In this document: positions 1 to 64,000 of the stretch, one piece after another
Numbering within the stretch: position 1 is the stretch's first letter
Layout: each line of letters starts with the position of its first letter
From: Dysgonomonadaceae bacterium PH5-43
GTDB lineage: Bacteria; Bacteroidota; Bacteroidia; Bacteroidales; Azobacteroidaceae
DNA: 64,000 nt
Reading direction: 5' to 3'
NCBI GenBank assembly: GCA_029916745.1
Contig: JARXWK010000006.1
Coordinates: forward strand, 1-64,000
The notes under the pieces: model-generated
Databases searched by the model: none
Seen by the model: the letters and a program-made list of their open reading frames with translations, nothing else
Told to the model about the DNA's origin: nothing
Program-made: the position numbers and the translations under genes

Positions 1-1003
1 CGGGTAAATCCTCGAAAACGAGTTGTTCCGGTTCACGAGGTTCGCCACACAAATCAAGTGCTTGTTGCGAAATGGGCATATATTCAACACCTTTTGTTTT
101 CTGTTGTGTGAAATGCAATTGTGCTTGGTCGCCATTCATGCTGATTTCTTTCCATCGTAATTTCTGAATATCACAATGTCGTAATCCGGTAAGAGCAGAA
201 AACAATGCAGCGCGTTTGAGAACATCACGTTCACATGGTGTGCCTGCAAGAATGTTAAGCTCTTCAACGGTCAAGTATTCACGCCTTGACTCTTGTTCCG
301 GTATGCCTTTGATTTTTGCCGATAAATCAGTTGTCAAGTATCCATCAACAAAAGCTTGCTTTAATGCCGCCTTGAAAATAGAGAAGTAGGTTACGGCAGT
401 ATTGCGAGAAATAGTTCCGCTTTTATTTCCTCCGCAGGGAGCAGACAACAGATATAACTTAAAATCTTCGGCAAAGCGATTGTCGATTTTGGCAAAAAGC
501 AATGTGTCTCCAGCGAAGAGCTTCATTAATTCGTAGGTTCGTTTCCAGTTTACACGAATAGAGTCCGAACTTTGTGCATGGCGTTTCTTTGCTGTGGCGT
601 TAAAATACTCTATGAAATTCTGTTGCGCACGCTCCTTTTGTTCAACTTGTGCACTTTCTGTATCACTATATAGATCAGCATTATCATATTCTCGTTGGCG
701 AAGTTTACGGATTCCATCGGCATAGAGCATCGTTTCTTGGTCTTTTTCACTTCGGCAAACGATTATTCCATTATCATCACGTTTGGGTTTGTAGGTTTTT
801 GTTCCGTCCGAATCGGTGCGGGCGGTGCGCTTCTTATCCCATTCAACCGTAGTAATACAACGATTCAAGTATTCTCGGACACGTTGCGGAGTTTGCTTGC
901 CGGGAACATAAACCGGATAGCTTTCAATATAAACATACCACTCTTTGCGGTCTTCTGCCTTGCGAAGCCGAACGGTAACTTTTGTGTTGGAGAGTTGTTT
1001 CAT
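1..1003 (-). CDS. Tyrosine recombinase (phage-type integrase), partial
   Basis: This is a site-specific integrase of the kind carried by Bacteroidetes integrative elements. It begins at an ATG at 1003 and runs off the left edge after about 334 residues. The N-terminal half looks like an arm-type DNA-binding and SAM-like core-binding region (about residues 1-230). The catalytic domain begins near residue 240. The first catalytic arginine is visible in ALTGLRHCDIQKLRW (R275), and the beta-hairpin lysine lies in QQKTKG (about K302-K304). The HxxR and tyrosine motifs fall outside the window, so activity cannot be judged. It starts only 10 bp after the stop of the NERD helicase and is probably co-transcribed with it. 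Base composition is closer to the HTH gene than to the AT-rich helicase between them. Family assignment is firm; the element type is inferred. Confidence 0.9.
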   Translation of the reverse strand, partial: MKQLSNTKVTVRLRKAEDRKEWYVYIESYPVYVPGKQTPQRVREYLNRCITTVEWDKKRTARTDSDGTKTYKPKRDDNGIIVCRSEKDQETMLYADGIRKLRQREYDNADLYSDTESAQVEQKERAQQNFIEYFNATAKKRHAQSSDSIRVNWKRTYELMKLFAGDTLLFAKIDNRFAEDFKLYLLSAPCGGNKSGTISRNTAVTYFSIFKAALKQAFVDGYLTTDLSAKIKGIPEQESRREYLTVEELNILAGTPCERDVLKRAALFSALTGLRHCDIQKLRWKEISMNGDQAQLHFTQQKTKGVEYMPISQQALDLCGEPREPEQLVFEDLP

Positions 1004-1013
1004 ATTGTATTGG

Positions 1014-3161
1014 TCATTTTACAGAATCAATAATTGGACGCATTTTTTTATCATATTCGTCGTTCCCAAAATTTATGATGACTAATTTAGATCTACAACG
1101 AGTAATAGCGGTATATAACAATTCGTCGAAAGCCAAGTTAAACTCTGTCGAATGATCATATTTGGGCTCTAGTATCAGAAAGACCAATTCACTTTCCCAG
1201 CCCTTAAAACTATTAATTGTTGATATTTTTATCGTCCCGCTGTTCATCCAAAAATGAATTTTTTTATTAGTCCTTATAAAATGATAATCTGCGCCATACA
1301 CTTCGCTTTTAAAGGCCACAAATTCTTTACTTTGATTGTCGATATATGTCAAAAAGTCTATTAGCGAACACTTAAATTGAGCACAATACCATTCCATCTT
1401 TTGTTTAAATCGATCAGGGTATTCTACATATAAATCATATATTGTAAGCAATTTGGCCAACTGATTTATTCCTTTTTCGTTCTTTTTGTCTTTGTCTCTT
1501 TTTATTAACCTAATTCCTGCTTGAACCCACTCGGGAATATTGTCCAGTGAATATTTTTTCAGTCTATTCATATACATTATTTCATAAGTTTCAAACATGG
1601 TTTTTGTTTTTTCTCCCGAAGCATATCTATAGTAAGCTTCAAAACGTTTTAATTGGCCTATTGTATACCCAAGTATAGTAATGTCATTAGGTGATATTTG
1701 GTTGTTGTTTTTACTTAGAATATTTTCGTATATTATTGTATATAAAGTTGATACAAGATTACTGTTTGATAGGTACATATAATTTATATCACCTTGTTGA
1801 TTTCGCTCAAATTGCAATTCTCCTTGACTTTCATTTTTATTAAAAGAATCAATTTCGTATTTATCTCTAAATATATTTTTTTGATATTCAACGGCTAAAT
1901 CTTTAATTTTGAAATCTGATCGAAAGCAACGTTTTAGCTCTGTGACACCTCTTACGTTCGTGCTAACATCTTTTTGCTCAGTTGGATTGGAATATATGTT
2001 TTGCTTTACATCACCAAATAGGACATATTCTCCGTCCTCAGAAAGAAAGCACTCTTTTATTATCTCCATCCAAGGGCGCTTGTAGTCTTGAATTTCATCA
2101 ATAAATATAGCATCATATGTTCTTATTTTTGATTTCTGTTCCAAAAATAGTTTTTTGTTCGAATAGTAATTGCCTTCTAAATCTGTGATTTTTTCTTTTT
2201 CGAAAGGTATTCCTAGGTTGTTTAATTGGGAGTTAATAAATAGGTGGTAATTTGAGATAACAAACGCTTCCCAAGGAAACTCTTCTCTTACCATGCTTAT
2301 TTTATCATGTATGAAATTTTTTAGAGTAATGTTGTATGTGAGAATTAAAATTTGAACATTAGGTTTATACTTTGATATTCTTTTATACGCTTGAACTGCT
2401 CTTGCTGCTAGTACAGTAGTTTTTCCAGATCCTACGACTCCTTTTATCCTCTGTTGTTTTTTGTGCTGCTCATATATTATTTCTCTTTGTTTTGGTGAGT
2501 ATAAGAAATCTACCCCTTCTTCTTTCATATGAATAGGTGGATTTAAAAATCGTTTAAAACTTTCATATAAATCCGTTGTGAATAAAAAAGATTCTTTTTT
2601 TGCTTTTAAGTATCTACGTTCAAGTATTTTATTCAAATCTAATTCGTTAAGATTGTCTCTTCCTATTAGATCTATGTTATACTTTAAAAAATCTTGATAC
2701 TTCCTGTCATTTTCGTATGGGTTGACAATCATGTCTTTAATCTGTGATTCATTTGCATTGTGAAAGTATACTGCGCATGAAACAATATTAAACTTGCGAA
2801 TATCTTTTATTTTCTTTTCTAATAAAGATTCTATATGCAATTCAAATAGATTGTCTTTATATTTAAGAACTTGCTGAATTGGTGATTTAATCACAGAATT
2901 ATTTTGCCCTAAAATCCAGTGTTTTTTTTCATTCAATCTATATAGATCTAAATTCCAATCCTTTACTTCTACAATCATCACTCCATATCCCTTGCGCATA
3001 ATGAGGATGTCTGGGCGGTCTCCATTCATATAAGGATTGAAGTAAACCTCAAAACTATCGTCAAGCATTTTCTCTAAGAAGAGTAATAGTTCCAATTCGC
3101 CTGCTTCTGGCTTAACCTTAAACTGCAGAATTTTATCTATTGAAGGAATAAAAGTTGCCAT
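1014..3161 (-). CDS. NERD-domain nuclease fused to UvrD-like SF1 helicase
   Basis: A 715-residue protein with a nuclease-related domain (NERD) at the N terminus. PEAGELE lies near residue 18, D51 is in RPDILIM, and E65/K67 are in VEVKDW, giving a PD-(D/E)xK-like set. A superfamily 1 helicase core follows: a Q-motif-like SPKQREII near 222, Walker A GVVGSGKTT (241-249), Walker B FIDEIQD (353-359), and late motifs STINSFKGWESE and YTAITRCRSKL near the C terminus. The domains predict ATP-dependent DNA or RNA translocation coupled to nucleic-acid cleavage. The gene sits 5 bp after the HTH gene and 10 bp before the integrase, so it reads as cargo or a core function of the mobile element. It is visibly more AT-rich than both partners, suggesting a separate origin. 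An anti-phage role is plausible (nuclease-helicase fusions are common in defence) but unproven; a role in element processing is the alternative. Confidence 0.85.
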   Translation of the reverse strand: MATFIPSIDKILQFKVKPEAGELELLLFLEKMLDDSFEVYFNPYMNGDRPDILIMRKGYGVMIVEVKDWNLDLYRLNEKKHWILGQNNSVIKSPIQQVLKYKDNLFELHIESLLEKKIKDIRKFNIVSCAVYFHNANESQIKDMIVNPYENDRKYQDFLKYNIDLIGRDNLNELDLNKILERRYLKAKKESFLFTTDLYESFKRFLNPPIHMKEEGVDFLYSPKQREIIYEQHKKQQRIKGVVGSGKTTVLAARAVQAYKRISKYKPNVQILILTYNITLKNFIHDKISMVREEFPWEAFVISNYHLFINSQLNNLGIPFEKEKITDLEGNYYSNKKLFLEQKSKIRTYDAIFIDEIQDYKRPWMEIIKECFLSEDGEYVLFGDVKQNIYSNPTEQKDVSTNVRGVTELKRCFRSDFKIKDLAVEYQKNIFRDKYEIDSFNKNESQGELQFERNQQGDINYMYLSNSNLVSTLYTIIYENILSKNNNQISPNDITILGYTIGQLKRFEAYYRYASGEKTKTMFETYEIMYMNRLKKYSLDNIPEWVQAGIRLIKRDKDKKNEKGINQLAKLLTIYDLYVEYPDRFKQKMEWYCAQFKCSLIDFLTYIDNQSKEFVAFKSEVYGADYHFIRTNKKIHFWMNSGTIKISTINSFKGWESELVFLILEPKYDHSTEFNLAFDELLYTAITRCRSKLVIINFGNDEYDKKMRPIIDSVK

Positions 3162-3166
3162 AGCTG

Positions 3167-3721
3167 TTATTTGTAAAGGTTATCTATTTCAGTTTTCGGA
3201 GCGTAAACATAGTTGCCAATCTGTCGAGTTGGGATAGAATATTTTCGGATATGCTTATATACCGTGCTATCCGATATGCCGAACTTTTTGGCAATCTCGC
3301 CGATTGTATAACAATCTTGTGGTTCAAGGCTATAAAGCTTTGTTGCTGGTTTCTCCTTTTTAAGAGGTGTTTGGCGAATAGGAAACATTTCCTCTATCGC
3401 TGCTCGGTCAATCCGAACAAGACGAGCTCCTAAGTTGATAGCCGGGATTCGCTTTTGCCGAATAAGGCGATAGAGTGTACTCTTGGCAACGCCGAAAAGC
3501 GCAATTGCTTCGGGAACGGAAATATAGAGACGGTCATCCGGTATTTTAGCTACGACCGCTTGCTTTTCTTCTTCTTTTCGCTTTTGCCGTTTCTTTTCAC
3601 GATATGCTGCATTGGCGCACGTTTTAGAGCAATAAATAGAATCAACCGTCTTCGGAACGAAAGGCTGTCCACACACTGCACATTGTTTCTGAATCTTATT
3701 CATCGGTATCTTTATCGCCAT
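3167..3721 (-). CDS. Zinc-finger and double helix-turn-helix protein, excisionase-like
   Basis: A 184-residue DNA-binding protein with three parts. The N terminus carries a small zinc finger with C14-x2-C17 and C31-x3-C35, followed by a basic stretch (YREKKRQKRK). Residues about 66-113 form a MerR/excisionase-type HTH (YISVPEAIALFG, then STLYRLIRQKRIP). Residues about 137-183 form a second HTH (YTIGEIAKKFGISDSTVYKHI). Excisionase-family HTH proteins next to a tyrosine recombinase usually direct excision or regulate the element. Here it is the first gene of a three-gene operon ending in the integrase. Its start is followed on the upstream side by a set of short direct repeats that could be its binding sites. 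The specific role is inferred from context. Confidence 0.8.
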   Translation of the reverse strand: MAIKIPMNKIQKQCAVCGQPFVPKTVDSIYCSKTCANAAYREKKRQKRKEEEKQAVVAKIPDDRLYISVPEAIALFGVAKSTLYRLIRQKRIPAINLGARLVRIDRAAIEEMFPIRQTPLKKEKPATKLYSLEPQDCYTIGEIAKKFGISDSTVYKHIRKYSIPTRQIGNYVYAPKTEIDNLYK

Positions 3722-3726
3722 TTAAG

Positions 3727-3800
3727 TACTCATTAGTATTCATAAGTGCTCATAAGTTCCACTTCATCACTAATTAAGTTCCGGTACAATAATGGTACAA
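3727..3800. repeat. Short direct repeats upstream of the HTH gene
   Basis: Three adjoining 10-bp direct repeats (TACTCATTAG, TATTCATAAG, TGCTCATAAG) occupy 3727-3756, immediately before the HTH start codon. A second pair, GGTACAA at 3783 and 3794, is spaced 11 bp apart. The helical-turn spacing fits a protein-binding region such as operator or excisionase sites near the end of the integrative element. No att core can be defined without the other element end. Confidence 0.5.
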
Positions 3801-3847
3801 ATGTATAATAAAAAACCATCAAAAACAATAGCTATCTACAAATCCAC

Positions 3848-3884
3848 AAAAATAAAAACCCCCGTAAATCATTTATTTACAGGG
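3848..3884 (-). terminator. Rho-independent terminator of dnaK
   Basis: Read on the minus strand, a hairpin with arms near 3875-3884 and 3860-3869 (CCCTGTAAAT against ATTTACGGG, one mismatch or bulge) is followed by a T-rich tract at 3848-3859. It lies about 35 bp after the dnaK stop and separates dnaK from the integrative element. Confidence 0.75.
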
Positions 3885-3920
3885 ATTTTCTATCATTTAT
3901 TGATTATTCCTAATCGCCTT

Positions 3921-5834
3921 TTACTTCACTTCTTCGAAGTCAACATCAGTTACTTCATCTCCACCTTGTTGAGAACCACCTTGAGTTTCATCTCCGTTAG
4001 GTTGAGCACCGCCTTGTTGCGCTTGTGCTTGAGCGTTGTACATTTCCTGACTTGCAGCTTGGAATGCAGAATTTACTTCTGCTGTTGCAGCATCAATACC
4101 TGCAATATCTTGAGCTTTATGAGCTTCTTTTAGTTTTCCAAGAGCAGCTTCAATAGGAGTTTTTTTGTCGGCAGGAAGTTTATCCCCTAACTCATTCAAC
4201 TGCTTTTCTGTTTGGAAGATAAGACTGTCAGCGTGATTTAGCTTGTCAATCTTTTCTCTTTCTTTAGCATCAGACTCAGCATTAGCGGCAGCCTCATCTT
4301 TCATTCTTTGAATTTCAGCATCACTTAGTCCACTTGAAGCTTCAATACGAATAGCTTGCTCTTTTCCTGTTGCCTTATCTTTTGCCGACACACTTACCAC
4401 TCCATTAGCATCAATATCGAATGTTACTTCAATTTGAGGAACTCCACGAGGAGCTGGCATTATTCCATCTAAGTGGAACTTACCGATAGTTTTATTATCT
4501 TTTGCCATCGGACGCTCTCCTTGCAATACGTGTATCTCAACAGAAGGCTGATTATCCATAGCTGTAGTATATGTCTCTGTTTTCTTGATAGGAATTGTAG
4601 AGTTTGCTTCTATCATTTTTGTCATAACACTACCCATAGTTTCTATACCTAAAGAAAGTGGAGTAACATCTAACAATACCATTCCGCCCAAGTTACTGTC
4701 TCCTGAAAGTATCGCACCTTGAATAGCCGCACCTATCGCAACTACTTCATCAGGATTAACACCTTTAGAAGGAGCTTGACCAAATATTTTTTCAACTTCA
4801 GCCTGAATAGCAGGAATACGAGTCGAACCTCCGACTAAGATAACCTCTGTAATTTCCGAAGCATTCAAACCTGCATCTTTCAATGCTTTTTCACAAGGAG
4901 TAATACAAGCCTTAATTAATTTGTCTGCCAACTGTTCAAATTTTGCACGAGTTAGAGTTGTTACTAAGTGCTTAGGCATTCCGTCTACAGGCATAATATA
5001 TGGCAAGTTTATTTCTGTAGATGTAGAGCTTGATAATTCTATTTTAGCTTTTTCCGCAGCCTCTTTCAAGCGTTGCATTGCCATAGCATCTTTGCGCAAG
5101 TCAAGACCTTCGTTATTTTGAAACTCTTCTGCCAACCAGTCGATAATAACGTGGTCGAAGTCATCTCCTCCCAAGTGCGTATCACCATTAGTCGACAATA
5201 CTTCAAATACTCCACCTCCTAATTCAAGGATAGAAATATCGAAAGTCCCTCCTCCTAAGTCAAACACTGCAATCTTCATATCTTGGTCGGCCTTATCCAA
5301 TCCGTAAGCTAAAGCAGCAGCAGTAGGCTCGTTGATAATACGTTTTACTTTTAATCCAGCAATTTCACCAGCTTCAATAGTTGCTTGTCTTTGCGAATCG
5401 GCGAAGTAAGCAGGAACTGTAATTACAGCCTCTGTAACTTCCTGACCAAGATAATCCTCAGCTGTTTTCTTCATCTTTTGAAGCACCATAGCCGATATTT
5501 CTTGTGGAGTGTACAAACGTCCGTCAATATCTACACGAGGAGTGTTATTATCTCCTTTAGCTATTTTATAAGGTACGCGCGACACTTCGTTTTGTACTTG
5601 GTCGTAAGTTTCTCCCATAAATCTCTTTATAGAGAAAATTGTTTTTGTAGGATTAGTAATCGCCTGACGTTTAGCAGGGTCTCCTACTTTTCTTTCATTA
5701 TTTCCAGTAAATGCTACTATTGAAGGAGTAGTCATTTTTCCTTCGCTGTTAGGTATAACAACCGGTTTGTTACCTTCCATTACGGCAACACAAGAATTGG
5801 TTGTTCCTAAGTCTATTCCAATAATTTTACCCAT
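3921..5834 (-). CDS. dnaK: Molecular chaperone DnaK (Hsp70)
   Basis: DnaK is the ATP-dependent cytosolic Hsp70 that binds exposed hydrophobic peptide segments with DnaJ and GrpE. The 637-residue length is normal. The nucleotide-binding domain opens with [14 protein letters not shown] and contains [14 protein letters not shown] and [12 protein letters not shown]. The substrate-binding domain follows from about residue 385, including [11 protein letters not shown] Gly/Gln-rich linker precedes the C-terminal tail DVDFEEVK. No grpE or dnaJ lies next to it; it is a single-gene unit with its own terminator. The EEVK ending, rather than EEVD or EEVEK, is what I recall for Bacteroidetes DnaK and is not a defect. 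Confidence 0.98.
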
Positions 5835-5907
5835 AATTTGTTTAATTTATTTGTTTGATTTATTTATATTCTATCATCACACACCTATACATCTTCAAAT
5901 GATATGC

Positions 5908-5915
5908 CAAATATA
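5908..5915 (-). promoter_or_regulatory. Candidate -7 box of the dnaK promoter
   Basis: On the minus strand the sequence TATATTTG fits the Bacteroidetes primary sigma -7 consensus TAnnTTTG and lies about 75 nt before the dnaK start. A good -33 TTTG is not seen at the usual spacing, so support is moderate. The remainder of 5835-6059 holds no recognisable feature. Confidence 0.4.
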
Positions 5916-6059
5916 ACTTTAGCACAACATCTGCCGAATTGTCACAATATATGGTTACTTGATTTACTTCTAAAACAACTATCAACTCATCTTTGTTTAT
6001 CACTTCAATCAGAAAAACACAAAGACTACCATACTATAACGGTATAAAAAAGGGTGCTT

Positions 6060-7883
6060 TTACCTAAATCGTCTATTCAATTCGTCTTCCGAAATAATAG
6101 ACACTATAAGCTTGCCATCGGGCGTATAGTTAGGCGATGGAGAGGAAAATAATTTTGCGACTAAAGACATAGACTCTTCTTCCGACAAAGTTTTGTTGTA
6201 GTTAATTGCTGTTTTTTTTGCTAAGGCAAGAGCCAAAGCCTCTTCTACTTCTTCTTTAACTTCGCAACCAGTATCTAAAACTTTGTCTACCATATTTTGT
6301 AGCACTTCGTTATAGTTTACGTTATCCAAACCAGAAGGAATTCCATTTATAGAATAAGAATTACCACCCAAGTCGGCAAGGTCGAAACCGATGAATGCCA
6401 AATCGTCTAAGATACACGGAAGCACAGTTGCCTCTCGTGGGGTAAAAGATATTATTTCTGGGAATAGCAATTGCTGAGACTCTCCTTTTCTTTGCACTAT
6501 GCGAGACATATAATCGTCGTATAATATCTTTATATGCGCTCGTCTCTGGTCAATAATTGTAAGTCCGGATTTAAGTGATGTAATTATATACCTACCTTTA
6601 TATTGTAGTATACTATCGGAATGATTTAACAATCCAGCTTCTTGCTCTTCAAAATCTATACTAAAATCTTCATCGTTAAGTCGTTCCGCACCTTCGGGAA
6701 GCACATTTAACTCTCGCTCTTTAGAAATATTTCTTTCATAAAGTTTTTCCCAGTCTATTTTAGAGCGGCTGTAAGAGTCAGTTTCTTTAAAGGGGTTATA
6801 GCTCGATTGGTATTTTATTTGAGGAGGAGCTACTGGCGTTGTTTCTTCTTTTTTATAAACAGGAATATCTATTGCTCCCTCTCTGTCGAACTCAAGAGTA
6901 GGAACCGCAATAGCCTCCTTAACTGCCGAAGCTATAATCTGGAAGAATTGCTGTTCGTTTTCGAATTTGATTTCCGTTTTAGTTGGATGTATGTTCACAT
7001 CAATACTACTTGGAGCTACGTCTATATAAATAAAATAATTAGGTTGTTCGCCTACAGGAATAAACGGTTCGTAAGCCAGCATCACTGCTTTGTGGAAGTA
7101 AGGGTGTCGCATATACCTTCCATTAACAAAGAAATATTGCATAGCAGAACGTTTCTTACTCGATTCGGGCGAACCTATAAAACCTGATATTTTCAGAAAA
7201 GAAGTATTAACATCTATAGGTAAGATAGATGCCGCAATCTTCTTCCCCATAACATTTATAATTCTTTGCTTTAATGACGTTACGGGCAGATGGAAGATTT
7301 CGGTATCGTTATGCACTAAAGAAAATGATACCGAAGGATAAACCAAAACGATACGCTCAAATTCGGTTATAATGTTTTTTAATTCAGTATCATTTGATTT
7401 GAGAAACTTTCTGCGTACGGGAATATTAAAGAAAAGATTTTTCACAGAAAAGTTACTTCCCTTGTCAGTTACTACCCCTTCTTGTTTCTCCACTTGCGAA
7501 CCAGAGATACAAATAAGAGTACCAACTTCGTCTTCCTCTCGTTTCGTTCTTAGTTCTACCTGAGCAACTGCAGCAATAGAAGCAAGAGCCTCCCCCCTGA
7601 ACCCCATAGTCTTCAAAGAGAATAAGTCTTGCGCTTCGCGTATTTTAGAAGTAGCGTGTCGTTCAAATGCCATACGAGCATCAGTCCCCGACATACCTTT
7701 TCCATTATCTATTACCTGAATCAATGCTCTACCTGCATCTTTTACCACAACTTTAATATTGTCGGCACCTGCATCAATAGCATTCTCCACTAACTCTTTA
7801 ATTACAGAGGCGGGGCGTTGAATAACCTCTCCGGCTGCAATTTGATTAGCTATAGAATCGGGCAACAAATGTATTATATCCAT
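6060..7883 (-). CDS. mutL: DNA mismatch repair protein MutL
   Basis: MutL couples MutS mismatch recognition to downstream excision. The N-terminal GHKL ATPase motifs are intact: [19 protein letters not shown] and [14 protein letters not shown], with the transducer domain after about residue 215 ([16 protein letters not shown]). A linker of low conservation follows, then the C-terminal dimerisation domain. At D445 the sequence is [14 protein letters not shown], where endonuclease-type MutL has DQHA(X)2E(X)4E. At about 586 YTPDGKL replaces CPHGRP. The metal-binding His, Glu and Cys residues are therefore absent, predicting a non-nicking MutL. At 607 residues it is of normal size. The gene stands alone, with repeat-rich DNA upstream. 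Confidence 0.97.
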
Positions 7884-8098
7884 CTTTTGAACTAAGAGTA
7901 AAGAACTAAGAATGAAGAACTAAGAGTGAAGAACTAAGAATGGGCGCGAAGCGTAATGGAATTGCGATGCACGATAATAATCGCAACACACAGTAAAGAC
8001 GCAGCGCGCCACGTCTCTACAATGCGAGTATTTTTATGCGCTTTGCGCCAACTCTTAGTACTTCACTCTTAATTCTTAGTTCTTAGTTCTTAGTGTAT
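7884..8098. repeat. Inverted repeat element with 14-bp tandem arms
   Basis: The left arm has ACTAAGA at 7891, 7905, 7919 and 7933, an exact 14-bp period. The right arm (about 8046-8098) carries the complementary TCTTAGT motif several times. Between the arms is a palindromic segment resembling AGACGCAGCGCGCCACGTCT, and a GCGCTTTGCGC motif. A related middle segment recurs near 26780-26850, so this is a dispersed intergenic element. The right arm overlaps the last codons and stop of tdh. No protein is encoded here. Confidence 0.7.
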
Positions 8099-9023
8099 TA
8101 ATCATATCTGCTGCCATTTTATCTAAGTCGTATTTAGGATTCCAATCCCATTCAGAACGAGCGGCAGAATCATCTAAACTATTAGGCCAAGAATTAGCTA
8201 TCGCCTGCTTAAGAGGATCTACATTGTAAGTCATCTTAAAGTCGGGATAAAATTTCTTGATTGCAGCATAAAGCATTTCTGGGTCGAAACTCATAGCTGT
8301 AACATTGAAGGAGTTTCTGTGTATAAGACGAGAAGGATCAGCTTCCATAAGATCAATAGCCGCATCTAAAGCATCAGGCATATACATCATATCCATAAAA
8401 GTACCCGCTCCTACAGGACATTCAAAATCTTCTCCTTTTACTGCTTTGTAGAAAATTTCCACTGCATAGTCGGTAGTTCCACCACCAGGCAAAGTAAGAT
8501 TAGAGATAATACCTGGGAAACGCACCGAACGAGTATCTACTCCAAAACGAGTGAAGTAATAATCGCTTAGCATTTCGCCTGTAACCTTAGTTACGCCATA
8601 TATAGTAGTCGGACGTTGAATTGTATCCTGAGGTGTATTATCTTTCGGAGTACTTGGTCCGAAAGCCCCTATTGAACTTGGAGTAAACACTGCACATTTA
8701 TATTCTTTAGCTACATCTAAACAGTTAATTAAACTATTTACACCTACGTCCCAGCCCAACTTAGGATTCTTTTCTGCAGTTGCCGATAATATTGCCGCCA
8801 AGTTATAGATAGTGTCAATATTATATTTCTTAACTGCATCTGCAATCTGATTAATATCTAAAGCATTAATCTCTACAGTAGGACCTGCCTCAAAAAATCC
8901 CTCTGGGAAAGGAGGTGCGAAGTAACCACATACTACATTGTCTGCTCCGTAGATAGAACGCAAACGAATACTCAATTCCGAACCTATCTGTCCGGTACTT
9001 CCAACTATTAATATCTTTTTCAT
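8076..9023 (-). CDS. tdh: L-threonine 3-dehydrogenase, SDR/epimerase type
   Basis: A 315-residue NAD-dependent short-chain dehydrogenase/epimerase-fold protein. It is predicted to oxidise L-threonine to 2-amino-3-ketobutyrate in the cytosol. The start at 9023 (MKKILIVGSTGQIGSE) places the Rossmann motif GSTGQIG at the N terminus; the longer reading frame would overlap kbl and is not favoured. The catalytic Tyr-Lys pair is in IYGVTKVTGE. The epimerase-like type differs from the zinc-dependent E. coli Tdh. The gene begins 11 bp after kbl, whose product cleaves the Tdh product to glycine and acetyl-CoA, so the assignment is supported by both fold and neighbour. The last residues (LRTKN) and stop codon lie inside the repeat element at 8046-8098. 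Confidence 0.9.
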   Translation of the reverse strand: MKKILIVGSTGQIGSELSIRLRSIYGADNVVCGYFAPPFPEGFFEAGPTVEINALDINQIADAVKKYNIDTIYNLAAILSATAEKNPKLGWDVGVNSLINCLDVAKEYKCAVFTPSSIGAFGPSTPKDNTPQDTIQRPTTIYGVTKVTGEMLSDYYFTRFGVDTRSVRFPGIISNLTLPGGGTTDYAVEIFYKAVKGEDFECPVGAGTFMDMMYMPDALDAAIDLMEADPSRLIHRNSFNVTAMSFDPEMLYAAIKKFYPDFKMTYNVDPLKQAIANSWPNSLDDSAARSEWDWNPKYDLDKMAADMINTLRTKN

Positions 9024-9034
9024 CGATAAATATA

Positions 9035-10231
9035 TTATTTCAATACACCTAATTTCTTGCCTACTTTCGTAAATGCTGCAATACATTTATCTAAGTGCTC
9101 TATTTCGTGAGCCGCAGATAATTGCACACGTATACGCGCTTGTCCTTTTGGTACAACTGGATAATAGAATCCTGTTACATATATACCTTCTTTTGAAAGC
9201 TCTGATGCCATTTCTTGCGACAACTTAGCGTCGTAAAGCATAACAGCACAAATAGCAGATTGAGTTGGCTTAACGTCGAAACCTGCCTCTACCATTTTAG
9301 AGTTAAAATATTCTGTATTTCTGTGTAGTTTATCTTGCAAATCGTTGTTGCTATCTAATAAGTTAAAAGTATAAATACCAGCACCAACAACTGAAGGTGG
9401 TAACGAATTTGAGAATAGATAAGGACGCGAACGCTGACGAAGCATATCTATGATTTCTTTCTTACCTGTAGTAAATCCACCGATAGCTCCACCAAAAGCT
9501 TTACCTAATGTACCTGTAAGGATTTCTATTTTTCCTTTTAGGTTGTATTGCTCTGTAGTTCCTCTACCTGTGCGACCAACAACTCCTGCCGAGTGCGACT
9601 CATCAACCATTACCATAGCGTCGTATTTCTGAGCTAATTCGTAAATCTTATCAAGAGGCGCAACATTACCGTCCATAGAAAATACTCCATCGGTAACGAT
9701 AAGGCGGAAACGTTGTTCTTTAGCTTTCTGAAGCTGAGTTTCCAAATCTTCCATATCTGCATTTGCGTATCTGTATCTAACAGCTTTACACAAACGAACC
9801 CCATCTATAATAGATGCGTGGTTTAGTGAGTCTGAAATAATAGCATCTTCGTCTGTTAAAAGAGGTTCGAATACTCCCCCATTAGCATCAAAGCAAGCTG
9901 CATATAAAATAGTATCTTCTGTTCCAAAGAAGTTTGCTATAGTTTTTTCTAACTCTTTGTGCATATCTTGTGTTCCACATATAAAACGCACAGACGACAT
10001 TCCATATCCTCTGTCTTTCATCGCTTTTTCTGCTGCATCTATCAAGCCTTGATTATCTGACAAACCAAGATAATTGTTAGCACAAAAGTTTAATACTTCC
10101 TGACCTGTGTTCAGGTTAATTTTTACCGACTGAGGAGAAACGATAATTCGTTCTTCTTTATATAACCCTGCTTCCTTGATAGCAGTAAGCTCATCTGTAA
10201 GATGTTTTTGAAACGCTGAATAATTAGCCAT
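9035..10231 (-). CDS. kbl: 2-amino-3-ketobutyrate CoA ligase (glycine C-acetyltransferase)
   Basis: A 398-residue PLP enzyme of the alpha-oxoamine synthase family, which converts 2-amino-3-ketobutyrate plus CoA into glycine and acetyl-CoA. Visible landmarks are FCANNYLGLS near the N terminus, the cofactor Asp/His region VDESHSAGVVGRTGRG, and the PLP lysine in TGTLGKAFGGAIGG. Length is the same as E. coli Kbl. It is the first gene of the kbl-tdh threonine catabolism operon. A -7-like TAATTTTG lies 22-29 bp upstream of its start (10253-10260, minus strand). Other family members (serine palmitoyltransferase, KAPA synthase) are less likely given the adjacent tdh. Confidence 0.95.
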   Translation of the reverse strand: MANYSAFQKHLTDELTAIKEAGLYKEERIIVSPQSVKINLNTGQEVLNFCANNYLGLSDNQGLIDAAEKAMKDRGYGMSSVRFICGTQDMHKELEKTIANFFGTEDTILYAACFDANGGVFEPLLTDEDAIISDSLNHASIIDGVRLCKAVRYRYANADMEDLETQLQKAKEQRFRLIVTDGVFSMDGNVAPLDKIYELAQKYDAMVMVDESHSAGVVGRTGRGTTEQYNLKGKIEILTGTLGKAFGGAIGGFTTGKKEIIDMLRQRSRPYLFSNSLPPSVVGAGIYTFNLLDSNNDLQDKLHRNTEYFNSKMVEAGFDVKPTQSAICAVMLYDAKLSQEMASELSKEGIYVTGFYYPVVPKGQARIRVQLSAAHEIEHLDKCIAAFTKVGKKLGVLK

Positions 10232-10252
10232 AATTGTATTTTAAAATTTGAG

Positions 10253-10260
10253 CAAAATTA
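10253..10260 (-). promoter_or_regulatory. Candidate -7 box of kbl-tdh
   Basis: TAATTTTG on the minus strand matches TAnnTTTG. A near-match to the -33 element (CTTG) sits about 20 bp further upstream. This implies a very short leader before the kbl start at 10231. Confidence 0.45.
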
Positions 10261-10442
10261 CAACAAAGAAATATATTAAACAAGAAATGTTTGAAGAACT
10301 CTCTTTTCTATATTGCAAGGTATAATATTAAGCTCTTTTCCCAGAACGACAGAATCTTCGCGCGCGTACAGAGGGTTTTATTTTTGCACTCTTCACATCT
10401 TGTAACTCATTGAGCACTATAGGAAAAGTGTGAAGGCAAGGG

Positions 10443-10467
10443 TTTCCGCCATTACAGATGGCGGAAA
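10443..10467. repeat. Perfect 9-bp-arm hairpin
   Basis: TTTCCGCCA and TGGCGGAAA are separated by 7 nt. There is no clear T-tract on either strand, so it looks more like a dispersed palindromic unit than a terminator. It lies directly beside the truncated end of the hipA remnant. Confidence 0.6.
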
Positions 10468-10480
10468 AGTTAAAAGTTGA

Positions 10481-10693
10481 TATCTACAAATGGTTTTTAA
10501 CGTTATTGCTCGCAATGTTGATGATCACTCAAAGAATTTCTCATTTTATATGAATCGTAATGGAGTTTGGCGACTATCTCCGGCTTACGATTTAACTTAC
10601 AGCGTAGATTTAACTGCTCCTGCATACTCAAATCGACATTCTTTAACCATAAATGGAAAGAATGAAAACATAACAAAAGAAGATTTAAACTCC
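10481..10693 (+). pseudogene. Remnant of a HipA-family kinase gene
   Basis: The plus strand encodes about 70 residues that read as the C-terminal kinase core of HipA: MVFNVIARNVDDHSKNFSF holds the catalytic-loop pattern DDHxKN, followed by WRLSPAYDLTYS. HipA toxins phosphorylate glutamyl-tRNA synthetase or related targets and are normally about 400 residues with a HipB antitoxin. Here the upstream frame closes at a TGA at 10478. The N-terminal three-quarters and hipB are missing, and the downstream end runs into the 3' end of the convergent OstA-like gene. It is therefore a decayed fragment, left by deletion or insertion between kbl and the outer-membrane biogenesis operon. Confidence 0.75.
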
Positions 10694-12298
10694 TCAATTC
10701 CTTTGCCTGCGTTTTACTGGAGCTGGTTTATCTTCTTCCTTCATTACTGCTTTTCTGAAAATATCCGAAGCATTTACAGGACGAAGATATTCATAATTAA
10801 CAAAGTCTTTTAGAAATTTATCGCTGTTGGTAAGATCTTTCACTGGCAACATTTTACCTTCTGGCTCGGGCGACCAAGACATTCGATATGGTTTCCTTTC
10901 TTTTATGTAAACCGTTAGGTACGGACTGTCGAGTTTTGCTCTCCCTATGTATTCTAACTTTTTATCATCAAAAATATAATAAATAGATTCGGTAGAACCT
11001 TCTATCTCTACCCTATCCAATTCTCCTTTGGCGAATAATCCTGTTATATATTTACCTCTTATTTGATTAAAAAACTCAAGTTCGCCATCATACTCTTCTA
11101 CTGCAAATGCTCGTTCTCTAACATAAAAAGTTTCTATATTCTCGCTATTAAACTGCACCTTAATGGTGTCGCCTGTTATTTGATAACCCGTATTCCACAG
11201 AATAGGCGTTTTAAGCATATAAAGCATCGAATCGGCTGTGTTATATTGTAGAGAATCGCACATTCCTTGCAAGTCTGTTCTAAAGAAACGAACACCATAA
11301 TGAGCACTAATCTCTCGCTGCTCGCCTACTGTTTTCATCTGCAAGGTGTCTGCGTGAAGAAACAAAGAGTCTTTTTGCGAGTACTCTATCAACTGAGCCT
11401 CTTTAGTTGCGAATGCCATATTGTTTATTTCATCAAAATAACCATAATCGCCCATAAGTATAGCTTTCTGCACAGTATCATTCACTATCATATTAGAAAA
11501 AGCTTCGGCAAAGCCTTTATCGCGATTATAGAAAAGAGTATCGGCTGTTATTGTTTTTGAGTTATCTTTAGATACTATTGTAGAACGATCGTACAACGTC
11601 GCATTGTCGGTTTCGGTAGAGTACCAACCATTATCGGAGTAGATTATTCCATCTTCTGAAGTAATTACGGCATTACCTAATATTGTGGCAATCTTGTCGT
11701 TAGTGTTATATTTCAGAGTATCAGAGTTTAATACAAAGTTAGGATTAGTAAGGATTACCTCATCTTTGAAGGTTGCTATTTTAGTTTGTGGAGAATATTG
11801 TCCATAAACAGAATTAAGTTCGTTTATCGAGTCAACAAGTGTACCTCCATCAAAATAATAGCCTAAGTTTATATTACGGTCGTAGTTAAAATTATCGGTA
11901 TAAAGAATTACATCGTTATGCACCATCTTTACATCATAACGCATCTTTGCTAAATTATTATCGCCTTCATAAACAAGATATTCTCCAAATATCGACAAGG
12001 TATCGTCTTGCCTTATCTCTACATTATCGAAAGCTTCAATAGAATTATCGTCGTTATAAATATATGCACTATCACAGAATAGCAATATATCATTATGACG
12101 AAACTGCACATTACCTCTTGATATTATAATATTCTTCCCGTCTATTGTTTTTGTAGGAACTGATGAGTCGGCGTGCACCATATGCACCTTCTTCGGGTCT
12201 TCTTGTCGAGAAGGAGATGCATTGTTCTGCATACTTATAAAAACAAAAAACAAAATAAACAGTATACAGAAATACGATGTTTTGGAGATATTATTCAC
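10694..12298 (-). CDS. OstA/LptA-like organic solvent tolerance protein
   Basis: A 534-residue exported protein with an N-terminal hydrophobic segment (about residues 8-24). It has the repeating short beta-strand pattern of the OstA/LptA jelly-roll family (phrases such as NGNVQFRHNDI-like and GEYLVYEGDN spaced along the chain). Proteins of this family bridge lipopolysaccharide across the periplasm. The Bacteroidetes version is longer than E. coli LptA and may combine LptA-like and LptD N-terminal-like repeats. It overlaps the upstream SurA-like gene by 8 bp, and the cluster of foldases fits a role in outer-membrane assembly. The C terminus is basic (PAPVKRRQRN). Exact function is inferred. 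Confidence 0.75.
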   Translation of the reverse strand: MNNISKTSYFCILFILFFVFISMQNNASPSRQEDPKKVHMVHADSSVPTKTIDGKNIIISRGNVQFRHNDILLFCDSAYIYNDDNSIEAFDNVEIRQDDTLSIFGEYLVYEGDNNLAKMRYDVKMVHNDVILYTDNFNYDRNINLGYYFDGGTLVDSINELNSVYGQYSPQTKIATFKDEVILTNPNFVLNSDTLKYNTNDKIATILGNAVITSEDGIIYSDNGWYSTETDNATLYDRSTIVSKDNSKTITADTLFYNRDKGFAEAFSNMIVNDTVQKAILMGDYGYFDEINNMAFATKEAQLIEYSQKDSLFLHADTLQMKTVGEQREISAHYGVRFFRTDLQGMCDSLQYNTADSMLYMLKTPILWNTGYQITGDTIKVQFNSENIETFYVRERAFAVEEYDGELEFFNQIRGKYITGLFAKGELDRVEIEGSTESIYYIFDDKKLEYIGRAKLDSPYLTVYIKERKPYRMSWSPEPEGKMLPVKDLTNSDKFLKDFVNYEYLRPVNASDIFRKAVMKEEDKPAPVKRRQRN

Positions 12299-13658
12299 CT
12301 AACCAACCTTTAATTTGAAAGTCGCAATTCTTCCAGTTGTCATTGATACGAATGTAAGTATCTTTTATCTTATTTTGCAACCAAGCGTCTAAAATCTTTT
12401 CTCGTTTTTCGTCTTCCACCATTGCTTTTAAGGTTAGATAATCGTCGCTTATATTTGCCTTATGCCCCATAGTTCGAGATTTCAACCTAACAATAGCTAT
12501 CACTTCTCTGTTTTTTGAATTTAACATTGAGAATGGCTTAGACACTTCTCCCACGGCAAGGTTAGCAACAACTTTTCCTATTTCAGGAGGGAGCTCTTCC
12601 ATTTCAAATCTTGAAGTTCCTGATCTTTCACTATAACGGTCTGAAGGTTTATTTACCATTAAGCCTTTATTGTTTCGAGTATCTTTATCGTGAGAAATGT
12701 GAGATGCGGCATATTCGAATGTAAATTCTCCTTTCTGAATAAAATCACGAATTGAATCGGCGCGAGCTATTGTTTCATTAAGTTCTGCCTCTCCTACCTT
12801 AGGGCGAAGAAGTATGTGTCTCACATTAATTCTATCTCCTCTTTTTTCTATTAATTGAATAATATGAAAACCGTTTTCCGTTTCTACTATACGAGATATT
12901 TTAGAAGGGTCGTTTAGTTCAAAAGCAACTTCCGCAAACTCGGGTTCTAAGGCAGCTTTTCCAGTAAACCCTAATTCACCTCCTACTTTTGCCGAACCAC
13001 ATTCGGAATATAAGCGAGCTAAAGTAGAGAACTCTCTTTGCCCTGTGGTTACTTGTTCCGAAAACTCTCTCAATCGTCTTTTAACTTCATCAATCTCCGA
13101 AAGTTCTATTGTTGGCTCTTGGGTAACAATTTCCACTTCTACAGTTGTTGGTATAAACGGCAAACTATCTTTAGGTATTCTATCATAGAACGTACGCACA
13201 TCGGCAGGAGTTACTTTCATTGATTTCACTATACTTTGCTGCACTTGCCTTATCATTAACTGCTCTCTTGTACTTCGTCTTAGCTCGTCTCTTATGGCAC
13301 TTAAAGGTTTTCCTCTGTATTCTTCAAGTTTTTCTTGCGAACCATAATCATTAATCATTGAATTAATATCATAATCGACATACCGCATAACTTCCGACTC
13401 CGACACACTCACGCTATCTAACTTAGCTTGATGAAGGTATAATTTCTGCACAGCAATTTGTTCAGGAATATAACAATACGGATCTCCCGGTATACGCTGA
13501 TTATATAATTGTGCTCTCAAACGATATATCTCTACATCTGAGCGTAACACTGCTTCATCTCCAACCAACCAAATCACTTCATCGGCAACATTATCTTGAG
13601 CTTTCGCTACTCCTGAAAATGCTAATAAGCATAGTATAAAAGAAAGTATTCTATTCAT
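12291..13658 (-). CDS. SurA-like periplasmic peptidyl-prolyl isomerase
   Basis: A 455-residue periplasmic foldase with a clear signal peptide ending at about residue 20 (FSGVAKAQ). The N-terminal chaperone region is followed by two parvulin (PpiC) domains, at about 165-270 (containing GGELGFTGKAALEPEFAEVAF) and about 275-395 (beginning INVRHILLRP). SurA delivers unfolded beta-barrel proteins to the BAM machinery. Domain order and length match SurA of Bacteroidetes. The gene overlaps the lipoprotein foldase upstream by 8 bp and the OstA-like gene downstream by 8 bp, so translation is likely coupled across all three. Confidence 0.88.
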   Translation of the reverse strand: MNRILSFILCLLAFSGVAKAQDNVADEVIWLVGDEAVLRSDVEIYRLRAQLYNQRIPGDPYCYIPEQIAVQKLYLHQAKLDSVSVSESEVMRYVDYDINSMINDYGSQEKLEEYRGKPLSAIRDELRRSTREQLMIRQVQQSIVKSMKVTPADVRTFYDRIPKDSLPFIPTTVEVEIVTQEPTIELSEIDEVKRRLREFSEQVTTGQREFSTLARLYSECGSAKVGGELGFTGKAALEPEFAEVAFELNDPSKISRIVETENGFHIIQLIEKRGDRINVRHILLRPKVGEAELNETIARADSIRDFIQKGEFTFEYAASHISHDKDTRNNKGLMVNKPSDRYSERSGTSRFEMEELPPEIGKVVANLAVGEVSKPFSMLNSKNREVIAIVRLKSRTMGHKANISDDYLTLKAMVEDEKREKILDAWLQNKIKDTYIRINDNWKNCDFQIKGWLGE

Positions 13659-14496
13659 TATAAAAAACTATTTGTCCGCTTTTTAGGGCTTTATTATATA
13701 AATCTTCTTCTGTTTTGCGTAAAAATTCTATTTTCTTCCGATTAATCAATATGTCTTTCACTGTAGACTTTGCATATTCAAATGGAGCATTATCTCCTGG
13801 CAATAAATAATCCTTTATATTCAAGAAGTAATAATAATTAGCATCTTGTTGTTCTAAGTAACGATTATTGCGAATAACATCTGACTCATTCTTATAATCT
13901 ACTGGCCAAACATCCATTAAGTCTATAAAGTCGACCCAACTATCAACAAAATAATCATAACTTGTAGCATTCTGTATGCAATATTTCTCCATTTTCTCTA
14001 TAGATGAAGGAGAATTTGATTTATACCAAACTCTTAGTTGATTAATATTGGGGGCATCTATTGGTATTTTCAAAAAGAATCCTTTAATCAAAGGTCTGTC
14101 TAATTGAAATTTATCTGCATTAGCCTCATAATAACTAATAATTTCATCATTCTCTATCTCTTTAGAGAGTTTTTCGTCTACTAATTGCTCTTGATATTGA
14201 TAAATAACCAAAGATTTTCTATAGTTATTCACTAAATAATCTATTGTTTGTTTATTTACAATATTCTTTTCTGCTACATCAAATATTAAATTATCTATTA
14301 TCCATGTTTTAATAAAATTTTCGGCAGCGAGCACACTATCTTCAGGATTTGAATATTTAGGCAAACTCGCACTTAGCTCTTCGATAGTCAAATATTTGTC
14401 GCCGACTTTCGCTAAGCTATCTACTTTATTAGCTGTTTCCCTTTTACAAGAAACAGCTAACAAAGATAGTATGACTAATATATAAATTAGCCTCAT
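13651..14496 (-). CDS. Lipoprotein of the peptidyl-prolyl isomerase operon
   Basis: A 281-residue predicted lipoprotein: signal MRLIYILVILSLLAVSC gives a lipobox cysteine at residue 17. The body is helical and Lys/Glu-rich, with a SurA-N-like region (EELSASLPKYSNPEDS, then helices to about 120). I see no well-formed PpiC catalytic domain. It sits between two SurA/PpiC genes, overlapping the downstream one by 8 bp. It probably acts as a membrane-anchored chaperone partner in outer-membrane protein assembly. The family resemblance is by general form and position rather than motif. Confidence 0.65.
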   Translation of the reverse strand: MRLIYILVILSLLAVSCKRETANKVDSLAKVGDKYLTIEELSASLPKYSNPEDSVLAAENFIKTWIIDNLIFDVAEKNIVNKQTIDYLVNNYRKSLVIYQYQEQLVDEKLSKEIENDEIISYYEANADKFQLDRPLIKGFFLKIPIDAPNINQLRVWYKSNSPSSIEKMEKYCIQNATSYDYFVDSWVDFIDLMDVWPVDYKNESDVIRNNRYLEQQDANYYYFLNIKDYLLPGDNAPFEYAKSTVKDILINRKKIEFLRKTEEDLYNKALKSGQIVFYNE

Positions 14497-14515
14497 AAAA
14501 CGTTAAATATATTTA

Positions 14516-16498
14516 TCATTTTAGAGTATCAATCACATCTTGATAAATAACCACGGGATATTTGTCATTAAGATATTTCAACCACTCTGTTTCGAGATAA
14601 TTTTGATAATCTGTTATAGCTAAACCTCGAACATCGGTATAGTCTTCAGGGGTATTGTTTTTCAACAACTTACCTAACAATAAAGATTCTTTATATTCTT
14701 GAGGATATTCAGCTTTAGAGCCTTTAAATATTTCTTGATCTACAAAAGGATTTTGTCCTTTAGTAAATAAGCCTTTTTCTACCTTAACGTACGACACTTC
14801 ACCTACTTTATAGTTTTCTAATATGTAAGCTACTGCCTCTTCGTTACTTTTCTTCTTTATTTCTTTTTTAATCTTCTTCTTAGTGTCTGCGTCTTTAATC
14901 AAAACCACATATCCTTTCCAATGAGGCTCTTTCCAAGCATACTTAGCTTTGTTTTCTTCAAAAAACTTAGATAAACCTGTAGTATCTGTAGATGCTTTGT
15001 CCCATACTTCTTTATTGCTTACCTCGAACAACAGAATTCCGTCTCTATATTCTTGCATTAAATTTCTGAACTCTGGATATTTCGCTTCCAAACTTGCATC
15101 TTTGGCTGCCATAAGTTTTTCAAAAACAAACTGATTATACTTATCTTCAAATATTTCAGAGGATAAATTAGAGAACGAACGAGGGTTTTCTTTCAAAAAA
15201 GCCATAAAGTCTCTAACAGTAAATGGTTCTTTTCTGATTGAAAATAATAATTCTTCGTTGTTTCCAAATGTATGGTAAGTGTAAGTATCTTCTGTTGGAA
15301 TAGTAGTTAATGCCGCTTCGTATAGTTTTGTATAAACAGGCATCTCAACAGTATAGCTATATTCCTGTTTCATTTTATCTATTGCAGGTTTATACAATTC
15401 GTAGTAACTACCTGTGCGCTCTAACTTTGTTTTCAATCCTTCTTTTTTACTTTCGTAACCAGCAGACTCTCTTTTGTCTAATAACTTTATAATATGATAA
15501 CCATATTGAGTTTTTACTGGCTTACTAATAGCTCCAGTATCAGTCATCGCAAATACTTCGTTATTAAATTCGGGCACCATTCTTCCAAACTCAAACCAAG
15601 AAAGATCTCCTCCCCTTGCGGCAGTACCTTGGTCTTCTGAATATTCAGTTGCAAGCTCAGCAAAAGGAACACCTTGAGATAGTTTATCTTGTATTTCTTT
15701 TATCTTAGCTTCCGCATCAGAAACCTGAACGGCATCAGCATTTTCAGGACACATAATTAAAATATGAGCTGCGCGAACCTCACCAGGGTGTTGTTTCTTT
15801 GCATTTATCTTAATAACATAATAACCTTGAGGAGTGCGAATAGGCATAGTGATACCACCTGCTGGAGTATTAACAATAGGAGCTTCTAACGAAGGGTATA
15901 AATTAGCAGAAGAATGCCAACCTAAATAACCAGGACGAGAAGATGTTTTTGCACTTTCTTCATCTGTAAACTCCACAACTAATTTTTCGAAGTTAGCTCC
16001 TTTTCTTAATGCTTTCTTTCTTATATCTAAAGCTTTCTTATATGTTTCTAACGTATCAGCTGTTGTTAAACCTGCTGGACGTCCGTCTTTGAATTGAGGA
16101 AACATAACAAAAATAGCAGTCAACTCATTGTATTCTTTAGACCTATCATAAGCTTGCTTAATCAAGTCTTCATCTATCTCCTCGACTGTTAAGTAAGGAC
16201 GAGCCAATTGTGTACGGTAATCATTCAATTCTTTATGAAATGCTGCGGTAGTGTCCATTCCTTGAGTTTCTGCCTCTGCAACTCTTAATTTAAAGTTTTT
16301 AAACAGCACCACATATTCATCTAAAGTACGTTTATCTATAGCATCTTCCGTATTATTTTTACTATAGATATACTCAAACTCCGACTTTTTAACATCTTTA
16401 CCATTGACATTCATCACTACTGGGTCGTTAGTTTGAGCTACAGCCACAATAAAAGGCAACATTAGTAATAGAGAAAATAAACTCCTTTTCATATACAT
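14516..16498 (-). CDS. Peptidyl-prolyl isomerase with two PpiC domains
   Basis: A 660-residue exported foldase; the signal peptide ends near LPFIVAVAQ (about residue 22). The start may be the second Met (MKRSLFSLL, 16492). A helical N-terminal region is followed by two parvulin domains, about 125-230 (with RPGYLGWHS and TPQGYYVIKI) and about 240-350 (AAHILIMCPEN, then GGDLSWFEFGRMVPEF and TQYGYHIIKLLDKRE). The long C-terminal helical part resembles the chaperone lobes of SurA/PpiD. It follows guaB by 17-73 bp and leads the SurA-lipoprotein-OstA run. Periplasmic folding of outer-membrane proteins is the likely role. Confidence 0.88.
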   Translation of the reverse strand: MYMKRSLFSLLLMLPFIVAVAQTNDPVVMNVNGKDVKKSEFEYIYSKNNTEDAIDKRTLDEYVVLFKNFKLRVAEAETQGMDTTAAFHKELNDYRTQLARPYLTVEEIDEDLIKQAYDRSKEYNELTAIFVMFPQFKDGRPAGLTTADTLETYKKALDIRKKALRKGANFEKLVVEFTDEESAKTSSRPGYLGWHSSANLYPSLEAPIVNTPAGGITMPIRTPQGYYVIKINAKKQHPGEVRAAHILIMCPENADAVQVSDAEAKIKEIQDKLSQGVPFAELATEYSEDQGTAARGGDLSWFEFGRMVPEFNNEVFAMTDTGAISKPVKTQYGYHIIKLLDKRESAGYESKKEGLKTKLERTGSYYELYKPAIDKMKQEYSYTVEMPVYTKLYEAALTTIPTEDTYTYHTFGNNEELLFSIRKEPFTVRDFMAFLKENPRSFSNLSSEIFEDKYNQFVFEKLMAAKDASLEAKYPEFRNLMQEYRDGILLFEVSNKEVWDKASTDTTGLSKFFEENKAKYAWKEPHWKGYVVLIKDADTKKKIKKEIKKKSNEEAVAYILENYKVGEVSYVKVEKGLFTKGQNPFVDQEIFKGSKAEYPQEYKESLLLGKLLKNNTPEDYTDVRGLAITDYQNYLETEWLKYLNDKYPVVIYQDVIDTLK

Positions 16499-16571
16499 TT
16501 CAATTTCGTTAGTTATTATTCAATAATCAATTCAACGTTTATACAAACGTATAATATTAAACTTTATTGCA

Positions 16572-18125
<1,554 letters not shown>

Positions 18126-18217
18126 TCAAAGTTTTATTGATTATTTATATATTTTCTATGTTAATGACACATTCTAAATCTAAGATTATTTCAATTACGC
18201 CTTCCCATAAAACAATC

Positions 18218-18471
18218 TTAGTAAAAGGAAGAACCGAAGTTAGTAGAAACCCCTTGCCGTTCTTAGTAGACACCCCTGTTCGCTCTTAGTAGATAGGCGA
18301 GATGCTTCTTAGTAGAGACCCGATGCAGCTCTTAGTAGAACCGCCTAATCTCTCTTAGTAGAACCACCCCGTCGTTCTTAGTAGAGAGACCTCGCCTATC
18401 TACTAAGAGACACGAGGGGTCTCTACTAAGAGAGACGACCCTAAGTGAAGCTTTGCATTTTTAGTAGAAAC
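18218..18471. repeat. 23-bp periodic array, copy 1
   Basis: Core octamers begin at 18240, 18263, 18286, 18309, 18332, 18355, 18378, 18401 and 18424, exactly 23 bp apart. The first seven read TTAGTAGA, usually within TCTTAGTAGA. The last two read TACTAAGA, the inverted core. A degenerate core (TTAGTAAA) lies at 18218 and another TTAGTAGA at 18461. The 13-bp segments between cores all differ and are GC-richer than the surrounding intergenic DNA. About 200 bp of it recurs in inverse orientation at 53630-53833. It occupies most of the 534-bp gap between guaB and the NlpE-like gene. No ORF, promoter or known RNA is evident within it. Confidence 0.9.
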
Positions 18472-18520
18472 ATACAGCAATAAATCTTCATTTAGATTAT
18501 ACTTTTTAATGTATTTAATT

Positions 18521-18570
18521 AAAAACAAAAGCCCCTTGCTTAATCAAAAACAAGGGGCTTTATTTAATTT
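18521..18570 (-). terminator. Rho-independent terminator of the NlpE-like gene
   Basis: Arms GCCCCTTG (18531-18538) and CAAGGGGC (18551-18558) enclose a 12-nt loop. On the minus strand the stem is followed by a T-rich run. It lies 14 bp beyond the stop of the lipoprotein gene. A-rich DNA on the other side means it could also work in the opposite direction. Confidence 0.85.
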
Positions 18571-18584
18571 ATTTATCTATATAA

Positions 18585-19373
18585 TTACATATAAACCGCT
18601 GCAAATTTTGCCACTGGATTCATATCCACGTCATAGAAAGTTAGAATATCAGCGTCGACATCTACAGTATAACTATCTACTTTTTGAAGCGCTTTATTAA
18701 ATTTGCTTTCAATATCCATATTTGGACACATCATCATTGTTGAAAACATTTGAGAAAAAGAAAGTTTGTTTCCTTGTTTAACTTTATATGTTCCACCAAA
18801 AGTATTACAAGCAAAGTTTCCATTTACCTTACAACCTTCTGTTCTTAGAGTTATAAACGCTTCTTTTGCACCTTCACCTTTATAAACAATAGGTTCGCCT
18901 TCTAATTCAGTTAATTTCCAATATTTCTCAATTAAATTTTCATCTAATTTAGTAAGAATATAATTCTCTGCTAATTCGCCTGCAACTTCTTTTCCTTCTT
19001 TATCTAAAAGGACAAGTTTATTTTCTGCCACTTTTATTACAGAAGGGTAAGTTTCGGCTTCAGTAGTTTCTAATGTAATAACACTACCTTGTTCGTCCCA
19101 AGCAAAAGTTCCCTCTGTAGAAAAAGTTTCTCTTTCAGCAGTTAGATAAACACGTTCCATTTTATAACTATTATCTTCGTTCAAAGTAATAGAAATGTTT
19201 ATACCTTCACAATCGGCACAAGGCATAACGCCTACATAAGTTCCTTTCCAGTCCAAAGAGTTTTGAGAAGTATCAGCTGTTGCGATAGTTTCTTCTGCAT
19301 TTTTTTGTTTACAAGCAGCAAAAGTTCCCACTAATAGAGCTGCACTAAATAATACTAATAATCTACTTTTCAT
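18585..19373 (-). CDS. Lipoprotein with NlpE-like and META/HslJ domains
   Basis: A 262-residue predicted outer-membrane lipoprotein with lipobox cysteine at about residue 20 (VGTFAACKQ). Residues about 40-145 form an NlpE N-terminal domain, including the CxxC motif in MPCADCEGINI that in E. coli NlpE senses redox and metal stress. Residues about 150-255 form a META/HslJ domain (KYWKLTELEGEPI, then CNTFGGTYKV and CPNMDIESKFNKAL). This two-domain arrangement is frequent in Bacteroidetes and suggests an envelope stress or copper-related role. It stands alone with its own terminator. A -7-like TACTTTTG lies at 19418-19425 on the minus strand. Confidence 0.85.
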   Translation of the reverse strand: MKSRLLVLFSAALLVGTFAACKQKNAEETIATADTSQNSLDWKGTYVGVMPCADCEGINISITLNEDNSYKMERVYLTAERETFSTEGTFAWDEQGSVITLETTEAETYPSVIKVAENKLVLLDKEGKEVAGELAENYILTKLDENLIEKYWKLTELEGEPIVYKGEGAKEAFITLRTEGCKVNGNFACNTFGGTYKVKQGNKLSFSQMFSTMMMCPNMDIESKFNKALQKVDSYTVDVDADILTFYDVDMNPVAKFAAVYM

Positions 19374-19496
19374 CTTTATTTTTATTTTAAGTTTATGATA
19401 GTCTATTTTTAGAACAACAAAAGTAGGTAATTGTTTAGTATTACGAAAATAACTCCAGTTTTATTATATAAAAAATGTGCTTTATTGTTTTTTTCC

Positions 19497-19504
19497 TAAC
19501 TTTG
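19497..19504 (+). promoter_or_regulatory. -7 box of the fucosidase-sulfatase operon
   Basis: TAACTTTG matches TAnnTTTG and lies 31-38 bp before the fucosidase start at 19535. The -33 region holds only a weak TGTG. It overlaps the longer reading frame upstream of 19535, which supports the internal start. Confidence 0.5.
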
Positions 19505-19534
19505 TCAGAAGTTACAAACAAACATGCATACACC

Positions 19535-20911
19535 ATGAAATATACATTATCATTATTTCTTATTGTTGTATTATGTGCTTTAAACACAACAGCACAACAA
19601 CTAACACTACCTGCGCAACACCAACTCAAATGGCACGAAGCTGAATTAGGCGTTGTATTTCATTACGACTTACACGTATTCGATGGCATTAAGTATGGGC
19701 AAGGCAACAATCGCATACAACCAGTTGACAACTACAATATATTTAATCCTACCCAGCTCGACACCGACCAGTGGATTTTAGCAGCCAAAGCGGCTGGAGC
19801 AAAGTTTGCAATACTTACCGCCACACACGAAACTGGCTTTGCTTTATATCAGAGTGATGCAAATCCTTATTGTCTCAAAGCTGTAAAGTGGCGCGATGGC
19901 AAAGGAGACATTGTTCGTGATTTTGTTAACTCTTGCCGCAAATACGATATAATGCCTGGCATTTACATTGGCATTCGATGGAATTCTCTTTTTGGCATTC
20001 ATAATTTCAAAGCTCAAGGCGAAGGAGAGTTTGCTAAAAGTCGCCAACAGTGGTATAAACGTATGTGTGAGAATATGGTCGAAGAAATTTGCAGTCGCTA
20101 TGGCGAACTATTTATGATATGGTTTGATGGAGGAGCCGATGATCCTCGCGGAGACGGACCTGATGTAGAACCTATCATAAATCGCCTACAACCAAATTGT
20201 TTATTTTATCACAACATCGACCGCGCCGACCTTCGCTGGGGAGGATCAGAAACTGGAACTGTAGGCTATCCTTGTTGGTCTACCTTTCCTTTCCCTTATT
20301 CTCACAGTAAGAATTTAGACACACAATTAAATCACAACAAAATACTTAGCAACGGTGATAAAGACGGAAAATACTGGGTACCTGCTATGGCTGATGCTCC
20401 ATTAAGGGGTATGAATGGCAGACACGAATGGTTTTGGGAACCAGACGATGAACATTCAATATGTTCTGTTGATAATCTTATGGATATGTACCGAAAATCG
20501 GTAGGTAGAAATGCAACACTTGTAATAGGTCTAACTCCTGACACTTGCGGACTTATGCCTGCTCCTGATGTACAAGCATTAAATGAATGGGGAAAGGAAA
20601 TTAAGCGACAATTCTCTAATCCTATTGCATCAAGTAAAGGACAAAAGAATAACATTAATATCAAACTCAAAGAGAAACAAACAATTAACCAATGTGTTAT
20701 CCAAGAAAACATAATCAAAGGTGAACGAGTAAGAAAATATGAAGTACAAGCTCGCATCAATGGTCGCTGGCAAACTATATGCAAAGGCGAATCGATAGGA
20801 CACAAACGCATTGAAACATTTCCAGAGATAGAGGCAAAAGAATTTCAGTTGATTATAACCGAATCTGTTGCTCAACCCGAAATAATAAATTTTAGCATTT
20901 ATAATATATGA
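19535..20911 (+). CDS. Alpha-L-fucosidase, GH29 family
   Basis: A 458-residue secreted glycosidase predicted to release alpha-linked L-fucose. The start at 19535 gives a proper signal peptide (MKYTLSLFLIVVLCALNTTAQ). The GH29 barrel includes WHEAELGVVFHYDLHVF, AILTATHETGFALYQSD, and the nucleophile in FMIWFDGGADD (D198). The C-terminal about 90 residues form a beta-sandwich of the F5/8C type. The stop overlaps the sulfatase start by 4 bp (ATGA), so the two are translationally coupled. Fucosidase plus sulfatase points to sulfated, fucosylated glycans such as mucin O-glycans or algal fucans. Exact linkage specificity is not visible. Confidence 0.88.
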   Translation: MKYTLSLFLIVVLCALNTTAQQLTLPAQHQLKWHEAELGVVFHYDLHVFDGIKYGQGNNRIQPVDNYNIFNPTQLDTDQWILAAKAAGAKFAILTATHETGFALYQSDANPYCLKAVKWRDGKGDIVRDFVNSCRKYDIMPGIYIGIRWNSLFGIHNFKAQGEGEFAKSRQQWYKRMCENMVEEICSRYGELFMIWFDGGADDPRGDGPDVEPIINRLQPNCLFYHNIDRADLRWGGSETGTVGYPCWSTFPFPYSHSKNLDTQLNHNKILSNGDKDGKYWVPAMADAPLRGMNGRHEWFWEPDDEHSICSVDNLMDMYRKSVGRNATLVIGLTPDTCGLMPAPDVQALNEWGKEIKRQFSNPIASSKGQKNNINIKLKEKQTINQCVIQENIIKGERVRKYEVQARINGRWQTICKGESIGHKRIETFPEIEAKEFQLIITESVAQPEIINFSIYNI

Positions 20912-22446
20912 AAAAAACAATCTTGTACCCTCTGCTTGCAGCCCCTCTCCTTTCTATGCAAGCTAATGCGCAAACAGACAATAATCGTCCTAATATTATT
21001 CTTTTTATGGTTGATGATATGGGTTGGCAAGATACATCTCTTCCTTTTTGGTCGGAACGCACCCACTACAACAATATTTACGAGACTCCCAATATGGAAC
21101 GGCTCGCTAATCAAGGAATGATGTTTACTCAAGCATACGCTTCAAGCGTTAGCTCCCCTACCCGATGCAGTTTACTTACAGGAATGAATGCCGCTCGCCA
21201 CAGAGTAACAAACTGGACTCTATTTAAGGATAGATCTACCGACCGCAAAAGTGACGTATTAGAATTTCCCCAATGGAACGTCAACGGCATCTGTCAGGTA
21301 GCAGGCATTCCTCGCACTACTCAAGCAACTGCACTCCCTCAATTACTTAAAGACAATGGTTATCATACCATTCATTGTGGCAAAGCTCACTTTGGCGCAA
21401 TCAATACTCCCGGCGAAAGTCCGTATCATTTAGGATTTGAAGTTAATATTGCAGGGCATGCGGCAGGTGGACCTGCAAGTTATTTAGGAGAACAAAACTT
21501 TGGTAATCGCACCGACGGAAAGAATAGCCCCTCTAATGCGATACCCGGATTAGAGAAATACTGGGGTGAAGATATTTTCGTAACGGAAGCTCTTACCATT
21601 GAAGCTAAGAAAGCTCTTGACAAAGCCCAAAAATACAACCAACCATTCTTTTTATATATGGCGCACTACGCCATACACGTGCCTGTAGATAAGGATATGC
21701 GTTTCTATCAGAAATATATAGATAAAGGTCTGTCTACAAAAGAGGCTGGATATGCTTCGCTAATCGAAGGTATGGATAAAAGTCTGGGCGACTTAATGAA
21801 TTATCTCGACAGCAACAACCTTACCGACAATACAGTTATAATATTTATGTCTGACAATGGTGGGCTTTCTTCCGAAAGCGAGTGGAGAGACACTCCTTTG
21901 CATCAACACAACTATCCATTAAACAGCGGTAAAGGTTCTTTGTATGAGGGAGGTATTCGCGAACCAATGATTGTTTGTTGGCCTGGTAAAGTTAAAGCCG
22001 GCAGTAAATGTAATTCACCGTTAATTATTGAAGATTTCTTTCCAAGTATTCTCGAAATGGCAATAGTAGAAAACTACGACACCAAACAAATTGTTGACGG
22101 ACAAAGTTTCATTCCTTTACTTACCAAACCGGAAAAACAATCTAAAGACAGAGCGTTTATTTGGAACTTCCCTAACCTATGGGGAAACGAAGGACCAGGA
22201 ATTGGTTCTGCGTGTTCTATCCGTAAGGGAGATTGGAAGTTGGTTTACTACTACGAAACTGGGAAAAAAGAATTATTCAACATACCTAAAGATATAGGTG
22301 AGAAGAATGATTTAGCAAAGAAAAAGACTCGAATAGTACGAGACTTATCTGTAGAATTAAGTAACGCTCTTAGGAGTATGAATGCACAGCGTCCAATTTT
22401 CAAAGAATCGGGCAATGAAGTTCCTTGGCCTGACGAAGTAATGTAA
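20908..22446 (+). CDS. Secreted sulfatase, serine-type (S1 family)
   Basis: A 512-residue exported arylsulfatase-fold enzyme. The signal peptide ends near SMQANAQ (about residue 22). The calcium-binding DD pair is in FMVDDMGWQD. The formylglycine motif [CS]xPxR is S82-S-P-T-R86, so it is a serine-type enzyme that would need an anaerobic radical-SAM sulfatase-maturating enzyme; none is in this window. Further landmarks are HTIHCGKAHFG, MAHYAIHVPVD and FMSDNGGLSSES. It probably removes sulfate esters so that the coupled GH29 fucosidase can act, or the reverse. It ends 80 bp before the CNNM/CBS gene. Confidence 0.92.
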   Translation: MKKTILYPLLAAPLLSMQANAQTDNNRPNIILFMVDDMGWQDTSLPFWSERTHYNNIYETPNMERLANQGMMFTQAYASSVSSPTRCSLLTGMNAARHRVTNWTLFKDRSTDRKSDVLEFPQWNVNGICQVAGIPRTTQATALPQLLKDNGYHTIHCGKAHFGAINTPGESPYHLGFEVNIAGHAAGGPASYLGEQNFGNRTDGKNSPSNAIPGLEKYWGEDIFVTEALTIEAKKALDKAQKYNQPFFLYMAHYAIHVPVDKDMRFYQKYIDKGLSTKEAGYASLIEGMDKSLGDLMNYLDSNNLTDNTVIIFMSDNGGLSSESEWRDTPLHQHNYPLNSGKGSLYEGGIREPMIVCWPGKVKAGSKCNSPLIIEDFFPSILEMAIVENYDTKQIVDGQSFIPLLTKPEKQSKDRAFIWNFPNLWGNEGPGIGSACSIRKGDWKLVYYYETGKKELFNIPKDIGEKNDLAKKKTRIVRDLSVELSNALRSMNAQRPIFKESGNEVPWPDEVM

Positions 22447-22526
22447 TTTCTCAATAATGATAGAAAATCTACGAAATAAAAATCATTTATGTAAGTCGTT
22501 TGTTATAGAAGTGTAAAAAGATAAAT

Positions 22527-23795
22527 ATGGATATACTAATTATAGTTTTTTTAATTCTGCTTAATGGAATATTTTCGATGTCGGAAATTGCCGTTGTGTC
22601 GGCTCGTAAAACAAGCTTAAAGAATGATGCAAAGAACGGAAACAAAGCCGCAAAGACAGCTCTTAATCTTATCGACAATCCTGATTACTTTTTGTCGACC
22701 GTACAAATAGGGATTACTTTGATAGGAATATTAACCGGGCTATTTTCCGGCGACTTATTAGCAGGAAAACTAAGTCCTCTGTTAGAAAGGATTGGTGTAC
22801 CTATATCCTACTCTTACAGTGTAGCACAAGTACTTATTGTTATTGTGGTTACTTATTTTTCTATAATTTTTGGAGAATTAGTTCCTAAAAGAATAGGGTT
22901 AAGCTATGCCGAAAAGATAGCAAAGATAATGTCGATGCCTATGCATTGGCTCTCAATAGCAGCAAAGCCTTTTGTCTGGATACTTTCTAAAAGCACAGGG
23001 TTTATGGCTAAGTTGTTGGGAATAAAAGAAAACAACAGTAAAATTACAGAAGAAGAAATTAAATCTATGATAAGAGAGGGAACCGAAGATGGAGAGGTTC
23101 AACCTGTTGAACAAGACATTATGGAACGAGTATTCTCTCTTGGCGACCGAAAGCTTGAATCTATTATGACTCCTCGAAGAGATATAGTTTGGATAGATGT
23201 TTCTATGACAAAGGAAGAAATAAGGCAATTAGTTATTAGCAGTTCTGTTAATAAATTTCCTGTTGCAAACAAAAGCTTAGACAATGTTGAAGGAATGGTT
23301 TTTCTAAAGGATATATTCGATCATATAAATGATGTAGAGTTTAATATTAGTAAGTTTATGCACCCTGTTCAGTATTTCTACGAAAATATGGAGGTTTACT
23401 CTGCTTTGGAAGAAATGAAAACAACACACAACCACTATGCTTTAATAATGAACGAGTTTGCTGCTGTTCAGGGAATAGTTACTCTTAAAGATATTATGGA
23501 AGCGATGGTAGGCGAAATACCTACGCACCACGATGAACCAGAAATTGTAGAACGTGCCGACGGTAGTTTCCTTATAGATGGACAGTGCTCGTTCTACAAC
23601 TTCCTTAGTTATTTTAAGATGGGTGATTTATATTCGGCAGATAGCGAGTACAACACCTTAGGCGGATTAATACTCGAACAACTCGAACACATACCCCAAG
23701 TTGGAGAAACCTTGAAGTGGCAACACTTCGAGATGGAAATAGTAGATATGGACGGTGTAAGAATAGATAAAGTTTTAGTAAAACTTATTTCTTAA
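22527..23795 (+). CDS. CNNM/CorC-family membrane protein with CBS pair
   Basis: A 422-residue inner-membrane protein of the HlyC/CorC (CNNM) family, linked in other bacteria to magnesium and cation transport. A DUF21 region with three to four membrane segments fills about residues 1-185. A CBS pair follows, at about 205-325 (starting near SIMTPRRDIVWI). A CorC/HlyC transporter-associated domain ends the protein (about 340-420). The older label 'hemolysin' is unsupported. A second family member lies at 51054-52070. The last 11 bp overlap the convergent PhnA-type gene. Confidence 0.88.
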   Translation: MDILIIVFLILLNGIFSMSEIAVVSARKTSLKNDAKNGNKAAKTALNLIDNPDYFLSTVQIGITLIGILTGLFSGDLLAGKLSPLLERIGVPISYSYSVAQVLIVIVVTYFSIIFGELVPKRIGLSYAEKIAKIMSMPMHWLSIAAKPFVWILSKSTGFMAKLLGIKENNSKITEEEIKSMIREGTEDGEVQPVEQDIMERVFSLGDRKLESIMTPRRDIVWIDVSMTKEEIRQLVISSSVNKFPVANKSLDNVEGMVFLKDIFDHINDVEFNISKFMHPVQYFYENMEVYSALEEMKTTHNHYALIMNEFAAVQGIVTLKDIMEAMVGEIPTHHDEPEIVERADGSFLIDGQCSFYNFLSYFKMGDLYSADSEYNTLGGLILEQLEHIPQVGETLKWQHFEMEIVDMDGVRIDKVLVKLIS

Positions 23796-24111
23796 GGAAA
23801 CAAGTTTTCAGCACAAGGCTACTGCCGTCTATCTTACAATCTACTTCTTCTGGATTATCTGTTAAACGAATACTTTTAACCTTTGTGCCTCGTTTAATAA
23901 CAAGCGACGAACCTTTAACTTTCAAGTCTTTAATAACAGTAACCGCATCGCCATCGGCAAGTTCAGCACCATTACTATCTCTTGGAGTTTCGTCTGTTTC
24001 TTTTGTTTCTTCGGCGTTCCATTCATATCCACAAATCGGACAAATAAGTAAAACACCATCAGTATAAACACTGTCGCTATTACACACTGGGCAATTAGGA
24101 TACTCGTTCAT
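23785..24111 (-). CDS. PhnA/YjdM-type zinc-ribbon protein
   Basis: A 108-residue protein with an N-terminal zinc ribbon (CPVC at about 8-11 and CPIC at about 29-32). A short acidic linker and the PhnA C-terminal beta domain follow (GDAVTVIKDLKVKGSSLVIKRG). Length and order match the YjdM/PhnA family. Despite the historical name, a direct role in phosphonate breakdown is doubtful and no phosphonate genes are nearby. It overlaps the convergent CNNM gene by 11 bp at the stop codons. Confidence 0.9.
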   Translation of the reverse strand: MNEYPNCPVCNSDSVYTDGVLLICPICGYEWNAEETKETDETPRDSNGAELADGDAVTVIKDLKVKGSSLVIKRGTKVKSIRLTDNPEEVDCKIDGSSLVLKTCFLKK

Positions 24112-24149
24112 TTTATTATCTTTATATTAAAATTAAAATGCAAAGATAA

Positions 24150-24905
24150 TCAAAAGTTCAGCATTATCCCCATTCCCCAAGGATTAACGTCTGGTCCGCC
24201 ACCCTCACTAAACATTGAGATAGGTTGGTAATAGCCTGTTAAACTTAAACTACCTAAGCCAACTTTAGCAAAAAGACGGAAATTAAAAGGATATATGTTT
24301 AAGTCTTTGTGATCGTATTTCTTTAATCCATCTGGAGTTCTTATATCTGTTTGAGATTTAGAATAACATTTAATAAGAGCTTCAGCTCCCCCATTAACGA
24401 AAAACTTACGACGCCCTTTAGCTTTAATCTGATACTCGAAAGCCACCGGAATTGTAAAGTAATACGCTAATAGTTTACTTGATTTATAACTTCTATTATA
24501 TTCGTCGAGTACAAACTGAGCTTCTCCATTTACATCTTTAAGCGCAACATCTCCCTTAAAATGATAACGAGACCAATCCACTCCAAGTCCTGAAAAGAAT
24601 AACCAATGATGGTCTATTGGCAAATTAAAAGTCATAAAGTTTAGCAACACCGAATACGACTTCCCTAACTTTAGGTTAACATCATAATCGTCTAAGCCAT
24701 TAAGATTCGAGAACACAAGTCCGAATCCGCTATAATGTGCTTTTTTTGCCTTTGTTCTATTCCAGGAGAAAGAGAATATACTATAATTCGCACCATCATA
24801 GATAACAGAACTTCCACCGTCATCGCTCCAAATATCTGTAGCTTTAACATTAAACGACGACGCAATTAATAATCCACACACAATAATACTAAGATACTTT
24901 TTCAT
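24150..24905 (-). CDS. Outer-membrane beta-barrel protein, unknown function
   Basis: A 251-residue protein with signal peptide (MKKYLSIIVCGLLIASSFNVKA), an alternating aromatic strand pattern throughout, and a terminal phenylalanine (MGIMLNF), typical of a small outer-membrane barrel. I do not recognise a specific family. It is the last gene of the sigma factor operon and starts 5 bp after the small secreted protein upstream, so it is a candidate output or signal receiver of that regulatory unit. Confidence 0.7.
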   Translation of the reverse strand: MKKYLSIIVCGLLIASSFNVKATDIWSDDGGSSVIYDGANYSIFSFSWNRTKAKKAHYSGFGLVFSNLNGLDDYDVNLKLGKSYSVLLNFMTFNLPIDHHWLFFSGLGVDWSRYHFKGDVALKDVNGEAQFVLDEYNRSYKSSKLLAYYFTIPVAFEYQIKAKGRRKFFVNGGAEALIKCYSKSQTDIRTPDGLKKYDHKDLNIYPFNFRLFAKVGLGSLSLTGYYQPISMFSEGGGPDVNPWGMGIMLNF

Positions 24906-24910
24906 AACAT

Positions 24911-25396
24911 TTATAATTTTATTTGTTTATTATTTACCGTAATCAATAAATTCTTAAGTTTATTAAATTCCTTTTCTAAATCGCGAGGAGGAAATTTTCC
25001 TCTCAGATAAATAAGTGTCATCTTTTTCGACTTATTTGAATAAAGAATATATTCGTAATAGTCGGAGTCTTTCTTTTTAGGCAAATAATAATAAGCCGTT
25101 TCTATATTTCCATCTTTTTGCGATTCAACTACTATAGTGCCTTTTTCTACATCTTTAAGAATAGCCTCTTGGGTAAGTTTTACAGCATCTTTATCTAAAG
25201 ACATTATAAGACTTTTGTATCGGCTAATTTTTGTATGCTTGCCTAAAACATCTTTACCAAGTTCGATAAGGATAGAACCTTTCTGTTTTCCATATTCTTC
25301 AAATATCGAATTTATATTTAAGTCGTTTTGAGCACAGAGGCTTACCGACGACAACGAAATTATTATTAATACTACTATCTTTCTTATTACATTCAT
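24911..25396 (-). CDS. Small secreted protein, DUF4252/DUF6108-like
   Basis: A 161-residue exported protein with signal peptide ending near SSVSLCAQ (about residue 23). The pattern FEEYGKQKGSILIELGKDV followed by a C-terminal KKMTLIYLRGKFPPRDLEKEF resembles small Bacteroidales proteins of the DUF6108 or DUF4252 type that are encoded with ECF sigma factors. The function of these families is unknown. It lies 1 bp from the anti-sigma-like gene and 5 bp from the beta-barrel gene. Confidence 0.65.
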   Translation of the reverse strand: MNVIRKIVVLIIISLSSVSLCAQNDLNINSIFEEYGKQKGSILIELGKDVLGKHTKISRYKSLIMSLDKDAVKLTQEAILKDVEKGTIVVESQKDGNIETAYYYLPKKKDSDYYEYILYSNKSKKMTLIYLRGKFPPRDLEKEFNKLKNLLITVNNKQIKL

Positions 25397-25397
25397 A

Positions 25398-25886
25398 TCA
25401 TTGAGGTGTTACATCGAAAAACAATTCTAAACTTTCTAATTGCGACGAATAAACAATATCGTTCGATTCTTCCATATTATTCAAAGTTTTCAGCACTTCG
25501 GTTTGTATAATACGCAAATCAACGACACTTTTTCCGTTAATAAATGCGTGTGATGTTTCAAGAAACTGATTATCTTTAGGCTTAAAGATATGAACGCCAA
25601 CTAACAAAGCCACACAAGCAGCAACCGAAATGCTTGTTATATAAAGAATAAGTTTCTTGATTTTAGATTTCGATGATTTTGCTTGATGCTCTTCCGACAA
25701 ATTTATCGACATATCGAAAAACGCAAATATATGTTTATAGTCTGCCCATTCGTCAGGAATATCATCGTTTTTAAAATACTCCCTCAATGTTTGTTCTTCC
25801 TTAAGAGAAGTAATTCCATCGAAATACTTTTCCAACAATTCTGCAATATATTCTTTATTCACTTTCATACTTTGCCTTATATTCAT
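25398..25886 (-). CDS. Anti-sigma-like single-pass membrane protein
   Basis: A 162-residue protein with a cytosolic N-terminal part (EYIAELLEKYFDGITSLKEE), one membrane segment at about residues 77-98, and a short periplasmic tail. The 'YFDGxTSxxEE' opening is typical of Bacteroidetes regulators encoded after ECF sigma factors. There is no FecR domain, so it is not a TonB-linked transducer of the usual type. The start could be the first Met (25886, overlapping the sigma gene by 32 bp) or MKVNKEY (25868, 14-bp overlap). Its role as anti-sigma factor is inferred from topology and position. Confidence 0.65.
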   Translation of the reverse strand: MNIRQSMKVNKEYIAELLEKYFDGITSLKEEQTLREYFKNDDIPDEWADYKHIFAFFDMSINLSEEHQAKSSKSKIKKLILYITSISVAACVALLVGVHIFKPKDNQFLETSHAFINGKSVVDLRIIQTEVLKTLNNMEESNDIVYSSQLESLELFFDVTPQ

Positions 25887-26373
25887 TTATTTGCTTAAAC
25901 AAATCTCGCACTTTTTTTCTGGCTCTTGAGAGGTTCATAGTAACTGCGCTAACCTGAGTTCCTGTGATTGTTGCTATTTCTTCAAGTTCATATCCGTCTA
26001 CATCTCGCATTGTAATTATTTGTTTTTGTAGCCCGGGCAAACTATCTATAATTTTTCGTATAATATCAACCGCATTGTCGGTTTCTGTTTTCTTGTAAGG
26101 AGTATTCTGATTTAGTTCTAAAAAACAATCCTCTACCTCAACTGTATCTTTCTTAATTCTCTGTCGGTCTATGCAAATATTTTGTGTAATACGAACCGCA
26201 TATCCTTCTTTATTTGATATTTTATTAAATTGAGAACGAATAGTCCAAAGCTTCAATAGCACTTCTTGCACTATGTCTTCAGCATCTTCTTTGTTTTGCA
26301 CAAATTTAAGTGCAACAAAGAAGAGAGTCTGCCTTAGTGGTAGTATATCTGCTTTGAACTGTTCTAAATTCAT
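25855..26373 (-). CDS. ECF-type RNA polymerase sigma factor
   Basis: A 172-residue sigma-70 family factor with region 2 (about residues 15-75; FVQNKEDAEDIVQEVLLKLW) and region 4 (about 110-160; LPGLQKQIITMRDVDGYELEEIATITG, then VTMNLSRARKKVRD). There is no region 3, as expected for ECF factors. It heads a four-gene operon with an anti-sigma-like protein, a small secreted protein and a barrel. A promoter of the TAnnTTTG type is not obvious upstream, so it may be autoregulated. Confidence 0.92.
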   Translation of the reverse strand: MNLEQFKADILPLRQTLFFVALKFVQNKEDAEDIVQEVLLKLWTIRSQFNKISNKEGYAVRITQNICIDRQRIKKDTVEVEDCFLELNQNTPYKKTETDNAVDIIRKIIDSLPGLQKQIITMRDVDGYELEEIATITGTQVSAVTMNLSRARKKVRDLFKQINEYKAKYESE

Positions 26374-26880
26374 ATCTATTTATATAACGAATAAGTTGAA
26401 GATTTATAACATCAACTGCCGAAAAACTATAACTTTTTTTACGTATGTTTAACTCTTTTAGTTTTGCGTAAAGTTAGTATCTTTTCTTGGATCTGGCATT
26501 TTATCTAAATGTTTGTGTGTTATAAAATAATCTCGGCGTTTTACTCCTTTAAACTAAGTGAGTTTCACCTCGAAAAACACTGCGCCACCCTACGATACAA
26601 AGGTTTCCCGATTATCCCCATCAACCCTGAAGGGGTTGGTTTGTTATCAATCTGGTCTTCAACCCTTTCAGGGTTGTTTTTGGCAGGGAGATTGCCTCTG
26701 TTCCGTAGGGTGGCGTGCTGTCGCACTTACCCTACGCTAAGTTCTGTAAGGCTTTCAGCCTTTTTATCGCCTTATCTCTGGAGACGCGGCACGCCACATC
26801 TCTACTGTGCATTGCGATTAGCTTCGCTTTGCGCTAACTTTTAGTTTTTACCTTTTAACTTTTAACTTTTTTTCTTGCTT
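26374..26880. repeat. REP-like palindromes between operons
   Basis: This non-coding stretch contains nested inverted repeats. The outer pair is GCCACCCTACG (26584-26594) and CGTAGGGTGGC (26704-26714). Inside are two hairpins, CAACCCTGAAGGGGTTG (26622-26638) and CAACCCTTTCAGGGTTG (26660-26676). Further right is a segment with GAGACGCGGCACGCCAC and a GCTTTGCGC motif related to the element at 7950-8040. No transposase or RAYT gene is present. The short open frames here are by-products of the repeats. Confidence 0.75.
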
Positions 26881-26887
26881 GCCTGTC

Positions 26888-27052
26888 GTTTCACCCGTAT
26901 GAAACAGGTTGTTTTATTAGTATGAAACAAAGTGTTTCACCTATATGAAACAAGTGTTTTCAAACCGTGAAACGAATTATATCAAACCGAGAAACGGATC
27001 GTTTCAAAGTATGAAATGGATTATGTCTATGTATGAAACAAAAAGCGAAACG
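26888..27052. repeat. 22-23 bp periodic array of TATGAAAC-type cores
   Basis: GAAA cores begin at 26901, 26924, 26947, 26969, 26991, 27013 and 27035: spacings of 23, 23, 22, 22, 22 and 22 bp. Most are preceded by TAT or CGT. Many are paired with an upstream GTTTCA or TTTCA half, giving dyads such as GTTTCA-N6-TGAAAC. The intervening bases vary. The core is unrelated to the TCTTAGTAGA array, but spacing and position (between two transcription units) are alike. Nothing else is visible from 27053 to the terminator at 27161. Confidence 0.8.
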
Positions 27053-27160
27053 GTTTGAAGTAGGCTGTTTCGCTAATGGTGTTATGAGGTTAAAGTTTTA
27101 CCGGACAGCAATAAAACGGTATAAGGTTTTTAAGTTGCACTGTGTTTTCAATAGAAAAGC

Positions 27161-27198
27161 AATAAAAAAAGCCGCTAAGAATAATTCTCAGCGGCTTC
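27161..27198 (-). terminator. Terminator of the FAS1-SusCD-M60 operon
   Basis: On the minus strand the arms GCCGCTGAGAAT and (A)TTCTTAGCGGC form a strong hairpin followed by seven T residues. It lies about 77 bp beyond the stop of the M60 peptidase gene. Confidence 0.85.
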
Positions 27199-27274
27199 AT
27201 ACTATTTGCTTATGCAAAGACAATACTTTTTTGAGCGTTTGTCAAATACTATTTTACATTAGTTAACTCAACGC

Positions 27275-29353
27275 CTATTCAACTTTGAAATCACCAACCG
27301 TATCATCTGTTATTTGATAAAGTTTCTTTCCTTCTGGAAGTTTAGGCTTAGGTAAGCCCAACCCTGCTATTTCTGCTTTAATTATATCGATAGAGGTTTG
27401 AGTTACGATAAAGTCTGTTCTGTTAACCGGAGTATAGAAACCCCAATCTTGGAAAAATTCAGTAAGATCTAACCCTGCTACCTGACAAGCTATTTTCGTA
27501 AAGTTAAGCTGACACATTCCATCTCTGTTTGATCCGTTTGAAGCAGACGGAGTTGGATCTACTCTTAGCTTTTCATACGTATCGGGGTAAAACTGATCGT
27601 TACCCAACACGTCGTGCATATAAAGTTTTAGCTGCCAAAAAGGAACTAATTTACAGAACACATCAGTATCTGTAGTTCCATCGGCATTTGTAATCATATA
27701 GTTATGCGGAAGACCTGCCTCTACTATTACCTTAATAGCCTTATTGTAACGATTACCATAAGTAGCCAACACTTCGTGGTTTAGGCGAGATTTCAATCCC
27801 CAAGATCTTGTTACGTATTGCGACATAATATTATTGGTTACCTCAGTCATTCCACTCCATTTCAAAACCGGAGTAAGCTGATTAACGTGTCCTATTTCGT
27901 GAGCTGGTCCCCAAGAATTTCCTCCTGCCCAGCCAGCAGTAAAAGATGCATCTTTTAATTTATCCACATTCAACATAAAAGACTGAGTTCCATATTCTCT
28001 ATTATAGCCAGTATAATAGTTTGTTGCGTGCATAAAGTTATCAGAATAAGAAGAAGGCATCACCTGCAAGTGTTGTCTTGTTTTAGGCTCTCTATTATAC
28101 TTGGTTAAACCTAAAAGTTTCCATTCTAATTTAACCATTTCATCGAAAGCGTTAACTAACTCCACTATTTTTCCTGCTGTATGTTGTCTAAACTGATCAG
28201 TATCGAAAGTCATTGACACTTGATTTCCTTTAACATCAAAATATCGGAAAGTAGCATTATCAATAAGAGCCTGCCAATCTGCATTTGTATGTTTTTCTAT
28301 ATCAAAGTATCCGTTTACAGTTCCTGTTATTATATTTATTTTAACAGGAGCCTCGTTTCCTGTTGAAGTATAATATAGAATATACATCAACCCGTCGTAA
28401 GGAGCGGTTATCTTATTCAAACCTGGCTGTAAAACAAAGTTCATACCACCTCTTGAAGCTTGTTCTGTTTCTTGCAAAAACAAAGAAGGATAAGTTGCTT
28501 CGTTAGATTCGTCAGCAAAAACAATTATAGTTTCTCCCTCTTTGGCATAAATACCAGTCGGGTTATCTCTTTTCCCATAATGGAATGCCGCCTTGTTTTG
28601 AGCTGTTGTTATCTCTGGAGCCAAATATGCTTCATAAGTTCCTAATCTGTTTTCTTTATCGAAAGCTCCATAATATATATCTTGAGCGTGCTTCTTATAA
28701 AAGTCTCCGTTAATGTTATTTATGTCGTTAATTGTAACGCCTGCTTTTAATTCCGAACAAGTCATATCGGTGAATATTGACTTATAATCAAACGCATCTT
28801 TGTTATTCTGAAAGAATTGCATTTCAGCACAAGCAACATAGCCATTAGTTCCAGAACTAATAGAGAACTTGATGTATTCAACATTTTCTATTGTTTCAAG
28901 AAATCTTACAGTTGAAGAAGTTGAATTACCCGCGAAATTGTAATCCCCTATTTTTGTTTCGTTAGTCTCTCCTCGTTTTTTACAAAATAACTCAAATGTC
29001 ATTATATGTCCGTTCACTCCATTATCTTGTCGTGGAGTATACGTAACATAATCTATATTTGTATTTTCAGCAAAGTTAAAAGTCAACAAGGTAGGAAACG
29101 TTGTTGTTCCAGAAGCTCCCCAAGCCGAGTGATAGATAGTTGTAAAATCGCCATCAATAGCCTTATTTATATTTTGACCTGCATAATAGGAAGATGCCGT
29201 CGCACTTTTTACTTTAATTTGAAAAGCCGATTCGGGCAAAGAGTTTATTAAAGACTCCACTGTTGGAACCGCTGTCAAAAAAGAATTTTGAGCACTCATT
29301 GGCAATACTGCAATTAGAAGCATTGCTATTATTAATGTATATATCTTTTTCAT
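27275..29353 (-). CDS. M60-family metallopeptidase with F5/8C domain
   Basis: A 692-residue secreted zinc peptidase. The signal peptide ends at about residue 21 (VLPMSAQ). An F5/8 type C (discoidin-like) carbohydrate-binding domain occupies about 45-185. The M60 catalytic domain carries H485-E-I-G-H489 in WGPAHEIGHVNQ with a downstream Glu in GMTEVTNN (E504), the gluzincin arrangement of M60/enhancin enzymes that cleave mucin-like O-glycoproteins. It is the last gene of the 18-kb SusCD operon, 12 bp after the preceding T9SS protein. The final residues (LPEGKKLYQITDDTVGDFKVE) do not form an obvious T9SS signal. Mucin-type substrate is inferred from the family. Confidence 0.9.
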   Translation of the reverse strand: MKKIYTLIIAMLLIAVLPMSAQNSFLTAVPTVESLINSLPESAFQIKVKSATASSYYAGQNINKAIDGDFTTIYHSAWGASGTTTFPTLLTFNFAENTNIDYVTYTPRQDNGVNGHIMTFELFCKKRGETNETKIGDYNFAGNSTSSTVRFLETIENVEYIKFSISSGTNGYVACAEMQFFQNNKDAFDYKSIFTDMTCSELKAGVTINDINNINGDFYKKHAQDIYYGAFDKENRLGTYEAYLAPEITTAQNKAAFHYGKRDNPTGIYAKEGETIIVFADESNEATYPSLFLQETEQASRGGMNFVLQPGLNKITAPYDGLMYILYYTSTGNEAPVKINIITGTVNGYFDIEKHTNADWQALIDNATFRYFDVKGNQVSMTFDTDQFRQHTAGKIVELVNAFDEMVKLEWKLLGLTKYNREPKTRQHLQVMPSSYSDNFMHATNYYTGYNREYGTQSFMLNVDKLKDASFTAGWAGGNSWGPAHEIGHVNQLTPVLKWSGMTEVTNNIMSQYVTRSWGLKSRLNHEVLATYGNRYNKAIKVIVEAGLPHNYMITNADGTTDTDVFCKLVPFWQLKLYMHDVLGNDQFYPDTYEKLRVDPTPSASNGSNRDGMCQLNFTKIACQVAGLDLTEFFQDWGFYTPVNRTDFIVTQTSIDIIKAEIAGLGLPKPKLPEGKKLYQITDDTVGDFKVE

Positions 29354-29365
29354 AATTTAATAATC

Positions 29366-30592
29366 TTATTTTACTAATACCTTTTTAGTTACTCCACCAA
29401 CGGTAACAAAATAAATACCCGAATCTAAAGCATTTGTTTTATTAACTATAGACCCATAAATATTTCTTACCGTATAATCTTCGGCTCCTACAACATATAT
29501 GCGTTTGCTTTCGCTATACACACCGAAATCTATAACATTTTCGGGAACTGATAAGCCTGTTCCTTGAGCCCATTCAAAAGTCCAAGCAAAACTTGAATCT
29601 AAACTACTTCCAGAATAATAATAAGAATCATCTCCCGATGTTGTTGCGCTTAAATATTTATCAACCTCTGCGCCTACACTCACAATTTCAAACTGACCAT
29701 TACCTAACAAGTTTAAGCCCCACGCAATACTATCGTTCTCGGTAGCAGCTTGTGCATAAAAATATCTATCCAAAATAACTTCCGAAGAAATTGTTGTACC
29801 TGTACCTTTATTTACTATTTGATAAGCATAAATACCATTAGCCTGTTGTGTGCTATTGCTTGTCAAAACAAACTTCCAATATTGATTATCGTCAGCTACG
29901 TTTTTATCTGAGACAGAAAACACTACTGATTCGGTAGGATTTTCAATAGCAGTAATACATTTATTTGCATTTCCTGTTTTTGCAGATTTTATAAAATACC
30001 AGATTTCATTATTGTCTTTACTTTCTTCAGGAGAGACTCCTGCTGTTATAAACACAAACCGACCATTAGATTCGTCGGTTACACTTGATGCTCCAAACAT
30101 AATAACATTTTTACGAGAAATCGAAGTTGTAATATGAGCATAAATACTTCCTGCAACTCCTTCTTCTGGTTCTGTCATCATACGTATGGTGTAATTATTT
30201 GATTTCATCTGAAATCTCCAATTAGTTGTAGATGCATTGTCGGCAAGAACGGCTTTTCTTATCTTTAAAGAAGTATCATAAACAACATCTAATTTTTTCC
30301 CTGTTGCTTTGTTTATAATACTATAAGAGGTAGTTGTAGCCTTTTCAATACGCCATAGCTGCGTATTTTTAATTGAAGAGTCTAAACCATTATACATTTT
30401 ACGTCCAAAAACGACGCCTTCTTCAGCAGTCATAACCAAACCAGCCCGAGAACCAGTTCCTACAAGTTGAATATACTGCCACACTGGATCTGCCTCCGTG
30501 CTGGAGACAAATTTTTGTGCCGATACTTTCATTCCGAAAGTAAAGCACATTACAATAGATAAAAATAATACTTTTGTTTTCATGTCTTTCAA
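29366..30592 (-). CDS. Secreted beta-trefoil-like protein with T9SS sorting domain
   Basis: A 408-residue exported protein. After a signal peptide (ending near GMKVSAQ, about residue 26) there are two or three ricin-B-like blocks with recurrent W-x-I/F phrases (NTQLWRIEKATTTSYSIINK, then NNEIWYFIKSAKTGN and DDNQYWKFVLTSN). The last about 65 residues look like a type A T9SS C-terminal domain (YTVRNIYGSIVNK, then GIYFVTVGGVTKKVLVK). It is probably a surface glycan- or peptide-binding protein acting with the M60 peptidase 12 bp downstream. Trefoil assignment is by pattern and less certain than the sorting domain. Confidence 0.7.
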   Translation of the reverse strand: MKDMKTKVLFLSIVMCFTFGMKVSAQKFVSSTEADPVWQYIQLVGTGSRAGLVMTAEEGVVFGRKMYNGLDSSIKNTQLWRIEKATTTSYSIINKATGKKLDVVYDTSLKIRKAVLADNASTTNWRFQMKSNNYTIRMMTEPEEGVAGSIYAHITTSISRKNVIMFGASSVTDESNGRFVFITAGVSPEESKDNNEIWYFIKSAKTGNANKCITAIENPTESVVFSVSDKNVADDNQYWKFVLTSNSTQQANGIYAYQIVNKGTGTTISSEVILDRYFYAQAATENDSIAWGLNLLGNGQFEIVSVGAEVDKYLSATTSGDDSYYYSGSSLDSSFAWTFEWAQGTGLSVPENVIDFGVYSESKRIYVVGAEDYTVRNIYGSIVNKTNALDSGIYFVTVGGVTKKVLVK

Positions 30593-30657
30593 AAAAAAAT
30601 CAAGAGCAAAGATAGCTCTTGATTTTTATAATATTATATTTTTAGATATATTTAATA

Positions 30658-32436
30658 CTATTCTACAACTGGCGGTGTTTCTACCTCCTCTTCTATCTCT
30701 ATTTGTGTATACTTAGAAGGCAAATACCAATTCTTAGAATCCATTAATTTAGATTCTAAAGCAGGGTTTTTCTTAGCAACCGTTTTTGCGATAATACTAT
30801 TATCATTTCTACGCATAGAATAACGCATCAAATCGTGGAAACGATTACCCTCGAAAGCTGTTTCAAGAGCAAATTCTTTTAAGATTAAGTCTTCTACATA
30901 TTCAACTGCTTCTATACTTGCAAGATCAAGATCAGCAGGGATTACATAAGTTGTATCTTCTTTAGAATCTCCACAACCCGCTGAGTGTAAACCTCTATTT
31001 AAGCCAGCTTCATTTTGGCTTCCTGGAGCAAGGAAATCAAATTTCATAAAATCAGGACGATTAGCAGCTTCTGTTGAATCAACATAAGCAGCAATATTAT
31101 TTTCTGTTAGTCCATATTTCAACATAGCCATAGCCATAGAAGGGAAACCTGCACCTTCAGGATTTGTTGATCTATTTATTGCTTCAGCATAACGCAACAG
31201 CAAACCTGGATAAGTATGAATAAAAGCGGCATTAAGACTTGAATATTTACGAATATACGGAATAGTATCGTTAGATGATGTAAAAGAATAAGCATACGTA
31301 CCATCACAACCACGTCCATACATAGGGACAAGACAACCTCTCATATCTCCTGGTAAATAGTAGCTCATTTTCGCATCTTCATCCCAATAACAATAAGTTT
31401 CCGAATTGTACATATTAATAGCTGCATCTGAAGGCTTCAATTCGTAAGTATAATACTCATTATATGCACTAACTGACCTAGTCATATTGTGAATATTCAT
31501 CACCTTTGCAGACGATCCAGTATAATCAGCTATTATTGTATAATTATGAGTTGTCGCAGATGAATAAGTAGTAAATCCATTATAGCCACAGTCAGGATTT
31601 AGGATTGATGTTAAAACAGGGTTAGTTCCCCATCTATTTCTGTCAAGACTACGATATACAGTAGCTCCTCCTGGTTTTACATCTACTTCTTTAGATATTA
31701 TTTTGTAATACTGTTTAGCAGCCTCATCGTATTGTTGTGTCCATAAATAAAGATCACCTAATAGATAAGCTGGTTGAAACATATAATAACAAGCTAAATA
31801 CTGTCCTACCGCTGGCGATTTAAGAGCATAATTAGGCATAGGAAGATCTACAAGAGGTAGCAATTCGGGGATTAAACGATCTGCCAATCCATAGATATCA
31901 ACCAGATCATATTCCTTTTTAGTATCTCCAACTGTCAAAATAGGAGTTTCAATATATGGAACAGTACCATAGTTTAATACCAACTGTAAATAAGTCCAAG
32001 CTCTAATAGACTTTACCGCAGCACACTCTATTTTCATAACATTCAATCCATCAACAAGAGGTAAACCTGTATCTACATTCTGAATGTAGTAGTTACAGTT
32101 ATTTATTATCTCATAATACTCTCTTGAAGAAAGGTATGGATTGTCTTCTGTTTTATAATCCAAAGCCGCTATATCTTTCAAAAACTGGCTTGAATTTTCT
32201 GTTACATCCATTAGCTCCGCTCTTAACTCTCCGAGTACGACATAACGATCTCCAAGATTTCTAAGTTTTGCTAATATTCCCACTACGGTATTAAATGTAT
32301 CATTTGCAGAATCTAAGTCATGATCCTTTGTCAATACAACTCGATCCGTATCAACATCTAACATATCGCCACAAGCAGAAAACAATAATCCGCAAGCCAA
32401 AAACAGCGATCCAAATATTTTAGTTATTTTTTTCAT
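30658..32436 (-). CDS. SusD/RagB-family nutrient-binding lipoprotein (second pair)
   Basis: A 592-residue outer-membrane lipoprotein with lipobox cysteine at about residue 22 (FLACGLLFSACGDMLDVDTD). It has the SusD tetratricopeptide-like helices and the C-terminal FAFETAFEGNRFHDLMRYSMR-type SusD signature (here EFALETAFEGNRFHDLMR). SusD caps the SusC transporter and captures substrate. It lies 31 bp after its SusC partner. The C terminus is acidic (QIEIEEEVETPPVVE). The substrate is unknown; the operon context suggests glycopeptides. Confidence 0.9.
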   Translation of the reverse strand: MKKITKIFGSLFLACGLLFSACGDMLDVDTDRVVLTKDHDLDSANDTFNTVVGILAKLRNLGDRYVVLGELRAELMDVTENSSQFLKDIAALDYKTEDNPYLSSREYYEIINNCNYYIQNVDTGLPLVDGLNVMKIECAAVKSIRAWTYLQLVLNYGTVPYIETPILTVGDTKKEYDLVDIYGLADRLIPELLPLVDLPMPNYALKSPAVGQYLACYYMFQPAYLLGDLYLWTQQYDEAAKQYYKIISKEVDVKPGGATVYRSLDRNRWGTNPVLTSILNPDCGYNGFTTYSSATTHNYTIIADYTGSSAKVMNIHNMTRSVSAYNEYYTYELKPSDAAINMYNSETYCYWDEDAKMSYYLPGDMRGCLVPMYGRGCDGTYAYSFTSSNDTIPYIRKYSSLNAAFIHTYPGLLLRYAEAINRSTNPEGAGFPSMAMAMLKYGLTENNIAAYVDSTEAANRPDFMKFDFLAPGSQNEAGLNRGLHSAGCGDSKEDTTYVIPADLDLASIEAVEYVEDLILKEFALETAFEGNRFHDLMRYSMRRNDNSIIAKTVAKKNPALESKLMDSKNWYLPSKYTQIEIEEEVETPPVVE

Positions 32437-32467
32437 ACATATTTATTTTTGAAAATGAGAAATATGA

Positions 32468-35400
32468 TTACAAGTTTATTTTTACTCCTAAATGGAAACT
32501 TCTACCTTGAGGAGTTAAACCATTATCCACACCTTGGAACAATGCCGAATTACTCATCGTAAATTCAGGATCACTTCCTGTATATTTAGTCCAAGTCCAA
32601 ACATTGTTTACAGAACCCCATACAGTAATTCCTTGTAAGAAAGAAAGTCTAAACGGTATATCATACGATAATGTTATATTTTTCAATCTTAAATAAGAAC
32701 CATCTTCAATCCATCTATCAGAGAAAACATTGTTACCTATTGCATCTCCATACTGAGATCTTGGCATCGTTGTTACATCTCCTGGTTTCACCCATCTATT
32801 TTGCATTGCAGTTGTTTGATTATAGAACGAAGAACCTGATTCTAATTGAGAACGCAAGTAGTTATAAACATCATTGCCATAAGAATAAGTAAATAATGCA
32901 TCTAAAGTAAATTGTTTAAATTTGAACTTAGTGAATATATTACCATAAAGGTCAGGATTAGGATCACCTATTATCATCTTATCGCTTTCATTAATATAAC
33001 CGTCGCCATTAAGGTCTACAAATCGAACATCACCTGCTTGATATTCCTCTCCCTTTGCATTATACATATGTCTTGTATTACCATCTTGGTCTGTGTATGC
33101 AGATGCTGCTTCTTCAGCAGTTGCGAATACATTTCCTTCGGTTTTATACCCCCAGAAAGTACCTATAGGTCTGCCTACTTGAGTCATTATAGTACCAGCA
33201 TCTGAAGAATCACCTATAATATTTGTTTCATAAGCTTTACCTGGTAATGTTAACAACTTATTTTGGTAATGACCTAAGCTACCTCCAAGTTCCCATTGGA
33301 AATTACGAAGATTCATAACCTTAACATTAGTAGAAAATTCAAGACCTTTATTTTCTAATTTACCACCATTAACCCACTGGTATTTGCAACCTGCGATTTC
33401 AGCTATTTCTTTTAAAGTAAGTAAATCATCTGTTGTACTTTTATAAGCATCAACAGTAAGAGCCAATCTGTTATTGAACAGATTCATATCTAAACCTACA
33501 TTGAATTTCTTAGTAGTTTCCCATTGAATTTGTTCATTCACTGTATTTCCTAAGCCTAAACCTATCGCTTTATCGTGATATAAAACAGAATTAAAATAAG
33601 ATGCCGACGCATAAGGGTCTATATCGTCGTTTCCTGTTATTGTATAGCTTGCTCTAAGTTTTAATAAATCAACAAAAGTTACATCTTTCATAAATTCTTC
33701 AGAAGAAATTACCCATGCTCCCATTACAGAAGGGAAAAGTCCCCATCTCTGACCAAACATATCAAAACCATCAGTAGCTTCAGCTCCAAAACGAGAAGAT
33801 GCGTCAGCTGATGCTGTTAATGCAAGAATGTATTTATTCTTGAAGTCATAAGTTGCATTAGCATACCAACTCATACTTTTCCATTTTTCATCAGTTCCAG
33901 AAACTGATTTATTTTGAAGTCCTGAGATTAAAACCTTCACATTGTCATTACCAGTATTGTAACCTTTAGGTAGCATTGAGTTATAAGAATCAGAAACATA
34001 TCTGAAACCACCTAATAAATCTAAATTATGACCTCCATCAAATTCGAATTTCCAATCCAAACGAGTATCGCTAAATACTGAGTTTTGTCTTTGACTTAAA
34101 TCTCGAACTTCATTATCATAACCAATTCCATCAACGACTAATTCAGCGATACCTTCTTTTGGAATAAAGAACGATTCTTTAACACGGCTCATAGTATAGC
34201 CAAAAGTTGTTCCAAATCTGATATTATCTGTGAATTGGTAATAAGGATTAACTCTCAAATTAAAAGTAGTTCTATCAGCAGTACCTCTCGCATTTTCTGT
34301 TAAAGCCACAGGATTAGATATTTGCTTACCTGTAGCTGGGTCAATTGCATCAGCATTTGATAATCTTGGAGAAAACTCTGTTGAATTTGCAGCATATCTA
34401 TGAGATGCTAATATTGGAGCTTTAACCAAGCTTATGAATCCTGGAGCAGTTTTGTTATCCATACCATCATCTCTCATATTTCTTGTGATACGAGCAATAC
34501 CAATCCCCATACTTGTGTACATTTTTGAAAACATTTTTATGTCGGCATTAAAACGAGCATTAAATCTGTCCATATCTGTATTGTCAACAGTTCCTTGATT
34601 TTGCATATATCCCATAGATAGGTTATACAAAGCCACGTCATCACCACCATTTACCGAAAGTCCTATACTGCTGTACATTCCATCTCTGTAAACTTCGTCT
34701 GACCAATCTGTGTCATTTTGATAATCAAGTACATTAATAACAGTTTCGTCTAAGAATGGGAAATAAGACTCTATCTTTCCAAGATCGTAATCTCTCTGTG
34801 TCATCCAACCTTGAGCTAAGTTACTAGCATAAGCTTTATATTGGCTTCCATTCATCATTTTAGGGAAAGAAGGCTTTTGATTAACGCCCACTGTAACATC
34901 AGCAGAAATACGCGTTGCCATATCTCTACCTCTTTTTGTTTTAATCAAAACAACTCCGTTAGCCCCTTTACTTCCGTATATAGAATTACCATCTTTAACA
35001 AGAGTTATTTCTTCAATATCGTTAATATCCAAAGCTTCCAATGGATTTGAAAAATATCCCGTATGAACAGACGTTGTATTCAATTGGTTATCCCAATAAA
35101 TTCCATCAACTATATACAATGGTTGAGCATTTGCATTCAAAGAGTTTAACCCTCTAATAAACATTGCAGCTCCAATTCCAGAAACACCCGAACGAGTTAT
35201 CATTCTTGCGTCGCCTCCTAATTTGGCTTGCATATCAGAATCTATAGTTATTGATGCCGATTTGTCTAAATCATCAATTTTGTTAACCGCATTAAGAGTT
35301 ATTGTTTTTCTCTTTTCAACACCTGTTGTTAACTCTAAAGATTCGTAGTTGTCAGTGAAAACATTTTTGTATAACTGAGTATTAACTACTTCTCTTCCTC

Positions 35401-35719
35401 TTACAGGCACTTCTCTAAGTGTATAGTCTGGATAAGACACCAATAAAACTTCAGAAGAAGTAGGCACTTTAATTTTATAGTTACCATTTTCATCTGTTAG
35501 CACCGACAATGCAGTTTCTGCTATTGCAACTCTTGCTCCATTAAGCGGATTTTTAGTTGCAGCATCTATTACAGTACCGGTAACAACTAAATCGCCTTTC
35601 TTATCTTGTGCACTCGCATTTATGCCTGGCAAAAACATAGCGATAGCAACAACAAAACACAATATTCGTTGCATCGACAAATGACTTTTGATTGCACTTT
35701 TGAAATTATATTCTTTCAT
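32468..35719 (-). CDS. SusC/RagA-family TonB-dependent transporter (second pair)
   Basis: A 1083-residue outer-membrane transporter. A signal region (start at 35719, or MQRILCF at 35674) is followed by a carboxypeptidase-D-like regulatory domain (about 40-125), a TonB plug (about 135-270, with MFIRGLNSLNANAQPLYIVD and YGSKGANGVVLIKTKRG), and a 22-strand barrel ending in LGVKINL. There is no N-terminal STN domain, so it is not wired to a FecR/ECF transducer. It starts 20 bp after a FAS1 lipoprotein gene and precedes its SusD partner. Confidence 0.92.
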   Translation of the reverse strand: MKEYNFKSAIKSHLSMQRILCFVVAIAMFLPGINASAQDKKGDLVVTGTVIDAATKNPLNGARVAIAETALSVLTDENGNYKIKVPTSSEVLLVSYPDYTLREVPVRGREVVNTQLYKNVFTDNYESLELTTGVEKRKTITLNAVNKIDDLDKSASITIDSDMQAKLGGDARMITRSGVSGIGAAMFIRGLNSLNANAQPLYIVDGIYWDNQLNTTSVHTGYFSNPLEALDINDIEEITLVKDGNSIYGSKGANGVVLIKTKRGRDMATRISADVTVGVNQKPSFPKMMNGSQYKAYASNLAQGWMTQRDYDLGKIESYFPFLDETVINVLDYQNDTDWSDEVYRDGMYSSIGLSVNGGDDVALYNLSMGYMQNQGTVDNTDMDRFNARFNADIKMFSKMYTSMGIGIARITRNMRDDGMDNKTAPGFISLVKAPILASHRYAANSTEFSPRLSNADAIDPATGKQISNPVALTENARGTADRTTFNLRVNPYYQFTDNIRFGTTFGYTMSRVKESFFIPKEGIAELVVDGIGYDNEVRDLSQRQNSVFSDTRLDWKFEFDGGHNLDLLGGFRYVSDSYNSMLPKGYNTGNDNVKVLISGLQNKSVSGTDEKWKSMSWYANATYDFKNKYILALTASADASSRFGAEATDGFDMFGQRWGLFPSVMGAWVISSEEFMKDVTFVDLLKLRASYTITGNDDIDPYASASYFNSVLYHDKAIGLGLGNTVNEQIQWETTKKFNVGLDMNLFNNRLALTVDAYKSTTDDLLTLKEIAEIAGCKYQWVNGGKLENKGLEFSTNVKVMNLRNFQWELGGSLGHYQNKLLTLPGKAYETNIIGDSSDAGTIMTQVGRPIGTFWGYKTEGNVFATAEEAASAYTDQDGNTRHMYNAKGEEYQAGDVRFVDLNGDGYINESDKMIIGDPNPDLYGNIFTKFKFKQFTLDALFTYSYGNDVYNYLRSQLESGSSFYNQTTAMQNRWVKPGDVTTMPRSQYGDAIGNNVFSDRWIEDGSYLRLKNITLSYDIPFRLSFLQGITVWGSVNNVWTWTKYTGSDPEFTMSNSALFQGVDNGLTPQGRSFHLGVKINL

Positions 35720-35739
35720 ATCATCATTAATTTTAAGAG

Positions 35740-37383
35740 TTAATTATACTTTGGCACTAAGCGTAAGTAATCAATGCTCATTCTATTAGCATATTTACCT
35801 AATTCATTAGGACGAGATATATTTGTTTCCACTTTTATCTTTATTCCTGGATTTGATTCGTTAATAAACGAGTATGGAAGTTTGAAATCCTTAGCAATCA
35901 ACATATCTGTCATTATAGTGTCGTTCACTTCATTCATTTCTACTCCATTCTCATCAACTGGAATAAATCCCTTAGGATCGCCTGGCTCTCCACCACTATT
36001 GATAGCATCATATTCGCCTGTTTCGCGATTATATTGAAAAATAGTGAATTTAACTTTAGTCTTTCTACTTGTTGTAGGCCACTTAATATTATCTGGCATA
36101 AATCTACAATAGATATCGTAAGTAGCCGCTAATGTATTCGGAATTAAGTATTCAATATAAACTTTATTTACAGTACCTTTTGATTCTATATATTGAAAAG
36201 TGTTAAAAGACGCCATATATTGAGGGTCTGTTTGCATAGACATACTTCCTAATACATTATCAGGAGGCAATATATAATAATTAGACTCGGTAGCTTCAAT
36301 AACAAGTTCTTTGTTCCAAGCCATTTCCATTAAAGGAGTAAATTCGTTTGTTACATATACAGTTCCATTACTTAATGTTTCAGGAGTACTTGACTGAAAC
36401 TCTTCAGGGAAACACGTTCCATTTCTTGTAGAAGTAACAAATGATGGAGTGTTATCTCCTTCTTGATCAAAAGTTAAATCACCTCTAAATACCAAGTCTT
36501 GTACTATTGAAAATTTAGTATAGTAATCTTGTATAGAATCTGGATTCTCTAAACTATTATTCACAAAATATGGTGCACGTTCTGCGTACGCTTTATCCCA
36601 AGCTTCATTGGTTGGCAACAACATAGTATAAACACTATCTTCATTGTTTATAGGATAAAAACCTCCTCTGTAAAAATATTCTGGGTAAATAGCAGTGTTT
36701 CTCAAGATAGGATAACCCTCCCAGAAAACATTCTTCTCATTAAAAACAGAATCATAAACAGCCAATCCTTCTTCATTATAATCTATGATATTAGACTGCG
36801 ACTGGTTGAATTCCATTTTAGTAAATGAATAAAGATAATTTTTAATATTTTCAAAACCAGGGTCTTCCATTTTCTCCCAAAGATTAGGAGCAAATGGCAC
36901 CTGATTTTCTACAATATGTATAAGTCCATTATCTGTAGAAATATTAGGCGTTTCAATCTTTACACCTGCAAATTCATAATTACCTGATTGACCTACAAAT
37001 TTAAGAAGCTTTGTATTAGTCATAAGTATCGTTTCGTCAAGAGTTCCAGAAGCTGGGTGATTGAAACGAGCTATATGATTTTTCACAAATCTTAAAGTGT
37101 CATTCATTGTAGCAAAAGTTAGTCCCTGAAGAGCGTCATTTTTAGGAGCCCAAACTGTGTAAGTTTCGCTTCTTGACAATACATCTCCATAGCCCGATCC
37201 TTGCAATAACTTAGCAAATTCAGATAAATCTTTATTCGCCACAATAGTTTCCATTAATGACTTTCCAGACACAATGGATGGGTTGGGATCAAAGTGGTCG
37301 TCATTGTTACACGAAGACGTGAATACCAATGAGATTATTAAACCCATTACCGCATATATATTTTTTATATTTGAAATTTTCAT
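35740..37383 (-). CDS. Fasciclin (FAS1)-domain lipoprotein, 547 residues
   Basis: An exported lipoprotein with lipobox cysteine at about residue 25 (SLVFTSSCNNDDHFD). The N-terminal region (about 40-150) has the FAS1 pattern (LMETIVANKDLSEFAKLLQGSG, then YTVWAPKNDALQ and NHIARFNHPASG). A second, degenerate FAS1 region (TMLLPTNEAWDKAY) is followed by a beta-rich C-terminal part. FAS1 domains mediate adhesion or glycan binding. It sits between SusD of the first pair and SusC of the second, an unusual but orderly position matching the larger FAS1 gene at 42509-45142. Confidence 0.82.
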   Translation of the reverse strand: MKISNIKNIYAVMGLIISLVFTSSCNNDDHFDPNPSIVSGKSLMETIVANKDLSEFAKLLQGSGYGDVLSRSETYTVWAPKNDALQGLTFATMNDTLRFVKNHIARFNHPASGTLDETILMTNTKLLKFVGQSGNYEFAGVKIETPNISTDNGLIHIVENQVPFAPNLWEKMEDPGFENIKNYLYSFTKMEFNQSQSNIIDYNEEGLAVYDSVFNEKNVFWEGYPILRNTAIYPEYFYRGGFYPINNEDSVYTMLLPTNEAWDKAYAERAPYFVNNSLENPDSIQDYYTKFSIVQDLVFRGDLTFDQEGDNTPSFVTSTRNGTCFPEEFQSSTPETLSNGTVYVTNEFTPLMEMAWNKELVIEATESNYYILPPDNVLGSMSMQTDPQYMASFNTFQYIESKGTVNKVYIEYLIPNTLAATYDIYCRFMPDNIKWPTTSRKTKVKFTIFQYNRETGEYDAINSGGEPGDPKGFIPVDENGVEMNEVNDTIMTDMLIAKDFKLPYSFINESNPGIKIKVETNISRPNELGKYANRMSIDYLRLVPKYN

Positions 37384-37411
37384 AACTATTATTTTTTTAA
37401 TCAGACATTAA

Positions 37412-39193
37412 TTATTCCTGAGAATTTCCTTCCTGATTAGTCTCTTCCTCGCCAGTTCCTTCTTCTCCAGTTCCTTCTTCTCCAGTAGAACCTCCGTCTT
37501 CAGGGTTTTCTTCGTCATAGTTTACCTCTGTCTCATAATATGGATTTTGCTCCAATGCCAGATTTGAGGTAAGTTCATCTTTATGAACTGGGAAATAGAA
37601 AGCGTTCAAATCAGTTAGTTTACTTTCAATAACATCACCAAAAGTGAAATTTCTTGAAAGATAATTTGTGACAACACTTTGAGAAGAACCCTCTCTTCTT
37701 GTTATTCTTAATAGGTCAAACCATCTTTTACCTTCAAATAAGAATTCTCTTTGTCTTTCTAATAACACAAGTTTTCTCATTGCATCTTGTGAATTAAATG
37801 AAGCATATTTCAAATCTGAATTTGGGTTAGATCTATCATTAACTCTAAATACCAAGTTAAAAGCATCTTCAAGGTCATTTTCTGAATTTCTCTCTACCAA
37901 TGCTTCCGCTTTCATTAAAATAACATCTGGTAAACGATAGAATATCCAGTTTACTTCTTCGGAAGAAGAATTCATATCAACAGAAGAGTCTCCTGTTCTT
38001 CTTCCAACATATTTAAGAATTTTAGCTGGCTCTGCAGCTGTTGCATTAGACGCTGCCGCTGGAGCATAATAAAATTCCTTCTGGCGATAATCCGTACCTC
38101 TTGAAGTAAATATGTTCCATTCATTCAAACTTGATGCATATAGAATTTGTCCACCACTTGAAGAACCATAAAAAGTATAAACAACACCACGTCCTCCATT
38201 AGTTGTGCGCATTTGCAACTCAAAAATACTTTCGTTAGAATTTCCAAAAGCTTCTACACCATTATTATTCTCTTCAAATTGTTCTCCATTTCCTCCAAAT
38301 ATAAAAGGATAAGTATTAGAGCGAATCGGTGTAGTCCCTGTTTTATTTGACAACAAATAAAGCTCAGAACCAGTAAGATTAGTAAATTTCTCAATTCTAG
38401 CCTGGTCGAATTCTTCGTCAGTTAATTCTTCAGCTAAAACTCTATCGCAAGCCTTACTACATTCATCATACTCATTCAACCATAGATAAACATCTGCTAA
38501 AAGAGCTCTCACTGCATTTTTAGTAATTCTACCTTTATTGTTTATTCTAGCTGAATTTGAAAGGAATATATTTCCTCTTGATTTCAACGCCCAACCTTCT
38601 GATTCAAGCAAATCAGGAACAATGTAGGTTCTCAATAGTAAGTCTCCATCCATTTGAGGAATTTGAGTATTTTGAGTATCATCTACATAAGGCTTATCAA
38701 TAAAAGGGACATTTTTATATATTCTCACTAAATAGAAATACATTAACGCTCTAATAGTTTTTGCCTCTGCTAAGTGTATTTTCAATAAACCGTCAGTATA
38801 ATCAGGGTCTAATTTTTGAACTCCAGGAGCAAATTCGATAACATTATTACAATAACTAATTACTTTATAAAAGCTATCCCATTTGGCATAATAATTAGTC
38901 TCCTGCATAGTAACATTAAATATATCCTCTATCTCGGTACCAACATTAGAGCCTTTAGCTACATTGTCAGACCTAAGTTCCCCAGCTACTATAAGGCGTG
39001 ATAATAAATCCGCAGTTGTCATAGCCTCATAACTTGCCATCACTACCGACTCCACGTCATCTTTTGTTTTCCAAAAATCCTCCATTACCATCGAGTTCAG
39101 TGGTTTTATATCTAACCAATCTGTACAAGACGAAAAAGTCACAGAGAATAACAATCCTAATAATAATATCTTGTTTTTCATATATCTCTTCAT
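37412..39193 (-). CDS. SusD/RagB-family lipoprotein (first pair)
   Basis: A 593-residue lipoprotein; the start may be the first Met or MKNKILLLG four residues later. Lipobox cysteine is in VTFSSCTDWLDIKP. The SusD helices and the C-terminal ERQREFLFEGKRWFDLLRITRR signature are clear. It lies 7 bp after its SusC partner. The extreme C terminus is a low-complexity acidic tail with repeated GEEGT units, encoded by 15-bp direct repeats (CCAGTTCCTTCTTCT-like) at about 37450-37485, which could vary in number by slippage. Confidence 0.92.
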   Translation of the reverse strand: MKRYMKNKILLLGLLFSVTFSSCTDWLDIKPLNSMVMEDFWKTKDDVESVVMASYEAMTTADLLSRLIVAGELRSDNVAKGSNVGTEIEDIFNVTMQETNYYAKWDSFYKVISYCNNVIEFAPGVQKLDPDYTDGLLKIHLAEAKTIRALMYFYLVRIYKNVPFIDKPYVDDTQNTQIPQMDGDLLLRTYIVPDLLESEGWALKSRGNIFLSNSARINNKGRITKNAVRALLADVYLWLNEYDECSKACDRVLAEELTDEEFDQARIEKFTNLTGSELYLLSNKTGTTPIRSNTYPFIFGGNGEQFEENNNGVEAFGNSNESIFELQMRTTNGGRGVVYTFYGSSSGGQILYASSLNEWNIFTSRGTDYRQKEFYYAPAAASNATAAEPAKILKYVGRRTGDSSVDMNSSSEEVNWIFYRLPDVILMKAEALVERNSENDLEDAFNLVFRVNDRSNPNSDLKYASFNSQDAMRKLVLLERQREFLFEGKRWFDLLRITRREGSSQSVVTNYLSRNFTFGDVIESKLTDLNAFYFPVHKDELTSNLALEQNPYYETEVNYDEENPEDGGSTGEEGTGEEGTGEEETNQEGNSQE

Positions 39194-39200
39194 TTATTAA

Positions 39201-42200
39201 TTAAAATCCTATAGAAACATTAAATTGGACATTTTTCTCACGAGGAGTGATTCCGCCGTCTTTACTTACACCATATCCACCATATCCAACTTCAGGATCC
39301 ACACCTTGATACTTAGTTAGCGTGAATATATTGTTTATCGTAGCTCCAAAATCTAATGTTCTAATACCATACTGTTTCAGGCTTGCACTTGGAACATTAT
39401 ATCTAATTTGAATATATTTCAAACGGAAGAAAGAACCATCTTCTACATAACGGTCACTTGGAAGAGAGTTATAACCATAGTTATAAAGAGCACGAGGAAT
39501 AGGCATTTCGTCTCCTTCTTTTCTCCATCTCCAGTTTACAGCTATACTTTGGTTATCGAAACCGTCCATTTTTTCTGCATTCAGTCTTGCTTGATTAACT
39601 ACTTTGTTTCCATAGCGGAAGTTAGCAAAAAATATTGCTTGAAGTTGTTTCCAGCGAACAGTAAAACCAACACCACCATTAAATGTTGGATTAGAGTTAC
39701 CTAAATAAACAATATCCAATTCATCAATAGTACCATCTTTGTTTACATCTTCATAGATAGCATCTCCAGCTTGGAACTGATAACGAGCAACGTTTTTAAA
39801 TCCATAGAAGTTATAATACATTGGCACTGGATTACCTTGAGCATCAAGCATTACATTACCATTAGTATCTTTTGCTACAGGAGCAGAACCTAATTTGTAA
39901 TTCTTAGCGCTGTAAGCATAAACACCTTTATATTTGTAACCAAAAATAGAACCATAAGATTTACCCGGCTCTATACGAGGCAAATAATCTACAGAACCAC
40001 GACCATATTCTAAATCCTTATTATAAGAATCTAATATATCTTGATCTAATTTCTTGATTTTATTGATTTGATTAGCAATATTAAACTTCACATCAAAACT
40101 CCAATCACCAAATTTCAAAAATCTGTTTGCGTTAAAGTTAAGCTCCCAACCTTTATTGGTTAGAGTTCCTGCGTTTTTATACGCTAATGTTGTATATCCA
40201 GTTGAAGATGGGAGAGGTGAATTTGCGTGTAGCAAGTCTCTTGTTGTATTGTGATATAAGTTAATATCAAAATCATAAGTTCCATCAAAGAACTCAATAT
40301 CAAAACCTAAGTTCCAACCTTCTGTTCGTTCCCATTTTAAGTTAGACAAACGCATATTTTCTGGAATAACCCCAGCCTGACCTGCGTAACTACCCGATGG
40401 TTTGTATTTGCTATAATGCAGATATTCTGCTCCTGGTTTATTACCAGATATCCCCCAAGTTGGACGTATAGACAACATACTTAACCAGTCTTTAGAAAAG
40501 TCCATAAAAGATTCATCTGATATATTCCAACGCAAAGAAACGCCTGGGAAATTTCCAAATTTATTATCCTTACCAAACCTAGTTGAACTATCTCTATTTA
40601 TAGTTAAGCCTACAACATACTTTCCTTTATAAGAATAGTGAATACGACCCACCATTGAGAAAGAACGAGATTGACCAATACTACTACCAATACTTTGAAG
40701 AAACCCTCCTGCTGTTGGATTAGTTATTACACTTGAAGGAGCACCATAAGAAACAACAGACTGTCCGTTAGAGGTACTCGAACCTGTTCTTATCGCAGCA
40801 TAAGCATTAAAACTATGATCTGTATTTTCAATTTTAGGAATCCACGTAATAGCATTTTCTGTTAATATACCAAAATTTTCGTTGTCAGAGTGCGAACTAT
40901 TATTAAGACCGTCACTAGACCATGAGTTTGCTGAAACTTCTTTCGGTAAATATTTATGAGTTTTATCATTCCTCATTTGGAAAGACACATAAGCACTATA
41001 CTCTAATTTATTTTTTTCTGGGTCTAACAAATCATATCGTATTCTTAAAGTAGGTTGAATATTATACGACTTAGCATTATTTGTAGCTAAGTTTGCAACA
41101 GCTACCGGATTCTTAAGACCTCCCTGAGAACTTAATTGATTACGTCTCGCTTCTAATATATTATAATAGGTATCTTTATTAGCTCCGGTTTCTTTATCCT
41201 TATTATATATTGCCAAGTTAGGCATTTTTTTATAAGCATTAGCTAAGATACCCTCATAACTTTGATTATTATCTGTGTATGTAAACATAAACTCAGAAGA
41301 GAATGTAATACGTGAAGACACGTTATAATCTAAGTCCATACGAGTAGTAAAACGATCTAAGTCTTGACCAATAATAGTACCGTCTTGCGTAACATAACCA
41401 CCCGACACACGGAATTTAGCTTTATCTCCACCACCCGAAATATTTAATGTATGGTCGTGAGTGAAAGCTGTTTGTATTACAGCTTCTCTCCAGTCGGTAT
41501 TATTGTTAAAATAAACATATTCTGAAAATTCAGGATCATAATTCAATTCAGGTAAAGCCAATTTGTTTTTAGCATCACTACTACTATTATCGTGATAAGC
41601 GTTAAACAAAGCCTGTTTCATCATCATAGTATAGTCATCACCGTTAAGCATTTCTAAACCCTTAGGCTGTTTTGCTATTGCTAATTTATAACTATATTTG
41701 ATACGAGTTGGTCCAGTAACACCTTTCTTTGTTTGAATCTGTAATACCCCATTAGCACCTCTTGATCCCCAAATTGCAGTAGAACCAGCATCTTTCAATA
41801 CTTGAATATCCAAGATATCGTCGGGGTTTACGCTTAAAAGGTCTGCAAACTGTTCTTCATTGAACGTTGAAATATCCTGACCTTCAAGAGCTATATCTTC
41901 ACGAGGTATACCATTAACAACGATTAAAGGTTCAACGTTACCGTTAATAGAAGAAGTACCACGAATACGCATAGAAGCACCCTTACCTAAGTCTCCCGAA
42001 CCTACGATATCCAAACCTGCTATCTGACCTTGCAATGCATCATCAATAGAAGTAATTTGCATACCTTCAAGATCTGCAGTGCTTAGCTTTTGCATAGCAA
42101 ACGGGTTTTCTCTTTCAGGAATTGTTAAAGTTCCATCTGTAGATGTTTTCTCAACTCGAATAACAACTTCTTTCAAAACGTTAAGTTCTTTAAGAACAAT

Positions 42201-42500
42201 ATTGAACGAACGTTGAGTACCGATAGCAACATCTCTTGTTTCAAACCCTGAATATCGCACTTGTAACTTATTTTGAGCGCTATATAACTTTAATGAGAAC
42301 TCTCCATTCATATCCGTAAGAGCGTTACCCACTACACGACCTGCTTTATCCATCTCAAGTACCGTTGCTGAGATTAGTTCCTCGCCTGAGTCTGATACGA
42401 CCTTTCCGCGTAGCATCTCTACAGCTCCGGATTGAGCTAACACTGATTGGCAAAAGCCAATACAACCAATCAGTAATATATATAAAAATTTCTTATTCAT
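39201..42500 (-). CDS. SusC/RagA-family TonB-dependent transporter (first pair)
   Basis: A 1099-residue outer-membrane transporter with signal peptide ending near GFCQSVLAQ (about residue 23). A carboxypeptidase-D-like domain (about 30-115) precedes a plug with MRIRGTSSINGNVEPLIVVN and WGSRGANGVLQIQTKKG, then the barrel, ending in FNVSIGF. No STN domain is present. It begins 8 bp after the large FAS1 gene and is followed 7 bp later by SusD. Substrate imports through SusC are powered by TonB-ExbBD, not encoded here. Confidence 0.92.
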   Translation of the reverse strand: MNKKFLYILLIGCIGFCQSVLAQSGAVEMLRGKVVSDSGEELISATVLEMDKAGRVVGNALTDMNGEFSLKLYSAQNKLQVRYSGFETRDVAIGTQRSFNIVLKELNVLKEVVIRVEKTSTDGTLTIPERENPFAMQKLSTADLEGMQITSIDDALQGQIAGLDIVGSGDLGKGASMRIRGTSSINGNVEPLIVVNGIPREDIALEGQDISTFNEEQFADLLSVNPDDILDIQVLKDAGSTAIWGSRGANGVLQIQTKKGVTGPTRIKYSYKLAIAKQPKGLEMLNGDDYTMMMKQALFNAYHDNSSSDAKNKLALPELNYDPEFSEYVYFNNNTDWREAVIQTAFTHDHTLNISGGGDKAKFRVSGGYVTQDGTIIGQDLDRFTTRMDLDYNVSSRITFSSEFMFTYTDNNQSYEGILANAYKKMPNLAIYNKDKETGANKDTYYNILEARRNQLSSQGGLKNPVAVANLATNNAKSYNIQPTLRIRYDLLDPEKNKLEYSAYVSFQMRNDKTHKYLPKEVSANSWSSDGLNNSSHSDNENFGILTENAITWIPKIENTDHSFNAYAAIRTGSSTSNGQSVVSYGAPSSVITNPTAGGFLQSIGSSIGQSRSFSMVGRIHYSYKGKYVVGLTINRDSSTRFGKDNKFGNFPGVSLRWNISDESFMDFSKDWLSMLSIRPTWGISGNKPGAEYLHYSKYKPSGSYAGQAGVIPENMRLSNLKWERTEGWNLGFDIEFFDGTYDFDINLYHNTTRDLLHANSPLPSSTGYTTLAYKNAGTLTNKGWELNFNANRFLKFGDWSFDVKFNIANQINKIKKLDQDILDSYNKDLEYGRGSVDYLPRIEPGKSYGSIFGYKYKGVYAYSAKNYKLGSAPVAKDTNGNVMLDAQGNPVPMYYNFYGFKNVARYQFQAGDAIYEDVNKDGTIDELDIVYLGNSNPTFNGGVGFTVRWKQLQAIFFANFRYGNKVVNQARLNAEKMDGFDNQSIAVNWRWRKEGDEMPIPRALYNYGYNSLPSDRYVEDGSFFRLKYIQIRYNVPSASLKQYGIRTLDFGATINNIFTLTKYQGVDPEVGYGGYGVSKDGGITPREKNVQFNVSIGF

Positions 42501-42508
42501 TGTATTCT

Positions 42509-45142
42509 TTATTTTTTAAAGTTCAATACATCACTTATCAAATGGATAACAGCAAACGATGTCGTATTTACTTCCGATGTTGTAGTTTGATGATCTCTTG
42601 CCATTACGTTATACAAATATGGATTTGAAGAAAGAATATACGCCGAACGCTTTGCAACAGAAGGCGTGTTTTTAGAAAACTCTTCATTACCCTCTGAATA
42701 TAAAGAAAGTCCGCTTCCATCTTCTATAACTCTAAGTTTTCTAAACTTCTTATCTACGGTATTAAGCAATGCTGTTTCGTAATACGCAGATGCTCCATTA
42801 CCCACATATATAGAGTTGTCTTGGAAATGATAACGTAAAAATTCGTATAAATCCTGAGCTGCCTGCCCTTTTTCGTCCGACTCGTCCATTAAATCTATCT
42901 CTTCCCAAGATTTTAGGAAACCAGATACAGGGTCTAAAGCTTTTGTTAAAGCTTCATTAGTTGGCACATATACAGTGTAATGATAAGTATTGAAGAATGC
43001 AACTATTTGATTATTTGCGTTACCATTTCCTGTTCCATCAGATTTAGCTCCATCTGCTATAAATATAGGACCAGCATAATTCTTAGGACCAGAACCTGTA
43101 TCTATTTTATATTGCTTCGCAGCAGCACAAAGTTCGAAGAACTTGCTATATTGAGGATAGTTTTCTTCGTCAGACAATATATCATATACAGATTTTAATG
43201 GAGGTTGTAAAACCTCTGTTACGAAAAACGTATTACCATTATTCATATAATATGATTCTGTAAGCGTCGCTGGATTTCCAACTTCTATATTTCTACCACT
43301 CTCAACTATAATGTTATTTTCCGATGGTTTATCTTTATCAAGATTTTTAACATCAACTTTAATCGTACCACGACCTTTAGTCTGATAGTATTTAATATCC
43401 TTACTTATATCACCTACTATAATATTGTTATCTAAGAAATCCAATAACACTTTTGAAATCGTTCCAGCCGCAGTTATGGTTTTTATACTATCTCCTAACT
43501 CGTCGCGCACAAGAACGTTAACTGCAGATGTTTTTTCGTTATAGTAGAATTGCCAGTTTTCTGTTTTACCATTAGCTTTAGCCGCTGGGTTTGTATAACC
43601 ATAGAATGTACCGTCTACTTCATCAAAACTTCCATACAACACATCATCAGTTGGAACAAAGAAATTAAATGTATTTCCTTCTTCCATAGATAACAGATAC
43701 AAATTAAACTCGTTTTGATCTATTGCCCATTTGAATATTTTAGTGTTAGCACTTAAAGAAACTGGAGCCGACACTGCTATATATTCTGTTGGAGGATATA
43801 CTTTATCTACAACATACACAACACCATTACCACAAACATAAGCATCTACTATATCATCAACAGAAGCGCCTAGGCTTGTACCCATTTTGTCTTCCAATTT
43901 GTCGAATTTACTTGGCACTGCTAACACAAATGAAGGTTTCATATGATTAGCAACCAAATCAAGGATAACATTATCAGGAACACTATCCCACTCCTTATAA
44001 CGAGCTTTCAAGAATGCTCCTTCTCCATTTTCGAAGTATTCTCTTAAGGCTTTATCAGTAGGAACAAACATAGCAGCTATATTAGACTCTACTGATTGTC
44101 CTGAAGCCGCATAATTATTTTTACCTGGATCGAAAGGAAGACTCAAGACCTTCTTTTTATAAGGGTCTTCTGCATCATCTCCCGTGAAGAATCTTTTAAC
44201 AAATATAGAATCTGTAAAAGCATTATTTAAGTCTTTATATCCATTAGTTGCATGTTCGTCATAATAAGGAGCACAAAAACGCTCTAAGAAGCTATTAAAT
44301 CGAGAAGTACGAACAGATTCATCTTCGCTTTGACTTCTTCTTTTAATATACTCAGCCATATTTTCTCTTGGCAACAACACTTGATCTACTTCGTTTACAT
44401 AACCATTTTTACAAAACTTGTCGGGTTCAGTTATAGCTATGTTAAAAATAAATGCATCTCCATATTTTCTATCTCTTTGTACTACTGTAGAAATATCTTC
44501 ATCTGTAATATTTTTAGAATCGAGGAATGACTGCATAAAATAAACAAGGGTTGGAGTAGAGTTGTCTTTTAGAATATGAACACCATTCTCTTTGAATCTA
44601 GTCCAATAGTCGTTATTTGGCAAAGCATCTCCCTTTTCAAAAGGTATAGAGTCGTACATTCCTAAACTTGATGTTTTCCTCATCACTTCTCCTGCTACAG
44701 CAGACGAGCCATTTGATCCTGGCAAACTGGCAAGCATATCCAAAGTATATGCATCGTCAATCATTCCAAAGAATAAGATCATACGCTTTTGAGCTTCGCT
44801 CAACTGCTCAAATTTGGTAACATTCCAAACATTGTCGGAATTAAAAAAATTGTCAAATACTTCGTCGTTTGCAACAAAAACAGTTTTACTACCTGTCTTT
44901 TTTAACACATCGGAATAATATCCGCCTCCAGCAACCGACACTGAATCCGCAATAGAAAGGAATCTCTTAAAGTTACCTTGTTCTTCAAGATAATCATAAA
45001 CACTGGCCGCAAGCAAGCTCCTTGGCGGTTCTTCTCCTGGGTTATTGTAAGAATAAGGATCCTCACAAGAAGTAAAGAACATGCCATTCAGCAATACTAA
45101 GGATGCGACAAGCAAAGACTTAATAATTTTTCTCTTTTCCAT
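42509..45142 (-). CDS. Large fasciclin (FAS1)-domain lipoprotein, 877 residues
   Basis: First gene of the 18-kb operon. It is a lipoprotein (cysteine at about residue 26, NGMFFTSCEDPYSYN) with a series of FAS1-like modules: an N-terminal one (about 45-215; GGGYYSDVLKKTGSKTVFVANDE), one near 330-470 (MFVPTDKALREYF), one near 480-620 (FNFFVPTDDVLYGSF) and one near 660-870 (YTVYVPTNEALTKAL). The repeated F/V-P-T-D/N-E/D phrase is the FAS1 hallmark. It may act as a surface adhesin or as a long SusE/SusF-like receptor for the adjacent transporter. A TATCTTTG -7 box lies about 75 bp upstream. Confidence 0.85.
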   Translation of the reverse strand: MEKRKIIKSLLVASLVLLNGMFFTSCEDPYSYNNPGEEPPRSLLAASVYDYLEEQGNFKRFLSIADSVSVAGGGYYSDVLKKTGSKTVFVANDEVFDNFFNSDNVWNVTKFEQLSEAQKRMILFFGMIDDAYTLDMLASLPGSNGSSAVAGEVMRKTSSLGMYDSIPFEKGDALPNNDYWTRFKENGVHILKDNSTPTLVYFMQSFLDSKNITDEDISTVVQRDRKYGDAFIFNIAITEPDKFCKNGYVNEVDQVLLPRENMAEYIKRRSQSEDESVRTSRFNSFLERFCAPYYDEHATNGYKDLNNAFTDSIFVKRFFTGDDAEDPYKKKVLSLPFDPGKNNYAASGQSVESNIAAMFVPTDKALREYFENGEGAFLKARYKEWDSVPDNVILDLVANHMKPSFVLAVPSKFDKLEDKMGTSLGASVDDIVDAYVCGNGVVYVVDKVYPPTEYIAVSAPVSLSANTKIFKWAIDQNEFNLYLLSMEEGNTFNFFVPTDDVLYGSFDEVDGTFYGYTNPAAKANGKTENWQFYYNEKTSAVNVLVRDELGDSIKTITAAGTISKVLLDFLDNNIIVGDISKDIKYYQTKGRGTIKVDVKNLDKDKPSENNIIVESGRNIEVGNPATLTESYYMNNGNTFFVTEVLQPPLKSVYDILSDEENYPQYSKFFELCAAAKQYKIDTGSGPKNYAGPIFIADGAKSDGTGNGNANNQIVAFFNTYHYTVYVPTNEALTKALDPVSGFLKSWEEIDLMDESDEKGQAAQDLYEFLRYHFQDNSIYVGNGASAYYETALLNTVDKKFRKLRVIEDGSGLSLYSEGNEEFSKNTPSVAKRSAYILSSNPYLYNVMARDHQTTTSEVNTTSFAVIHLISDVLNFKK

Positions 45143-45525
45143 CCATTATTAATTTAGAGGTTATTTATTTAATATAATTTACAATTAACTAATATCACCT
45201 ATTTATATATTTTTTACAAAGATATGAAATATTTGAAAAACAAAAACAAGAGTTGACAAATAAGTAACCGCCCAGCATCAAACACTGCAGTTATTATATT
45301 TTCAAATCAAGTCCTCATTAGCCCTAAAGCCTAATAAACATTTCAACCTTGTAAGAAATTGGTATTTCTTATTTTACAAAGCCTCGTTTTTTAACATTTT
45401 AAAATAAAAAACAACGCAAATGTAATTGAAACAAATTATAAAAACAAGTCATATCGTTATAATTTAAATACGTTTGTTATAAAAAAAATAAGCACTGCTA
45501 TATATAATAAGGTGTAATTAATCTT
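45143..45525 (-). promoter_or_regulatory. Leader and promoter region of the FAS1-SusCD operon
   Basis: This gap holds a minus-strand -7 box TATCTTTG at 45217-45224. A TTTG-containing T-rich tract at 45241-45250 is 16 bp further upstream, a little short of the usual 19 bp. A weak hairpin (GTAAGAAAT/ATTTCTTAT) lies near 45354-45376, on the side of the lytic transglycosylase 3' end. I see no gene, tRNA or riboswitch in the rest. Confidence 0.5.
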
Positions 45526-46500
45526 TTAATCAACAACCCAACGGCTATCGTGAACCTGTAATTTGTTTTTATTAAAATACGTATCTTCTTTTTTAGGTAT
45601 AGCTATACGGTAGGTTTTACCTGAGGGAACCACCAATTTAGTATCTCTCAACCACACATTGTAATCTTTAAGTTGCATATAAGTTATATTGTTTTGCTTA
45701 GCAAATGCTGCCAAGTCGGCTATACTTGAAGTTACTTCTACATAATTAAAATTTATTGCGGGATAAAGATTTTCTTTTTTTAATACAAACCCATATTTTT
45801 GAGGGTTCATAAATATCTGCTTGGCTGCCATTATACGAAATACATAACGTGATGTTTCTGAAACCAAATGAAGGTCGAAGGCAGATTCGACATACTGCTG
45901 ACTAAGTTGCGAAGTTATTCGCCCCATACCTGCATTGTACGAAGCAGCAACATTAACCCAATCGCCATATCGGTCGTAAGCATCTTTGAAATATTTACAG
46001 GCCGCTTCGGTTGCTTTTTCTACATTATAACGCTCATCTACTCCATCTCTTATTTCTAAACCATAACTTTTACCTGTACTTTCGATAAACTGCCACAAAC
46101 CTGCAGCTTTGGCTGGCGACAAAGCTCGTGTATCTAATCCGCTTTCTATAACACACAAATACTTTAAGTCGTCGGGGATATTATGTTTTTTAAGTATAGG
46201 TTCAATTATAGGGAAAAAGCGATTGGCTCTTTTTATATAAAGCATTGTTGTTGCGTGAAAATAAGTAAAGGTATTAATCTCTCTATCGTAGCGTTCACGC
46301 ATATCTAAACGTTCGAGAGAAATTTTTTCTCCACAAAATTCCACATAATCAGGTGGAGCTACAGCTACCGTAAGAGACGATACATAAGGTTTTTGTTCTT
46401 CTATATTTTTCACACTCTTACTACTCATTGTAACAAACAACAAAATCACCACCACCGTCGACAGGAAAGTTATCAATATGTAACTTCTTATTTTTTTCAT
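45526..46500 (-). CDS. Lytic transglycosylase with SLT domain (MltD-like)
   Basis: A 324-residue envelope protein with an N-terminal membrane anchor or signal (about residues 8-25). The SLT goose-type lysozyme domain covers about 95-235. The catalytic glutamate is E119 in LKYLCVIESGLD, followed by SPAKAAGLWQFI and VAASYNAGMGRI. It cleaves peptidoglycan glycan strands to anhydro-muropeptides. A short C-terminal segment (AFAKQNNITYMQLKDYN, then KTYRIAIPKK) looks like a degenerate LysM-type fold. It starts 22 bp after the T9SS type B protein gene and probably shares its transcript. Confidence 0.9.
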   Translation of the reverse strand: MKKIRSYILITFLSTVVVILLFVTMSSKSVKNIEEQKPYVSSLTVAVAPPDYVEFCGEKISLERLDMRERYDREINTFTYFHATTMLYIKRANRFFPIIEPILKKHNIPDDLKYLCVIESGLDTRALSPAKAAGLWQFIESTGKSYGLEIRDGVDERYNVEKATEAACKYFKDAYDRYGDWVNVAASYNAGMGRITSQLSQQYVESAFDLHLVSETSRYVFRIMAAKQIFMNPQKYGFVLKKENLYPAINFNYVEVTSSIADLAAFAKQNNITYMQLKDYNVWLRDTKLVVPSGKTYRIAIPKKEDTYFNKNKLQVHDSRWVVD

Positions 46501-46522
46501 CTTATTTCTATTTTACTATCTT

Positions 46523-47875
46523 TTATTCGTTTTTAGACCTTAATATATTTATATCGCTCGACTTTTTATATATTTTGCCATCTGCACCCTTAGCCTCAAC
46601 CACTATATAGTAAACACCCGTAGGCACATACTTACCACTTACTCTACCGTCCCAACCTTTATCGGGGTCGTTCCATGTGTAAAGCAGATTTCCCCAACGA
46701 TTAAAAATTGAAGCCTTGAAAGACACTATAGATTTATACCCCACTTTATAAACATCATTATGACCGAAACTGCTTCCCGGACTAAAAGCATTTGGTAACT
46801 TAAGATACGATTCTTCAAGTTTTATCCGAAATTCATAACCTTCGTCTGTATTAAAATTAGAATCGTAAGTACAAGTTTCGTTAGAGTTTGGCACTTTAAC
46901 TTCTAAAACCACATCAAAGATACCCGATTCCATAAAATAAGTTTCACACAAAGCCGTTGTATACCTAAAAACTTCTGAAGGTTCGCGCTGATTAGTAGCA
47001 GGGTCTATCTTAAAAATCTTCCACGTATACATAACGCCCGGCAACTCATTGGAGTATGCTTGAAACCAAACCCTCAACGGAGCTTCGTAAGATTGACCTA
47101 CATTTAGCTCTTCGTCATCTTCTTCTGAAATAATATACGCATAAGTACGAACGTCTACCGCATAAGCATTATACTCTTCAGTAGAAATCAGTTGTTCTTC
47201 TCCAAAGTAACGAGCGAACTGGTCTCCTCGCACAGTATAAACACTATTAACAAGGGGAGCTTCTATTGCATATTCTATGGAAGTTCCTTTAACCTCAACT
47301 TTTTTCTGTTCGGCAACAAATTGTTTTTGACTATCGTTCCATTCCAAATAATCATACTCCAAAGTAAATACTCTATCTATATTATTTATTCTTCCCGATG
47401 TGTGATGATAAGACAGTATTTCGGCATTCATATCTACTACTACTTTTGCCGCTTCACACTTGTCTTCGTCTTCCACTTCTATTTTTATAGTATTAAATTG
47501 TGGCTTATACCTACTGTAGTCGATAATCCAAACAACCGAATTAGCTCCCGGACTATGTTCCGTTCCTACGTAATAGCCAAAACCATCTTCTATATCATAA
47601 ATAACTGAGGTATTTTCCGACAATACACTTGAAGCTACAGGAAATGTTTCGTTTGTTGATCTTTTATATTTATACCAACTATGAGAGGTTGCTTGCATTT
47701 CTGAAGTGAAAGAAATTTCAGCTCCTTGTAAACCATTAAGCAAATACACATCAATAAGGTTTCTCGTGTCGTTAACAGCAAGAAAAGGCTCTCCCACTCC
47801 ACTCTTTACAGTGTATTGAGAATGTAGAGGAATTGCAACAAATAAAAGGATTAAATAAACTATAACTTTTTTCAT
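46523..47875 (-). CDS. Secreted protein with gliding-associated (T9SS type B) C-terminal domain
   Basis: A 450-residue exported protein with signal peptide ending near AIPLHSQ (about residue 19). The body holds several beta-sandwich regions without a catalytic motif that I recognise. The C-terminal about 85 residues are the CHU_C/gliding motility-associated domain: LPNAFSPGSSFGHNDVY, then ASIFNRWGNLLYTW and GVYYIVVEAKGADG. This marks type B export by the T9SS. It is divergent from the LysM gene and lies upstream of a lytic transglycosylase, so a cell-surface architectural role is likely. Confidence 0.85.
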   Translation of the reverse strand: MKKVIVYLILLFVAIPLHSQYTVKSGVGEPFLAVNDTRNLIDVYLLNGLQGAEISFTSEMQATSHSWYKYKRSTNETFPVASSVLSENTSVIYDIEDGFGYYVGTEHSPGANSVVWIIDYSRYKPQFNTIKIEVEDEDKCEAAKVVVDMNAEILSYHHTSGRINNIDRVFTLEYDYLEWNDSQKQFVAEQKKVEVKGTSIEYAIEAPLVNSVYTVRGDQFARYFGEEQLISTEEYNAYAVDVRTYAYIISEEDDEELNVGQSYEAPLRVWFQAYSNELPGVMYTWKIFKIDPATNQREPSEVFRYTTALCETYFMESGIFDVVLEVKVPNSNETCTYDSNFNTDEGYEFRIKLEESYLKLPNAFSPGSSFGHNDVYKVGYKSIVSFKASIFNRWGNLLYTWNDPDKGWDGRVSGKYVPTGVYYIVVEAKGADGKIYKKSSDINILRSKNE

Positions 47876-47898
47876 GTTTCAAAATTAAGAATTATTTC

Positions 47899-47906
47899 TA
47901 ACTTTG
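47899..47906 (+). promoter_or_regulatory. -7 box of the LysM operon
   Basis: TAACTTTG matches TAnnTTTG, 34-41 bp before the LysM gene start. A TTTC at 47877-47880 stands 18 bp upstream as a near-match to the -33 element. A minus-strand TAATTTTG at 47880-47887 could serve the divergent gene with an almost leaderless transcript. Confidence 0.5.
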
Positions 47907-47939
47907 TGGCTTATCTTTAAGAACAAATTATAAGTTATC

Positions 47940-49508
47940 ATGTCAAATAGATTATTAATTGTATTATTTCTACTAATATACAACGTAAATCTGAGCGTTG
48001 CATTTTATCCTACTGAATCTTTTTCATCTCAAAATGAAGATTTTTTTCTTCATACTATCGAAAGGGGTCAAACAGTATACTCTATCTCAAAAATGTACAA
48101 TGTTACTGAAAATGAGATTTACCAACTTAACCCTGGAAGCGACAAAGGCATTCAGGCAGATTCTCAATTAAAGATTCCACAAAATTCAGGATCTTATATC
48201 TACTACACCATAATGCCTAATGACAACTTATACTCCGTTTCTAAAAAATATCATATGAAGGGAGACGACATTATTGAAGTAAATCCTGGCTTATCGATAG
48301 AAACATTCACCATAGGTAAGATTATTCGTATACCAACCAACAGAGTAACAACCCCTTTAGAAGGCAACGAAGAAATTAACAAACAAATAACTAACGCCCT
48401 GCTTAATCCTATAAGAAGTGGAGATGATATTAAAACCATAAAGGTTGCTCTTTTGTTACCGTTTAATGTAAAAGAAGGCACTACACCTCAAAATGCGGCA
48501 AACAATCGTATGGTTGAATACTTCGAGGGTGTATTGCTCGCTCTTGAAGACTTAAAAGCTAAAGGAATATCTGTTAATCTACAAGTTTTTGATACTGGTT
48601 CAAAAAGCAATACCATTCCTTCTATTCTTTCTAAACCCGAGATGCAGAATATTAATTTAATTATAGGTGGGCTTACTGATGCACAAATTAAATTAATGTC
48701 TGAGTTTGCTTCTAAAATGAATATACCTTATGTTATACCCGTAACTTCTAAAAGCGACGAACCTTTAAGTAAATATCAGGTATACCAGGTAAATACTCCT
48801 CCTGCATATCGCGATGTGAAAGCTTCGAGTGCCTTTTGCGACAAATACAAAGATTATAATATCATATTCTACACTCCCGAAGACTCTAATAACAAGGCTG
48901 AATTTATAAAGCTTGTGCAAAAAGATTTAACTTCAAGAAATATTCCCTTCAGAACTATAAGCGACAATAACTTATTGGCTGAAATGCAAGAAGCGATAAA
49001 TGATTCTACGAACAATGTGTTTGTCCCTGCCGACGACAAGAAAAGTGTTTTATTCAAACTAATAGCTCCTATTAAAACTTTGAAAGAAACTAACCCTGAG
49101 TTATCTATATCGTTATTCGGACACCCTTCGTGGCAAATATATAGCACCGAATTATCGGAAGACTTCTTTAATCTAAACGCTTCTTTCTACAGTGTTTATT
49201 ATGCAAGCCCAACATCGCCTGCCGTAAAATCTTTTCACGCCAAATATTTAATCTGGTATTCGAGAGAACTAATAAACATATATCCAAAGTACGGAATGTT
49301 AGGATATGACACTGCAATGTTTTTCATACAGTTGTTAGATAAATATGGAACTTCTTACGATGTAAATATTAACAAAATGAAATATTCAGGCGTTCAGTCT
49401 GATTTCAACTTCGAGAGGATTAACAATTGGGGTGGATTTATAAATACTAATCTATACATTATAGAATATACGCCAAGTTTAACTATCGAATCTAAAAGAG
49501 TTCAATAA
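47940..49508 (+). CDS. LysM protein with periplasmic-binding-protein-like domain
   Basis: A 522-residue exported protein with signal peptide (about residues 1-22). Two LysM peptidoglycan-binding modules follow at about 36-80 (ERGQTVYSISKMYNVTENEIYQ) and about 90-135 (PNDNLYSVSKKYHMKGDDII). The remaining about 350 residues resemble the type I periplasmic receptor fold (IKVALLLPFNVKEG, then NLIIGGLTDAQIKLMSEFA). Such proteins in Bacteroidetes are often labelled ABC-transporter receptors but have no transporter partner, and none is seen here. Anchoring to peptidoglycan and sensing or binding a ligand is the likely role. It is 3 bp from the downstream barrel gene. Confidence 0.82.
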   Translation: MSNRLLIVLFLLIYNVNLSVAFYPTESFSSQNEDFFLHTIERGQTVYSISKMYNVTENEIYQLNPGSDKGIQADSQLKIPQNSGSYIYYTIMPNDNLYSVSKKYHMKGDDIIEVNPGLSIETFTIGKIIRIPTNRVTTPLEGNEEINKQITNALLNPIRSGDDIKTIKVALLLPFNVKEGTTPQNAANNRMVEYFEGVLLALEDLKAKGISVNLQVFDTGSKSNTIPSILSKPEMQNINLIIGGLTDAQIKLMSEFASKMNIPYVIPVTSKSDEPLSKYQVYQVNTPPAYRDVKASSAFCDKYKDYNIIFYTPEDSNNKAEFIKLVQKDLTSRNIPFRTISDNNLLAEMQEAINDSTNNVFVPADDKKSVLFKLIAPIKTLKETNPELSISLFGHPSWQIYSTELSEDFFNLNASFYSVYYASPTSPAVKSFHAKYLIWYSRELINIYPKYGMLGYDTAMFFIQLLDKYGTSYDVNINKMKYSGVQSDFNFERINNWGGFINTNLYIIEYTPSLTIESKRVQ

Positions 49509-49511
49509 GAT

Positions 49512-50237
49512 ATGAAGAAATTTATTGTTAGTTTTGTTTTATTACTATCTACCATTGCTATATTCCCACAGTCTGACAACGCATTTAAGCCCGAACTTTC
49601 GTATGGTATAAATGGAGGCATAACGCTAAGTAAGGTAAGGTTTGTATTTAGTGTTCCTCAAGATAATTTCATACAACCACAAGGAGGTATAACTGTGCGA
49701 TATATTTCTGAGAAAAATTTCGGACTTCAAGCTGAGCTCAATTATTCTTTAAGAGGTTGGAAAGAGAGAACCGATTCGCTTCACGTTAACAAATACACTC
49801 GTTCTGTTGGGTATTTAGAACTCCCTCTTATGACTCATATTTATTTCAATATAAGTAAAAGGTTTAGAGGGGTGTTTAATATTGGTCCGCAAATAGGCTA
49901 TTACTTAGGAGAGGCAACTAAAGAAAAAGTTTTATACCCTCCAAACTCTTCCGTACAGTTTTTAGAAAATGGGAACGTTATCGTTTCCTCAAAAAACAAC
50001 AATGTAGAAGAAAATGATGCCCCTTCTTATTACTATCAAGATATCCAGAGAAAATTTGACTATGGCATTGTTGGTGGCGGAGGTCTCGAACTTCAAACAG
50101 GAATAGGAAACTTTATATTAGAAGGTCGTTATTATTTCGGGCTGTCAGATATTTTCAACAATAAAAGATCCGATTACTTCCAAACTTCGTCTAACCAAGT
50201 TATAAGTATCAAGCTTAGTTATTTAACAAGATTTTAA
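49512..50237 (+). CDS. PorT-like outer-membrane beta-barrel protein
   Basis: A 241-residue protein with signal peptide ending near TIAIFPQ (about residue 20). The pattern of the outer-membrane beta-barrel (PorT-type) domain is clear: GINGGITLSKVRF, GGITVRYISEKNFGLQAELNYS, YLELPLMTHIYF and FNIGPQIGYYLG, ending in LSYLTRF. The family is broad, so this need not be the T9SS component PorT itself. It follows the LysM gene after 3 bp and converges on the DUF4369 gene. Confidence 0.78.
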   Translation: MKKFIVSFVLLLSTIAIFPQSDNAFKPELSYGINGGITLSKVRFVFSVPQDNFIQPQGGITVRYISEKNFGLQAELNYSLRGWKERTDSLHVNKYTRSVGYLELPLMTHIYFNISKRFRGVFNIGPQIGYYLGEATKEKVLYPPNSSVQFLENGNVIVSSKNNNVEENDAPSYYYQDIQRKFDYGIVGGGGLELQTGIGNFILEGRYYFGLSDIFNNKRSDYFQTSSNQVISIKLSYLTRF

Positions 50238-50254
50238 AGCCTTTATTCTCGAAG

Positions 50255-50962
50255 TTAGTCTTCTTGAACATCAGAGGTATTAGGTTCTGCCATAATAGCA
50301 ATAATATCTTTTACTATTGGGTCTGAAACAAAAGGCTCTCCTGCAATACTTAACAATTCTTCTATCTGCTCTTTGCTAAGAATATAATATTGATCTAAAA
50401 AAAGATTCTGACCAAAAGGATTAATAATATTTGCGTAGAGATATTCAGTTATCATCTTGTTCGACTCCTCCACTATTTTATTGTATTCAACTTCAAGGCT
50501 ATCTCTCTCTGCCGAATCGGTAGACGCATTGAATTCTTCATTTAACTTTTCTGTCATTTCCGTCATCGGAATTTGTTTATCTAACAACCGTTGATAGCTT
50601 TCGTTTTCGGCATTACCACCTATAATAGCATCATTACCTATTATCTCAAAAGTTATTTTACCCGGTTTAATAAGCACTGGTATTCCTAATGCCAAAGGAA
50701 AATAAACTTCTTTAGCATCTATATAAGCATAAAAAATAGCAGGTTCTTCTCTTAGTCCTTTTATTTCAAATTTATTATTATTGATAACTGCCGAATCCAT
50801 TTCTATATTATCATCATTATCCCATCGATAAATGTAAATGGTTTCGCCGTTTAAGTCGCGATCTCTTACAGACCCACTCATTACAAATTGATTTTTATCG
50901 GCACACGAAGCCATCAAACCAATCAAAGTTATAAACACTACAAAGTTTAATATAGTCTTCAT
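50255..50962 (-). CDS. DUF4369 lipoprotein lacking a thioredoxin domain
   Basis: A 235-residue lipoprotein with lipobox cysteine at residue 20 (LIGLMASCADKN). Residues about 28-125 form a DUF4369 domain (FVMSGSVRDRDLNGETIYIY, then FEIKGLREEPAIFYAYI), usually found in front of a TlpA-like thioredoxin. Here the chain ends after a helical segment (to about 235) with no WCxxC motif, so it is either a stand-alone variant or a shortened relative. It is transcribed alone from the divergent promoter region at 50992-51029. Confidence 0.75.
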   Translation of the reverse strand: MKTILNFVVFITLIGLMASCADKNQFVMSGSVRDRDLNGETIYIYRWDNDDNIEMDSAVINNNKFEIKGLREEPAIFYAYIDAKEVYFPLALGIPVLIKPGKITFEIIGNDAIIGGNAENESYQRLLDKQIPMTEMTEKLNEEFNASTDSAERDSLEVEYNKIVEESNKMITEYLYANIINPFGQNLFLDQYYILSKEQIEELLSIAGEPFVSDPIVKDIIAIMAEPNTSDVQED

Positions 50963-50991
50963 TTATTATATTTTATTCTTTAATTATGTGC

Positions 50992-51029
50992 CAAAGTTAA
51001 TAATAAGATTACAAAATTAGTTACATTTG
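50992..51029. promoter_or_regulatory. Divergent promoter pair
   Basis: A minus-strand TAACTTTG (50992-50999) faces the DUF4369 gene, and a plus-strand TACATTTG (51022-51029) faces the CNNM gene. Both fit TAnnTTTG. Their -33 regions must overlap each other, so the two genes may be transcribed in competition or regulated together. The plus-strand box also shows that the ATG at 51054, rather than a TTG at 51027, is the likely CNNM start. Confidence 0.5.
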
Positions 51030-51053
51030 CAGAGTAATTATTACTTATATTAT

Positions 51054-52070
51054 ATGGTCGCTACAATGATTTTATACTTCATACTTGCTATTGGAGTCTC
51101 TTTTTTGTGTTCAATAATGGAAGCTGTGTTATTAACCACTCCTATTTCTTACGTAAATATGAAGGTTGACGCAGGAGATAAACTTGCCAAGCTATTTCTG
51201 AAACTTAAATCAAATTCCGAAGGACCTATAACAGCAATACTTACCCTTAACACTATAGCCCACACAATTGGTTCTGCAGGCGTTGGAGCCGAAGCTGCCG
51301 AAGTTTTTGGCAAAGAATATCTTGGAGTAATTTCAGGGATACTAACATTTATGATATTAGTGTTTTCGGAGATTTTACCAAAAAACATAGGCGTTTATTA
51401 TTGGAAAAAGCTTATAGGTTTCTCAGCTATAACCATTCAGACTATGAATATAATAAGCTATCCTGTTGTATGGTTATCGAAGTTTCTTACTAAACTTATT
51501 GCTCCTAAAACAAAAGAAGCAAGCGTAAGTCGCGAAGAAGTTACATCATTAGTTAATATGGGAGAAAAAGAAGGAGTATTTAAGACCAGTGAAAACAGAA
51601 TAATTAATAACCTCATACATTTTGAAGAGAAAAAAGTTAGAGATATTATGACTCCTCGCACTGTTGTTGTAAGCGTAGATGGAGATTTCCCGATAAAAGA
51701 TTTCCCGATAAAAGAAACTTATTCACGAATACCCGTATACGAAGGTTCGTCTGACAATATCACAGGCTATGTACTTCGCAGCGATATACTCCAATTTCTT
51801 GCTGAAGATAAATTTACGGAGAAAATATCTTCTATAAAAAGAGACATTCTAATATTCACCGAAGTACTTGCGGTACCTACTGCTCTTGAAAAATTTTTAT
51901 TAGAGAAAGAACATATAGCGATAGTGGTAAACGAATATGGAACTTTCGAAGGAGTAGTTACACTTGAAGACGTTATAGAAACCCTGCTCGGTCAAGAGAT
52001 ACTCGATGAAGAAGATAGCGTTGCTGATTTGCAAGAACTTGCCCGCAGACGTAACACATTGAAACAATAG
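51054..52070 (+). CDS. Second CNNM/CorC-family membrane protein with CBS pair
   Basis: A 338-residue inner-membrane protein. The DUF21 region fills about 1-165 with three to four membrane segments (starting MVATMILYFILAIGVSFLCS), and a CBS pair lies at about 195-320 (DIMTPRTVVVSVDGDF, then VVNEYGTFEGVVTLEDVIETLLG). Unlike the paralogue at 22527-23795 it ends after the CBS pair and has no CorC C-terminal domain. A short repeat within the first CBS domain (DFPIKDFPIKE) is encoded by a 15-bp duplication. Cation transport or its regulation is the family role. Confidence 0.87.
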   Translation: MVATMILYFILAIGVSFLCSIMEAVLLTTPISYVNMKVDAGDKLAKLFLKLKSNSEGPITAILTLNTIAHTIGSAGVGAEAAEVFGKEYLGVISGILTFMILVFSEILPKNIGVYYWKKLIGFSAITIQTMNIISYPVVWLSKFLTKLIAPKTKEASVSREEVTSLVNMGEKEGVFKTSENRIINNLIHFEEKKVRDIMTPRTVVVSVDGDFPIKDFPIKETYSRIPVYEGSSDNITGYVLRSDILQFLAEDKFTEKISSIKRDILIFTEVLAVPTALEKFLLEKEHIAIVVNEYGTFEGVVTLEDVIETLLGQEILDEEDSVADLQELARRRNTLKQ

Positions 52071-52071
52071 A

Positions 52072-52110
52072 AAAACAAAATAGGAGGCGTTTAACCTCCT
52101 ATTTTATTTC
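52072..52110. terminator. Bidirectional terminator between CNNM and trpB
   Basis: Arms AAATAGGAGG (52078-52087) and CCTCCTATTT (52095-52104) enclose a 7-nt loop. T-rich DNA follows on the plus strand, and A-rich DNA on the other side gives a T-tract for the minus strand. It serves the convergent CNNM and trpB genes. Confidence 0.85.
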
Positions 52111-52135
52111 TCCTATAAACATATCTATAGTTTTC

Positions 52136-53497
52136 TTATTTCACTAAGTTCTCAAGAGAGTTTACTGTTTTTGCGATTTCCTCGTCAGACAACTGATAAT
52201 TCTTCATACCGCCTGAAATATACTGATCGTAAGATGCCATATCAATCATACCGTGTCCTGAAAGACAGAATAAGATATTTTTTTGCACACCTTCTTCTTT
52301 AGCTTTCAAAGCTTCACGTATTGCTCCTGCTATAGCATGAGTAGATTCCGGCGCAGGAATAATGCCCTCTGTATTTGCAAATAATTGTCCCGCCTCGAAC
52401 GATTCCAATTGAGGAATATCAGCCGCCTCAACAAATCCATCTTTATGAAGTTGACTAACTATAGTGCCCGCTCCATGATAACGTAAACCTCCAGCGTGTA
52501 TGTCGGCAGGTTGAAAATCGTGTCCTAAGGTATACATAGGAAGAAGAGGAGTTAAACCTACAGTATCTCCATAATCGTATTCAAATTTACCTCTGCTAAG
52601 TTTCGGACAACTTGCAGGTTCGGCTGCTATAATACGAATATCTTTACCATCTGTTAGTTTATGGCGCAAGAAAGGAAATGCAATTCCTGAGAAATTAGAA
52701 CCACCGCCAAAACAACCGATAACAATATCAGGGTATTCACCTGCTATCTCCATCTGTTTTTCTGATTCTAATCCTATAACTGTTTGATGTAGTATAACGT
52801 GGTTTAGAACACTTCCCAAAGTATAGTGAGCATTAGGGTCTAATACCGCTTTTTCTACTGCTTCGGAAATAGCCATTCCTAAACTTCCTGAGTTATTGGG
52901 GTCTTTTGCTAATATCTGACGACCAGCTTCTGTTAGATTACTTGGTGACGCAATAACATCAGCCCCCCAAGTCTGCATCATTATACGACGATAAGGTTTC
53001 TGATTGTAGCTTACCTTCACCATATAAACTTCTAAGTCTAATCCAAAAACACTACACGCAAACGACAATGCAGCTCCCCACTGACCAGCTCCAGTTTCAG
53101 TAGTCAGTTTCTTAATACCTTCCACTTTATTGTAGAAAGCCTGAGGCAGTGCCGAATTAAGTTTATGCGAACCTATAGGACTAACACTTTCGTTTTTAAA
53201 GTATATATGAGCTGGCGTGTCTAAAGCTTTTTCTAAACCTGTAGCACGCACCAAAGGAGTAGGTCTCCATATTTTATATAGCTCTCTTACTTCTTCGGGT
53301 ATCTCAATCCATTTTTCTTGAGTTAACTCTTGTCTTATTAGTTCTTTAGCGAATATTGGTTCAAGGTCTTCTGGCTTAAGCACTTCTTTTGTTTGAGGGT
53401 TGAGAGGAGGTAGAGGTTTATTTTGCATATCTGCAACAATATTATACCAAGATGTTGGTATATCATTCTCTCCCAATAAAATCTTCTTTGTTGACAT
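52136..53497 (-). CDS. trpB: TrpB2-type tryptophan synthase beta chain, stand-alone
   Basis: A 453-residue PLP enzyme of the TrpB2 group, longer than ordinary TrpB (about 400). It condenses indole with serine (or O-phosphoserine in some TrpB2 enzymes) to make tryptophan. The PLP lysine is in SPIGSHKLNSALP. Also visible are ETGAGQWGAALSFA and the phosphate loop GCFGGGSNFSGIAFPF. The N-terminal extension and the LHQTVIGLE region are typical of TrpB2. No trpA or other trp gene is next to it, so it may salvage free indole. Convergent with CNNM; its upstream side holds 11-bp-spaced GACGT repeats and array copy 2. Confidence 0.92.
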   Translation of the reverse strand: MSTKKILLGENDIPTSWYNIVADMQNKPLPPLNPQTKEVLKPEDLEPIFAKELIRQELTQEKWIEIPEEVRELYKIWRPTPLVRATGLEKALDTPAHIYFKNESVSPIGSHKLNSALPQAFYNKVEGIKKLTTETGAGQWGAALSFACSVFGLDLEVYMVKVSYNQKPYRRIMMQTWGADVIASPSNLTEAGRQILAKDPNNSGSLGMAISEAVEKAVLDPNAHYTLGSVLNHVILHQTVIGLESEKQMEIAGEYPDIVIGCFGGGSNFSGIAFPFLRHKLTDGKDIRIIAAEPASCPKLSRGKFEYDYGDTVGLTPLLPMYTLGHDFQPADIHAGGLRYHGAGTIVSQLHKDGFVEAADIPQLESFEAGQLFANTEGIIPAPESTHAIAGAIREALKAKEEGVQKNILFCLSGHGMIDMASYDQYISGGMKNYQLSDEEIAKTVNSLENLVK

Positions 53498-53582
53498 AAA
53501 TTAGGTATATTACTATGAAATTTTATGCAAAGTAAATCGAAAAAATCCGTATCTGCAATTTATAATAGTTTAATTTTAAATT

Positions 53583-53612
53583 GACGTGTTATTGACGTAT
53601 TATAGACGTGTT
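53583..53612. promoter_or_regulatory. Three helically phased GACGT repeats upstream of trpB
   Basis: GACGT begins at 53583, 53594 and 53605, exactly 11 bp apart, each followed by an AT-rich half (GTTATT, ATTATA, GTTATT). They lie 86-115 bp before the trpB start. Regular 11-bp spacing on one helix face suggests an operator. A degenerate -7 (TTACTTTG) is at 53528-53535. Confidence 0.4.
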
Positions 53613-53629
53613 ATTGTTGTATTTTTATC

Positions 53630-53905
53630 CTAAAAATGCAAAGCTTCACTTAGGGTCGTCTCTCTACTAAGAGACCCCTCGTGTCTCTACTAAGAGAGGC
53701 GGTGTCTCTCTACTAAGAACGACGGGGTGGTTCTACTAAGAGAGATTAGGCGGTTCTATAAAGAGCTGCATCGGGTCTCTACTAAGAAGCACCTCGCCTA
53801 CCTACTAAGAACGAACAGGGGTATCTACTAAGAAGCAGTTCATCTCTCTTATAACAACGAAGAGGGGTATATAATAAGGAAGAGGCGAGGAGGTTATACT
53901 AACCT
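53630..53905. repeat. 23-bp periodic array, copy 2 (inverted)
   Basis: Plus-strand cores begin at 53665, 53688, 53711, 53734, 53757, 53780, 53803, 53826, 53849 and 53872, exactly 23 bp apart. Seven read TACTAAGA; those at 53757 (TATAAAGA), 53849 (TTATAACA) and 53872 (TAATAAGG) have drifted. The segments between cores are 13-bp, variable and GC-richer. The part 53630-53833 matches array copy 1 (18263-18464) in reverse complement, including a flank with TAAGTGAAGCTTTGCATTTT. It fills the gap between trpB and the FadL-like gene together with the hairpins to its right. Confidence 0.9.
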
Positions 53906-53987
53906 CTCTGCCTCTTCCTCATAAGATTGTTTATCGTACAGCAAAACTGTTTTCACATCACTATAAAACCAGATGTCGGTTTGCTGT
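53878..53987 (-). terminator. Hairpins beyond the FadL-like gene
   Basis: A strong hairpin has outer arms GGAAGAGGC (53878-53886) and GCCTCTTCC (53910-53918), with further inner pairing of GAGGTTA-like sequence. A second, looser one pairs ACAGCAAA (53938-53945) with TTTGCTGT (53980-53987). Neither has a long T-tract, but they lie just after the minus-strand FadL stop and probably end that transcript. The left hairpin overlaps the degenerate end of the array. Confidence 0.5.
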
Positions 53988-54000
53988 ATGCACTAAATAA

Positions 54001-55383
54001 TTAGAAACTAAAATCGACTCCTATACCAAATACTTTGTTTGTTCTGCTAAAAACATCTTTACCTGCCATTGCTGGTATCGCACCGTTTGTTAAAGCATTT
54101 ATACCTCCGTAATCGGCAGACTCTTTAGTCCAATCGCTATAGTTTGTAAAGAAATACGCAACATTAATTCTCACATTTTCAGTAACATTAACTGCACCTC
54201 CAAAACCTAAAGAATAAGAGTTTAGAGAAAAACTTAAATCTGATTGGTAAGCATCTTCAACCCCTGTGCGAGTTATTTGTCCCCCACAACTAACTAAAAA
54301 CATTTTATTGATACGATATTCTACACCTGCAAGAAATTCATTAACTCCTCCATTGATGTATTTTTCTTTTCCTCCCATACTTGCATTAGCATCAAAGAAG
54401 TGATGGTAACCAACAGAAACAGTTACTGGTTCTATAATATCGTAACTTGCACCTATAGTTAATAAAGAAGGTATATCATGAGGTGTATTTACTCCTTCAT
54501 CAAAAGCCGCCATACCTGTGGTGTTTATACTTGTTTTATTTTCCACATTAAGGTGAGTATTAAATTCGTACTTAACACCAACATTAAGTTTTTGCCAATT
54601 AAAGTTCACCCCTAAAATAGGAGTAATACCCCACCCCGATTGTTCGCATTTAAGTTCTTTATCTGTAGCCAAAGGTAGAAAATCCCCAAAAGCAGGATTC
54701 ATTGCAATAACATCTGTAGCAGGAACCATTTGTCCGCCAATACCATATTTAATATTTCTCAAATAGCCCTCGTAAGAGTTATTTACTATATTCAAACGAA
54801 ATCCACCGAATGCAGAAAACATTTCATTAATAGCGTAAGTTCCTCCAAGTTGAGCACCATATATAAAAGAAGCTCCTTCCATATAGCTATTAACCGAATA
54901 TCCTCCAATAGTAGGAACAAAAGAGTTAAGCACCGCAGGCACTATTGCAACCGTAGATTCGAAAGAAGCTAAGCCTTTATTAAACGTAGCTTTACCTCCA
55001 CCACCAGTAACAGCAAAAGAACCAGACAACACCCAGTCGCCTGTTTTATAAGCAGCCTGCACACTTGGGATTATAGGAGCTGAAGCTTCTCCCTTAAATT
55101 TTTTAGTTTGACTACCACCAAAACCCTCGAAAGGAGCATAAGTAGAGTTTATAGTTCTTGTTTGGAAAGCACTTTGATTGTTTATCGCAAAATGAAATCC
55201 ATCTCTTGGAAGCAATGATAAACCAGCAGGATTAGTATATACCGCATCTATTTCAGTAGAAGCACCACGTGCTGGATTGCGCAAAAAGTGAATACTTTGA
55301 TTCGTGTTTGTTAATAATCCACCTGCCAAAAGATTTAATGAACAGCTTACAGCCATCACTGTAGCAAATAATAATTTCTTCAT
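54001..55383 (-). CDS. OmpP1/FadL/TodX-family outer-membrane porin
   Basis: A 460-residue outer-membrane protein with signal peptide ending near CSLNLLAGG (about residue 21). The N-terminal hatch signature is present (FLRNPARGASTEIDAVYTNP, then AGLSLLPRDGFHFAINNQ), followed by strands rich in alternating aromatics and a C-terminal phenylalanine (GIGVDFSF). FadL-type proteins admit long-chain fatty acids or other hydrophobic compounds. It stands alone; a TAACTTTG -7 box is at 55412-55419, about 30 bp upstream. Confidence 0.85.
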   Translation of the reverse strand: MKKLLFATVMAVSCSLNLLAGGLLTNTNQSIHFLRNPARGASTEIDAVYTNPAGLSLLPRDGFHFAINNQSAFQTRTINSTYAPFEGFGGSQTKKFKGEASAPIIPSVQAAYKTGDWVLSGSFAVTGGGGKATFNKGLASFESTVAIVPAVLNSFVPTIGGYSVNSYMEGASFIYGAQLGGTYAINEMFSAFGGFRLNIVNNSYEGYLRNIKYGIGGQMVPATDVIAMNPAFGDFLPLATDKELKCEQSGWGITPILGVNFNWQKLNVGVKYEFNTHLNVENKTSINTTGMAAFDEGVNTPHDIPSLLTIGASYDIIEPVTVSVGYHHFFDANASMGGKEKYINGGVNEFLAGVEYRINKMFLVSCGGQITRTGVEDAYQSDLSFSLNSYSLGFGGAVNVTENVRINVAYFFTNYSDWTKESADYGGINALTNGAIPAMAGKDVFSRTNKVFGIGVDFSF

Positions 55384-55411
55384 TTTAATTAATTTTATTA
55401 TTAATAGGTCG

Positions 55412-55419
55412 CAAAGTTA
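55412..55419 (-). promoter_or_regulatory. -7 box of the FadL-family gene
   Basis: TAACTTTG on the minus strand matches TAnnTTTG and lies 29-36 bp before the start codon. The nearest TTTG upstream is 24 bp away, longer than usual. Confidence 0.45.
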
Positions 55420-55532
55420 TAAAAAGTTTTAATAAACTACACACAAACAGAGAAAATGTGCATATTCTCGCATTTCAATAAGCTTATTGACATTCACAGC
55501 AACCAGAAAAGAAATAAAATTGCTATCTACAG

Positions 55533-55563
55533 TTTGCAATAATAGAATAATTATTTATCTTTG
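55533..55563 (+). promoter_or_regulatory. Consensus Bacteroidetes promoter of the ATPase-nifJ unit
   Basis: TTTG at 55533-55536 and TATCTTTG at 55556-55563 are separated by exactly 19 bp, the textbook arrangement for the Bacteroides primary sigma factor. The ATPase start is 22 bp downstream. It is the best-formed promoter seen in this window. Confidence 0.7.
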
Positions 55564-55584
55564 CGATTCTAAACATAGAAGATC

Positions 55585-56763
55585 ATGGAATCTTTATATA
55601 AGACTCATCAATATTTAGTTGAGCATATTAATCTTTCCTTAAAGAGAAAGTTAGTAGATGAAATCAACTGGAATGATAGATTAATTGGCATAAAAGGCTC
55701 TCGAGGTGTAGGTAAAACCAGCACTCTTATCCAATATGCTAAAGACAATTTTTCATTACACGACAAACGTTGCTTATATGTTAATCTAAATAATTTTTAC
55801 TTCACCGTTAAAACCATCAAAGACTTTGCCAATGAGTTTCAGATGAAGGGAGGAGAAGTTCTTTTAATTGATCAAGTTTTCAAATACGATAATTGGGCCG
55901 AAGAATTAGCTTATTGTTACGACAATTTCCCTAATCTCAGGATTATATTTACGGGGTCGTCTGTTCTTCGTTTAAAAGATGATCATTCACCTTTAGCTAA
56001 TAAAGTTGTATCGTACAATCTTATAGGATTTTCGTTTCGCGAATTTTTAGAATTACAAACAGGCTACAAGTTCGATTATTATTCTTTAGAAGACATTCTT
56101 AAACATCACGAAGAGATAACAAAAGAGATAACAACAAAAGTTAAACCTTTAGCTTTCCTCAACGATTATTATCATCATGGTTTTTATCCTTTTCATTTAG
56201 AGAAACGCAACTTCTCTGAAAATCTACTTAAAACTATGAATATGATGCTGGAAGTTGATGTTTTATCTATAAACCAGATAGAACAGAGCTACTTGTCGAA
56301 ACTAAGAAAGTTATTATATATATTGTCTTCATCAGCTCCATGCCCCACTAACATAAGTCAGCTAAGTTCTGATATTATGACATCACGAGCTACTGTTATG
56401 AATTATATCAAATATCTAAAAGATGCTCGTTTGGTTAATCTGTTATATAAAGAAGGAGATAATTATCCTAAAAAACCAGCTTTGGTATATATGCAAAACC
56501 CAAACCTGCTATATGCCACTCGTATGATTAATGTAAACGAACAATCGTTGAGAGAAACATTCTTTTACAATCAATTAGATAAGGATTATAAAATAAATAT
56601 AGGGAGCAAGAATTGTCAGTTTTTAATAGATGGTAAATATCATTTTAATGTAGGTAATAAAATTAGGGGCAAGTTTAATCCCGATGTTTATTATGCTATT
56701 GATGGCATTGAAAACGGCGAAGGCAAAGTTATACCACTTTGGTTGTTCGGCTTTATGTATTAA
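55585..56763 (+). CDS. AAA-family ATPase (AAA_14/DUF4143 type)
   Basis: A 392-residue cytosolic ATPase with Walker A GSRGVGKT (38-45), a sensor region IIFTGSSVLRLK, and a C-terminal half with a winged-helix-like segment (ISQLSSDIMTSRATVMNYIKYL) resembling the DUF4143 group. The Walker B region reads EVLLIDQVFKYDNW: Q97 takes the place of the usual catalytic glutamate (IDE). Hydrolysis may therefore be slow or absent. The function of the family is poorly known. It lies 32 bp upstream of nifJ and may be co-transcribed with it, although no functional link is obvious. Confidence 0.8.
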   Translation: MESLYKTHQYLVEHINLSLKRKLVDEINWNDRLIGIKGSRGVGKTSTLIQYAKDNFSLHDKRCLYVNLNNFYFTVKTIKDFANEFQMKGGEVLLIDQVFKYDNWAEELAYCYDNFPNLRIIFTGSSVLRLKDDHSPLANKVVSYNLIGFSFREFLELQTGYKFDYYSLEDILKHHEEITKEITTKVKPLAFLNDYYHHGFYPFHLEKRNFSENLLKTMNMMLEVDVLSINQIEQSYLSKLRKLLYILSSSAPCPTNISQLSSDIMTSRATVMNYIKYLKDARLVNLLYKEGDNYPKKPALVYMQNPNLLYATRMINVNEQSLRETFFYNQLDKDYKINIGSKNCQFLIDGKYHFNVGNKIRGKFNPDVYYAIDGIENGEGKVIPLWLFGFMY

Positions 56764-56795
56764 CAAGTTACAAACTATAATAAGTATTAGAAATT

Positions 56796-59700
56796 ATGGC
56801 AAAAGAAAAGAAATTTTTAACATGTGATGGAAATCAAGCTGCCGCTCATATAGCTTATATGTTCAGCGAAACAGCTTCCATCTACCCAATCACACCTTCG
56901 TCTACTATGGCGGAGTATGTAGATGAATGGGCTGCCGCAGGAAGAAAAAACATTTTCGGCGAAAAAGTAAGAGTAGATGAAATGCAATCGGAAGCTGGAG
57001 CTGCAGGTGCTATGCACGGAGCTTTACAAGCAGGAACGCTTTCTACTACATTCACTGCTTCTCAAGGATTATTGTTGATGATTCCGAATATGTATAAGGT
57101 TGCAGGAGAATTACTTCCTGGTGTTTATCACGTATCAGCAAGAGCATTAGCCTCTCACGCTTTATCAATCTTTGGAGACCATCAAGATGTTATGGCTGTT
57201 CGCCAGACTGGTTGCGCCCTATTCGCAACAGGTTCGGTACAAGAAGTTATGGACTTAGCCGCCGTAGCTCACCTTTCAGCTATTAAATCTCGAGTTCCTT
57301 TCGTTCATTTCTTTGATGGATTCCGCACCTCTCACGAAATACAAAAAATAGAAGCTTTAGATAATAACGATTTAGCACCACTTATCGACCAAGAAGCTTT
57401 ATCTGCTTTCCGTAAACGTGCTTTAAGTCCTGAAAACCCTGTAGCAAGAGGAACTGCTCAGAACCCCGACATATACTTCCAAGCTCGTGAAGCTTCTAAT
57501 GTTTATTACAATAAAGTAGTAGATATTGTTGAAGAATATGTAAACGAACTTTCGGCTTTAGTTGGTCGTAAATATGGCTTGTTTGATTACTATGGCGCAC
57601 AAGATGCCGACAGAGTAATTATAGCTATGGGATCTGTAACTGAAGCAATCAAAGAAACTATTGATTACCTTAATGCTAAAGGTGAGAAAGTAGGTCTTGT
57701 TTGCGTTCACTTATATCGTCCATTCTCTGCTAAACATTTCTTGGCTGCTATGCCTAAAACTGCTAAACGTATTGCAGTGTTAGACCGCACTAAAGAACCT
57801 GGTTCGGTAGGCGAACCTCTTTATCTTGACGTTAAAGATTGTTTCTATGGTTCAGACAATGCTCCTATAATTGTAGGTGGTCGTTACGGACTTTCGTCTA
57901 AAGATACAACTCCAGCTCAAATACTTGCTGTTTATGAAAACTTATCTATGCCAGAACCAAAAAATGGGTTTACTATAGGTATAGTTGATGACGTTACGTT
58001 TACTTCTCTTCCTAAAAAAGAAGAGTTAGAATTAGCTAACGGTCCGTTCGAGGCTAAGTTTTATGGTTTAGGAGCTGATGGAACTGTTGGTGCTAACAAA
58101 AACTCAATCAAAATTATTGGAGACAATACAGACAAATACAGTCAGGCTTACTTCGAATACGACTCTAAGAAATCTGGAGGATTTACTTGTTCTCACCTTC
58201 GTTTCGGAGACAATCCTATTCGTTCTACTTATTACGTAAACACTCCCGACTTTGTAGCTTGCCACGTACAAGCATATCTTCGTCTTTATGATGTAACCAA
58301 AGGTTTGAAAAAGAATGGAACTTTCCTTCTTAACACTATTTGGAACGAAGAACAAGTTAAAGAAAATCTTCCTGATAACGTAAAGCAATATTTAGCTAAA
58401 AACAATATCTCTCTTTACATTATAAACGCAACTAACATTGCGGCTGAAATAGGTTTAGGAAATCGCACCAACACAATTCTTCAATCTGCATTCTTTAAGA
58501 TTACAGGTGTTATTCCTTACGACTTAGCGGTAGAGCAAATGAAGAAAGCAATTGTTAAATCGTACGGCAAAAAAGGAGAAGACATAGTTAATATGAACTA
58601 TGCAGCAGTAGATAGAGGTGGCGATATTGTTAAGATTGAAGTTCCTGCTGAATGGGCAAACATAGAATTAACAGAAGATAAAGCGACAGACAATGTGCCT
58701 GAATTTATATCTAAAGTTGTTCGTCCTATTAATGCTCAGAAAGGCGACCGTCTACCTGTTTCTTCTTTTACTGGAAGAGAAGACGGAACTTGGGATCAAG
58801 GCACTGCCGCTTACGAAAAGAGAGGTGTTGCTTCTCACGTTCCTGTTTGGATTCCTGAAAACTGTATTCAGTGTAACCAATGTGCTTATGTTTGTCCTCA
58901 CGCTGCTATACGTCCATTCGTATTAGATGAAGAAGAGCAAGCTAAAGCTCCCGGAATGGAAATGCTTAAAGCGACAGGAAAACAATTTGCAGGAATGACA
59001 TTCCGTATGCAAGTTGACGTATTAGACTGTCTTGGCTGTGGCAACTGTCCCGACATTTGTCCTGGAAACAAGAACGGCAAGGCTCTTAAAATGGTTCCTA
59101 TCAACACTCAATATGAAGAACAAAAGAATTGGGACTTCTGTGTAAGCGAAGTTAAGTCGAAACAAGACCTTGTAGATATTAAACAAAACGTTAAAAACTC
59201 TCAGTTTGCGACTCCATTGTTTGAGTTCTCCGGAGCTTGTTCTGGTTGTGGAGAAACTCCTTACGTTAAGTTAATCTCTCAACTGTTCGGCGACCATCAA
59301 ATGATAGCTAATGCAACAGGCTGTACTTCTATATATTCAGGTTCTGCTCCTTCTACTCCTTACACTAAAAACGAAAAAGGACACGGACCAGCTTGGGCTA
59401 ACTCTTTGTTTGAAGACAATGCCGAATATGGTTTAGGAATGAGAGTAGGAACAGAAGTTATGCGAGACAGAGTTGAGCGTTTAATGAAAGAAGGTTTAAC
59501 TTGCACTTGTTGTTCTGACGAAATGAAAATTTTATTCCAAGAATGGATAGACAATAGAGCTGATGCTGCTAAAACAAGAGAAGTAGCCGATAAGCTTATT
59601 CCTATGGTTAACGCTTGCACTTGCGATATTTGCAAAAAGCTATCAGAACTTACTCAATTCTTTGTAGCTCGTTCACAATGGATTATTGGTGGCGACGGCT

Positions 59701-60338
59701 GGGCTTACGATATAGGTTTCGGAGGTTTAGACCACGTTATAGCTTCAGGACAAAACGTCAATATCTTAGTTGTAGATACTGAGGTTTATTCAAACACTGG
59801 AGGTCAGTCTTCAAAATCTACTCCTGTAGGTGCTGTTGCTAAATTTGCTGCCGCAGGAAAAAGAATCCGCAAGAAAGATTTAGGTATGATTGCTACAACT
59901 TATGGTTACGTTTATGTAGCTCAAGTTGCTATGGGAGCAAATCAAGCTCAAACATTAAAAGCAATTCGCGAGGCCGAATCTTACAACGGACCATCTATAG
60001 TTATTGCTTACTCTCCTTGTATTAATCACGGATTAAGAAGCGGTATGGGCAAAGCTCAAGCAGAACAAAAAGCTGCCGTTGAATGTGGTTACTGGCACTT
60101 ATGGAGATTCGACCCTCGTTTGGAAACAGAAGGGCAAAATCCTTTCCAATTAGATTCAAAAGAACCTGACTGGAGTAAGTTCCAAGATTTCTTAAAGAAT
60201 GAAGTTCGCTTCTCTTCTCTAATGAAACAATATCCTGAAGAAGCTAAAGAGTTGTTCCAAACAACAGAAGAAAATGCTAAATGGCGTTTAGCTGGATATA
60301 AGAGAATGGCTGCACAAAACTTCTCGCAAGAGGATTAA
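56796..60338 (+). CDS. nifJ: Pyruvate:ferredoxin (flavodoxin) oxidoreductase
   Basis: A 1180-residue single-chain PFOR that converts pyruvate and CoA to acetyl-CoA, CO2 and reduced ferredoxin in anaerobes. Domain order is standard: pyrimidine-binding domain (YPITPSSTMAEYVDEW near residue 30), gamma-type domain (about 415-630), a two-cluster ferredoxin domain (CIQCNQCAYVCPHAAI near 690, CLGCGNCPDICPGN near 745), and the TPP domain (GGDGWAYDIGFGGLDHV, then DTEVYSNTGGQSSK). An extra cluster ligand set appears in ACSGCGETPY and GLTCTCCSDEM. Full length is normal. It supports a strict anaerobic lifestyle and ends in an exceptionally long hairpin. Confidence 0.97.
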   Translation: MAKEKKFLTCDGNQAAAHIAYMFSETASIYPITPSSTMAEYVDEWAAAGRKNIFGEKVRVDEMQSEAGAAGAMHGALQAGTLSTTFTASQGLLLMIPNMYKVAGELLPGVYHVSARALASHALSIFGDHQDVMAVRQTGCALFATGSVQEVMDLAAVAHLSAIKSRVPFVHFFDGFRTSHEIQKIEALDNNDLAPLIDQEALSAFRKRALSPENPVARGTAQNPDIYFQAREASNVYYNKVVDIVEEYVNELSALVGRKYGLFDYYGAQDADRVIIAMGSVTEAIKETIDYLNAKGEKVGLVCVHLYRPFSAKHFLAAMPKTAKRIAVLDRTKEPGSVGEPLYLDVKDCFYGSDNAPIIVGGRYGLSSKDTTPAQILAVYENLSMPEPKNGFTIGIVDDVTFTSLPKKEELELANGPFEAKFYGLGADGTVGANKNSIKIIGDNTDKYSQAYFEYDSKKSGGFTCSHLRFGDNPIRSTYYVNTPDFVACHVQAYLRLYDVTKGLKKNGTFLLNTIWNEEQVKENLPDNVKQYLAKNNISLYIINATNIAAEIGLGNRTNTILQSAFFKITGVIPYDLAVEQMKKAIVKSYGKKGEDIVNMNYAAVDRGGDIVKIEVPAEWANIELTEDKATDNVPEFISKVVRPINAQKGDRLPVSSFTGREDGTWDQGTAAYEKRGVASHVPVWIPENCIQCNQCAYVCPHAAIRPFVLDEEEQAKAPGMEMLKATGKQFAGMTFRMQVDVLDCLGCGNCPDICPGNKNGKALKMVPINTQYEEQKNWDFCVSEVKSKQDLVDIKQNVKNSQFATPLFEFSGACSGCGETPYVKLISQLFGDHQMIANATGCTSIYSGSAPSTPYTKNEKGHGPAWANSLFEDNAEYGLGMRVGTEVMRDRVERLMKEGLTCTCCSDEMKILFQEWIDNRADAAKTREVADKLIPMVNACTCDICKKLSELTQFFVARSQWIIGGDGWAYDIGFGGLDHVIASGQNVNILVVDTEVYSNTGGQSSKSTPVGAVAKFAAAGKRIRKKDLGMIATTYGYVYVAQVAMGANQAQTLKAIREAESYNGPSIVIAYSPCINHGLRSGMGKAQAEQKAAVECGYWHLWRFDPRLETEGQNPFQLDSKEPDWSKFQDFLKNEVRFSSLMKQYPEEAKELFQTTEENAKWRLAGYKRMAAQNFSQED

Positions 60339-60366
60339 AAACTAAGAGTTGTCGCAAAGCGGCAAT

Positions 60367-60416
60367 ATCCCAAAAAAGAAGAGACACACGGTTGTGTGTC
60401 TCTTCTTTTTTGGGAT
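60367..60416. terminator. Perfect 23-bp-arm terminator hairpin after nifJ
   Basis: Arms 60367-60389 and 60394-60416 are perfectly complementary, with a 4-nt GGTT loop. The top part pairs GAGACACAC with GTGTGTCTC; lower in the stem an A-run and a T-run pair with each other. Both strands thus carry a T-run, so it can act for nifJ and for the convergent gene at 60467-60772. Confidence 0.8.
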
Positions 60417-60466
60417 TACATCTATAAATGCAATACTTATCTTAACAATGGGAAATCCCCCATTTA

Positions 60467-60772
60467 CTATTGTTGCGGTGCAACAATCTTTGTCTTTTTT
60501 ATCAAAAGCGCATAGCCCAACAATAAGAAACCCAAACTCCAATATTCCAAATCTCCAACAGGGATAATGCCGACTTGATCAGTTACTTGAGGTCTATCTG
60601 AATCGTAAGTCAAAGCCCTCGCATCAGTACCTATGAGAGGGTAACCTGTGTTTTGTTGAGACGGAGCAACAAACAAATTACCTTTGTCGGCTGCATTAAT
60701 AGATGGATTTACTATCATTGTCAGTAAAACTATTAGAATTACGGACTTTATATGTCTTGTTTTATTCTTCAT
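60467..60772 (-). CDS. Small exported protein with C-terminal membrane segment
   Basis: A 101-residue protein. It has a signal peptide (VILIVLLTMIVNPSINAA, about residues 11-28), a short polar middle, and a C-terminal PVGDLEYWSLGFLLLGYALLIKKTK segment: a proline-glycine lead-in, one hydrophobic helix and a basic end. Small proteins of this kind often follow large T9SS cargo genes in Bacteroidales. I recognise the form but not a named family or function. It lies 21 bp after the GH5-like gene on the same strand. Confidence 0.65.
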   Translation of the reverse strand: MKNKTRHIKSVILIVLLTMIVNPSINAADKGNLFVAPSQQNTGYPLIGTDARALTYDSDRPQVTDQVGIIPVGDLEYWSLGFLLLGYALLIKKTKIVAPQQ

Positions 60773-60793
60773 AAGTATGATAATTTTACTGGG

Positions 60794-63700
60794 TTATTGA
60801 ATATTAATCTTTTTTATTGTTACACTGCTTTCGCTTGCAACACGCACAACTACAAAATCATATTTGTATTTATCCATAGGAATCTGATAAAACTCTGTAT
60901 CTATCTGCGGACTCTTAAATAAAAGTTGTCCTAACATATCATAAATAGCAATTTCAGATATAGAATTTCCGAATAGGCTCATAACATTAACAACCGCTTC
61001 ATTAGAATATATTTTTATACTTTCCTCTGGCATTGGGTCAGTAATGCTCATTTCTAATGGCAAAAAGATAATAGTAAAACGTTCTTCGCAAGAAATAACT
61101 TTATTATCATCTCCAACAAGAGGAGTATAATCGAAAGAATACTCAAAAGCTTCTTTACCTGTTATATCTTCTCTAACACCTTTTACTTTATCTACAAAAA
61201 TAATTTTAGCGTTGTAACTATTCATTCCTGTAAAGCTAAACACTGTTTCTCCTTGTAAAGTTGTAGCCAAAGCCAATGGAATCTCCGCAGGCTCTCTTCC
61301 TATAACACAAGATGAAACTCCAACCATTTCGGAAGAATTAGTTGCCGAAGGTTTAATAAGATAAATTTCTGGAATCTTTCTCACTGAGGTCATAATTTTA
61401 TGTCCTTCCAAATCAGAGAAAGTATCTTTCCCATTTTCTCGTTTAGCTATAAATGTACTTACCGAACCAGAAGCATTACTTGCTATTATTTTCAATTTAT
61501 TATTGCTTATTGGCGTGGTCGACCTTAATGTATTGGCAGATGCTGTTGTACTTATATTAGCTACATTAAAAGTAAGATTAGCTTCATTTACTCCGTCATT
61601 CAATTCTACCAAGAACGATTGCATTGGAGCTATATATTTGTCTATTTCTACCGAACCATCAGAGCCAAGAGTATTATAACCAGAGAAGCTGTTTCCTGTC
61701 CATAACTTATATAGATGTTTTATAGAAGCTTTGTTATCTTCATAAAACTCATCAAAGTCGATAGACGACATATAAGGATTTCCAATTAACGCAAGATTAG
61801 AATCTGTTGGTTTTGCTATCGGATAAGTAACATTTGGCGAAGATGAATTATCTTTCTCAAAAACAAAACGATAAGCTTCGTTGTTTTCTCCTCTACTAAA
61901 ATCTTCGTTACTTCCAGTTAATGCGCCGGAAGAGTTAAAAGGATAAAAAGAAGAATTCTTCTTTTTACTATCATATTGATGAACGCGATGCGCAGTACTC
62001 ATATTTTTATCTTCGTAATATGGCAATTCAACAATACCATTAATTTGTTGTAGACCATATTCTCTTTCTGTTGAAAATACCGGGTCGGTTCCTTTTCCAT
62101 ATTCATAATACGGCCATTGATCGGCAAAACGATCGTCCATCCAAAAGATAAAGCCTTCACCTGGTTGAAATTCTTCAACCATAGTATTGTAATAATTTGT
62201 CCAATTACCTGTTAGCACACTACCCGACGTTGGCTGAGTAGCTTCAAACTTTCTTACATAAACACCTGGATAACCTCCAAAAGAAAGATCGCCTGTTACT
62301 ACTTTTTGCAAAGGCATAGAAAGCATATGCCATTTATCTCTTGTAATAGGCGTTGATGAATATTTAGCCGAATACTCCAAATGATTATTTATATCACCGC
62401 TCTCTTGTTGTTGTTTATCTGTGTCATTTAAACCAAAATTCATCTGAATATGCGCCTTTTCGTAAGTCAACAAATCAGGACGTCCTAATTGAGAACCATA
62501 TAGGAAATAAATTTCCTTACAAACATTATTCGCTTGTTCACCAGACAAAACAGGATACTTAGTTAGATTTCCTGGCAAGTAAACAATACTGTTAGCGTTT
62601 GGAGCTATTGACTTTTCCCAGTTTCCAGGAGTATTCCAATCGGCACTTTCAGCTCCAGTCCACACCATTCGAGTATCGTTGTCTTTGTATATATATATAT
62701 GGTCAAGATATAGTTTACGACCTTCGCCTGTACCTCCAGAAAGTTCAATACTTGTAATAGAGGTCAAACCACTTACATTAAGATATAATTGTTTCCACCC
62801 GTGAGAAGGTAAATCAAAAGTTTTACTTACGCTTCCACCATCTCCATTTACAGTAACCGTTAGTCCTCGCATCTGACTTCCGGCAAATGCATTCAGCGTT
62901 AACATCGTTTTATCGCCTATAGTTATAGGTGACTCAGGAGTTATGGTTTGAGAATCAAATCCAGTGATTTGAATAATATCTTTTCCAGTTTCACTACTAT
63001 TGTCTTTAACATAACCAGCATTTGTTCCTCCGAACGTAAGAGAAGTTGTTCCGTACTCTGTACTGTAGATATTAGTAACCTTATCTATAGTCAAAGTTGG
63101 AAGAGGAGCAGCTTCGTGTAGTTTCTCGACTTCTTCAATAAGTAAATCACTGATAGTTAGCGTAACTGGACTAACCTCAGAAAGTGGAGAATTTATACGA
63201 AATGATATACTTCCGCCTTTACTGTTTTGTATTAAATCAATAATAAATGAATATTCCTTTGCTTCTGCCGTAGGAGGAGAGAAAATAAATTCACTCATTT
63301 TATCGGTTCCGGTTGTTTCTTCACCTAACTTAGCACTACTTGTACTCACTAAGAAATTAACATTTTCTTTATCCGCCTTCGCCTTGAAAGTAATTCTACA
63401 AAGAGTACTCTTATCAGGAGCATATGCTAAACCAGACTTGCCGGGTCCCCATATACCTCCTGTAAACTCTTTAATCAACAAATTATCTTCCGAATAACTA
63501 CTAAGATTAGTCCAATCCGTTTTTCCTGACGTATTCAAATCAAAGATAGTTCTTGTAGCTACCAATTTATGTTCCGCAGGTTTTTTGGGTGAAGTGTTCA
63601 ATAGCAAAGCATCAACTATTGGTTGGTTATACACCTTGCTGTTCGCATTATAAAAGCCATAACCAGCGCGGAACTCCCAATAAGCATGACTATATCCTTG

Positions 63701-64000
63701 CTTTTCAAATAGGTCGCGCATATATGTAATCCACAAAGAACGCGAATCAGTTTCTGCTTTCTTTGCAGAACCAAACTCTCCAATATACATAGGCACGCCA
63801 GGATTCTTTTCTTGGAATTGATTTCCTAACTCAATAAAAGTCTGAATCATATCGCGTTCAATTTGCATATCAAACCAATCGACATCGGTATTAACGCCCG
63901 CAGAACCTACACCTCCCTGAGCTGCTATATAAGCTGGATTATAAAAGTGTACTGTAGCTATCAAATTATCATCTCCTGAGGGCCACTTTAATTTTTCAAG
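60794..64000 (-). CDS. T9SS-exported GH5-like glycosidase, 5' truncated by window edge
   Basis: The visible part is about 1068 codons, entering from the right edge (the frame is open to 64000; its N terminus is not visible). The first about 135 residues are the end of a GH5-type (beta/alpha)8 barrel: IATVHFYNP, the nucleophile region VPMYIGEFGSAKK and YWEFRAGYGFYN. A CBM4/9-like sandwich (about 150-290), a second beta domain (about 300-430) and a WNTPGNWEKS-type repeat region follow. The last about 75 residues form a type A T9SS sorting domain (IAIYDMLGQLLF, then KKINIQ). It probably cleaves a beta-glucan or mannan outside the cell. Substrate is not fixed by what is seen. Confidence 0.85.
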   Translation of the reverse strand, partial: LEKLKWPSGDDNLIATVHFYNPAYIAAQGGVGSAGVNTDVDWFDMQIERDMIQTFIELGNQFQEKNPGVPMYIGEFGSAKKAETDSRSLWITYMRDLFEKQGYSHAYWEFRAGYGFYNANSKVYNQPIVDALLLNTSPKKPAEHKLVATRTIFDLNTSGKTDWTNLSSYSEDNLLIKEFTGGIWGPGKSGLAYAPDKSTLCRITFKAKADKENVNFLVSTSSAKLGEETTGTDKMSEFIFSPPTAEAKEYSFIIDLIQNSKGGSISFRINSPLSEVSPVTLTISDLLIEEVEKLHEAAPLPTLTIDKVTNIYSTEYGTTSLTFGGTNAGYVKDNSSETGKDIIQITGFDSQTITPESPITIGDKTMLTLNAFAGSQMRGLTVTVNGDGGSVSKTFDLPSHGWKQLYLNVSGLTSITSIELSGGTGEGRKLYLDHIYIYKDNDTRMVWTGAESADWNTPGNWEKSIAPNANSIVYLPGNLTKYPVLSGEQANNVCKEIYFLYGSQLGRPDLLTYEKAHIQMNFGLNDTDKQQQESGDINNHLEYSAKYSSTPITRDKWHMLSMPLQKVVTGDLSFGGYPGVYVRKFEATQPTSGSVLTGNWTNYYNTMVEEFQPGEGFIFWMDDRFADQWPYYEYGKGTDPVFSTEREYGLQQINGIVELPYYEDKNMSTAHRVHQYDSKKKNSSFYPFNSSGALTGSNEDFSRGENNEAYRFVFEKDNSSSPNVTYPIAKPTDSNLALIGNPYMSSIDFDEFYEDNKASIKHLYKLWTGNSFSGYNTLGSDGSVEIDKYIAPMQSFLVELNDGVNEANLTFNVANISTTASANTLRSTTPISNNKLKIIASNASGSVSTFIAKRENGKDTFSDLEGHKIMTSVRKIPEIYLIKPSATNSSEMVGVSSCVIGREPAEIPLALATTLQGETVFSFTGMNSYNAKIIFVDKVKGVREDITGKEAFEYSFDYTPLVGDDNKVISCEERFTIIFLPLEMSITDPMPEESIKIYSNEAVVNVMSLFGNSISEIAIYDMLGQLLFKSPQIDTEFYQIPMDKYKYDFVVVRVASESSVTIKKINIQ

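Follow-up and report, generated by a model that had tools for sequence, protein, structure and literature searches.

The window, that is, the whole stretch of 64,000 nucleotides analysed here, carries an array of short cores between two minus-strand genes, which we take from their open reading frames (ORFs) to be an IMP dehydrogenase gene (16572-18080) and a META-domain-like gene (18585-19373). The cores start at 18238, 18261, 18284, 18307, 18330, 18353, 18376, 18399, and 18422, and every step is 23 bp. The preliminary description of nine cores exactly 23 bp apart is correct for the spacing between 18238 and 18422, but the 18238 core is degenerate with two mismatches (AGTTAGTAGA), and the last two cores (18399 and 18422) are inverted (TCTACTAAGA), so that the array turns round with its phase kept. 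An extra degenerate core lies at 18216, 22 bp before that at 18238, and a further core match at 18459 is off-phase (+37) and lies inside the tail. Comparison with other copies in the genome gives a natural unit of about 18194-18482, larger than the array of 18218-18471 described initially. A second, previously unmentioned copy is present on the minus strand. The features of the window are as follows.

About 18194-18482, plus strand: whole element, copy 1, short form; ends taken from comparison with other copies
18194-18213, plus strand: left end, a degenerate match (13/19) to an IS-type inverted repeat
18216-18237, plus strand: first unit, degenerate, with a TCTTAGTAAA core, 22 bp before the next
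18238-18398, plus strand: seven forward 23-bp units (cores 18238-18376)
18399-18439, minus strand: two inverted cores (18399, 18422) with the 23-bp phase kept, predicted to fold back onto the forward units
18440-18482, plus strand: conserved tail beginning with CCTAAGTGAAGCTTTGCATTTTTAG, with the terminal tip ACAGCAATA at 18474-18482
53612-53946, minus strand: second element copy, 12 units (lenient parser), left end TTTTGCTGTACGATAAACA, right tip ACAACAATA
26888-27114, no strand given: related second family of approximately 22-bp GAAAC-type units, ending in GTTTTACCGGACAGCAATAA, the same inverted repeat; intergenic

With at most one mismatch, TCTTAGTAGA matched 25 times in the window, against a mean of 7.25 in shuffled sequences, none of which (0/100) reached 25. 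In the 2.54-Mb genome holding the window, a two-unit pattern gave 93 forward and 91 reverse matches, and its reversed control gave 0. The shuffles and the reversed-pattern control rule out chance for the window array. The tail AATGCAAAGCTTCACTTAGG matched 85 times genome-wide with at most three mismatches (45 forward, 40 reverse). Copies were taken from the stretches around the 83 tail matches outside the window and from two further places, and 87 copies could be oriented, two of them in the window. This copy number is a lower bound, since loci L122-L126, L140, and L145 came from other patterns; L118, fetched for its tail match, yielded no oriented copy. The window array is one copy of a dispersed intergenic family with about 90 scattered copies, a single one of which, viewed alone, resembles a novel element. 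Several contigs of the assembly start or stop in or near copies.

The copies share a common anatomy, consisting of a left part, a variable count of 23-bp units, and a conserved tail. In 35 of the 87 copies, a conserved leader of about 200 bp, shortened in some, precedes the array (long form), and the other 52 are short forms. The lenient parser counted 9-14 units in 33 of the 35 long forms and in 45 of the 52 short forms. Among 910 core-to-core steps, 681 are 23 bp, 60 are 22 bp, 41 have other lengths, and 128 are bridged without a scored core. The flanks to the right of the tail differ among copies; in several classes, another dispersed repeat follows. On average, pairs of copies have an identity of 0.80 over the array and 0.79 over the leader, whose alignment takes in some unrelated flanking sequence, and so the family cannot be very young.

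The segments between the cores are also a family property. Close to the tail, every position of the array has a small set of spacer types of its own, common to different loci. The spacer at the second core from the tail is GACACGAGGGGTC in 19 and GAGAGAAGGGGTC in 18 of 87 copies, that at the third core is GAGACCTCGCCTA in 25 and GACACCTCGCCTA in 17 of 87, and that at the fourth is ACCACCCCGTCGT in 21 of 86. Farther out than about the sixth position, the spacer types are blurred by shifts of one base. The initial observation that each core is followed by a different 13-bp segment thus holds along one array, which is indeed no plain tandem repeat, but the segments are position-specific and recur at other loci. 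Recent unit-by-unit growth, one of the two initial explanations of the spacing, does not account for the window copy, whose near-tail spacers were inherited with the element and stand in the same series elsewhere. Arrays can also gain units locally, as a two-unit (46-bp) duplication in L054 indicates.

Among the genomes searched, no other than the present one has the family. A scan of 392 further genomes, sampled from the larger order, found no two-unit pattern, and no match was obtained in 38 relatives, in 57 genomes searched by DNA similarity, or, with a looser pattern, in 37 genomes of the genus; the four sets overlap. The phased repeat, for which the preliminary description proposed a search of related genomes, is absent from the relatives searched. 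Two exact pattern matches elsewhere, in a Betaproteobacterial MAG and a viral contig, were rejected as family members, as they lie in other local sequence with neither the tail nor a long array. No description of this 23-bp array family was present among the matches listed in the open-access literature. Profile searches of the genome for transposases and reverse transcriptases used PF01797, PF00078, and PF01609. Since RVT_1 had no match in the genome and no adenine-specific change was found, reverse-transcriptase or DGR-like spread was rejected.

As judged from sequence comparison, a minority of copies have a left end that matches the terminal inverted repeat of an insertion sequence (IS) resident in the genome and belonging to the IS4 family. 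The product of this IS (L132, 404 aa) scores 199.2 bits as an NCBIfam IS4 family transposase against a cut-off of 115, and contains DDE_Tnp_1 and DUF4372 in Pfam. Both ends of the IS carry TATTACTGTCCGATAAAA, and GTTGAGAAT flanks it on both sides as its target-site duplication. Since two other resident DDE_Tnp_1 ISs (L130 and L131) also have ends somewhat similar to the element ends, L132 is only a candidate parent. A first terminal-repeat search with an ad hoc motif found little. The IS-end pattern with two mismatches had 29 matches in the genome and four in its reversed control; the IS itself and the sister array family account for several of the 29. For end scoring, copies too near a contig end were dropped, so that 47 of the 52 short forms and 86 of all 87 copies remained. 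Nine of the 47 short-form left ends reached at least 14/19, compared with one of 47 for the reversed pattern, and 38 fell below 14/19. The best-kept ones read approximately TATTGCTRTCCGGTAAAAC followed by AATCTTAG (L041, L046, L091, L092, and L102), and L120 is likewise among the better preserved. Three of 35 long forms have left ends within four mismatches of the IS end (L109, L111, and L115); at least 14/19 was reached by two of 35 in the scanned stretch, which missed L109 and L115. The end-pattern matches in L116 and L125 fall away from the element ends.

On the right side, the tip ACAGYAATA matches the IS repeat in some copies but is not enriched among 86 copies, with at least 7/9 positions matching in 12; the reversed pattern gave seven such matches, and a control stretch gave 14. 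Nine of the 12 best tips, including both window copies, lie at offset 34. This common offset points to a conserved right end, which is expected with or without an inverted repeat and hence is no proof of one. Both ends are present in L145, a small diverged array element with the core TCTTAGGAGA, the tail, and the ends ATTATTACTGTATGGTAAAA and TTAGACAGTAATA. A 56-bp inverted repeat in L139 (C23:46639-46694) consists of two IS4-type ends and represents a bare, minimal MITE, and L136 is a bare 141-bp element with IS-type ends. Visual inspection revealed no target-site duplication at L136 and L139, nor at the array copies with readable ends, where wear of the ends precludes a firm negative. By eye, the IS and the element are not alike beyond the end.

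Like a MITE, the element is short, multicopy, non-coding, and intergenic, as only one of the 87 copies overlaps a mechanically called ORF of at least 90 aa. The sister family of GAAAC-type units with the same kind of end strengthens the filing as MITE-like with a minisatellite. The MITE assignment is well motivated but not closed, hence the label MITE-like. Origin as a fragment of a known IS or satellite family would have refuted the preliminary description, and this objection applies in part, as the array belongs to a dispersed family of which some copies have IS-type ends. We consider it probable that the array represents an intergenic MITE-like element, non-autonomous and with a 23-bp minisatellite inside. 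Its copies would have been spread by a transposase of the IS4 type that acts in trans on the IS-type ends, and the unit number would shift through slippage or recombination. The core orientation may flip by hairpin-loop inversion in replication. Between genes, the element would for the most part be tolerated and would affect neighbouring transcripts incidentally at most.

The orientation of the cores bears on the last part of this mechanism. The last core, enclosed by identical flanks (GTC/GAG), reads forward in 50 copies and inverted in 20, and the last two cores together display each of the four possible orientation pairs. From these counts we infer recurrent in-place inversion of the last core via a hairpin loop; recombination between copies could also shuffle the orientations. 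The occurrence of the core in both orientations across dozens of copies provides a natural record for studying hairpin-loop inversion. Locus L051 and the partial copy L114-1814 were left out of the core-orientation counts, as well as of the folding, half-pairing, leader-distance, and joint-alignment length-change counts.

The family could instead be a BOX-like modular repeat, whose hairpins in transcripts or DNA regulate or stabilise neighbouring messages and are kept by selection, a reading that we regard as rather unlikely. The boxB of BOX measures 45 bp, against 23 bp for the present unit. The strong folding of the copies agrees with such a function, as do the few length changes among copies and the fact that all but one of the 87 copies avoid ORFs of at least 90 aa. 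The sequence can form long hairpins on either strand. Compared with shuffled sequences, the window copy has RNA fold z-scores of -5.6 and -7.7 on the two strands and a DNA z-score of -5.3. In every second of the 82 eligible copies (41/82), the median z-scores are -4.1 and -4.0 on the two strands, and 93% and 88% of the values are below -2. However, the RNAalifold consensus energies, calculated from 82 copies with those too near a contig end left out, are near zero (-2.2 and -3.4 kcal/mol), and that of the leader is near zero too. In the same 82 copies, the left and right halves pair no better within a copy (-64.3 kcal/mol) than between copies (-65.0 kcal/mol), and this missing co-adaptation does not support a conserved RNA. 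Folding that is symmetrical between the strands, together with the missing co-adaptation, is more in keeping with DNA palindromes than with a conserved RNA. A search of eight of the 85 fetched stretches, all outside the window, gave no Rfam match within the element that passed the gathering score; these stretches yielded RNase P, a tRNA, and, in the L039 array, one miRNA match that fell far short of its gathering score. On the basis of Rfam, the consensus energies, and the missing left-right co-adaptation, a conserved RNA was rejected. Also against the BOX-like reading, the elements show no orientation bias between co-directional genes (10/8 in short and 8/9 in long forms), and inside window copy 1 there is no terminator-like site (one lies just outside, at 18528-18561). 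A promoter scan of this copy stayed at shuffle level. Short forms lie in 18 convergent, 5 divergent, 18 co-directional, and 11 undetermined gaps, and long forms in 5, 12, 17, and 1, respectively. Since convergent and divergent gaps are about equally frequent along a chromosome, the short forms favour the 3' ends of genes and the long forms do not.

The strict spacing, with 681 of 910 parsed steps at 23 bp, would also suit an array of sites bound by a DNA-architectural protein, in which the units keep a phase of about two helical turns. We consider this quite improbable, although substitutions outnumber length changes more strongly in the array than in the leader. The ratio of singleton substitutions to distinct length changes is 116:2 in the last four units and 83:10 in two overlapping leader stretches, where five of the 10 length changes occur in single copies. 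Of the five distances between leader anchors, four are the same in all 35 copies and one differs by a single base, so length constancy is not peculiar to the array, and its spacing may simply be inherited. When long and short forms are aligned together, the array shows more length changes, namely 76 to 1342 substitutions. The last two cores are found in either orientation, and the family is absent from the relatives searched, which also argue against a protein site. The array spacing may be slightly more protected than the leader, a small contrast. Most copies retain the spacing, which lends at most weak support to the selection for phasing by a protein proposed in the preliminary description. 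Array and leader also differed in transitions versus transversions among all distinct variants but not among singletons, and no conclusion was drawn from this. Palindromes of the REP/BIME type mobilised by a Y1 (RAYT) transposase would explain the intergenic hairpins, and the core contains GTAG, a motif linked to REPs in the consulted part of the literature (PMC3733652). This explanation is very improbable, since no Y1_Tnp match was found in the genome and the same search was positive in five of 14 control genomes; a Y1 transposase was rejected accordingly, barring its later loss. A locally grown satellite or a CRISPR-like memory array with independent inserts deserves almost no credence. The constant core, differing inserts, and regular period recall such arrays, but the core is only 10 bp and the inserts differ along one array, not independently between arrays, being common to loci by position. 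The preliminary description was thus right to set CRISPR aside.

It is unlikely, but conceivable, that the units are replication-active hairpins in which cores extrude and loops invert in place, making the array a self-recording ladder of loop flips, and that the 23-bp period is a stable geometry reached repeatedly by bacterial transposon parasites. BrickBuilt, the 23-bp family, and the family of approximately 22-bp GAAAC-type units have dissimilar units with an almost equal period.

The kind of element is known, and its sequence is new. While the preliminary description knew of no described element of this form, BrickBuilt has a 23-nt tandem unit and BOX is similarly modular, according to the available parts of PMC4596501 and PMC3049150, respectively. 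In the BrickBuilt MITE of Porphyromonas gingivalis, conserved and non-conserved sites of the 23-nt unit lie mostly in different halves, and a leader and a tail enclose the array (available part of PMC4596501). According to the same part of that source, BrickBuilt and the present family share a variable unit number, distinct leader and tail, intergenic location, multiple copies, and a restricted host range, and, in a minority of the present copies, ends like those of resident ISs. On the other hand, the best rotation aligns only 10-13 of 23 unit positions, which is the shuffle level, the ends match an IS of the IS4 family here and of the IS5 family in BrickBuilt, and the copies number 87 here and 19 there (available part of PMC4596501). 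Near-palindromic cores, position-specific spacers, and an inverted array end distinguish the present family from BrickBuilt as portrayed there. Since the BrickBuilt plan (23-nt unit, leader and tail, intergenic position) is present and the BrickBuilt unit sequence and IS5-type ends are absent, we file the family as a MITE-like element with an internal minisatellite and not as BrickBuilt.

The likeness is to BrickBuilt architecture and, more loosely, to pneumococcal BOX. In Streptococcus pneumoniae, BOX elements have end modules and a variable number of middle units, fold, are thought to be parasitic, and are overrepresented between convergent genes, as stated in the accessible part of PMC3049150. 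Compared in architecture only, the present family resembles BOX in its composite plan, its folding, and the preference of its short forms for convergent gaps; transcription has been demonstrated for BOX (same part of PMC3049150), whereas the present family is known from sequence alone. SIRC of Arabidopsis, a plant nuclear element compared by its description only (part of PMC10342631), is among the closest systems. The IS982-derived MITE of a Cardinium endosymbiont is, like the present family, lineage-specific and attributed to a resident IS, but it derives from another IS family, and the abstract mentions no internal array (PMC9769881). These comparisons suggest that the MITE-with-minisatellite design of P. 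gingivalis arose more than once. In the present genome, it would be represented by two sister array families with a nearly equal period and the same kind of IS-type end.

Several other repeats lie close to the arrays. Further copies of the GAAAC-type family are located in L136, L137, L138, L140, and L143. At L126 (1650-1850), a GAAAC-type element lies inside or abuts a long-form array, and at L140 (C15, end motif 50483-50499), one lies inside or abuts a long-form leader, both as in nested insertion. A long-form element is apparently split by an IS between L125, at the end of contig C16, and L108, at the start of C37. This IS has the ends AACCTGAGTTTCG, a resident copy in L133, and TAATA on both sides, and the two contigs may adjoin. 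Two array copies (L050 and L080) lie beside TCGAACTCACGT, which is identical to the right end of MITE700 according to the available part of PMC4596501. Another dispersed repeat, at 7889-8094 of the window, contains GAACTAAGAGTGAA in tandem, GGCGCGAAGCG, and an inverted part of the GTAGAGACG type, and repeats of this type directly abut the tail of many array copies.
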